From: Candidatus Wolfebacteria bacterium GW2011_GWE2_44_13
GTDB taxonomy: Bacteria; Patescibacteriota; Minisyncoccia; UBA6257; UBA9933
Reading direction: 5' to 3'
NCBI GenBank assembly: GCA_001000675.1
Contig: LCHW01000002.1
Span: forward strand, 133,310-167,186
Length of the DNA: 33,877 bases
Position numbers and translations under genes: made by a program. Shown here one piece after another: positions 1 to 33,877 of the stretch (within the stretch, counting starts at the first letter, position 1; every line of letters begins with the position of its first letter). A model generated the notes under the pieces. The model had not been told where the DNA came from, searched no databases, and was given only the letters and a program-made list of their open reading frames with translations.

Positions 1-1
1 A

Positions 2-400
2 GATGTCATCAACCCAGAGGCACATATCGCAACCATCACCGACAAGAAAACGGAGCTTTCAATAGAAATCACCGTTGAGAAGGGATTGGGATATGTACCG
101 GTCGAGGCTCGCAAGGTTGAAAAATTGCCGGTTGGTGTTATCGCCATCGATGCAATATTCACCCCAGTTACGAACGTAAATTTCGTAGTTGAGAATATGC
201 GCATTGGAGAGCGAACCGACTTCAATCGGGTAAAGCTCACCGTTGAAACAGATGGAAGCATCAAGCCTTCCGTTGCAGTACACAAGGCAGCGAACATCCT
301 TAAGGATCACTTTGCCAAAGTTGCTGAAATGGAAGTAGCCGTAGAAGAAGAATCTTCTGAGGAAGAAGCTCCAGCGCCAAAAAAGAAAGCAAAGAAATAA
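2..400 (+). CDS. rpoA: DNA-directed RNA polymerase subunit alpha, C-terminal part of gene (5' truncated by window)
   Basis: Open frame from base 2 reads DVINPEAHIATITDKKTELSIEITVEKGLGYVPVEARK...PVTNVNFVVENMRIGERTDFNRVKLTVETDGSIKPSVAVHKAANILKDHF, typical of the alpha-NTD; immediately upstream of rplQ. Confidence 0.93.
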   Translation, partial: DVINPEAHIATITDKKTELSIEITVEKGLGYVPVEARKVEKLPVGVIAIDAIFTPVTNVNFVVENMRIGERTDFNRVKLTVETDGSIKPSVAVHKAANILKDHFAKVAEMEVAVEEESSEEEAPAPKKKAKK

Positions 401-409
401 TTCAAACGT

Positions 410-763
410 ATGAAACACCTTAGTAAAGGAAGAAAATTCCATAGGAAGACGGGGCAGCGCTCGGCACTCATGAAGACCCTTGCGAACAACTTGATCTTGA
501 CGGAGTCCATTACCACTACCGAGGCAAAAGCAAAAGAGCTTAAGCCGGAAGTAGAGAAGATGGTAACCCTCGCAAAGAATCAGGATACAGCAAGCTTACG
601 CTTGCTCATTGCAAGACTTCCAAAGAAAGCTGCAGAAAAGATGTTCTACGAAGTTGCGCCTAAATTTAAGACGCGACCAGGAGGATATCTTCGCGTAGTG
701 AAAGCGGCGGAAGCGCGTATGCGAGACGGATCAGCGATGGCAACCATCGAATTCGTTTCCTGA
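410..763 (+). CDS. rplQ: 50S ribosomal protein L17
   Basis: MKHLSKGRKFHRKTGQRSALMKTLANNLILTESITTTEAKAKELKPEVEKM; canonical L17 N-terminus, follows rpoA. Confidence 0.97.
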   Translation: MKHLSKGRKFHRKTGQRSALMKTLANNLILTESITTTEAKAKELKPEVEKMVTLAKNQDTASLRLLIARLPKKAAEKMFYEVAPKFKTRPGGYLRVVKAAEARMRDGSAMATIEFVS

Positions 764-791
764 CGCCTGCTATAGCTTTAGCGAAAGCAGG

Positions 792-819
792 TTGACGAAC
801 AAGCTGAAAATACTATATA
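792..819 (+). promoter_or_regulatory. Candidate promoter for tuf (TTGACG-N16-TATATA)
   Basis: TTGACG 792-797 and TATATA 814-819, upstream of tuf start at 927. Confidence 0.45.
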
Positions 820-926
820 TTTAACAAGTCGATTAATAAAAAAATCGAATATGAAATATGGAGTTTGGGCCATTTTAAACAAATGCCTCATGCTCTATCG
901 TTCATATTCAAAACTTATACACACGT

Positions 927-2123
927 ATGGCAAACGAAAAATTTGAACGAACCAAGCCTCACGTCAATATCGGAACTATCGGTCACGTTGACCACGGTAA
1001 GACCACATTGACTGCAGCTATCACAAACGCCTTGTTCCTCAAGGGTTTGACAAAGAAGCGAGAGAACGTCGACCAGATCGACAATGCTCCAGAAGAAAAA
1101 GCTCGTGGAATCACGATTGCTTTGCACCACTCTGAATATGAGTCAGAAAAGCGTCACTATGCACACATCGACGCTCCTGGACACGCAGACTACATCAAGA
1201 ACATGATCACGGGTGCTGCGCAGATGGACGGTGCAATTTTGGTAGTATCTGCAACTGATGGTCCTATGCCACAGACACGAGAGCACATATTGTTGGCACG
1301 TCAGGTTGGCGTTCCTTCAATCGTAGTATTCTTGAACAAGTGCGACATGGTTGATGATACTGAATTGATCGACCTCGTAGAAGCTGAAGTTCGAGAATTG
1401 CTCAAGAAGTACGGTTTCCCTGGAGATGAGACCCCGATTATTCGTGGTTCTGCATTGAAGGCAGGAGAAGCAACCTCTGCTGAAGATCCAGCATTGCTCC
1501 CAATTCTTGAATTGGTAAAGGCATGTGACGAATACATCCCAGAGCCAGTTCGCGCAACCGATAAGCCGTTCCTTATGCCAGTTGAAGACATCTTCTCAAT
1601 CGAAGGTCGTGGAACTGTTGTAACCGGACGCATCGAGCGCGGAGTACTCAAGGTAAACGAAGAAATCGAAGTTGTCGGTATCCGACCAACTGCGAAGACC
1701 GTTGTTACTGGTATCGAAATGTTCAACAAATTGTTGGATTCCGGTATGGCAGGAGATAACGTTGGTTTGCTCTTGCGTGGTTTGAAGAAGGAAGACGTAG
1801 AGCGAGGACAGGTGCTTGCAAAGCCAGGAAGCGTAACACCGCATACTGAGTTTGAAGCAGAAGTACTTATCCTTACCAAGGAAGAAGGAGGACGACACAC
1901 CCCATTCTTCAAGGGCTATAAGCCACAGTTCTATATCCGCACCACTGACGTGACCGGAGAAGTAGAGCTTCCGGCTGGAATGGAAATGGTTATGCCAGGT
2001 GACACAGTTACCTTCATAGTCAAGCTCATTGCCCCTGTAGCATTGGAAGACCAGACACGTTTTGCTATCCGAGAGGGTGGACGAACGGTTGGAGCGGGTG
2101 TTGTAACCAAGATCATCAAATAA
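927..2123 (+). CDS. tuf: Elongation factor Tu
   Basis: [49 protein letters not shown] and C-terminal [19 protein letters not shown]; full-length 398 aa. Confidence 0.98.
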
Positions 2124-2133
2124 AATAGAACAC

Positions 2134-2241
2134 GCACATTCGGTGGATTGCTTCGTTACGGGGCCCAATCGATTCGGTCGCAGTACTTCTGTACAGCTTC
2201 CTCGTCGATTCTCCCGTGCCTCGCACTCCATTCGAATGTGC
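2134..2241 (+). other. Long imperfect inverted repeat / candidate structured RNA between tuf and rpsJ
   Basis: GCACATTCG (2134-2142) pairs exactly with CGAATGTGC (2233-2241); further nested pairs TGGA/TCCA, TGC/GCA, ACGGG/CCCGT, AATCGA/TCGATT. Confidence 0.6.
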
Positions 2242-2293
2242 AAGTTCTGTCTAGAAAAACAAAAAGCGATTATTCATATAAAGTATTTTGACA

Positions 2294-2620
2294 ATGGCCA
2301 AGAAAGAAGAAGCACAATCTAAATTGCGATTACGCGTACGATCGTACGATCACAAGCTTATCGATAACTCGATCAAGCAGATCGTTGATACGGCGGTTCG
2401 AAACGGGGCAGAAATCGTTGGACCAATTCCGTTGCCGACTGAGTTTAAGCGGTACACGGTAAACCGTTCAACATTCGTCCATAAGACTGCGCGTGAGCAG
2501 TTCGAATTGCGAGTTCACAACCGAATCATTGACATCGTTAACCCGAGTCAGAAGATCATCGAGTCGTTGAGCTCTCTCAATCTCCCTTCTGGGGTAGATA
2601 TCGAGATCAAAATGAAATAA
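2294..2620 (+). CDS. rpsJ: 30S ribosomal protein S10
   Basis: KLRLRVRSYDHKLIDNSIKQIVDTAVRNGAEIVGPIPLPTEFKRYTVNRSTFVHKTAREQFELRVHNRIIDI; start taken at the second Met. Confidence 0.96.
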   Translation: MAKKEEAQSKLRLRVRSYDHKLIDNSIKQIVDTAVRNGAEIVGPIPLPTEFKRYTVNRSTFVHKTAREQFELRVHNRIIDIVNPSQKIIESLSSLNLPSGVDIEIKMK

Positions 2621-2666
2621 AGTCAGTAGGTTCTTTACGAACTTATTGATACAGTTTAATCGCTCA

Positions 2667-2693
2667 AAAACACCGGCCTTAGCCGGTGTTTTT
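2667..2693 (+). terminator. Rho-independent terminator after rpsJ
   Basis: ACACCGGCcttaGCCGGTGTTTTT. Confidence 0.85.
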
Positions 2694-2723
2694 GTTTATA
2701 TTGGAAAACCCATATTCCTGAAT

Positions 2724-2750
2724 TGTCATTCCCGCGGAGGCGGGAATCCA
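2724..2750. repeat. CATTCCCGCG-type palindromic repeat, copy 1
   Basis: TGTCATTCCCGCGGAGGCGGGAATCCA; perfect inverted repeat core ATTCCCGC/GCGGGAAT. Confidence 0.9.
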
Positions 2751-2837
2751 GTATTCGCTAATAAGCTAAAAAGCTTCCTGTCTATCGAGCTCGCCATGTT
2801 TGTATATCGCAGACAACTGTGTTATAGTACAACCAAT

Positions 2838-3566
2838 ATGCGAGAAATTTCCGCGGGTATCATAGCATACCGAAAAACTGCGGAGGGCCCTCGTTTTCTA
2901 ATTTTATATCACGGACACAACTATTGGAATTTCCCAAAAGGGAAAATTGAAAGCGAAGAAAAAAGCTTCCAAACAGCGGTTCGAGAAGTAAGGGAAGAAA
3001 CGGGCCTTACGCGAAATGATCTTCGATTTGATGAAAGCTTCAAAACGTCGGAGAACTTCACATTCTGGAGGAATAAGGAAAAGATCTATAAAACGATCGT
3101 TTTTTATCTTGCTGAAACAACTCAGCAACGTATAAAGTTACCGGAGCAAACCGATGCAGAAGGGGAGAAGCATGAAGGATACGGATGGTTTACCTACAAA
3201 GAAGCATTGAAAGTCCTCGTGAAGGAAGATAGCCAACGCGTACTAAAGCAGGCGCATAATTTCTTGCGCAATTTAGAGGGAATTAAAACTGGTGTTGCCG
3301 TGCGACGTCCTCGTCCGCAACGCCCTCCAATGCGACAGCCAGAGCGAGCTCCGCTTGGACAAGTAAGGCCGCAGAGCGCCGCAGAAAGGCCGGCAGGACA
3401 AGTACAAACACCGCGACCACAACAACCCCAGCATGGGCAGCGAAGCCCCTTTCAGCGACGTCCGCAGCCATTTAGAGGGCAACCAGGGACACAACAACGA
3501 AGACCACAACCAAATCATCGACAACCGCAACCAACACGCCCTGCATCGCAACAAACCGGCATATAA
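2838..3566 (+). CDS. NUDIX hydrolase with Pro/Gln/Arg-rich C-terminal tail
   Basis: Full Nudix box GKIESEEKSFQTAVREVREETGL; start chosen at MREISAGIIAYRK rather than the ORF-track start, because the upstream part covers a terminator and a palindromic repeat. Confidence 0.9.
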   Translation: MREISAGIIAYRKTAEGPRFLILYHGHNYWNFPKGKIESEEKSFQTAVREVREETGLTRNDLRFDESFKTSENFTFWRNKEKIYKTIVFYLAETTQQRIKLPEQTDAEGEKHEGYGWFTYKEALKVLVKEDSQRVLKQAHNFLRNLEGIKTGVAVRRPRPQRPPMRQPERAPLGQVRPQSAAERPAGQVQTPRPQQPQHGQRSPFQRRPQPFRGQPGTQQRRPQPNHRQPQPTRPASQQTGI

Positions 3567-3579
3567 TGTGCCGGTTTTT
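3553..3579 (+). terminator. Terminator of NUDIX gene
   Basis: AAACCGGCAtataatgTGCCGGTTTTT overlapping the stop codon. Confidence 0.8.
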
Positions 3580-3585
3580 GTTGGC

Positions 3586-3614
3586 TTGACATTTTATATA
3601 CAATAGTGTATAAA
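3586..3614 (+). promoter_or_regulatory. Promoter TTGACA-N17-TATAAA
   Basis: TTGACA 3586-3591, TATAAA 3609-3614, followed by ATAATCAGCTGTTT. Confidence 0.8.
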
Positions 3615-3665
3615 ATAATCAGCTGTTTGGTATTAATAAATAGAGGAAGAGAAGGAGAAACGAGA

Positions 3666-4256
3666 ATGGAAAGCAAAAGGAATGTGCGGCTGAGCGCAGT
3701 AGCGCTTATGGTGGTGATCGCTATCATCCTGGTGGGCGCATTTGCAGATGGATATCTGTTAACTGCGATAATCGGCGCAGCGATTGCCGTGATTATCACC
3801 GGACTAATGCGAGGGGTTAAAAAACGCAGAGAGGGAGACCTTCGCTTTCGCAGAGAGGAAGACCGGCGCCAGCAGGCGGAGGCACTCAAGGAATGTATCT
3901 TGGGGATTGCCTTAGGGGCGCTTGTTGCTGAGGCGAAACAAAATATCTCCGCGAACAAACTCTCAAGCGGCGAAGCGGCTGATGGAGTAAGCCGGATTCG
4001 TGTTAAGCAAGTCGGCGACTCCATCTTCGCCTACATGGAAGACGGGAGAAGTTCACTCGCTCTTGCTGTGGGCGGGCGAGGGCATTACGTCCTGCAATTT
4101 GCTGTACGGGAAAAAGACGGGCAGATAGAAATCGAGGTGAATACTGCCTCATACACTGTCCCGTCGGAATATTTTAATGGCAGCCAATACCATTTGGCAA
4201 TTATGGAGGGTGTTCACCACGTGCACTTCTTCCGCCTTTTCCCCGAACCCTCCTAA
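3666..4256 (+). CDS. Uncharacterised two-TM membrane protein (paralog of the next gene)
   Basis: GGAG-containing leader then ATGGAAAGC; two N-terminal hydrophobic segments; C-terminal domain with VGDSIFAYMEDG and GRGHYVLQFAVREKDGQIEIEV. Confidence 0.75.
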   Translation: MESKRNVRLSAVALMVVIAIILVGAFADGYLLTAIIGAAIAVIITGLMRGVKKRREGDLRFRREEDRRQQAEALKECILGIALGALVAEAKQNISANKLSSGEAADGVSRIRVKQVGDSIFAYMEDGRSSLALAVGGRGHYVLQFAVREKDGQIEIEVNTASYTVPSEYFNGSQYHLAIMEGVHHVHFFRLFPEPS

Positions 4257-4269
4257 GCGAACAGGAGTA

Positions 4270-4296
4270 GGCCGCCTCTCGAAGGCGGCCTTTTTT
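4270..4296 (+). terminator. Rho-independent terminator
   Basis: GGCCGCCtctcgaaGGCGGCCTTTTTT. Confidence 0.9.
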
Positions 4297-4306
4297 ACGA
4301 AAAAAG

Positions 4307-4335
4307 TTGACATGACGGGTAAAATAAATTATTAC
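4307..4335 (+). promoter_or_regulatory. Promoter TTGACA-N17-TATTAC
   Basis: TTGACA 4307-4312, TATTAC 4330-4335, followed by ATAAGTAGCTGTTT. Confidence 0.7.
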
Positions 4336-4374
4336 ATAAGTAGCTGTTTATTTTATCAAGCGAAGGAGATAGCG

Positions 4375-5001
4375 ATGAAGAGTGCTGAAGTGAAAACGTG
4401 GAGAATTATCGGTCTCGTTATATTGTTCAGCGGGAGTGGCATACTGGCAGGAATTGGCATGGGGATTGGATTCATACAGGAGTATTCGATAATCATCTTC
4501 TATGCGATGTTTGCAGTGTCGATGGCTGTCGGAATTGCCATAGCCGTCAGGGCTAATCTTAAGGGCAGTAAAAAGCCGTTGAAGAATCGCGCTGCCGAAG
4601 CGAAGGAGGTGGAATTTCAACGGCGAGAGGCACTGCGGGATGAGTTTTTACCTATTGCGCATAGTATGCTCACACACGTCGCTGCAGAAAATTTCGAGCG
4701 AACCAAGCGCCGTGCCAGTGTCGTAGCCGAAGACGTACAGGCCGTGACCGTCCAAAGAATAGAGGATTCAATTATCGCCTATAGCAAAGATGACTTAGGT
4801 CCCGATACTGTGCTTTCTGGCGTACATGGGCGGCCGGTATTATTAATGTCCGTGCGACCAGAGGAAGAGGAGGGGAGAGGGATCGAAGTGTTCCTCGGTG
4901 GATATGAAAATGACCCGATGTTCTTTTCTATCTATCATCGTTGGGATGCGCTGAAGGTTGCGACTGAGTATCTCGAGAAGTTCGATCTTCTAGAAACCTA
5001 G
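4375..5001 (+). CDS. Uncharacterised two-TM membrane protein (paralog of 3666..4256)
   Basis: AAGGAG RBS then ATGAAGAGTGC; shared layout with upstream gene, e.g. IEDSIIAYSKDD and GRPVLLMSVRPEEEEGRGIEVFL. Confidence 0.75.
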   Translation: MKSAEVKTWRIIGLVILFSGSGILAGIGMGIGFIQEYSIIIFYAMFAVSMAVGIAIAVRANLKGSKKPLKNRAAEAKEVEFQRREALRDEFLPIAHSMLTHVAAENFERTKRRASVVAEDVQAVTVQRIEDSIIAYSKDDLGPDTVLSGVHGRPVLLMSVRPEEEEGRGIEVFLGGYENDPMFFSIYHRWDALKVATEYLEKFDLLET

Positions 5002-5016
5002 CAGTAAGGAAAACAA

Positions 5017-5043
5017 GGGCCGTCATACGACGGCCCTTTTTTG
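5017..5043 (+). terminator. Rho-independent terminator
   Basis: GGGCCGTCatacGACGGCCCTTTTTT. Confidence 0.9.
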
Positions 5044-5060
5044 TATTTAGGATAGGGCTA

Positions 5061-5085
5061 AAAAACCGCCTTTCGGCGGTTTTTA
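5061..5085 (-). terminator. Terminator of the infC-rpmI-rplT cluster (minus strand)
   Basis: AAAAACCGCCtttcGGCGGTTTTT, bidirectional. Confidence 0.8.
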
Positions 5086-5088
5086 TAC

Positions 5089-5433
5089 TTATTTTGCTTT
5101 GTTTACAATCTGTGCAAATGTATTCGGTGCGGTCTTTGCAATTTCCGAGAGAACCTTTCGATCCAACTGGATGTTTGCCTTGTTAAGACCATCAATGAAC
5201 TTGCCATAGGTAGTTCCTAATGCGCGAACAGCTGCGTTGATCTGAACAACCCAAAGGGCTCGGTAATCTCGCTTTTTCTGCTTGCGTCCTTGGAAAGCGT
5301 GACTCCAAGCGTGAAGCAAAGCTTCCTTAGCTGCACGTTCTTTGGTCTTGCGTCCCCATTTGAATCCCTTCACATAGGTAAGCAGCTTTTCTCGTTTTTT
5401 GTGGGCGGTAACGCCTCGTTTTACTCGTGTCAT
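5089..5433 (-). CDS. rplT: 50S ribosomal protein L20
   Basis: MTRVKRGVTAHKKREKLLTYVKGFKWGRKTKERAAKEALLHAWSHAFQGRKQKKRDYRALWVVQINAA. Confidence 0.97.
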   Translation of the reverse strand: MTRVKRGVTAHKKREKLLTYVKGFKWGRKTKERAAKEALLHAWSHAFQGRKQKKRDYRALWVVQINAAVRALGTTYGKFIDGLNKANIQLDRKVLSEIAKTAPNTFAQIVNKAK

Positions 5434-5502
5434 GTTTCTGAATGGTATATATGTTTCGCTAGGGGAGAGCTACCGGGCGCTACCTTTGTGAAACATATAG
5501 AA

Positions 5503-5673
5503 TTACATATTTTGTTTGATCAATGATGCTGCGCCTCCGAGGATTCGCATATTTGCCTTGCGGCGCATTTGGTTTGAGCTTTTGCGCGATCGGTTGTGTC
5601 CGAGGCCCATTGCTCTGTGGAGAACTTTACCGGTTGGGGTAATTCTCAATCGCTTTGAGATAGTCTTTTTCAT
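5503..5673 (-). CDS. rpmI: 50S ribosomal protein L35
   Basis: MKKTISKRLRITPTGKVLHRAMGLGHNRSRKSSNQMRRKANMRILGGAASLIKQNM. Confidence 0.92.
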   Translation of the reverse strand: MKKTISKRLRITPTGKVLHRAMGLGHNRSRKSSNQMRRKANMRILGGAASLIKQNM

Positions 5674-5793
5674 GCCAGTGTTATTTATAAACGCAGTGAA
5701 CAATGGCCAGCATTGAGCACCCCGCCGCCGTTAGCTTTTCGTAGCTACGTTAGTTTAGTATTTATATCAGATATAATTTCGTTTTTCAATCCC

Positions 5794-6300
5794 TTACTTC
5801 TTGGTAATTTGCGTCAGAAGCCCTCTGCCGCCAAATTTAGGCGGAACGATGATTTTGTACTCAAAGGTGATCATACCAAGGAATTCGTTCAGCCGTTGCT
5901 GAGCCCACTCCCTGTTGTACTTCTCACGTCCTTTAAGCACAAGCATAATCTCTACCTTGTGGCCATCGTTCACGAATTTATCGATCTGTTTGATCTTTAT
6001 TTCCATGTCGTTTTTGGCCGCGCGAGCGCCGAATCTGATTTGCTTCAGCTCGCTCGTCTTTTGCAAGGCGCGCTGCTTCTTCATTTCCTTCTCTCGCTGG
6101 TACCGGAACTTGTCGTAATCAATGATTTTTGCGACAGGTGGTTTTGCGTTAGGAGCTATCTCAATAAGGTCAAGCTCTTTCTCGCTCGCAATGCGAAGCG
6201 CTTCCGTTAGAGAGAATATACCGAGAAATTCTCCTTGTTCGTCAACGACGCGCAATTCCGGTGATTTAATTTGATGATTGAGTCGAAGGGGTTGTTCCAA
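5794..6300 (-). CDS. infC: Translation initiation factor IF-3, apparent TTG start
   Basis: LRLNHQIKSPELRVVDEQGEFLGIFSLTEALRIASEKELDLIEIAPNAKPPVAKIIDYDKFRYQREKEMKKQ; infC-rpmI-rplT order. Confidence 0.95.
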   Translation of the reverse strand: MEQPLRLNHQIKSPELRVVDEQGEFLGIFSLTEALRIASEKELDLIEIAPNAKPPVAKIIDYDKFRYQREKEMKKQRALQKTSELKQIRFGARAAKNDMEIKIKQIDKFVNDGHKVEIMLVLKGREKYNREWAQQRLNEFLGMITFEYKIIVPPKFGGRGLLTQITKK

Positions 6301-6332
6301 AGCGGTGCTTGGTTAATGGATGAATAATAATG

Positions 6333-6670
6333 TGGAGATGAGGAGAATTGAACTCCCGTCCAAAAGAAGTATTGAAGAACATCTACAGACATAGTCGGGT
6401 TGTTGTAAAACAGAAGCAGAAAATCCGACGAATCGCCTCTGAGTTTGCCGATTTGAATCTCGCTGAGAAACCTACGGCACGGGTTCTAAGCCAGCTTGAG
6501 TGTTGATGCCGCGTTCACTCTACAAGCTTCGAGTGAGGCGACACTGCATTACGCGAAAGCGAACGCAGGAACTGCTGTTTTGTTGGCAGTTATTGGTTTT
6601 TGCCAAGTTGCGGTGTGGCGACCGGTCTGCAGTTTTTCAATGAACATCTAGTGTCTAAGCCTGCCATCCC
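6333..6670 (-). ncRNA. ssrA: tmRNA
   Basis: Minus strand starts GGGGATGGCAGGCTTAGACA and ends GGACGGGAGTTCAATTCTCCTCATCTCC; GGGGATG/CATCTCC acceptor pairing; TLD T-arm; tag frame ends ...TAVPAFAFA-stop; adjacent to smpB; 3' CCA not encoded. Confidence 0.9.
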
Positions 6671-6683
6671 CATACAGAATATA

Positions 6684-7133
6684 TTAGAAGCCCTCCTTGC
6701 GGACTTGCTTCCAATCATCACGTTTTTTAATGGCTTCGCGCTTATCGTGCTCTTTTCGACTCTTTGCGAGACCGATAAGAACCTTAATTCGCTGGTTCTT
6801 AGTATATACTTTAAGGGGCACTAATGTCAACCCACGTTCGTCTATTTTCCCTGTTAAATACTTGATTTCTTTGCGGGTAAGGAGGAGGCGGCGAGAGCGT
6901 GTAGGGTTGTAATCCGCGGGTGCATTTTTCGGTTGGTAGGGCGGAATATCCGAGTTAAGAAGGGAAGCACCGTTTCCACGAATAATGACGTAGGTACTAG
7001 AAAGATTCATGCGGCCATGTTTGACCGCTTGCACCTCAGTTCCGAGGAGCTCAATGCCACACTCGAAAGTCTCGAGAATCTCGTAGTCAAAATGGGCACG
7101 CTTATTCTCAATAGGGGACATGTATTCCTTCAT
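6684..7133 (-). CDS. smpB: SsrA-binding protein
   Basis: ENKRAHFDYEILETFECGIELLGTEVQAVKHGRMNLSSTYVIIRGNGASLLNSDIPPYQ...NPTRSRRLLLTRKEIKYLTGKI. Confidence 0.96.
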   Translation of the reverse strand: MKEYMSPIENKRAHFDYEILETFECGIELLGTEVQAVKHGRMNLSSTYVIIRGNGASLLNSDIPPYQPKNAPADYNPTRSRRLLLTRKEIKYLTGKIDERGLTLVPLKVYTKNQRIKVLIGLAKSRKEHDKREAIKKRDDWKQVRKEGF

Positions 7134-7178
7134 ACCTGGGCAGCTTCTTATAATAAAGAGTATATGGGTAATGGCGTA

Positions 7179-7207
7179 TAAAAAAAAGGGCGCTCTCGCG
7201 AGCGCCC
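7179..7207 (-). terminator. Terminator of the 63-aa ORF
   Basis: Minus strand GGGCGCTCgcgaGAGCGCCCTTTTTTT. Confidence 0.85.
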
Positions 7208-7224
7208 AACCCCCAGAATGCTTG

Positions 7225-7416
7225 CTAAAATGAGAGGGCTTTTAGGGCGGTGCTCACCTGGGTATGAGTTTGGGCAGCCCCACATGTGCAGGGCCCGTGG
7301 TAATCCGGGTCGAGGTCGACCATGCAATTGGGGGAGTGCTTCGTATTTATCCCCTCAATTGCGACCTTTGCTCGGACCATCTTCTCAATGAGTTTAATCT
7401 CGTCGGGTGTCGCCAT
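7225..7416 (-). CDS. Small orphan protein, Cys/His-containing (63 aa)
   Basis: GGAGGT RBS; HSPNCMVDLDPDYHGPCTCG; own promoter and terminator. Confidence 0.75.
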   Translation of the reverse strand: MATPDEIKLIEKMVRAKVAIEGINTKHSPNCMVDLDPDYHGPCTCGAAQTHTQVSTALKALSF

Positions 7417-7451
7417 TGCGTTACCTCCGTAAAAGTGATGATGCTAAATAG

Positions 7452-7480
7452 TAAATACCATTGTTTATAATTTTTGTCAA
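7452..7480 (-). promoter_or_regulatory. Promoter TTGACA-N17-TATTTA
   Basis: Minus strand TTGACA AAAATTATAAACAATGG TATTTA. Confidence 0.8.
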
Positions 7481-7520
7481 TATTTAATTTACGCATTGTT
7501 TCCGCTACACTACTAAAGAA

Positions 7521-9218
7521 ATGATACGCAATGAGCTAGAACAATACTTGCGAAAGGCAGTGCCTGACGCAGAAACAATAGAGCTAACTATCCCTGAACA
7601 CGCACAGTTCGGGCATTTTACGACCAATATCGCATTGCGCTTGGCAAAAGCACGCGGAAAGAGCCCGATGGATGTTGCCGAAGAGATTGCAGAAAAGCTG
7701 CGAACAGTTGCCCCTGAGGGATTTTTTGCAAATATAGAGATAGTTCGACCAGGGTTTGTGAACATATGGATAGCCACAGGAACGATTCAAAACAGCTTCA
7801 AAGAAATAAATGAAGCAAAAAATAATTGGGGCAAGCCTACAACCATAGAGAAGCAAACAGTTGTGATCGATTATTCTGGGCCAAATATTGCAAAGCCGAT
7901 GGGGGTAGGACATTTGCGCTCAACCGTCATAGGACAAGCACTCTATAACATATTTACGTTTGCAGGCTGGAATGCTATTGGGGACAATCATTTAGGGGAC
8001 TGGGGTAAGCAGTTCGGCGTATTGATTGCAGCATATAAAGAAGACGGAAAGCCCGAGGATATTTCGATTGATTATTTGGTTGGTTTATATGTTGCGTATA
8101 GCACGCGCATGAAAGATGTTGCGGCCGGCGGAGCCGAGCTTGGAGAGGCTGCACGGCGTGAGGTTAAAAAGTTGCAAGACGGGGATGAAGAGAATCTCGC
8201 AATATGGAAGAAATTCTATGCGATTAGTATTGAAGAGTTTAAGCGCATGTACAACATGCTCGGCGTTTCTTTTGACCACACGCTCGGGGAAAGCTATTAC
8301 AATAGTCAGCTGGAAGGAATTGTAAAAGTTGCACTTGAAAAAAATGTTGCCATAGAAAGTGAGGGCGCAATTGTTATCCCTATTGAGGGGATAGAAGCCC
8401 CGATGATCATTCGTAAGTCTGATGGTGCGTATCTCTATCCGACAACAGACATCGCAACAATTAAACACAGAATCAATGAGTTTAAAGCGGATTGCATGCT
8501 CTATGTCGTGGGCAACGAGCAGGCGATGCATTTTGAGCAGTTGTTTAGTGCAGTAAAAAAGCTGGGTATCGTTACCGATCAAAAACTTGCACATATAAAA
8601 TTTGGACTCATGCTTGGTGAAGACATGAAAAAGTTTTCAACACGCGCAGGGAAAACAGTTTCATTACTTGGATTACTAGAAGAAGCAATTGCACGAGCAA
8701 AGAAAGTAGTGGATGAAAAACAGCCAGACCTTTCGGAAGAGGAGCGGCAGAAGATTGCTGAAGTTGTTGGTATCGGTGCGGTAAAATACAATGACCTTTC
8801 GCAGAATAGGCAATCTGATATTGTATTCAACTGGGACCGCATGCTGAATTTTGAAGGAAATTCAGGACCCTATTTGCAATATACTTATGCACGATTAAAA
8901 AGCATTTTACGAAAGGCGGAGAATATATCGACTTGCGATGTCGATAATTTAAAAGATGAAACAGAGTTGCAAGTAATCATGCGCTTGCAGGAATTTCCAG
9001 AAGTTATAGAAAGTATTACAAAACAATATTTTCCACACTACCTTACGGATTATCTCTATACATTAGCAAAAGATACGAATGCTATGTATCAAAAAATGCC
9101 GGTATTAAAAGCAGAAGAGAACGAACGCAACGCGCGCCTTGCGCTTATCGCAGCAGCAGCACAAACCCTAAAGACAGGCTTAGAGTTGCTTGGTATAAAA
9201 ACGTTGGAGCAGATGTAA
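7521..9218 (+). CDS. argS: Arginyl-tRNA synthetase
   Basis: VVIDYSGPNIAKPMGVGHLRSTVIGQALYNIFTFAGWNAIGDNHLGDWGKQFG; C-terminal anticodon-binding domain QNRQSDIVFNWDRMLNFEGNSGPYLQYTYARL. Confidence 0.97.
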   Translation: MIRNELEQYLRKAVPDAETIELTIPEHAQFGHFTTNIALRLAKARGKSPMDVAEEIAEKLRTVAPEGFFANIEIVRPGFVNIWIATGTIQNSFKEINEAKNNWGKPTTIEKQTVVIDYSGPNIAKPMGVGHLRSTVIGQALYNIFTFAGWNAIGDNHLGDWGKQFGVLIAAYKEDGKPEDISIDYLVGLYVAYSTRMKDVAAGGAELGEAARREVKKLQDGDEENLAIWKKFYAISIEEFKRMYNMLGVSFDHTLGESYYNSQLEGIVKVALEKNVAIESEGAIVIPIEGIEAPMIIRKSDGAYLYPTTDIATIKHRINEFKADCMLYVVGNEQAMHFEQLFSAVKKLGIVTDQKLAHIKFGLMLGEDMKKFSTRAGKTVSLLGLLEEAIARAKKVVDEKQPDLSEEERQKIAEVVGIGAVKYNDLSQNRQSDIVFNWDRMLNFEGNSGPYLQYTYARLKSILRKAENISTCDVDNLKDETELQVIMRLQEFPEVIESITKQYFPHYLTDYLYTLAKDTNAMYQKMPVLKAEENERNARLALIAAAAQTLKTGLELLGIKTLEQM

Positions 9219-9227
9219 AATTTATAT

Positions 9228-9254
9228 TGTCATTCCCGCGAAGACGGGAATCTA
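9228..9254. repeat. CATTCCCGCG-type palindromic repeat, copy 2
   Basis: TGTCATTCCCGCGAAGACGGGAATCTA, one mismatch in the palindrome. Confidence 0.85.
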
Positions 9255-9262
9255 GAGTGTAA

Positions 9263-9292
9263 AACAAAAAAAGCCCGCGCAAGCGGGCTTTT
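9263..9292 (-). terminator. Terminator between argS and the first orphan paralog (probably bidirectional)
   Basis: AAAAAAAGCCCGCgcaaGCGGGCTTTT. Confidence 0.8.
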
Positions 9293-9315
9293 AAGTAGAA
9301 CGAGAAAACAGGAGG

Positions 9316-9702
9316 TTAAAGTGCAACCAGAACATCTTCTGGAGGAATGCGAACGCCGAAGACCTCATTGCGGCCACATTCGTCCGAAGTGGTCCATGTG
9401 ATACTTTTCCCGGGCGGGAGCGTGTCGAGAACCACTGTACCTCCGCCTTGGACATATTTGTATCCGTTATGAATTGCGTAGGCCCAGACATTCTCCACGG
9501 TAAATTGCACAGCGTAAGCAACGCCTCCAAGAGGGCAGTTGTCGTCTTGATCTGCAGGGGTACACTTATCGCGCGGGGCGATAATTGCCGCATAGAGAAA
9601 TGGTCTCATGACTTCGGTCTTTGCCAGAAAAAGAGTAACCCATCCTTCGGGCAAGTTAATAAGCTTCTTTTGATCGGGGTTGACTCTCAAATTTTTAAAC
9701 AC
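9316..9702 (-). CDS. Orphan paralog family A, member 1 (GTG start)
   Basis: GGAGG RBS; MFKNLRVNPDQKKLINLPEGWVTLFLAKTEVMRPFLYAAIIAPRD. Confidence 0.75.
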   Translation of the reverse strand: MFKNLRVNPDQKKLINLPEGWVTLFLAKTEVMRPFLYAAIIAPRDKCTPADQDDNCPLGGVAYAVQFTVENVWAYAIHNGYKYVQGGGTVVLDTLPPGKSITWTTSDECGRNEVFGVRIPPEDVLVAL

Positions 9703-9742
9703 GGCAATACCTCCAATTCCTTAGTTGTGAGTAGCTAATTAC

Positions 9743-9771
9743 TACATAGCAATTTATAAATGAAGTGTCAA
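9743..9771 (-). promoter_or_regulatory. Promoter TTGACA-N17-TATGTA
   Basis: Minus strand TTGACA CTTCATTTATAAATTGC TATGTA GTAATTAGCTACTCAC. Confidence 0.75.
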
Positions 9772-9820
9772 ATAAAAAGCCCCGCACAGTGCGGAGCTTT
9801 CGGGATAACGGGAGAGGAGG

Positions 9821-10201
9821 CTACAAGCAAAGAATAATTCGCGAGTCTTCGATAGGATGGGTATCGATCATGTGAGACCCATCATAGCAGTGGATTGTGC
9901 CTTGGAAATGGATAGATCCAAAGCTTACAAAGAAGCCGCCCTTGCTGACTTTGTAACCGTCACCGACATCGACAACAATAGTGGGTTCAATAAAGCCCGC
10001 TTTGAAGAAGACGATTTTTGCGCCGATAATTTCAGAGTAAAATAATCCTTCGCGAGGAAGTAGTTCATCGGGGCAAATAACGGCGCAAAAACTGTATTGC
10101 CCGTACATGCCCGTGAGATCAGCAAGGAAAATTGTTGTCCAGCCTTCTGGTAATGCGGCGAGATATTGCCTGCATGCGCTTACTCTCAGATTTCCAAACA
10201 T
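9821..10201 (-). CDS. Orphan paralog family A, member 2
   Basis: GGAGG RBS; MFGNLRVSACRQYLAALPEGWTTIFLADLTGMYGQYSFCAVICPDE. Confidence 0.75.
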   Translation of the reverse strand: MFGNLRVSACRQYLAALPEGWTTIFLADLTGMYGQYSFCAVICPDELLPREGLFYSEIIGAKIVFFKAGFIEPTIVVDVGDGYKVSKGGFFVSFGSIHFQGTIHCYDGSHMIDTHPIEDSRIILCL

Positions 10202-10242
10202 CGGTAGTACCTCCTATCTCGTAATTGTGAGTAGCTAGTTAT

Positions 10243-10271
10243 TTAATACCAAGATATAAATGAAGTGTCAA
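10243..10271 (-). promoter_or_regulatory. Promoter TTGACA-N17-TATTAA
   Basis: Minus strand TTGACA CTTCATTTATATCTTGG TATTAA ATAACTAGCTACTCAC. Confidence 0.8.
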
Positions 10272-10273
10272 CA

Positions 10274-10309
10274 AAAAAGCCCGTGCGCCTTGAGGGCACG
10301 GGCTTTTGG
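10274..10309 (-). terminator. Terminator of paralog member 3
   Basis: AAAAAAGCCCGTGCgccttgaggGCACGGGCTTTT. Confidence 0.8.
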
Positions 10310-10324
10310 GATAACGGGAGTGTA

Positions 10325-10702
10325 TCAGCAAAAAGAGCTAAACACTCGTTGCGGGGGGATAAGCATGCCTGTGAAGGCGTAGCGATCAGCCTGCTTAAGG
10401 ATGCGCCAGCAATTACCTTGCCAGTCCCACGATACGACAAATGTATCGGGGCCATTTTTTGAACAGGCCTTAGCCTTTAGTGCTAAGACAGTCCTGTCCC
10501 GGTTGAAGAATACCACGTGCGCATCTATGATGATGGCGCTCGGGGAATTCGCTTGAGGGATAGATGCCTTCGGACAAATGATCGCTAAAAAGTCCGATGG
10601 TCCGAACATTCCTGCGATACTAGCCAAGAAAATTGTTTGCCAACCATCCGGCAGCCCCTCGATACAGGGTGTGTGTGAGTTTACTGTAAGCTTACTGAAC
10701 AT
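10325..10702 (-). CDS. Orphan paralog family A, member 3
   Basis: GGGAGG RBS; MFSKLTVNSHTPCIEGLPDGWQTIFLASIAGMFGPSDFLAIICPKA; start moved downstream of the ORF-track start. Confidence 0.75.
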   Translation of the reverse strand: MFSKLTVNSHTPCIEGLPDGWQTIFLASIAGMFGPSDFLAIICPKASIPQANSPSAIIIDAHVVFFNRDRTVLALKAKACSKNGPDTFVVSWDWQGNCWRILKQADRYAFTGMLIPPQRVFSSFC

Positions 10703-10743
10703 GTGGACCTCCCGCTTCCGTAAAAAATAAAACAGCTGATTAT

Positions 10744-10772
10744 TAAATACCAACTTCCGATTAGTATGTCAA
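10744..10772 (-). promoter_or_regulatory. Promoter TTGACA-N17-TATTTA
   Basis: Minus strand TTGACA TACTAATCGGAAGTTGG TATTTA ATAATCAGCTGTTT. Confidence 0.8.
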
Positions 10773-10842
10773 TCGCGAAAGAAACAGAAGCTACGTGCAT
10801 CCGTTATAGAAAGAAAGGGAAAATCTGATACAATAGAACATA

Positions 10843-11685
10843 ATGAGAGCAATCGACGGAAAAGAAATAGCGAAGGAAATAATCGAACGGCTTAAAAAAG
10901 AAACAGCTCCGCAGAAAATATTCGCGGCTATTTTAGTTGGCGACAACGCGGCAAGTGAGAGTTTTGTAAAACAAAAAGAAAAAGCTGCAAAAGAGTTGGG
11001 TGTCGATTTTCGCATCTATCGATTCCCAGAAACAAGTACAAACGATTCCTTGCGAAAGGAGATTAACACAATCGTAAAGCTCTCTCGGGTTGGTGCTGTT
11101 ATTGTACAGTTGCCATTGCCTGCGCATATAAACGCACACTATGTACTCAACACAATACCACCGGAAAAAGACGTTGATGTATTGAGCGAACGAACACTCG
11201 GAGCTTTTTATAATAATAGAAGCAACGTGGTAGCGCCTTCGGTTGCTGTGTGTGAAGAGTTGTTCGAACGAGAAAAAATAAATTTACAAGAAAAAACCGT
11301 TGCTGTTGTCGGACTTGGTATATTAGTGGGGAAGCCGATTGCCGTATGGTTAATGAACCCCGTAAAGTCGCTCGGTAGCGACCACGGGGCGAGGAAGGTA
11401 AAAGAGGTTTATCTGCTTGATAGGGGAAGTGATTTGGAGATTATAAAAAAAGCAGACATCGTAATAAGTGGTGTTGGTAAGGCGGGCTTACTGCAATCGG
11501 AAATGTTGAAGCACGGAGCAGTGGTAGTAGACTTCGGGTATTCGTTTAACGGCGAAGGTAAAATCTGTGGCGATTTTAATTATGATGAGTTGCACGCAGA
11601 AGGATGGTACACGCCAACCCCAGGAGGAACGGGCCCGATATTAGTCGCAAAGCTTATTGAGAATTTTTATACGCTAAACAAATAA
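10843..11685 (+). CDS. folD: Bifunctional methylenetetrahydrofolate dehydrogenase/cyclohydrolase
   Basis: VKQKEKAAKELGV, GAVIVQLPLPAHIN, PPEKDVDVL, VVGLGILVGKPIA, TPTPGGTGPILVAKLIENF. Confidence 0.92.
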   Translation: MRAIDGKEIAKEIIERLKKETAPQKIFAAILVGDNAASESFVKQKEKAAKELGVDFRIYRFPETSTNDSLRKEINTIVKLSRVGAVIVQLPLPAHINAHYVLNTIPPEKDVDVLSERTLGAFYNNRSNVVAPSVAVCEELFEREKINLQEKTVAVVGLGILVGKPIAVWLMNPVKSLGSDHGARKVKEVYLLDRGSDLEIIKKADIVISGVGKAGLLQSEMLKHGAVVVDFGYSFNGEGKICGDFNYDELHAEGWYTPTPGGTGPILVAKLIENFYTLNK

Positions 11686-11695
11686 GCGATGGTTA

Positions 11696-11776
11696 TGTCA
11701 TCCCGAACATAGCGGAGCGAAGTTGAGGGATCTGAAGTAACCCAAAGACAGATTCCTCGACAAGCTCGGAATGACA
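11696..11776. repeat. Imperfect inverted-repeat element of about 81 bp
   Basis: TGTCATCCCGAAC...GAGGGATCT...AGATTCCTCGA...CTCGGAATGACA; ends are reverse complementary apart from a few mismatches. Confidence 0.75.
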
Positions 11777-11801
11777 GGAAAATAAAGATAACAAAATTGA
11801 C

Positions 11802-12704
11802 ATGCCGCAAAAAGTAAAAACAATCGCAAAAGTATTTATCGTATCAGCCATTGTAGTGGTGATTGTTTTGATGTTGAGCTATCAAAAAGAAATTTCCATA
11901 TTTGCAAATAACGACGATAATCCAATAAGCGAAGATAGAATCAGCTTTCTATTGCTTGGAGAAACAGGGCGGGCAATTGGGTGGAGTAATGCACCTGATT
12001 TAACAGACAGTATGATCGTAGTAGATTATCGCCCACAGCTCGGCGTAGTGAATTTGATATCGCTGCCTCGTGATTTATTTGTAACCCTTGGAGGGGAGTC
12101 GTTTAAGGCAAACGAAGCATTGCGAAGAGGGAAAATAAACGACCTTCTGGCGGCATTACCGCAAATGACCGGATTAAAAACAGATAAGTATGTTGTGGTA
12201 AATGTGGATACGTTAAAGAAAGTTGTTGATGAAATGGGTGGGATAGATTTAACGTTGCAAAGCAAGGTTGTGGATGCAGTAAGTGGATACACTATTCCTG
12301 CGGGAGAAAATCATATCAATGGAGAGCAGGCCATCTGGTTATCAAGAAATAGATATTCGCCGGAAGGGGATTTTTTCAGAGAAAAGAATCAGCAAGAAAT
12401 GATGCGTGCCATTATGAAGAAGTTTAAGGCGATGGGCAATATTGAAAAAACTTCTTTCTTATTTAGAATGACACCCGAGTTGGGTAATTTAAATACAAAT
12501 ATAGATTTTAAAGAGTTGTTGCCGACGCTGCGCCAATTTGGGGGAGTGCGGCTCAACACAATCGTTATTGATTTTAAGACAGGTATCTTGCAAAGCTCAC
12601 AAGTGGATTATGGATCTGCGATGGCATATGTGCTTGTTCCTCGATTAGGAGTAGGCCAATATGAAGAAATGCGAACGTATATCCAATCAAAAATCGAAAA
12701 ATAA
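11802..12704 (+). CDS. LytR-CpsA-Psr (LCP) family protein
   Basis: N-terminal TM, then FLLLGETGR...DSMIVVDYRPQLGVVNLISLPRDLFV...INDLLAALP...NGEQAIWLSRNRYSPEGDFFREKNQQEMM. Confidence 0.88.
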   Translation: MPQKVKTIAKVFIVSAIVVVIVLMLSYQKEISIFANNDDNPISEDRISFLLLGETGRAIGWSNAPDLTDSMIVVDYRPQLGVVNLISLPRDLFVTLGGESFKANEALRRGKINDLLAALPQMTGLKTDKYVVVNVDTLKKVVDEMGGIDLTLQSKVVDAVSGYTIPAGENHINGEQAIWLSRNRYSPEGDFFREKNQQEMMRAIMKKFKAMGNIEKTSFLFRMTPELGNLNTNIDFKELLPTLRQFGGVRLNTIVIDFKTGILQSSQVDYGSAMAYVLVPRLGVGQYEEMRTYIQSKIEK

Positions 12705-12762
12705 ATACGTAAGGTGTCTATATTGACATATATAGATGCATGTCTTTATAATTATTACTTAA

Positions 12763-12827
12763 GTATCGCCTCGGCGATTTGCAGCACATTATTAAATCGG
12801 CCCGTTGCTCAAGCGGTCACCCGATAC
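12763..12827 (+). other. Candidate three-way-junction RNA in the 5' leader of the secreted-protein gene
   Basis: GTATCG/CGATAC enclosing CGATTT/AAATCG and CCGTT/AGCGG. Confidence 0.4.
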
Positions 12828-12930
12828 ATACAGAGAGAGGAGAGACTGCCTAACTCAGAAATTTAAAATTTAGTAAGGCGCGGCTATTACTGATAGGTAC
12901 TTTATCCCCCTAACAAGACATGAGGTGATG

Positions 12931-13383
12931 ATGAAGAAAATTCTCTTGTGCTTGGTAGCCCTGGCGTTCGTACTGGCAGTGGCCGGTCCAGCGCTTGCAG
13001 TCGACGGCGGCGGAACAAAAGTTCTTGCAGGTCTTAAAGCGGGCGTGGCCCAAACGGCGGAAACCCTTTCGGAAGGCACCCCGGTCGTCGGGCGTGATAC
13101 GGAGGCGCTGACTTCCAAAGATATTGCGGTCAGTTACCACATCATCTATGCTCGACATGCCGACGCGGCCATCGATCAGCTTTGGGGAATAACGACCGCC
13201 CTCCCCGCACACGTTTTGTTCGGTCTCGCCAAGACCTCTTTGTCATCGGGCACGATCTCCGCCCTCATCGCCGATAACCGCTTCTCCCCGGCCACAGCCC
13301 AGGAGGTGCTGTCGTCCACGGGAATTGCCGCCGGCGCGAGTGCCACAAATGAAAGCATCGCCGCCGAGCCGGCGCCGGCGTAG
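12931..13383 (+). CDS. Secreted protein with Sec signal peptide, unknown function
   Basis: KKILLCLVALAFVLAVAGPALAVDGGG signal peptide; GAGG RBS; terminator downstream. Confidence 0.75.
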   Translation: MKKILLCLVALAFVLAVAGPALAVDGGGTKVLAGLKAGVAQTAETLSEGTPVVGRDTEALTSKDIAVSYHIIYARHADAAIDQLWGITTALPAHVLFGLAKTSLSSGTISALIADNRFSPATAQEVLSSTGIAAGASATNESIAAEPAPA

Positions 13384-13418
13384 GCCTAATAGAGGCGCGC
13401 CAAAGCCTATTGAGTAAA

Positions 13419-13447
13419 ATCCCCCAGTTCCTTGGGGGATTTTTTTA
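13419..13447 (+). terminator. Rho-independent terminator
   Basis: ATCCCCCAgttccTTGGGGGATTTTTTT. Confidence 0.9.
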
Positions 13448-13503
13448 TAGCAGCTGGACTTTTTATCCAAAAACCAGTATGAGGTATATACTAAAAGAAT
13501 AAT

Positions 13504-14511
13504 ATGAACATTCAAGGAATAAACGAGATTTTAATAGATCAGCCAAAGTATCGGCAGCAGCAGATTGAAAAAGCCATATACGGTGAGTTTATTAGCGACT
13601 GGTCAGAAGCCATCGCATTACCGGAACATTTGCGAAAGCAATTAGCCGAAGCATGTCCGTTGGATATACACGCAGAAGAAACAATATCGAGCGGTGATAG
13701 CCGCAAGGCACTAATTATACTAGAAGACGAATTGAAGATAGAAGCCGTATTAATGATGCACAAAGGTGATCGCAATACCGTTTGTGTTTCTTCGCAGGTT
13801 GGTTGTCCGATGGGATGTTTATTTTGCGCAACAGGCAAGCTTGGCTTTAAGCGTAACTTAACTGCCGACGAAATTGTTGAGCAGGTACTTTATTTTGCAC
13901 GACAACTGAAAAAAGAAAATAAACGAGTTACGAATATTGTGTTCATGGGGATGGGGGAGCCGATGGTAAATTATGATAACGTAATGGCCGCCATTCGAAT
14001 CTTAAATAATCCGAACGGATTTAATTTAGGCGCACGCCGTATGTCGATTTCAACCTCAGGGATTCCAGAGGGCATTCGCAAGTTTGCACGCGAAGGACTC
14101 GAAGTTAATCTAGCACTTTCGCTGCATGCACCAAACAATGAATTGCGCTGTAAAATAATGCCTGTAAGCAGGCGTCATTCGCTAGAGGAAGTTATGGATG
14201 CGCTGAGGGAGTATGTGGATATAACGCATCGAAAAATCATGTTTGAATACATCATGATAAAAGATGTTACCGATACGCCAGAGCTGGCGCATGAGTTGGT
14301 AAAATTATTATCAGGTTGGTTAGGATATGTAAATCTTATCAATTACAACCAAACTGAAATGTTCGCGCCTTCAACGAGAGAGCGTATCGAGGAGTTTAAA
14401 CAAATACTCGAAGATGGACATATTACCGTTGTGCAACGCTACACCTTTGGACAGGATATCGATGGAGCATGCGGACAATTAGCTGCAAGAACTAAATTGC
14501 AAATTGATTAA
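13504..14511 (+). CDS. rlmN: 23S rRNA (adenine2503-C2)-methyltransferase, radical SAM
   Basis: CPMGCLFCATGKLGFKRNLTADEIVEQV, GMGEPMVNYDNV, SISTSGIPEGIRKFA, LALSLHAPNNELR. Confidence 0.93.
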   Translation: MNIQGINEILIDQPKYRQQQIEKAIYGEFISDWSEAIALPEHLRKQLAEACPLDIHAEETISSGDSRKALIILEDELKIEAVLMMHKGDRNTVCVSSQVGCPMGCLFCATGKLGFKRNLTADEIVEQVLYFARQLKKENKRVTNIVFMGMGEPMVNYDNVMAAIRILNNPNGFNLGARRMSISTSGIPEGIRKFAREGLEVNLALSLHAPNNELRCKIMPVSRRHSLEEVMDALREYVDITHRKIMFEYIMIKDVTDTPELAHELVKLLSGWLGYVNLINYNQTEMFAPSTRERIEEFKQILEDGHITVVQRYTFGQDIDGACGQLAARTKLQID

Positions 14512-14514
14512 ATC

Positions 14515-14541
14515 AAAAAATCGCCGTGAGGCGATTTTTTG
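14515..14541. terminator. Bidirectional terminator between rlmN and pth
   Basis: AAAAAATCGCCgtgaGGCGATTTTTT. Confidence 0.85.
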
Positions 14542-14547
14542 ATATTA

Positions 14548-15057
14548 TTACCCAATTAATGCTTCACTAGCTTGTTCAAATGCAGTATGCATGAGCTCGA
14601 GATCTTTTGTGGAAATGGGTTTCAGTACATAATCCATTGCCTTCTTTTTAATAACTGCTCCTTCGGGTGTCGCGAATGTTTTTGCAATACCAATGCGCAG
14701 TCGCCAAAAGTCTTTAGTGCCTAAAGAGTCAATAACCGATTCTACGCCGTGATGTCCTGCGGCTCCACCACCAAAAGAAAGTTTGTATTCCCCAAGAGGA
14801 ATATCAACATCGTCATGTATAAGTAGCATACGTTCAGGGGAGACACCATTTTTTTTGAGTTGTTTCTGTGCTGCCGGCCCAGACGTATTCATAAATACGC
14901 CAAGGGATTCAATAGCAAGGGGAGTGGCAAAAGAGGACTCTTTGATGAAGTGCACAAAAAGAGCGCCTGCATTATGGTAGGTATTTACGTATTCAGCGCC
15001 TGGATTGCCGAGTGCGATGACGATATCGATGTCGTTGAAGGTGATTGGTTTTTTCAT
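14548..15057 (-). CDS. pth: Peptidyl-tRNA hydrolase
   Basis: IALGNPGAEYVNTYHNAGALFV, MLLIHDDVDIPLGEYKLSFGGGAAGHHGVESVIDSLGTKDFWRLRIGI. Confidence 0.93.
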   Translation of the reverse strand: MKKPITFNDIDIVIALGNPGAEYVNTYHNAGALFVHFIKESSFATPLAIESLGVFMNTSGPAAQKQLKKNGVSPERMLLIHDDVDIPLGEYKLSFGGGAAGHHGVESVIDSLGTKDFWRLRIGIAKTFATPEGAVIKKKAMDYVLKPISTKDLELMHTAFEQASEALIG

Positions 15058-15146
15058 GTCGCGTTTACTCCATAATACTCGAAAAATGTCTTGTTTGACA
15101 TTGCCTACGTTTATACTAAAATGAAGTTAACAAATTATCAAATGAG

Positions 15147-15695
15147 ATGAAATCATTCCTTTACGCACTTCGTGAAATTATAGAGATAGTATTAGTTGCA
15201 GTGTTGGTCGTCTTCGGCGTCCGCACGTTCTTAGTGCAACCATTTTTGGTAAGCGGAGCGAGCATGGAACCAAACTTCCATGGAGGTGATTACATATTAA
15301 TAAACGAACTCTCTTATAGATTTAGAGAACCAGAACGAGGAGAGGTGGTTGTGTTCCGCTATCCAGGAGATGAAAAAACTTTTTTCATTAAGCGCGTTAT
15401 GGGGCTGCCAGGGGAGCGTATTGTAGTTACTGATGGTGAACTGTATGTATATAGTGAAGAAAATGCAGAAGGGAAATTAATCACCGAAGGATATCTTCCG
15501 CGTGATTTACGAACCGTAGGAGAAAAAGACATAACATTAGCAACAGGCGAGTATTTTGTAATGGGAGATAACCGTGATGCAAGCTTTGATTCGCGACAGT
15601 GGGGAGCATTAAAACGAGACGAAATAATAGGTTCAGTATGGGTACGATTATGGCCGTTAAATAAAGTAATGGCATTTGAAAAACCTTCGTATTAA
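15147..15695 (+). CDS. lepB: Signal peptidase I
   Basis: VSGASMEPNFHGGDYILINELSYRF, GEVVVFRYPGDEKTFFIKRVMGLPGERI, GEYFVMGDNRDASFDSRQWG. Confidence 0.95.
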   Translation: MKSFLYALREIIEIVLVAVLVVFGVRTFLVQPFLVSGASMEPNFHGGDYILINELSYRFREPERGEVVVFRYPGDEKTFFIKRVMGLPGERIVVTDGELYVYSEENAEGKLITEGYLPRDLRTVGEKDITLATGEYFVMGDNRDASFDSRQWGALKRDEIIGSVWVRLWPLNKVMAFEKPSY

Positions 15696-15714
15696 GCGGA
15701 GGAGTGATACACAT

Positions 15715-17028
15715 ATGGCAGAAAAAGAGACTGCTCAAAAAAGCGAAAAGAAAGTGAGGGGGAAAAAGATGGCATACCAGTCGGTAAAGGGAATGCACGA
15801 TACCTTACCGGAAGATCAGCCACTATGGGAAAAAGTGCGATTGGCTACGCGTCATATTGGGGAATTTTATAATTTTTTGCGCATCGATACGCCAATATTA
15901 GAAAGCGCCGATATATTTGAGCGCGGATTAGGGGAGGGAACGGACGTGGTAGAAAAGGAAATGTTTGTCGTAAAGACAAAGGGTGGTGATAAGCTCGTAT
16001 TGCGCCCCGAGTTTACTACTGCGATTATGCGTGCGTATTATCAGCACGGTCTAAGTCAATATGGGCAGCCGGTAAAGCTGTATTATGAAGGACCGGTGTT
16101 TCGCTACGAACAACCGCAGGCAGGACGATTTCGACAGTTTCATCAGATTGGATTTGAAATATTAGGCGCAGAAAGTGATCCCATTTACGATACACAAGCA
16201 ATTCTAGGCGCATATCGACTTATCGAAGAGTTGAAGCTCAAAGGCGTCACCGTGCATATTAATAGTATCGGATGCCATAAGTGCCGAGCTGCGTATATTA
16301 AAAAACTGGAAGCACACTATAAAAAGAATGCGCAGAAGACCTGCAAAGAGTGTAAGATACGCATAGCAAATAATCCGTTACGAGTGCTTGATTGTAAAGA
16401 TGAAAAATGTCAGTTAATAAAAGCTGACGCTCCGATTATTCTTGATTATCTTGATACCGAGTGCAAAACGCATTTCAAAAAAGTATTGGAATATCTCGAT
16501 GAGGTAAAAATTCCTTATCACATTGATTCATATTTGGTGCGTGGACTCGACTACTACAATAGAACGGTATTCGAATTCTTCGCAGAAGGTTTCGACTACG
16601 CTATAGGAGGAGGGGGGAGATACGATTATCTTTCAGAAACGTTGAAGCTTGGAAAGCTATCTGCAGTAGGAAGCGCGCTTGGCGTGGAGCGGGTGATAGA
16701 GGTATTAAAAGCAAGTGGAAGGCCGGTCGCCGCAAAAGGAGCCTCTAAAGTTTTTCTCGTCCATATGGGGGATGAGGCTAAAAAGCGGGGATTGTCTTTG
16801 ATCGAAGAATTCCGTAAAGCAGGGATGCGCGTGAATGAATCGTTTGGAAAAGATTCGCTAAAATCACAGCTACGGGTAGCAGACAAAGATCAGGCACACC
16901 TCGCGCTCATTCTTGGGCAAAAGGAGGTATTTGAGGAAAGTATAATAATTAGAGACATGGAAATCGGTACGCAAGAAAACGTACCACTTACAAGAATTGT
17001 CGAAGAAGTAAAGAAACGACTAAAATAA
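15715..17028 (+). CDS. hisS: Histidyl-tRNA synthetase
   Basis: VKGMHDTLPEDQPLW, VLRPEFTTAIMRAY, YYEGPVFRYEQPQAGRFRQFHQIGFE, VRGLDYYNRTVFEFF, GGGGRYDYL; GGAGG RBS before ATG at 15715. Confidence 0.96.
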   Translation: MAEKETAQKSEKKVRGKKMAYQSVKGMHDTLPEDQPLWEKVRLATRHIGEFYNFLRIDTPILESADIFERGLGEGTDVVEKEMFVVKTKGGDKLVLRPEFTTAIMRAYYQHGLSQYGQPVKLYYEGPVFRYEQPQAGRFRQFHQIGFEILGAESDPIYDTQAILGAYRLIEELKLKGVTVHINSIGCHKCRAAYIKKLEAHYKKNAQKTCKECKIRIANNPLRVLDCKDEKCQLIKADAPIILDYLDTECKTHFKKVLEYLDEVKIPYHIDSYLVRGLDYYNRTVFEFFAEGFDYAIGGGGRYDYLSETLKLGKLSAVGSALGVERVIEVLKASGRPVAAKGASKVFLVHMGDEAKKRGLSLIEEFRKAGMRVNESFGKDSLKSQLRVADKDQAHLALILGQKEVFEESIIIRDMEIGTQENVPLTRIVEEVKKRLK

Positions 17029-17120
17029 GGAAGTGAGTATAAGGTATAGGGTAGTGCGTATAAGAAAGGAAGATTATGTATCTAAATAATTATACCTAAT
17101 ACCGTATACTATATACTTCC
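17029..17120. repeat. Imperfect inverted repeat between hisS and HIT gene
   Basis: GGAAGTgaGTATAaGGTATaGGG... mirrored by ...aATACCgTATACtATATACTTCC. Confidence 0.55.
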
Positions 17121-17133
17121 TACCCCCCCCAAT

Positions 17134-17547
17134 ATGGACTGCCTATTTTGTAACATTGCAAATAAAGAACGTGAAGCGGAAATCGTGTATGAAGACGACC
17201 ATGTGGTTGGGATTCTCGACATATTTCCTCGTACAGCGGGGCATACGATGATTATTCCTAAAGTGCATGTAGAAACGATTTTAGACCTGCCTGAGGCAGA
17301 AATAGCCCCCGTATTCGCAGCAGTAAGGAAAATGACCGCTATTTTACAGGAGGCGTTATCTCCGGATGGCTTTACAATCGGTATCAACCATGGTAAAGTG
17401 GCTGGGCAAGCAATTGACCACCTGCACATCCATATTATGCCTCGCTGGCACAATGACGGTGGTGGATCGCTCCATAGCGTTGTCGGAAATCCTCCGAAGG
17501 AATCGCTACAGAGTATTAAGGAAAAGATCCTTAATGCCCAAAATTAA
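17134..17547 (+). CDS. HIT family hydrolase
   Basis: DCLFCNIANKEREAEIVYEDDHVVGILDIFPRTAGHTMIIPKVHVETILDL and triad HLHIHIMPR. Confidence 0.93.
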   Translation: MDCLFCNIANKEREAEIVYEDDHVVGILDIFPRTAGHTMIIPKVHVETILDLPEAEIAPVFAAVRKMTAILQEALSPDGFTIGINHGKVAGQAIDHLHIHIMPRWHNDGGGSLHSVVGNPPKESLQSIKEKILNAQN

Positions 17548-17573
17548 CGTAATCAATAAATTATTCAATCCAA

Positions 17574-17783
17574 ATGGAGTTAAAACGTCGAGAAGGTGAG
17601 TCGGTAAGTTCGTTCCTTTACCGCTTTTCAAAAAAGATGCAGCAAAGCGGTGTCTTGAAGGAAGCGAAAAAGCGACGATCTCGCGCACGCGCCGTCAATA
17701 AGAACAAGCGAAGAGTTGGAGCTATCTACCGCGACGAAAAGCGCGTTGAGATAGAAACCGCAAAGAAACTCGGAACATTCTAA
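17574..17783 (+). CDS. rpsU: 30S ribosomal protein S21
   Basis: MELKRREGESVSSFLYRFSKKMQQSGVLKEAKKRRSRARAVNKNKRR. Confidence 0.88.
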   Translation: MELKRREGESVSSFLYRFSKKMQQSGVLKEAKKRRSRARAVNKNKRRVGAIYRDEKRVEIETAKKLGTF

Positions 17784-17801
17784 TAAAAACGTAAGTTTTG
17801 T

Positions 17802-17833
17802 AAAATCGACGCTGCTATGGCGTCGATTTTATT
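17802..17833 (+). terminator. Terminator after rpsU
   Basis: AAAATCGACGctgctatggCGTCGATTTTATTT. Confidence 0.75.
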
Positions 17834-17882
17834 TACTGGTATAATGAAAACATCTAATTAATACGCCTAAGGCGATGAATCT

Positions 17883-18344
17883 ATGACAATAAAAGAACAA
17901 CTCAACGAAAAAATAAAGGAATCAATGAAAGCGGGGACATCAGAGCGCACAGGAGTATTGCGCATGATCATGACTGCAATTAAAAACAGGGAGATTGAAA
18001 ACCGCGGAAAAGGAATCGAAGGCGAAATTTCGGAAGAAGATGTAATCGATATCTTCATGAAGGAAGTGAAGCGACGTAATGAATCTGCAGAAATGTATGT
18101 CACAAACGGACGACAGGAGTTGGCAGATGCTGAACTTTCAGAAATAGTAATTATCAAAGAATTTTTACCGGAGGAGCTTTCCGCAGAAGAGCTTGAAGCA
18201 ATTATCGTAGCGGCAATCGCAAAAACCGAAGCAAAGGAAATGAAAGATATGGGAAAGGTTATGGCCGAAATCAACCCACAGATTAAAGGCCGCGCAGATT
18301 CTCGCACAGTAAGTGAAGTGATTAAGCAGAAGATGGGATTGTAA
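17883..18344 (+). CDS. GatB/YqeY domain protein
   Basis: MTIKEQLNEKIKESMKAGTSERTGVLRMIMTAIKNREIE...EFLPEELSAEELEAIIVAAI...MGKVMAEINPQIKGRADSRTVSEVIKQKM. Confidence 0.92.
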   Translation: MTIKEQLNEKIKESMKAGTSERTGVLRMIMTAIKNREIENRGKGIEGEISEEDVIDIFMKEVKRRNESAEMYVTNGRQELADAELSEIVIIKEFLPEELSAEELEAIIVAAIAKTEAKEMKDMGKVMAEINPQIKGRADSRTVSEVIKQKMGL

Positions 18345-18357
18345 TTTTGAATCCACT

Positions 18358-19290
18358 ATGGAATCACGAGAACGGGGCCATCAAAATTTTGAGCACGTAG
18401 ATTATGCAGCGCATGTTGAACGCGTATTGCGTTCGGCTTCACAAGTGCGTCCCGACGAAAACGACTTCGGGGAGTTATATAATGAAACGATAATCAGCCG
18501 TGATCTTGAAGTAGTTAAGATACTTGAAGGAAAATTTGACGAAAACATTGATCACCTCACCCCGAGCGAAATAAAACGAGTGAAGGAGGGGAGAAAGAGG
18601 AGTGAAGCACTTGAAGTTATTATAGTTGAGGGCGCAGAACTGCATAACTGGTTCGGTCCAAATGTATTTGCGTCTCGCACAGGGAAATACGATGACTACA
18701 GTGGAATCGACGAGGTGCTTGAGATAGTGCAAGAGGAAGGAGAGCAGGCACATAGCGTAGCACTTGCAATCGACGCTTCCATGCGTCCTGATTTTTCATC
18801 AATACAACGAAAAATAAAGCGGAACGTTGAAAAAGTGCTTGGGCCAAAAAAGCCTCGAGTAAAATATTTTCAGTCGGCGGTAGATGGATCAAAGAAAAGT
18901 CTCACTATGGTATTACCAGTTGTTGTGGGCGTTGAAGGGAAAAATGCAGAAGAATTGATCAATCTCTTTGGCGAGGTAATACAATTGCGAGAAATTAAAG
19001 ACAAGACTGAGCAGATAAAGAAGAAGTTAAAAGAAAGGCTCGAAATCATTGCGAATCATCCAGCACAAGTGGTATTTCTGCAAGAAATAATGGATCAGCT
19101 TGATGGTTATATAAGAGTTTTTGCAAAACGAACCGATAAGGATAGCGTCGAATACGGTAAGCGAGCAAAAGAGTTGGCTAGCGTAATAAGCGATATTATT
19201 GATACAAAAGCAGTGATCGATATCGGAAAATATGAAGATGATGGCGTATATCTCACCATCGAGGAAGTAGCCGGAACAATGGGGCAATAA
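18358..19290 (+). CDS. Conserved hypothetical protein, possible nuclease-fold
   Basis: Long ORF behind YqeY; motif region YDDYSGIDEVLEIVQEEGEQAHSVALAIDASMRPDFSSIQRKIKRNVEKV; terminator downstream. Confidence 0.7.
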   Translation: MESRERGHQNFEHVDYAAHVERVLRSASQVRPDENDFGELYNETIISRDLEVVKILEGKFDENIDHLTPSEIKRVKEGRKRSEALEVIIVEGAELHNWFGPNVFASRTGKYDDYSGIDEVLEIVQEEGEQAHSVALAIDASMRPDFSSIQRKIKRNVEKVLGPKKPRVKYFQSAVDGSKKSLTMVLPVVVGVEGKNAEELINLFGEVIQLREIKDKTEQIKKKLKERLEIIANHPAQVVFLQEIMDQLDGYIRVFAKRTDKDSVEYGKRAKELASVISDIIDTKAVIDIGKYEDDGVYLTIEEVAGTMGQ

Positions 19291-19291
19291 G

Positions 19292-19319
19292 AAAAGGAGC
19301 GCGCAAAGCGCCCCTTTTC
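19292..19319 (+). terminator. Terminator
   Basis: AAAAGGaGCGCgcaaaGCGCcCCTTTT. Confidence 0.75.
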
Positions 19320-19354
19320 TTTACACATTACAAAAATCTGCTACAGTAGAGATT

Positions 19355-20359
19355 ATGAAACTATCTATGGGCATTGTGGGGTTGCCAAACGTAGGCAAAT
19401 CAACCCTCTTTAAATTATTGACTGATTTAAATATAACGATTGCGAACTATCCATTCGCAACCATCGACCCAAACGTAGGCGTCGTACCAGTACCCGATGA
19501 GCGCTTGCAACAGCTATCCAACTTAACCGGATCTAAAAAGCTTATTCCTGCGGTAGTCGAGTTTTATGATATCGCTGGATTAGTAAAAGGGGCATCCGCG
19601 GGAGAAGGGTTGGGAAACCAATTTCTAACCCATATTCGAGAAACGAACGCAATTGTAGAAGTATTGCGTTGTTTTCCATCGACCGAGATTATCCACGTTG
19701 AGCAGGGAGTTGATCCGATTCGTGATATGGACATCATTAATACGGAGCTCATCTTAAAAGATCTAGATACGGTAGATAAGCGTATTAATAGACTAGAGAG
19801 TGAAGCGCGGTCTGATAAAAGTAAAGTCGATGATTTGGCGATTGTGAAAAAGCTTCGCATAGTGCTAGACGAGGGCAAGTTGGCAAACAGCTTGGACGAA
19901 AAAACACTCGCCGAGCCAGCGGTAAAGGAAATGACATTGTTGACCGCAAAGAAGATGATTTATTTGCTCAACGGAGCGCCTGAACACGTAAGCGAAGAGT
20001 TGAAAACAAAAATAAAAGAATCGGGAGCTGATTATGTTATCTACGATTTGCACGATACGCTTGATGTAAACGATTTAATTACAAAAGCCTACGAAATACT
20101 TGGCTTGATCAGTTACTTCACTACCGGAGAAGAAGAAACACGCGCATGGACAACCCGCAAGGGAGCGAAAGCACCAGAAGCGGCAGGAGAAATTCATAGC
20201 GATTTTGAAAAGAAATTCATTCGAGCTGAAGTAATTGAAACAGGAAAGTTGCTTGAAGCAGGGGGATGGAAAGAAGCAAAACAAAAAGGATGGATTCGCA
20301 CCGAGGGCAAGGATTACGTTGTTGTTGATGGGGATGTAATGGTTATCTTGCATTCGTAA
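19355..20359 (+). CDS. ychF: Redox-regulated/ribosome-binding GTPase YchF (OLA1 family)
   Basis: GIVGLPNVGKSTLFKLLT, ANYPFATIDPNVGVVPVPDERL, FYDIAGLVKGASAGEGLGNQFL, C-terminal TGEEETRAWTTRKGAKAPEAAGEIHSDFEKKFIRAEV. Confidence 0.96.
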   Translation: MKLSMGIVGLPNVGKSTLFKLLTDLNITIANYPFATIDPNVGVVPVPDERLQQLSNLTGSKKLIPAVVEFYDIAGLVKGASAGEGLGNQFLTHIRETNAIVEVLRCFPSTEIIHVEQGVDPIRDMDIINTELILKDLDTVDKRINRLESEARSDKSKVDDLAIVKKLRIVLDEGKLANSLDEKTLAEPAVKEMTLLTAKKMIYLLNGAPEHVSEELKTKIKESGADYVIYDLHDTLDVNDLITKAYEILGLISYFTTGEEETRAWTTRKGAKAPEAAGEIHSDFEKKFIRAEVIETGKLLEAGGWKEAKQKGWIRTEGKDYVVVDGDVMVILHS

Positions 20360-20361
20360 TA

Positions 20362-20392
20362 ATAAAAAATACCGCATATGCGGTATTTTTTA
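20362..20392 (+). terminator. Terminator after ychF
   Basis: AAAAAATACCGCatatGCGGTATTTTTT. Confidence 0.85.
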
Positions 20393-20410
20393 TGGTACAA
20401 TAAATGCATT

Positions 20411-22297
20411 ATGGAACAGTTTGTAAAAAAGAAAAACCTTGCTTTGAGCTTGCCAAGAGGATTTACGCTTGTCGAACTTCTTATAGTTATGGGAATCTTA
20501 ACAATTTTAGCAACGACAAGTGTAGTTGTGTTTAATCCGCTTGAATATAATCGACAATCGCGAGACACGAAACGCATCGGAGATCTGGAAGCAATCCAAG
20601 GGGCAATAGAAACGGCAAGAATTAGCAGCCCGAATATTTCATTAGGTACGTCAACGAACACAGTCTATGTTTCTTTACCAGATGCGACGCTTGTTGGGAA
20701 TGCGACATCTACGTGTGGAGGAGTCGCGGGTATGCCGGCGCTTCCGTCTGGGTGGCAGTATCAGTGTGTTTCCACTGCAAATGTTACAAAGATCAATGGA
20801 ACTGGTTGGCTCCCTATTAACTTCGATTCACTTCCTGTAAAATCTCCGTTAACAAAACTCCCTATGGATCCGAAGAACGAAACGGCGGATCGTTATTTTT
20901 ATACCTATATTCCGCAAGGGGGATTAACCGCAAAGTTGGAATCGCAAAAAAATATTGACAGTATCGGCGCAAAAGACGGAGGAATTGATAATATGTTGTA
21001 TGAAATAGGAAAAGCTCCAAATCCGATTGCGCTTGCAATGCCGCCAACGATGGTAACAAATGCAGCGACTTTAATGACACAAACCACGACAAGATTAAAT
21101 GGAACAGTAAATCCAAATGGCAGCGCAACAAACGCATGGTTCCGTTATGCAACAACGAATCCAGGAAGTTGTAATAATACATTCGGAACATCGACAATAG
21201 CACAAGCGAAAGGAAGCGGATCTGCTGCAAGTGCCTACACACAGGATATCACAGGGTTGTCTGCAAATACGACTTACTACTATTGTGGTATTGGTCAAAA
21301 TGGAGGAGGGCTAGGATATGGAGTCGTGCAGTCGTTTACAACAAATCGTTGGGCACGATTGCTCCCCGGGGGGAGTATTCCAGCAGCCCGATCTTCGCAC
21401 ACAGCCGTTTGGGACACGAACCAAGATGTATTGAGAGTGTTTGGCGGGTATACGTCTACCGGTTATATTGCGAATGATATGCAGGTGTACAGCCCGACGA
21501 CCAATGCATGGTCGGCGACCACAACTCCACTATCGGGTCGTTACGGACATGCCGCTGCATGGGATCCGACTGGTAGTCGAATGTTCATATTTGGTGGATA
21601 TGCCAGCGAGGGGAGTTTAACTTACAAAAACGACCTATGGCGATATACGGGAGGCGTATGGACGCAGCTATTGCCATCTGGAACAGCGCCATACGTAAGA
21701 ACGAACCACTCGGCGGTATGGGATGATGCCCAAGATAAACTGTATATTTATGGAGGTTCCTCAACAACAACGCAGTACCTAGGAGATCTTTGGACATACA
21801 ATGCAGGTCCAAACAGCTGGACAAAGTTAGTACCATCGGGAACGCCTCCGTGTGCACGAAACAATCACGACGCGGTATGGGACCCAGTACGAAGTCGCTT
21901 GTATATTTTTGGAGGGAGCGGAGAAACTCCGTGTACGGGATATATGAACGACCTATGGGCATATGACGTAGCAACTAATGCATGGATTAATCTTGGGCCA
22001 ACAGGCACGAAACCGGCGGGGCGTGTGGGGGCGAAAAGTGCTTGGAATGCATCGAGAGACGCCGCATATTTTTACGGAGGGATGCTTTCTGGAATTTCAT
22101 ACAACGCAGAGGTTTGGCAATATGCACCGGCGACAAACGCGTGGACGCAAATAACGACGACGGGTATGTTCCCTATGCTACCAGGGGGAACGTATCAGTC
22201 TGGGTTGGGTTGGAGGGATTTGATTGACGGGTTCTACATATTTGGTGGATATGCGGGGTCGTATTATAATCAGACTTGGATGTGGAAGGCTCAATAA
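20411..22297 (+). CDS. Type IV pilin-like protein with FN3-like region and C-terminal Kelch beta-propeller
   Basis: LPRGFTLVELLIVMGILTILATTSVVVFN prepilin motif; ATLMTQTTTRLNGTVNPNGSATNAWFRY...TGLSANTTYYYCGIGQN FN3-like; about six repeats with HxAVWDxxxDxLxxFGG...NDLWxY...NAW. Confidence 0.88.
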   Translation: MEQFVKKKNLALSLPRGFTLVELLIVMGILTILATTSVVVFNPLEYNRQSRDTKRIGDLEAIQGAIETARISSPNISLGTSTNTVYVSLPDATLVGNATSTCGGVAGMPALPSGWQYQCVSTANVTKINGTGWLPINFDSLPVKSPLTKLPMDPKNETADRYFYTYIPQGGLTAKLESQKNIDSIGAKDGGIDNMLYEIGKAPNPIALAMPPTMVTNAATLMTQTTTRLNGTVNPNGSATNAWFRYATTNPGSCNNTFGTSTIAQAKGSGSAASAYTQDITGLSANTTYYYCGIGQNGGGLGYGVVQSFTTNRWARLLPGGSIPAARSSHTAVWDTNQDVLRVFGGYTSTGYIANDMQVYSPTTNAWSATTTPLSGRYGHAAAWDPTGSRMFIFGGYASEGSLTYKNDLWRYTGGVWTQLLPSGTAPYVRTNHSAVWDDAQDKLYIYGGSSTTTQYLGDLWTYNAGPNSWTKLVPSGTPPCARNNHDAVWDPVRSRLYIFGGSGETPCTGYMNDLWAYDVATNAWINLGPTGTKPAGRVGAKSAWNASRDAAYFYGGMLSGISYNAEVWQYAPATNAWTQITTTGMFPMLPGGTYQSGLGWRDLIDGFYIFGGYAGSYYNQTWMWKAQ

Positions 22298-22307
22298 GAT
22301 AAAGACA

Positions 22308-22332
22308 GAAAGAGGCGCGTTGTGCCTCTTTC
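22308..22332 (+). terminator. Hairpin between the pilin-Kelch gene and aldolase
   Basis: GAAAGAGGCgcgttgtGCCTCTTTC, weak U-tract. Confidence 0.5.
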
Positions 22333-22348
22333 TGGTATACTATACATC

Positions 22349-23218
22349 ATGAAAACATTGCGTGAATACATAGAAGATGCAAAAGAGCGAAAGGTGGCGA
22401 TTGGCCACTTTAATATTTCCGACATTGCGGGGTTGAAGGGTATTTTTGAGGCGGCAAAGGAGTTGGATCTTCCCGTCATCATCGGACTCTCCGAAGGGGA
22501 GCGCGAAGCAGTGGGCACCAAAAATGCAGCCGACTTGGTTAAGAACTTGCGCGAACAATACGATTATCCGATTTTTTTAAATGCCGACCACACGCATTCA
22601 TTTGAAAAAATACAGGAAGCGGTCTTAGCAGGATTCGACGCAGTATTGTTTGATGCAGGTAAGCTTTCGTTGGAAGAAAATATTGAGAAAACAAAAGAAG
22701 TAGTCGCATGGGTAAGGAAAACGCGCCCAGAGGTGCTCATAGAGGCAGAGCTTGGGTACATTGGGAGCAGCTCTACAATCATGAGCGAAGTTCCTGAGGG
22801 AGCAGCGGTAAACAAAGAAGATTTGACGAGCCCTGAAATAGCAGCGCGATTCGTAAAAGAAACAGGGGTTGATTTACTTGCACCGGCTGTAGGAAATTTA
22901 CACGGTATGTTCAAGAATGCACCAAATCCAGATCTCGACATTGAACGCATTGCGTTGTTGCGAGATGCAACTGGAGTTCCAATGGTATTACACGGTGGCT
23001 CGGGCATTAAGGACGTAGATTTTACGGCCGCGATACAAAACGGTATTGCAATTGTGCATATTAATACGGAGATTCGGTTGGCATGGCGTAAAGGTATGGA
23101 AAAAGCACTCGTAGAAAAGCCGGACGAGGTGACGCCATATAAGCTACTGCTCGATTCCGTGAGTGAAGTGAGGGAAGTAGTGAAGGAGCGCCTCGCATTA
23201 TTCAATAATATGATATAA
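22349..23218 (+). CDS. Class II fructose-bisphosphate aldolase family protein
   Basis: AIGHFNISDIAGLKGIFEAAKEL, FLNADHTHSFEKIQEAVLAGFDAVLFDAG, EAELGYIG, VLHGGSGIKD. Confidence 0.88.
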   Translation: MKTLREYIEDAKERKVAIGHFNISDIAGLKGIFEAAKELDLPVIIGLSEGEREAVGTKNAADLVKNLREQYDYPIFLNADHTHSFEKIQEAVLAGFDAVLFDAGKLSLEENIEKTKEVVAWVRKTRPEVLIEAELGYIGSSSTIMSEVPEGAAVNKEDLTSPEIAARFVKETGVDLLAPAVGNLHGMFKNAPNPDLDIERIALLRDATGVPMVLHGGSGIKDVDFTAAIQNGIAIVHINTEIRLAWRKGMEKALVEKPDEVTPYKLLLDSVSEVREVVKERLALFNNMI

Positions 23219-23225
23219 TAAAAGC

Positions 23226-23618
23226 ATGAGTACCGTACCAAGGATTCTAATGGTTGATGATGATGTTGACTTAGCATCGATTATTTCGATGAAATTGCAG
23301 ACAGAAGGGTTTGATATTAAAACAGTCAGTAATCCTGACGTGGCGTTAGAGACTGTAAAGGAATTTAAGCCCGATTTAATATTACTCGACATCAACATGC
23401 CAGAAATGAATGGTACGGAATATTTGATCGAATTGCGTGATCTTCCAGACACAAAGAAAGTGAAAGTCATTTTCTTTACAAGCATGAGTAACCCATGGCC
23501 GATATTTAAAAATCGTGACGCCGTTGCAAAAGATTTAGGGGCGATAGATTTTATGGAAAAGGGGACTGACCTTGACCTAGTCGTTAAAAAAATACGAGAA
23601 ACGTTGATGAGTGAATAA
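23226..23618 (+). CDS. Single-domain response regulator (CheY-like receiver)
   Basis: ILMVDDDVDLASIISMKLQTEGFDIKTVSNPDVALETVKEFKPDLILLDINMPEMNGTEYL; no output domain. Confidence 0.92.
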   Translation: MSTVPRILMVDDDVDLASIISMKLQTEGFDIKTVSNPDVALETVKEFKPDLILLDINMPEMNGTEYLIELRDLPDTKKVKVIFFTSMSNPWPIFKNRDAVAKDLGAIDFMEKGTDLDLVVKKIRETLMSE

Positions 23619-23628
23619 GGAGTATATT

Positions 23629-23656
23629 ACGGAGGGCGCATATGCGCCCTCCGTTT
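23629..23656 (+). terminator. Long perfect palindrome/terminator between receiver gene and adenylate-forming enzyme operon
   Basis: ACGGAGGGCGCATATGCGCCCTCCGTTTT. Confidence 0.75.
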
Positions 23657-23692
23657 TGTATAAAGTCTATAATCGTCTATAATGGGGGCAAT

Positions 23693-25228
23693 ATGACAGC
23701 GAAAAAAGACTATTCGGCAGAGCAGATAATAAAATTCTTTTCTGAAAAAGACAGTAAGTGGTGGGAAAAGGAAGGGCAAGCGCGCGCACTCGCGCTATTT
23801 CACGATGCTGCGGTTCGTGTTCCGGCATACAAAGATTTTCTTAAGAAGAACAAGATTAATCACACGAAGATAACAACGTGGGAAGATTTTCAATCGGTTC
23901 CACTAACAAGTAAAAAGGATTACTTAAAAAAATATCCGTTGGAACAGCTTTGCTGGGATGGAAATTTGAATAAACCACTTGTGTTTACGGCTACTTCCGG
24001 TTCTACGGGAGAGCCGTTTTATTTTCCTCGGACGGAAGGAGTAGATAAAAATGCCGCAATTATTCACGAGTTTTTTTTACTTAACAATACTTATAATACT
24101 AAAAAACCGACGCTAGTCATTGTTGCTTTTGGGATGGGTATTTGGATTGGAGGGTTAATAACGTATAAAGCGTTTGAAATCGCCGCACAACGTGCAGGGT
24201 ACCCAGTTTCAATAATCACTCCGGGGCTAAATAAAAAAGAAGTGCTCAATGCGCTTGAAAAGATTGCTCCAAACTATGGGCAAGTAATTTTGGCGGGATA
24301 TCCACCGATGGTAAAAGACATTATTGATGAAGGGATTGCGCAGGGGATTGATTTTAAAAAGCTGAATATGCGACTCGTGACTGCGGCGGAAGCATATACG
24401 GAAAACTTCAGGGACTATCTTATAGAAAAAACAGGCATTAAAAATTTGTTCCATGATGTTATGAGTATTTATGGTTCAGCAGACATCGGCGCAATGGCAT
24501 TTGAAACGCCAACAGCTATTCTTATGCGAAGATTAGCCATGAGGAAAAGAGAGCTTTTTGAGAATATTTTTTCAGAAATTAAAAAAACGCCAACATTAGT
24601 GCAATATAATCCATTGCAGATACTGTTCGAGGCTCCAAAAGGAGAAGTAGTCCTTACGGGAGATAGTGCTATTCCATTAATCCGATACGCCATTGGAGAT
24701 AATGGAGGTGTGGCAGGATACGATGCATTAGTAGGGCGCGTGGAGAAGGAGGGTATTGATTGGGGGAAAGAGGTGAAAAAAGCAAAAATAGGTTCAACAC
24801 AAAAACTTCCGTTTGTGTATGTGTATGAGCGAAATGATTTTTCGACCACCTTGTATGGCTTACAAATTTATCCGGAAACAATCAGAGAGGCGTTACTAAA
24901 AGATTGCCTTAATAATCATGTGACGGGGAAGTTTTCCATGGCGACTTCATTTGATGGCGAGCAAAATCAATATTTAGAAATAAATATTGAGCTCAAGAAG
25001 GGAATTACAGTAGACAAAAATGGAGCGGTTGTATGTAAAGAAGGAGAAGAGGATTTAATGCAAACAGTAACAAAAGAAATAACAGAATTTTTAAAAGCAA
25101 AGAATGCTGAGTTCAATGAGCTTTCAAAAAATCTAAAAGAACGGGCAACGCCGAAGATCGTGCTGTGGCCGGCGGAACACCCAACACATTTTAAGCCAGG
25201 AACAAAACAAAAATGGATACAAAAATAA
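23693..25228 (+). CDS. PaaK/phenylacetate-CoA ligase-like adenylate-forming enzyme
   Basis: FTATSGSTGEPFYFPR (P-loop-like), MSIYGSADIGAMA, GEVVLTGDSAIPLIRYAIGDNGGV. Confidence 0.82.
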   Translation: MTAKKDYSAEQIIKFFSEKDSKWWEKEGQARALALFHDAAVRVPAYKDFLKKNKINHTKITTWEDFQSVPLTSKKDYLKKYPLEQLCWDGNLNKPLVFTATSGSTGEPFYFPRTEGVDKNAAIIHEFFLLNNTYNTKKPTLVIVAFGMGIWIGGLITYKAFEIAAQRAGYPVSIITPGLNKKEVLNALEKIAPNYGQVILAGYPPMVKDIIDEGIAQGIDFKKLNMRLVTAAEAYTENFRDYLIEKTGIKNLFHDVMSIYGSADIGAMAFETPTAILMRRLAMRKRELFENIFSEIKKTPTLVQYNPLQILFEAPKGEVVLTGDSAIPLIRYAIGDNGGVAGYDALVGRVEKEGIDWGKEVKKAKIGSTQKLPFVYVYERNDFSTTLYGLQIYPETIREALLKDCLNNHVTGKFSMATSFDGEQNQYLEINIELKKGITVDKNGAVVCKEGEEDLMQTVTKEITEFLKAKNAEFNELSKNLKERATPKIVLWPAEHPTHFKPGTKQKWIQK

Positions 25229-26349
25229 AACCAATACAGTGGAATAAGAGCGAAGGCAGTCTCGAGGAATTTAAAAAGCGATTAGAAATTCGTGAAATTA
25301 TTGATGCGTACGATGCATTGCTTGATGAGTTGTTTCAGGTGCGTAATCCGAAATATAAATTTATTCCTGAACATAAAGAGGATTGCGCGGCGTTTAAAGA
25401 AGAATATCTCGCAGGGGTGTCTATGGAAGAACATGGGGAGTGGTTTTATTTCCCGTATACAAAAAATGTAATTCATTATTTGCCAGATGAAGTGCATCAG
25501 GAATTGCGCACAGCACGTAACAAAAATCTTATTACAAAAGAAGAGCAGGAAAAATTCTATAACTACACAGTTGCAATCGCGGGCTTGAGTGTAGGGAGCC
25601 ATCCGGCACTTGCTATTGCAACGATGGGAGGTGCAAAAAAAATAAAGATAGCAGATGCGGATGAAGTATCTGGGCCAAACCTGAATCGATTGCGCTACGA
25701 TTGTTCAACACTCGGGAAGAACAAGGCGCATTTGGTGGCAAGTCATATTTTTCAATTAAATCCATATGGCGAAGTTGAAATATATGATAATGGCGTGACT
25801 GCGGAAAATATGGATGCATTCTTAAGCGGAGCCGACGTTGTTATCGAAGAAGTAGACTTTTTGCCGATGAAAATTATGTTGCGTGAGGCGGCAAGAAAGA
25901 AGGGAATACCGCTTATCATGGCAACGGACAATGGAGACGGAGTTATCGTTGATGTGGAGCGATATGATATCGATCCAGCATTGCAATTGTTCAATGGCGC
26001 CGCAGGAGATATTTCAATGGAAACGCTCAAAACAATGACGCCAACTGATTTGCCAAAGCTCGCAACACAGATTGCGGGTCCGTATATGGTGGTCCCGCGT
26101 ATGCAGCAGTCTATTTTAGAGGTGGGCAAGACGCTCTATTCATGGCCACAGCTGGGCGATGCTGCGATATTGTGTGGGCCAGTGATTGCATATTTAGTGA
26201 AGCGACTTGCGCTAAGACAGAAGGTAAATTCAGGGAAATTCGATGTAAGCTTGGATGCCATCTTGGACCCCGATTACCACACGGAAGAGGCAAAGGCAAA
26301 AAGGGAAGCAGAAATAAAAGAAGTGCATAAGGTAATAGGATTTGAATAA
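25213..26349 (+). CDS. ThiF/MoeB/HesA-family E1-like adenylyltransferase
   Basis: NYTVAIAGLSVGSHPALAIATMGGAKKIKIADADEVSGPNLNRLRYDCSTLGKNKAHLVASHIFQLNP; overlaps upstream gene by 16 nt. Confidence 0.88.
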   Translation: MDTKIKPIQWNKSEGSLEEFKKRLEIREIIDAYDALLDELFQVRNPKYKFIPEHKEDCAAFKEEYLAGVSMEEHGEWFYFPYTKNVIHYLPDEVHQELRTARNKNLITKEEQEKFYNYTVAIAGLSVGSHPALAIATMGGAKKIKIADADEVSGPNLNRLRYDCSTLGKNKAHLVASHIFQLNPYGEVEIYDNGVTAENMDAFLSGADVVIEEVDFLPMKIMLREAARKKGIPLIMATDNGDGVIVDVERYDIDPALQLFNGAAGDISMETLKTMTPTDLPKLATQIAGPYMVVPRMQQSILEVGKTLYSWPQLGDAAILCGPVIAYLVKRLALRQKVNSGKFDVSLDAILDPDYHTEEAKAKREAEIKEVHKVIGFE

Positions 26350-27410
26350 TGATCGAAAAGACAATAATACAATCAATTATCGAAGAGGCGGTTAATGCAC
26401 CATCGGGCGATAATTCGCAGCCATGGCGATTTGAAGTGAGCGAAAATTTAATCGATATATATAATCTCGTAGGAAGAGATGCAACTCTATTTAATTTCAG
26501 AAATAGAGGTGATTTTTTGGCACATGGTGCTTTGATTGAAAATATAGGCATAGTAGCCGAACAGTTTGGATACACCGCAATCGTAGCCTTATTACCCGAA
26601 GAAGGAAGAAGCGACCATACCGCAACGATTCGATTAGAAAAGGCGACGGAGAAAAAAGGAGATGGGTTGTTCAAGGCAATCCGTGAACGGGCGACTAACC
26701 GAAAGATATATAAAGCATACGAACTAACCGAAGAAGAAAAGAAAAGTATCGAGGCAATAAAAAGCGAAGGAAGCGCCGAGATTCACTTGGCAACTTCGCG
26801 CGATGACGTGCAAGCATTAGCGACCATTGTTAGCTTGAACGAGCGGTTACTGTTGGAAAATAAGCATATTCACGACTTCCTATTCTCCATTATTCGTTGG
26901 ACGGATAAAGAAGAAGAAGGGAAGCCGGGTATGCACGTGGAAACACTCGAGCTCGCGCTACCACAGCGCTTCGCATTTGCCCGGTTTAAAAACTGGAAGT
27001 TTGTCCAATGGGCTAACAAATTTGGAATTTCGAAATTTATCGCAAAAGAAAACGCAAAGTTGTATGCATCGTCTTCTGCAATCGGTGCTATAATTATGGC
27101 AGGAGATTCGCCAAAGGATTTCATATTAGCAGGAAGACTATTGGAGCGTATGTGGCTAACACTTACAGACAGCGAATTAAGCTTGCAGCCGGTTACTGCG
27201 GTTGCATATCTCGCACAACGTATCAAAGCTGGCGAAGCAAATGAGCTATCAGCAGCGCATCAGGAATTGGTGAAAAAAGCGGATAAAGAAACGAGGAAGA
27301 TATTAAGTATCGGAGATGAAACTATTGCTATGGTGTTTCGCATTGGTAAGGCGGAGAAGCCGAGTAGAAAATCGATTAAGGTAAAGCCCGACATACAGTG
27401 GAAAGAATAA
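26349..27410 (+). CDS. Nitroreductase-fold protein (Rv1355c C-terminal-like)
   Basis: IIEEAVNAPSGDNSQPWRFEVSENLIDIYNL; TAATG overlap with the upstream stop. Confidence 0.75.
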   Translation: MIEKTIIQSIIEEAVNAPSGDNSQPWRFEVSENLIDIYNLVGRDATLFNFRNRGDFLAHGALIENIGIVAEQFGYTAIVALLPEEGRSDHTATIRLEKATEKKGDGLFKAIRERATNRKIYKAYELTEEEKKSIEAIKSEGSAEIHLATSRDDVQALATIVSLNERLLLENKHIHDFLFSIIRWTDKEEEGKPGMHVETLELALPQRFAFARFKNWKFVQWANKFGISKFIAKENAKLYASSSAIGAIIMAGDSPKDFILAGRLLERMWLTLTDSELSLQPVTAVAYLAQRIKAGEANELSAAHQELVKKADKETRKILSIGDETIAMVFRIGKAEKPSRKSIKVKPDIQWKE

Positions 27411-27414
27411 AAAT

Positions 27415-29064
27415 ATGAGTATTTGGTTTTTATATAATATAGATTTATTGATATCAGGAATCGCAGCAGCAGCTATTGGTATTTTAGGTTTCGCTGTATT
27501 TTACAGAGATAGAAAGAGTGTCACGGCAAAGTCGTTGCTTGCATTCTCACTCATTACAATCGCATGGGGAGCGGCAAACTATTTTTCGTATAAGATCGCA
27601 GATCTTGAAGTTGCTTTTTGGTTAATTCGGCTTGTGCTATTTATTGCCACATGGCATGCATTAGCATTATTTACGTTGTTTCTTGTTTTCCCTCAGACAG
27701 AAATAGTGTTTCCTAAGTGGTATGAGTGGCTCGTGGGTGTTACGGGGATAACATCGCTACTCACGCTTTCTCCCCTGGTTTTTTCAGGGATAGAAACAGT
27801 TTCAGCTACGGGGCAAATAACGGGAGTTGTTACTCGACCCGGAATTGCGATTTTTGGAGTTGTAGTGTTTGGGATAATTATTGGTGGGTTAACCATTCTT
27901 GTTAAGAAGACACAAAGAGCGACAGGCATCGAGCGAAAGCAATTCAAGCTGGTACTTGCGGGAGCCGCTATAACATTTGTATTAATAGGAGTTTTTAACT
28001 TTATTTTTCCAGTAATTTTTAAAAATTCAAATTTTTATCCCTTTGCGATGGCATCTGTGGTTCCATTCATTGCATTTGTATTTTATGCAATCGCGCGGCT
28101 GCATTTACTCAAGATCAGAGTTATTGCAACAGAAATATTTACATTTCTCTTAGTCGCCTTATCATTTATTGAAATAGTATTTTCTGTCACCGCAACGCAG
28201 GTAATGATAAGGGGTTTGATTTTTATATTGCTCAGTGTTCTTGCAATACTACTTATTCGTGGACAAATTCGCGAAGTAGAACAAAAAGAAAAGCTACAAC
28301 TACTGACCAAGGAATTAGAAAAAGCCAACGAAGAATTAAAAAGTACAGAAAAGTTAAAAGCAGAGTTCTTCTCGTTCGCAGCGCACCAAGTAAAATCGCC
28401 TATGGCGGTTATTAAAGGATATGCAACGTTAATTGGTGACGGCACGCTCGCAGGCGCACCAGCAGATAAAATTGTCGAGATCGCAAAAAAAATCGGAGCT
28501 GCTGCAGGTCGTACACTTTCGATGGTAAATAACTTGCTCGACATGCGAAAGATAGAAGAGGGGAGAATGGTGTATTCATTTGAAGAACTAAACGTTGTTC
28601 CGCCGATTCGCACGATTGTAACGGATTTAGAAACCATCGCGAAAGATAAAGGCCTTGCCTTAACATTTGAAGCATCACAAGAGGAGATTATTCTGAATAT
28701 GGATATTCAGAAGTTTGCACAGGTTATTCAGAACCTTATCGACAATGCAGTCAAATACACCGATGCCGGTTGGGTTAAGGTGGGGGTAAGTTTAAACGAC
28801 AATAAGGTTGTATTTGCCGTTTCCGATTCAGGAAGAGGTATTTCAAAAGAATTTGCGGCAAATATGTTTTCGCAATTTGCTCGTGATCCGGCATTAGCGA
28901 AAGATACAAAAGGAACGGGGCTTGGACTCTTTATCGCTAAGCAGATCGTCGAAGCCCATGGGGGCACTATCAAGGCATCTTCAGAGGGGGAGGGGTCTGG
29001 CAGCGCCTTCACAGTGGAAATCCCGCAGGATAATAAAGCAGTTACCGATGCGATGGCAAGCTAA
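27415..29064 (+). CDS. Multi-TM sensor histidine kinase
   Basis: About seven hydrophobic segments, then FSFAAHQVKSPMAVIKGYATLIGDG (HisKA), VIQNLIDNAVKYTD, FAVSDSGRGI, KGTGLGLFIAKQIVEAHGG. Confidence 0.93.
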   Translation: MSIWFLYNIDLLISGIAAAAIGILGFAVFYRDRKSVTAKSLLAFSLITIAWGAANYFSYKIADLEVAFWLIRLVLFIATWHALALFTLFLVFPQTEIVFPKWYEWLVGVTGITSLLTLSPLVFSGIETVSATGQITGVVTRPGIAIFGVVVFGIIIGGLTILVKKTQRATGIERKQFKLVLAGAAITFVLIGVFNFIFPVIFKNSNFYPFAMASVVPFIAFVFYAIARLHLLKIRVIATEIFTFLLVALSFIEIVFSVTATQVMIRGLIFILLSVLAILLIRGQIREVEQKEKLQLLTKELEKANEELKSTEKLKAEFFSFAAHQVKSPMAVIKGYATLIGDGTLAGAPADKIVEIAKKIGAAAGRTLSMVNNLLDMRKIEEGRMVYSFEELNVVPPIRTIVTDLETIAKDKGLALTFEASQEEIILNMDIQKFAQVIQNLIDNAVKYTDAGWVKVGVSLNDNKVVFAVSDSGRGISKEFAANMFSQFARDPALAKDTKGTGLGLFIAKQIVEAHGGTIKASSEGEGSGSAFTVEIPQDNKAVTDAMAS

Positions 29065-29192
29065 AATAAGGATACTCTTGCAAAAAGACAATAAAATGGT
29101 ATAGTGATGGTCAGTATAAACACGCACTCAGCGTAAGGGGCGCTATAAGAGAAAGGGTGTTTAGTATTCATTGCAGTAATTTAAACAAAGAT

Positions 29193-29828
29193 ATGGAATT
29201 AAAAGCGGAAAAACGAGAAATATTAGGAGGAAAAGTAAGTGCATTACGCAAGATAGGGCTTGTTCCAGCCGAATTATATGGCCAGGGAAGTGAAAATGAG
29301 CACCTTACAATCAACGAGAAGGAATTTATCAAAGTATTCAAGGAAGCAGGGGAAAGTACTGTTATTACTCTTGTTGTAGGTGGTAAAAAGACCCCTGCAT
29401 TAATTTACGACGTAACTACAGATTCAATTTCTGACAGAATATTACACGTAGATTTCTACCTCGTAGATATGGCAGAGGAAATCACAACTGAAGTTACTTT
29501 GGATTTTATTGGTGAAGCACCCGCAGTAAAGACAGAAGGAGGCGTATTGATCAAGTCAATGCAGGAAATCGAAGTATGCGCATTGCCAGCAAACTTGCCA
29601 CATAGCATCGCAGTCGATCTATCTATGCTCGCAAATATTCACGATAGCATCCACGTAAAGGATCTTGTAGTAGCAACTGGCGTAAAGTTGCTTGCTGACA
29701 TGGATACCGTAATCGCTACCGTAATCGAGCAGGCTGCTGAAGAAGTAGCAGAAGCTCCGATAAGCGTTGCCGATGTAAAAATAGCAGGATCTGAGAAGAA
29801 GAAGGAAGAAGGTGAAAGCGCAGCCTAA
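29193..29828 (+). CDS. rplY: 50S ribosomal protein L25/CTC family
   Basis: MELKAEKREILGGKVSALRKIGLVPAELYGQGSENEHLTINEKEFIKVFKEAGESTVITLVVGGKKTPALIYDV. Confidence 0.92.
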   Translation: MELKAEKREILGGKVSALRKIGLVPAELYGQGSENEHLTINEKEFIKVFKEAGESTVITLVVGGKKTPALIYDVTTDSISDRILHVDFYLVDMAEEITTEVTLDFIGEAPAVKTEGGVLIKSMQEIEVCALPANLPHSIAVDLSMLANIHDSIHVKDLVVATGVKLLADMDTVIATVIEQAAEEVAEAPISVADVKIAGSEKKKEEGESAA

Positions 29829-29837
29829 ATAAAAAAT

Positions 29838-29872
29838 AAAAAGCCCTTTACTGCAAAGTAAGGGGCTTTTTA
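29838..29872 (+). terminator. Terminator after rplY
   Basis: AAAAAGCCCtTTACtgcaaaGTAAgGGGCTTTTT. Confidence 0.8.
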
Positions 29873-29923
29873 GTGTGATGACATCTTTAATTTTGACTAT
29901 TTTTGTGATACGCTAATAGAAGT

Positions 29924-31372
29924 ATGAAGCGAAAGATTTTAGTTGATATTAAGCGAAGGGGACGTTCGTTCCATAGAATAGTACCGCAAGTAAATCTTGC
30001 ATACACTCGAACTATTAGAATCCCAGTAAAGGGAGTTACGAGTGTATTTTTGATACTCTTCTTCTTTGTTTCATTTGTGTTTAATTTTGTAACCGCTCCG
30101 ACAAGCGGCGATGTATTTGCGGCCGTTGAAAATGCGGAAACACGCAAAGCACTCGAGGCAGAATTGGTCCAACTAGAAAAAGAAATGGCTGACTACGAAA
30201 AGCAGATTTCGGAATATAAGAAAACGGGTAATACATTGCAATCTGAAATTACGCGCATGAACAATCAGGTGGCAAAGCTAAACCTGCAAATAAAGTCCAT
30301 CATGGTCACTTTGAAAAAGGTGAATAAGGATATCGATTCAACAACGACAGAGATTGGCGTTACGGAAACGAAAATAGAAAAAAAGCGAAGAATTATTGGG
30401 GAGATGGTGCAAGAGATTTATCGCAACGAAAATCAAGGCGTTTTATTGACGCTGTTAGCAAATAACGACCTTTCGAACTTCTTTACTGATTTAAATAACT
30501 TGGCAAATGTAAGCGATCGACTTCGCTTTAATCTCGATGAATTGATTGGTTTCAAGACAGACTTGTCTGATCAAAAAGAAGCACTTGCATTGCAGAAGAT
30601 GGATATCGAAACATTGCAGGCATATCAGGAGGCGCAGCGAAAAGAAATTGCTAAAACAAAGGCAGAAAAAGACAGCTTACTGAAAGTAACAAAAGGAAAA
30701 GAAACGGAATACCAAAAAGTACTCGCGACAAAGCAAAAGACAGCCGCAGAAATTCGCAGTCGTTTGTTTGATATGGTTGGTGGAGGGCAGTTGAAATTCG
30801 AAGAGGCGTACAAGCTTGCCCGCGCAGCAGAAAGCGCCACAGGAGTACGCGCTGCGCTTATCTTAGCGGTGTTGAATAAAGAGTCTGCACTCGGGCAGAA
30901 CGTTGGAAAATGTCGCTACGATGTAAACCCATATTATCCAGATCGGGCGAGCAATAAGACGACTATGAAGCCAAATACGGATATGCCACACTTCTTTGAG
31001 ATTACAAAGAAGTTGAACTTAAATCCGGAAACAACGTTGGTATCATGTCCAATTCCAAAAGATGGAGCATATGGAGGGGCGATGGGCTACGCACAATTTA
31101 TGCCATCAACATGGGTTGGGTTTGAAGCAAAAATCGCATCACTCACAGGACATAACCCGCCATCTCCATGGAATGCACAAGATGCATTCATGGCAACCGC
31201 ACTATATCTAAAGGGAGCGGGTGCGGCAAACGCATCGTTGTATCAGGAAAAAGTTGCAGCTGCTAAGTACTATGCAGGAGGAAATTGGGCACGACATTTG
31301 TCGGGTTATGGAGCAAAGGTACTCGACATGGCCGCACAATTCGAACAGGATATCTCGGCGTTGACGGGATAA
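29924..31372 (+). CDS. Coiled-coil protein with C-terminal lytic transglycosylase-like domain
   Basis: N-terminal TM; long EnvC/CwlO-like coiled coil; AALILAVLNKESALGQNVGKC...YGGAMGYAQFMPSTWVGFEAKI. Confidence 0.85.
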   Translation: MKRKILVDIKRRGRSFHRIVPQVNLAYTRTIRIPVKGVTSVFLILFFFVSFVFNFVTAPTSGDVFAAVENAETRKALEAELVQLEKEMADYEKQISEYKKTGNTLQSEITRMNNQVAKLNLQIKSIMVTLKKVNKDIDSTTTEIGVTETKIEKKRRIIGEMVQEIYRNENQGVLLTLLANNDLSNFFTDLNNLANVSDRLRFNLDELIGFKTDLSDQKEALALQKMDIETLQAYQEAQRKEIAKTKAEKDSLLKVTKGKETEYQKVLATKQKTAAEIRSRLFDMVGGGQLKFEEAYKLARAAESATGVRAALILAVLNKESALGQNVGKCRYDVNPYYPDRASNKTTMKPNTDMPHFFEITKKLNLNPETTLVSCPIPKDGAYGGAMGYAQFMPSTWVGFEAKIASLTGHNPPSPWNAQDAFMATALYLKGAGAANASLYQEKVAAAKYYAGGNWARHLSGYGAKVLDMAAQFEQDISALTG

Positions 31373-31405
31373 AAAATGCACGCCCATATGGGCGTGCATT
31401 TTTTG
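31371..31405 (+). terminator. Terminator
   Basis: AAAAAATGCACGCCCATATGGGCGTGCATTTTTT. Confidence 0.9.
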
Positions 31406-31412
31406 TGGCATT

Positions 31413-31438
31413 GTCATTCCCGCGAACGCGGGAATCCA
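31413..31438. repeat. CATTCCCGCG-type palindromic repeat, copy 3
   Basis: GTCATTCCCGCGAACGCGGGAATCCA, perfect palindrome arms. Confidence 0.9.
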
Positions 31439-31444
31439 TCGGGT

Positions 31445-32194
31445 TCATTTTTCCTTTTGCGTCTTCTTAAATTCTTTAAACGCGTCAACAATCGGTTGAA
31501 AGTTTCCCTCGAGTATCTTCTCGATATTGTGAAATTTCTTTCCAATACGATGATCGGTGATCCTGTCTTCAGGGAAGTGATACGTGCGTATTTTTTCGCT
31601 ACGGTCGCCCGTACCGATGACGGTACGCAAGGCACCAAGCTTCGAAGCCTCTTCTTGTAATTTGAGGTCATAGAGCTTTGCGCGGAGCATTCCCATAGCG
31701 GTTTCGCGATTGCCAAATTGTGAACGTCCCGATTGTGATGAAACAACGATACCGCTCGGCTTATGTACAATACGTACAGCAGTTTCAACTTTGTTTACAT
31801 TCTGGCCTCCAGGGCCGGAGGAGCGGAAGAACGATACATCGAGATCTCCGAGGTTAATTTCTACTTCAGTGGCTTTAACTTCCGGCATAACGAGTACAGA
31901 AGCGGTTGAAGTATGAATGCGGCCTTGGCGTTCGGTTTTAGGCACGCGCTGTACGCGATGCACGCCCGACTCTTGTTGCATATCAGTAAACGCATCAGGA
32001 CCTTCTATGGTAGCAACAAACGATTTAAAGCCATCGAATGTTTCAGCATTAAAATCTTCAACAATAAATTTCCATCCACGGATAACAGAATATTTTTGAT
32101 ACATGCGAGCGAGGTCACCTGCAAAAATAGCGGCTTCATCTCCGCCCGCACCTGCGCGTATTTCAAGAATAATTTTTTGGATTTCTTGCGTCAT
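31445..32194 (-). CDS. prfA: Peptide chain release factor 1, short form
   Basis: ILEIRAGAGGDEAAIFAGDLARMYQKY, GVHRVQRVPKTERQGRIHTS (RF1-type PxT), SSGPGGQNVNKVETAVRI (GGQ). Confidence 0.93.
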   Translation of the reverse strand: MTQEIQKIILEIRAGAGGDEAAIFAGDLARMYQKYSVIRGWKFIVEDFNAETFDGFKSFVATIEGPDAFTDMQQESGVHRVQRVPKTERQGRIHTSTASVLVMPEVKATEVEINLGDLDVSFFRSSGPGGQNVNKVETAVRIVHKPSGIVVSSQSGRSQFGNRETAMGMLRAKLYDLKLQEEASKLGALRTVIGTGDRSEKIRTYHFPEDRITDHRIGKKFHNIEKILEGNFQPIVDAFKEFKKTQKEK

Positions 32195-32234
32195 GATTGT
32201 ATGTATCAGTTGTACTAAATTTTATCGTATAAAT

Positions 32235-32260
32235 CAAAAAGCACCGTACGGTGCTTTTTG
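32235..32260 (-). terminator. Terminator of rpmE
   Basis: CAAAAAGCACCGTACGGTGCTTTTTG. Confidence 0.85.
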
Positions 32261-32261
32261 A

Positions 32262-32519
32262 TTAGAGAACGATATTCTGATCTTTCTTTACGCGAGCTTT
32301 CTTCTCGACAGGAGCTGCTTTTGCAGTTGCACGTGCCTTGAACTTCTCAACGCGTCCAGCGGTGTCCATAACCTTTGCTTTTCCAGTATAGAACGGGTGG
32401 CAGCTAGAGCAGACATCGACTTCGAACTTGTCCTTTGTTGATCCAACAGTGGTTTTGTTACCGCATACGCAGTTTACTTCCGCAGCTGAATGATATTGTG
32501 GGTGGATTTTTGCCTTCAT
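32262..32519 (-). CDS. rpmE: 50S ribosomal protein L31
   Basis: [60 protein letters not shown]; start moved downstream because the ORF-track N-terminus is translated repeat. Confidence 0.95.
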
Positions 32520-32525
32520 TGATTT

Positions 32526-32552
32526 TGTCATTCCCGCGCAGGCGGGAATCCA
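32526..32552. repeat. CATTCCCGCG-type palindromic repeat, copy 4
   Basis: TTGTCATTCCCGCGCAGGCGGGAATCC. Confidence 0.9.
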
Positions 32553-32599
32553 GTTCATTTAATATCTTGTTATACTATACGGGTTTGCGGTGATAGTCA

Positions 32600-32682
32600 A
32601 CCCTGTAGTGAAAATTCGCTATGCAAAACAGTATGTTTCGCGTTCGCTTAAGAGCGAACAAAGCGAATTTCTACTACGGGGT
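32600..32682. repeat. 83-bp imperfect inverted-repeat element
   Basis: ACCCtGTAGTgaAAATTCGCT ... AGCGAATTTctACTACgGGGT with inner GTTCGCT/AGCGAAC hairpin; GTCAAC at both outer edges. Confidence 0.75.
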
Positions 32683-32727
32683 CAACATGGTAGAGGGTTG
32701 CTATAGAGAAGAGGAAGTATGGGAGAT

Positions 32728-32757
32728 AAAAAAATGAGCGGCCACAGGGACCGCTCG
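32728..32757 (-). terminator. Terminator of the small membrane protein gene
   Basis: Minus strand GAGCGGtccctgtggCCGCTCATTTTTTT. Confidence 0.75.
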
Positions 32758-32769
32758 GAGATAGGGGTG

Positions 32770-32946
32770 CTAATGCGGAAAGCACAAGCCCCATATCATG
32801 GTCCCCGATACGAATAAGAGGACCGCCGCCACCCATACGAGCGTAGCGTTGGAGCAGGTGAACGGAGAGGGATTGTTAGGGTCATACTTTTCTTCTTCAG
32901 GCATCGAGAAGAAAGTGCGCACCATTTGCATTGGCTTCGCTTTCAT
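32770..32946 (-). CDS. Small single-TM membrane protein, 58 aa (not in supplied ORF track)
   Basis: MKAKPMQMVRTFFSMPEEEKYDPNNPSPFTCSNATLVWVAAVLLFVSGTMIWGLCFPH; GGGAG RBS upstream and terminator downstream. Confidence 0.65.
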   Translation of the reverse strand: MKAKPMQMVRTFFSMPEEEKYDPNNPSPFTCSNATLVWVAAVLLFVSGTMIWGLCFPH

Positions 32947-33078
32947 TTTTGTGCTCCCTTATGTAGGCCCGAAGGCGTTTTAAATGTCCTAATTGATGAA
33001 TATATTATAATACATATTGTATATATTTGTTAATAGCACAAGATGTGCAAGAACGTATGTTGTATCTGCGAGCCTGTG

Positions 33079-33330
33079 AAAATGACGGATAAGATGAACG
33101 AAAATAAATTTCCACAGGAGCCGAGCTGTCTGAGCTTCTCAAAGCCAGTAGGCGAAGAGGGCGAGTTCTCGGAGCGTAAGAAATTTACGAGTTCGTCCCG
33201 TCATTTTTATTCGCTCGCGATTTTTGCCCTTGGCGTTGCTAGCGAGTACGCGAGCGTGCAACGAGCCGGGCTGTCGGATTCGATTCTTCTAATATGAATC
33301 CGACGGCTCCACTTTTTATAAAAAAAGTGG
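33079..33330. other. Candidate structured RNA / repeat-derived element
   Basis: Nested helices AAAATGACGG/CCGTCATTTT, AAATTTC/GAAATTT, CCGAG/CTCGG, GCTCGCG/CGCGAGC, GTCGGATTC/GAATCCGAC, CCACTTTTT/AAAAAGTGG. Confidence 0.5.
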
Positions 33331-33352
33331 AACGAAGTATTTTAAAAAGAAG

Positions 33353-33379
33353 TGGATTCCCGCCTTCGCGGGAATGACA
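33353..33379. repeat. CATTCCCGCG-type palindromic repeat, copy 5 (inverted orientation)
   Basis: TGGATTCCCGCCTTCGCGGGAATGACA. Confidence 0.9.
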
Positions 33380-33578
33380 GTAAATAGAAACCATATTTTT
33401 AGTAAAATATAAATTTATTTTTAATAAAAAATAATAAAGAAATAATATATAAAATCGTTTATAAAAAATATGAAAAAAATAACGATAAAATGTGAGTATT
33501 AAAAATAGAGTACAAATGCGATAAGAGGGGATAGATGCTACGTTATTTAGTATACGTAGTCAGTAAAGTAATAACCTC

Positions 33579-33606
33579 TTGACAAGGAGGTAAATCTCTA
33601 TATAAT
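33579..33606 (+). promoter_or_regulatory. rRNA operon promoter TTGACA-N16-TATAAT
   Basis: TTGACA 33579-33584, TATAAT 33601-33606, about 175 bp upstream of 16S; preceded by very AT-rich DNA. Confidence 0.85.
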
Positions 33607-33782
33607 GGCTAATACTGTCTGAGAGAAGTACCAGTAATTTGTAAACCGAATAACTTCAATGATATTTATTCCTAAATACATTGGAGCGTTTGTAAACATC
33701 CAAAGTTTTTTTAGTTGTCCCAATGAAAAAGGATTAGAAAGTGATTTACGAAAGCAGTTCGATGTTTTCGTGGATCTATTTC

Positions 33783-33877
33783 TATAATGAGGGTTTGATC
33801 CTGGCCCAGGATGAACGCTGGCGGCGTGGATAAGGCATGCAAGTCGAACGAACCCTTCGGGGTTAGTGGCGAACGAG
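33783..33877 (+). rRNA. rrs: 16S ribosomal RNA, 5' end (truncated by window)
   Basis: AGGGTTTGATCCTGGCCCAGGATGAACGCTGGCGGCGTGGATAAGGCATGCAAGTCGAACG. Confidence 0.96.

Follow-up and report, generated by a model that had tools for sequence, protein, structure and literature searches.

What do a PaaK-like ligase, a ThiF-like protein and a nitroreductase-like protein make together in a bacterium with a 0.92 Mb genome, and is their product sensed by the multi-pass histidine kinase encoded directly behind them? We examined these genes in a stretch of 33,877 nucleotides (the window) from Candidatus Wolfebacteria bacterium GW2011_GWE2_44_13. Judged by the PaaK-like protein, the nearest relatives are Candidatus Wolfebacteria, within the CPR.

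A tightly coupled operon conserved across CPR lineages

The four genes form a single tightly coupled operon (23693–29064), preceded by a receiver gene and a terminator:

23226–23618, + strand: stand-alone CheY-like receiver, possible phosphotransfer partner (Response_reg, 9e-21)
23629–23654, + strand: intrinsic terminator at the receiver/operon boundary (11 bp stem, 9 GC; fold z = −4.7)
23693–25228, + strand: PaaK-like adenylate-forming ligase (PaaK profiles, fold, ANL motifs)
25213–26349, + strand: ThiF/E1-like adenylating cyclase of the Rv1355c (TrzS/OxzB) type (profile, ATP-site residues)
26349–27410, + strand: nitroreductase-fold flavin oxidase (FDO-A/Acg-like), predicted desaturase (NCBIfam profiles, PSGxNSQPW motif)
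27415–29064, + strand: sensor histidine kinase, with a 7TM region (about 27415–28131) followed by HisKA and HATPase (Pfam, AF2)

The PaaK-like gene (end 25228) overlaps the ThiF gene (start 25213) by 16 bp, ThiF and the nitroreductase share one base in TAATG at 26349, and 4 bp lie between the nitroreductase stop and the kinase ATG. Because the first ATG of the PaaK frame, at 23642, falls within the terminator hairpin, the true start is most likely 23693. The reading frames, the coupled junctions and the palindromic terminator of the original prediction all held, as did its family assignments, by Pfam for the receiver, ThiF, nitroreductase and kinase and by profile and fold for the PaaK-like protein. 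Support was found for each structural call that was tested, namely the PaaK fold and the family membership of ThiF and the nitroreductase.

Across CPR lineages, the genes keep their order and coupling. Among 287 CPR genomes, PaaK and this type of ThiF co-occur (33/36 versus 9/251; Fisher p = 1.3e-31) and lie at most 5 kb apart in 31 of 36. The profile scan of genome contigs, which used 12 PaaK sequences as query, reaches close relatives only. PaaK, ThiF, nitroreductase and kinase are all present in 53 of the 80 named CPR loci. The lack of co-conservation that would have refuted the original prediction did not occur. Median gaps are 4 bp between PaaK and ThiF, 3 bp between ThiF and nitroreductase, and 2 bp between nitroreductase and kinase. 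One locus, L133, does not look like CPR. Compared with Wolfebacteria relatives, the operon genes are under strong purifying selection, with ThiF 86–89% identical and synonymous sites saturated.

With order and coupling recurring across the CPR under such selection, the operon is far beyond chance. The names PaaK, ThiF and nitroreductase would lead an annotator to a routine catabolic or anabolic operon (CoA ligation of aromatic acids, or synthesis of thiamin or molybdopterin) with a kinase nearby by accident. This reading is extremely improbable: recurrence of the linkage in many CPR lineages refutes chance, the ThiF is of the Rv1355c type, and the PaaK-like protein falls far short of the PaaK cut-off given below.

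ThiF and the nitroreductase resemble oxazolone synthases

ThiF matched Pfam ThiF (1e-21) and the NCBIfam Rv1355c family (5e-85; 286 of 476 bits, the model covering the full fusion), and over 322 aa it shares 35% identity with a Rhodococcus protein of the Rv1355c family. Its ATP-site residues G124, G128, N156, N158, R159, K171 and D215 are invariant in 38 homologues, D215 lying within an EExD motif common to Rhodococcus Rv1355c proteins. The nitroreductase scored over the Pfam Nitroreductase cut-off (2e-5) and matched PRK14851 (1e-64), the Rv1355c family (7e-56) and the Acg family (6e-44) in NCBIfam. It carries the PSGxNSQPW motif and is 22% identical along its length to the nitroreductase half of the Rhodococcus fusion. 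Both proteins are Rv1355c-family homologues in split form, in agreement with the split ThiF–nitroreductase pair first proposed, and by sequence they belong to the oxazolone synthase family. Its studied members OxzB, TyzBC and TrzS turn N-acyl amino acids into oxazolones by cyclisation and desaturation (PMC10404671, PMC12856293). Oxazolones are labile to acid (PMC12856293). A role in molybdopterin or thiamin synthesis was rejected on the ThiF subfamily.

Like OxzAB of Pseudoalteromonas rubra, TyzACB, and TrzAS of Mycobacterium tuberculosis, the CPR operon combines a ThiF cyclase and an FDO-type nitroreductase of the same family, split as in TyzB/TyzC, with an adjacent enzyme that would supply the N-acyl amino acid, here the PaaK-like candidate. 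Signalling genes lie nearby in the known systems too: c-di-GMP genes adjoin trzAS (PMC12856293), and GGDEF adjoins Rv1355c-type genes on Rhodococcus plasmids. Unlike the known clusters, the CPR operon includes a 7TM histidine kinase and has a PaaK-fold ligase and an aromatic amino acid deaminase instead of a TyzA/OxzA-type acyltransferase. The absence of a FeeM/TyzA-type N-acyltransferase from this operon counts against the assignment, since such enzymes define the known clusters. In other CPR loci (L067, L169, L194, L224), FeeM N-acyl amino acid synthases stand in place of PaaK beside a 7TM kinase, accompanying ThiF or, in L067, fused to it.

Many ThiF-like proteins adenylate the C-terminus of a peptide or small protein, according to the available part of a review (PMC12250964), and a RiPP or ubiquitin-like system tailored by the nitroreductase and PaaK would follow the same logic. 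We regard this as very improbable and rejected it as a candidate. A precursor gene would not fit into the operon, whose genes overlap or directly adjoin one another, and the closest functional relatives use free N-acyl amino acids, with the FeeM–ThiF fusion of L067 in line with them. Moreover, none of the three ThiF cysteines (Cys 58, 164, 321) is conserved among the 38 homologues, which upholds the earlier view of an E1-like protein that adenylates a carboxylate in a non-ubiquitin-like manner; the peptide-modification option raised alongside it fell away.

A PaaK-fold ligase preceded by exchangeable deaminases

The PaaK-like protein had no Pfam match. Its NCBIfam matches, PaaK (6e-15) and FlxY (2e-9), were both far under the equivalog cut-offs (54.7 versus 646.3 bits for PaaK, TIGR02155), and plain PaaK catabolism was rejected on that score. 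The fold is still PaaK-like: a profile search against the PDB returned PaaK (5e-20), and the best Foldseek match of the AF2 model (pLDDT 89) was PaaK1 (E 6e-24), with AjiA1 and ClxA also found. The ANL motifs TSGSTGEP and TGD..RY and a C-terminal Lys are conserved across 31 homologues. The same fold is common to the amide/ester ligases NatL2, AjiA1 and ClxA, which activate aromatic acids for direct coupling to amines or hydroxyls (PMC7204872, PMC12519233), whereas the operon protein is longer (511 aa versus about 400–430 aa) and about 17% identical to them in structural alignment. It probably activates an acid, presumably a deaminated aromatic one, for attachment to an amino acid.

The slot before PaaK in CPR loci holds one of three exchangeable enzyme types acting on aromatic amino acids: a ScyB-like Trp dehydrogenase (38 loci), a HisC-like aminotransferase (17) or a FlxA-like Tyr ammonia-lyase/Tyr aminomutase (5). 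No locus has two of them. The window operon has no deaminase in cis, which counts against the proposed pathway. In its own genome, neither an ELFV dehydrogenase nor an aromatic lyase was found, and a single class I/II aminotransferase is encoded away from the operon.

The kinase belongs to a 7TM family often paired with synthases

The kinase matched HisKA_7TM (PF16927; 2.6e-8, 34.4 versus a cut-off of 28.6 bits), with HisKA and HATPase_c also over their cut-offs, and is the sole HisKA_7TM match in its genome. AF2 modelled the sensor region (pLDDT 93) as seven helices with a β-hairpin between helices 4 and 5. Thus, of the LuxN/7TM-like sensor originally suggested, the 7TM part stands, and HisKA_7TM replaces LuxN as the family. 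The best PDB matches were nearly all GPCRs, albeit weak (E 0.02–0.1, TM-score 0.34–0.59). Haloarchaeal kinases share this N-terminal domain family; in the available part of their description (PMC5847659), no ligand or synthase pairing was found, unlike in the CPR.

In 125 of 141 CPR 7TM kinases, a same-strand gene lies at most 150 bp upstream (non-7TM kinases in the same loci, n = 7, are too few as a control). These genes often encode small-molecule synthases: LuxI/FeeM proteins, one of them over the Autoinducer-synthase cut-off, BioF/CqsA-family, PpyS-like and KASIII proteins, decarboxylases including a pyruvoyl histidine decarboxylase, and methyltransferases. Outside the oxazolone group, many partners are methyltransferases or have no assignment, which counts against the signalling reading favoured below. 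The sensor-domain tree tracks synthase class (28 changes versus a shuffled mean of 50 and minimum of 44 in 200 shuffles), although this clustering, like the gene linkage, stems in part from common descent.

The kinase might instead regulate the pathway by reading membrane state, redox or oxygen, in which case the oxazolone or N-acyl amino acid would serve as an antimicrobial, as a lipid of the membrane or as a compound directed at a host. Most oxazolones described so far are cell-associated, stress-linked lipids without a known role (PMC12856293), and co-transcription is expected either way. Conserved adjacency could reflect another cue. We consider this unlikely, though the most serious of the alternatives, given that the same 7TM family adjoins synthases of unrelated chemistry, among them LuxI- and CqsA-family ones, that the 7TM domain varies by synthase class, a better fit to ligand recognition, and that the operon encodes no DNA-binding regulator.

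An aryl-oxazolone held by the 7TM domain as a light-absorbing cofactor would make the kinase a photoreceptor. The precursors are aromatic and the oxazolone conjugated, a few microbial rhodopsins were among the weak fold matches, and a Tyr ammonia-lyase with an acid ligase resembles the chromophore route of photoactive yellow protein. On the other side, many carriers are, by their record titles, genomes from groundwater, a habitat without light, and related 7TM kinases pair with non-chromophore synthases such as the pyruvoyl histidine decarboxylase, making this reading very improbable. Tyrazolones absorb near 360 nm and tryptazolones near 400 nm (PMC12856293).

Proposed pathway and signalling

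With modest confidence, we favour a self-contained signal synthase and receptor: the operon would make and sense its own N-(aryl)acyl-oxazolone (or related) autoinducer. An aromatic amino acid would first be deaminated, in most relatives by the enzyme encoded just before PaaK and here probably by the single aminotransferase elsewhere in the genome. The PaaK-like enzyme would adenylate the acid and link it to an amino acid through the latter's amine, as PaaK-fold amide ligases (ClxA, NatL2) do, yielding an N-acyl amino acid. ThiF would then adenylate the carboxylate and close the ring to an azlactone (oxazolone), and the nitroreductase-fold flavoenzyme would desaturate it; both steps were shown experimentally for homologues from Pseudoalteromonas and mycobacteria (PMC10404671, PMC12856293). 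Desaturation may not be universal, as some CPR loci lack the nitroreductase. Finally, as the conserved pairing suggests, the amphipathic product would reach the membrane and bind the 7TM domain of the co-encoded kinase, which would signal to a receiver. The whole scheme would be quorum sensing of the CqsA/CqsS type with other chemistry.

The initial idea, that a small cell makes a modified metabolite and senses it, is supported by the oxazolone-family enzymes, the co-conserved genes and the kinase–synthase pairing; its peptide variant is not. Known oxazolone enzymes need O2, whereas many carrier genomes come from groundwater, which counts against the scheme. More tentatively still, the HisKA_7TM kinases of CPR may constitute a large GPCR-like chemoreceptor family in which every receptor is encoded together with the enzyme that makes its ligand; one widespread branch would use a new autoinducer class: N-arylacyl oxazolones, or open dehydro-amino-acid forms, made by PaaK–ThiF–nitroreductase from aromatic amino acids.

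Comparison with known quorum-sensing pairs

In 2020, Bernard et al. (PMC7567580) described CqsA, LuxI and PpyS synthase/kinase pairs from CPR; their survey, in its available part, was limited to known autoinducer synthases. In CqsA/CqsS, LqsA/LqsS and the PpyS- and LuxI-kinase pairs, as in this operon, a small-molecule synthase adjoins a multi-TM sensor kinase, and here too this adjacency is conserved over lineages; the chemistry of the CPR operon is different and multi-step. PaaK, ThiF and nitroreductase are in none of the synthase families listed in that part of the survey, which also holds no mention that we found of PaaK–ThiF–nitroreductase, FeeM–ThiF or HisKA_7TM. Synthase/kinase pairing in CPR was already known; the oxazolone chemistry predicted from sequence and this operon appear new, and point to a kind of chemical communication undescribed before in CPR bacteria. 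With host genomes of about 0.6–1.4 Mb, these bacteria keep few biosynthetic pathways, and the operon offers a concrete, widespread candidate language for them. The biosynthesis of oxazolone lipids is solved and their role is not known; an operon of enzymes and receptor kinase makes a signalling role directly testable. For HisKA_7TM kinases in general, a rule for finding the ligand follows: inspect the gene just upstream.

The lone receiver

A receiver lies at most two genes from the 7TM kinase in 30 of 141 cases. In the Wolfebacteria relatives L074 and L076, it is 41–42% identical to that of the window and lies 1–4 kb from PaaK. Because of this distance and the intervening terminator, the receiver is kept as a possible partner of the kinase; the case for a dedicated partner is weak, and membership of the operon unit is less firm. 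In L074, the receiver directly follows a 289-aa gene, which sits where the window has an aldolase.

Operon organization and conservation

The original prediction of a candidate signal-molecule or peptide-modification system named five ORFs, all of which are present at the positions it gave:

23226–23618, receiver, upstream of the operon and beyond the terminator
23629–23654, strong terminator between the receiver and the PaaK-like gene
23693–25228, PaaK-like protein
25213–26349, ThiF
26349–27410, nitroreductase (NTR)
27415–29064, histidine kinase

For PaaK, the start at 23693 is preferred because the first ATG of the frame sits inside the terminator hairpin. The four operon genes are coupled, with overlaps of 16 bp (PaaK-like/ThiF) and 1 bp (ThiF/NTR) and a 4-bp gap between NTR and kinase. 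Two genes upstream of the receiver, a large protein (20378–22297) has an N-terminus resembling that of type IV pilins and, after it, apparent Kelch-type repeats. The source genome comprises 922,656 bases, with a completeness rating of 99.6%.

Among 287 genomes of the phylum, ThiF of this type occurs in 36, PaaK of this type in 42 and both in 33 (odds ratio ~296, p = 1.3e-31); the two lie on one strand, at most 5 kb apart, in 31/36. The full four-gene set was present in 53 of the 80 named loci found with PaaK, with others truncated at contig ends; these loci cover Wolfe-, Harrison-, Lipton-, Magasanik-, Kaiser-, Roizman-, Woese-, Nomura-, Uhr-, Doudna- and Gracilibacteria, among others. At loci L103, L104, L107, L110, L112 and L114, PaaK is several genes away from ThiF–NTR, yet within the same neighbourhood. 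Judged by PaaK, the genome's closest named relatives are Candidatus Wolfebacteria (76–77% identity). In the comparison with Wolfebacteria relatives, identities are 78% for PaaK, 86–89% for ThiF and 65–78% for the kinase; together with synonymous sites near saturation, this indicates that all three are maintained by selection. The nitroreductase is less conserved (44–52% identity in two Wolfebacteria relatives). At L075 (10628–13776), from a Wolfebacteria relative, only a 186-aa fragment of it is present, separated from ThiF by ~2.6 kb that includes other ORFs, and no kinase was seen in the locus, which points to a decaying or rearranged copy. L133 (3108–5857) carries PaaK and ThiF without a kinase; its contig has 66% GC and a Pseudomonadota label, so the pair may occur beyond CPR or the contig may be mis-binned.

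ThiF and nitroreductase belong with oxazolone enzymes

ThiF hits the Rv1355c family model (5e-85) and shares 35% identity across 322 residues with a Rhodococcus member; the nitroreductase hits the same Rv1355c-type fusion proteins, as well as the Acg flavoprotein family, and is 22% identical to the other half of the Rhodococcus protein. Among 38 ThiF homologues, the ATP-site residues are invariant and no cysteine is conserved. Rv1355c is TrzS, which, like TyzB/TyzC and OxzB, converts N-acyl amino acids to oxazolones, ThiF performing ATP-driven cyclisation and the flavoenzyme O2-driven desaturation (PMC12856293, PMC10404671). An independent pointer to ThiF acting on N-acyl amino acids comes from other CPR loci (L067, L169, L194, L224), where the N-acyl amino acid synthase FeeM adjoins ThiF, or is fused with it, beside the kinase. 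On Rhodococcus plasmids, GGDEF genes (L071:1713–2864, L072:1820–2800) lie two genes ahead of Rv1355c-type ThiF–nitroreductase fusions, a further tie between oxazolone enzymes and signalling.

The PaaK-like protein and its substrate

No Pfam family matches the PaaK-like protein, and its score with the PaaK model is 54.7 bits (cut-off 646); its structure model (pLDDT 89) is closest in fold to PaaK1 (6e-24), with AjiA1 and ClxA also matched. An amide ligase activity is described for ClxA (PMC12519233), and its relative NatL2 likewise joins an activated acid directly to its partner (PMC7204872); the present protein is predicted to form an amide.

Within the five genes ahead of PaaK on the same strand, 38 of 118 PaaK genes have an ELFV dehydrogenase, 17 have a class I aminotransferase and 5 have an aromatic lyase, never two of these types together. 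Their best named models are, respectively, the Trp dehydrogenase ScyB (1e-85), HisC, and the Tyr ammonia-lyase FlxA (1e-188) or Tyr 2,3-aminomutase (over cut-off). Because all except the mutase strip the amino group from a (mostly aromatic) amino acid, their common role is probably to supply PaaK with a deaminated aromatic acid. None is encoded in cis at the window operon; elsewhere the genome encodes just one class I/II aminotransferase, and no ELFV dehydrogenase or aromatic lyase was found in it. Methyltransferases and alpha/beta hydrolases are occasionally present as extra genes.

HisKA_7TM kinases and their upstream partners

The window kinase contains HisKA_7TM (PF16927), matched in 128/287 genomes. 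The very confident 7TM model (pLDDT 93) has seven helices, a beta-hairpin lying between the fourth and the fifth; GPCRs account for nearly all of its closest PDB structures, at E-values of only 0.02–0.1, which makes this a resemblance rather than proven kinship.

In a set of 141 HisKA_7TM kinases (39 loci picked by ThiF, 100 by the kinase domain only, and the window), 125 are preceded on the same strand by another gene no more than 150 bp away. Partners include PaaK, ThiF or NTR; a PpyS-like KASIII; FeeM/LuxI-family proteins, one of which (L163:6307–6933), immediately ahead of its kinase, scores above the Pfam autoinducer-synthase cut-off; BioF/CqsA-family alpha-oxoamine synthases, among them three (L229:2716–3987, L205:3839–5086, L213:2–964) immediately ahead of kinases whose sensor domains form one tree branch; ornithine/DAP decarboxylase; dimethylargininase; and several methyltransferase families. 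At L210 (6440–7327), a pyruvoyl-type histidine decarboxylase lies 26 bp ahead of its kinase, a candidate case of a histamine-like amine produced and sensed by a CPR bacterium.

The 7TM-domain tree tracks neighbour class (28 changes versus a shuffled mean of 50; 0/200 shuffles that low), although it was built by a fast method, has long branches and owes part of this signal to shared ancestry. Most likely, the operon produces a small molecule of the N-(aryl)acyl oxazolone type that is sensed by its own kinase. The genes, their families, their coupling, conservation and pairing are observed; the exact product, amide formation by PaaK, binding to the 7TM domain and the output are inferred. In the leading alternative, the kinase controls the pathway but responds to a different stimulus.

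Bernard et al. (2020; PMC7567580) reported homologues of the autoinducer synthases CqsA (51), LuxI (18) and PpyS (3) adjoining sensor kinases in CPR, so synthase–kinase pairing there was already known as an idea; the PaaK–ThiF–NTR branch and the common HisKA_7TM receptor were not found in the passages of that paper covered here or in literature searches of mainly open-access papers.

A further cluster, 'MT20' (L165, L184, L214, L238 and others), comprises divergent methyltransferase-like proteins of ~300–400 aa immediately ahead of ~12 HisKA_7TM kinases, possibly SAM-using signal synthases.
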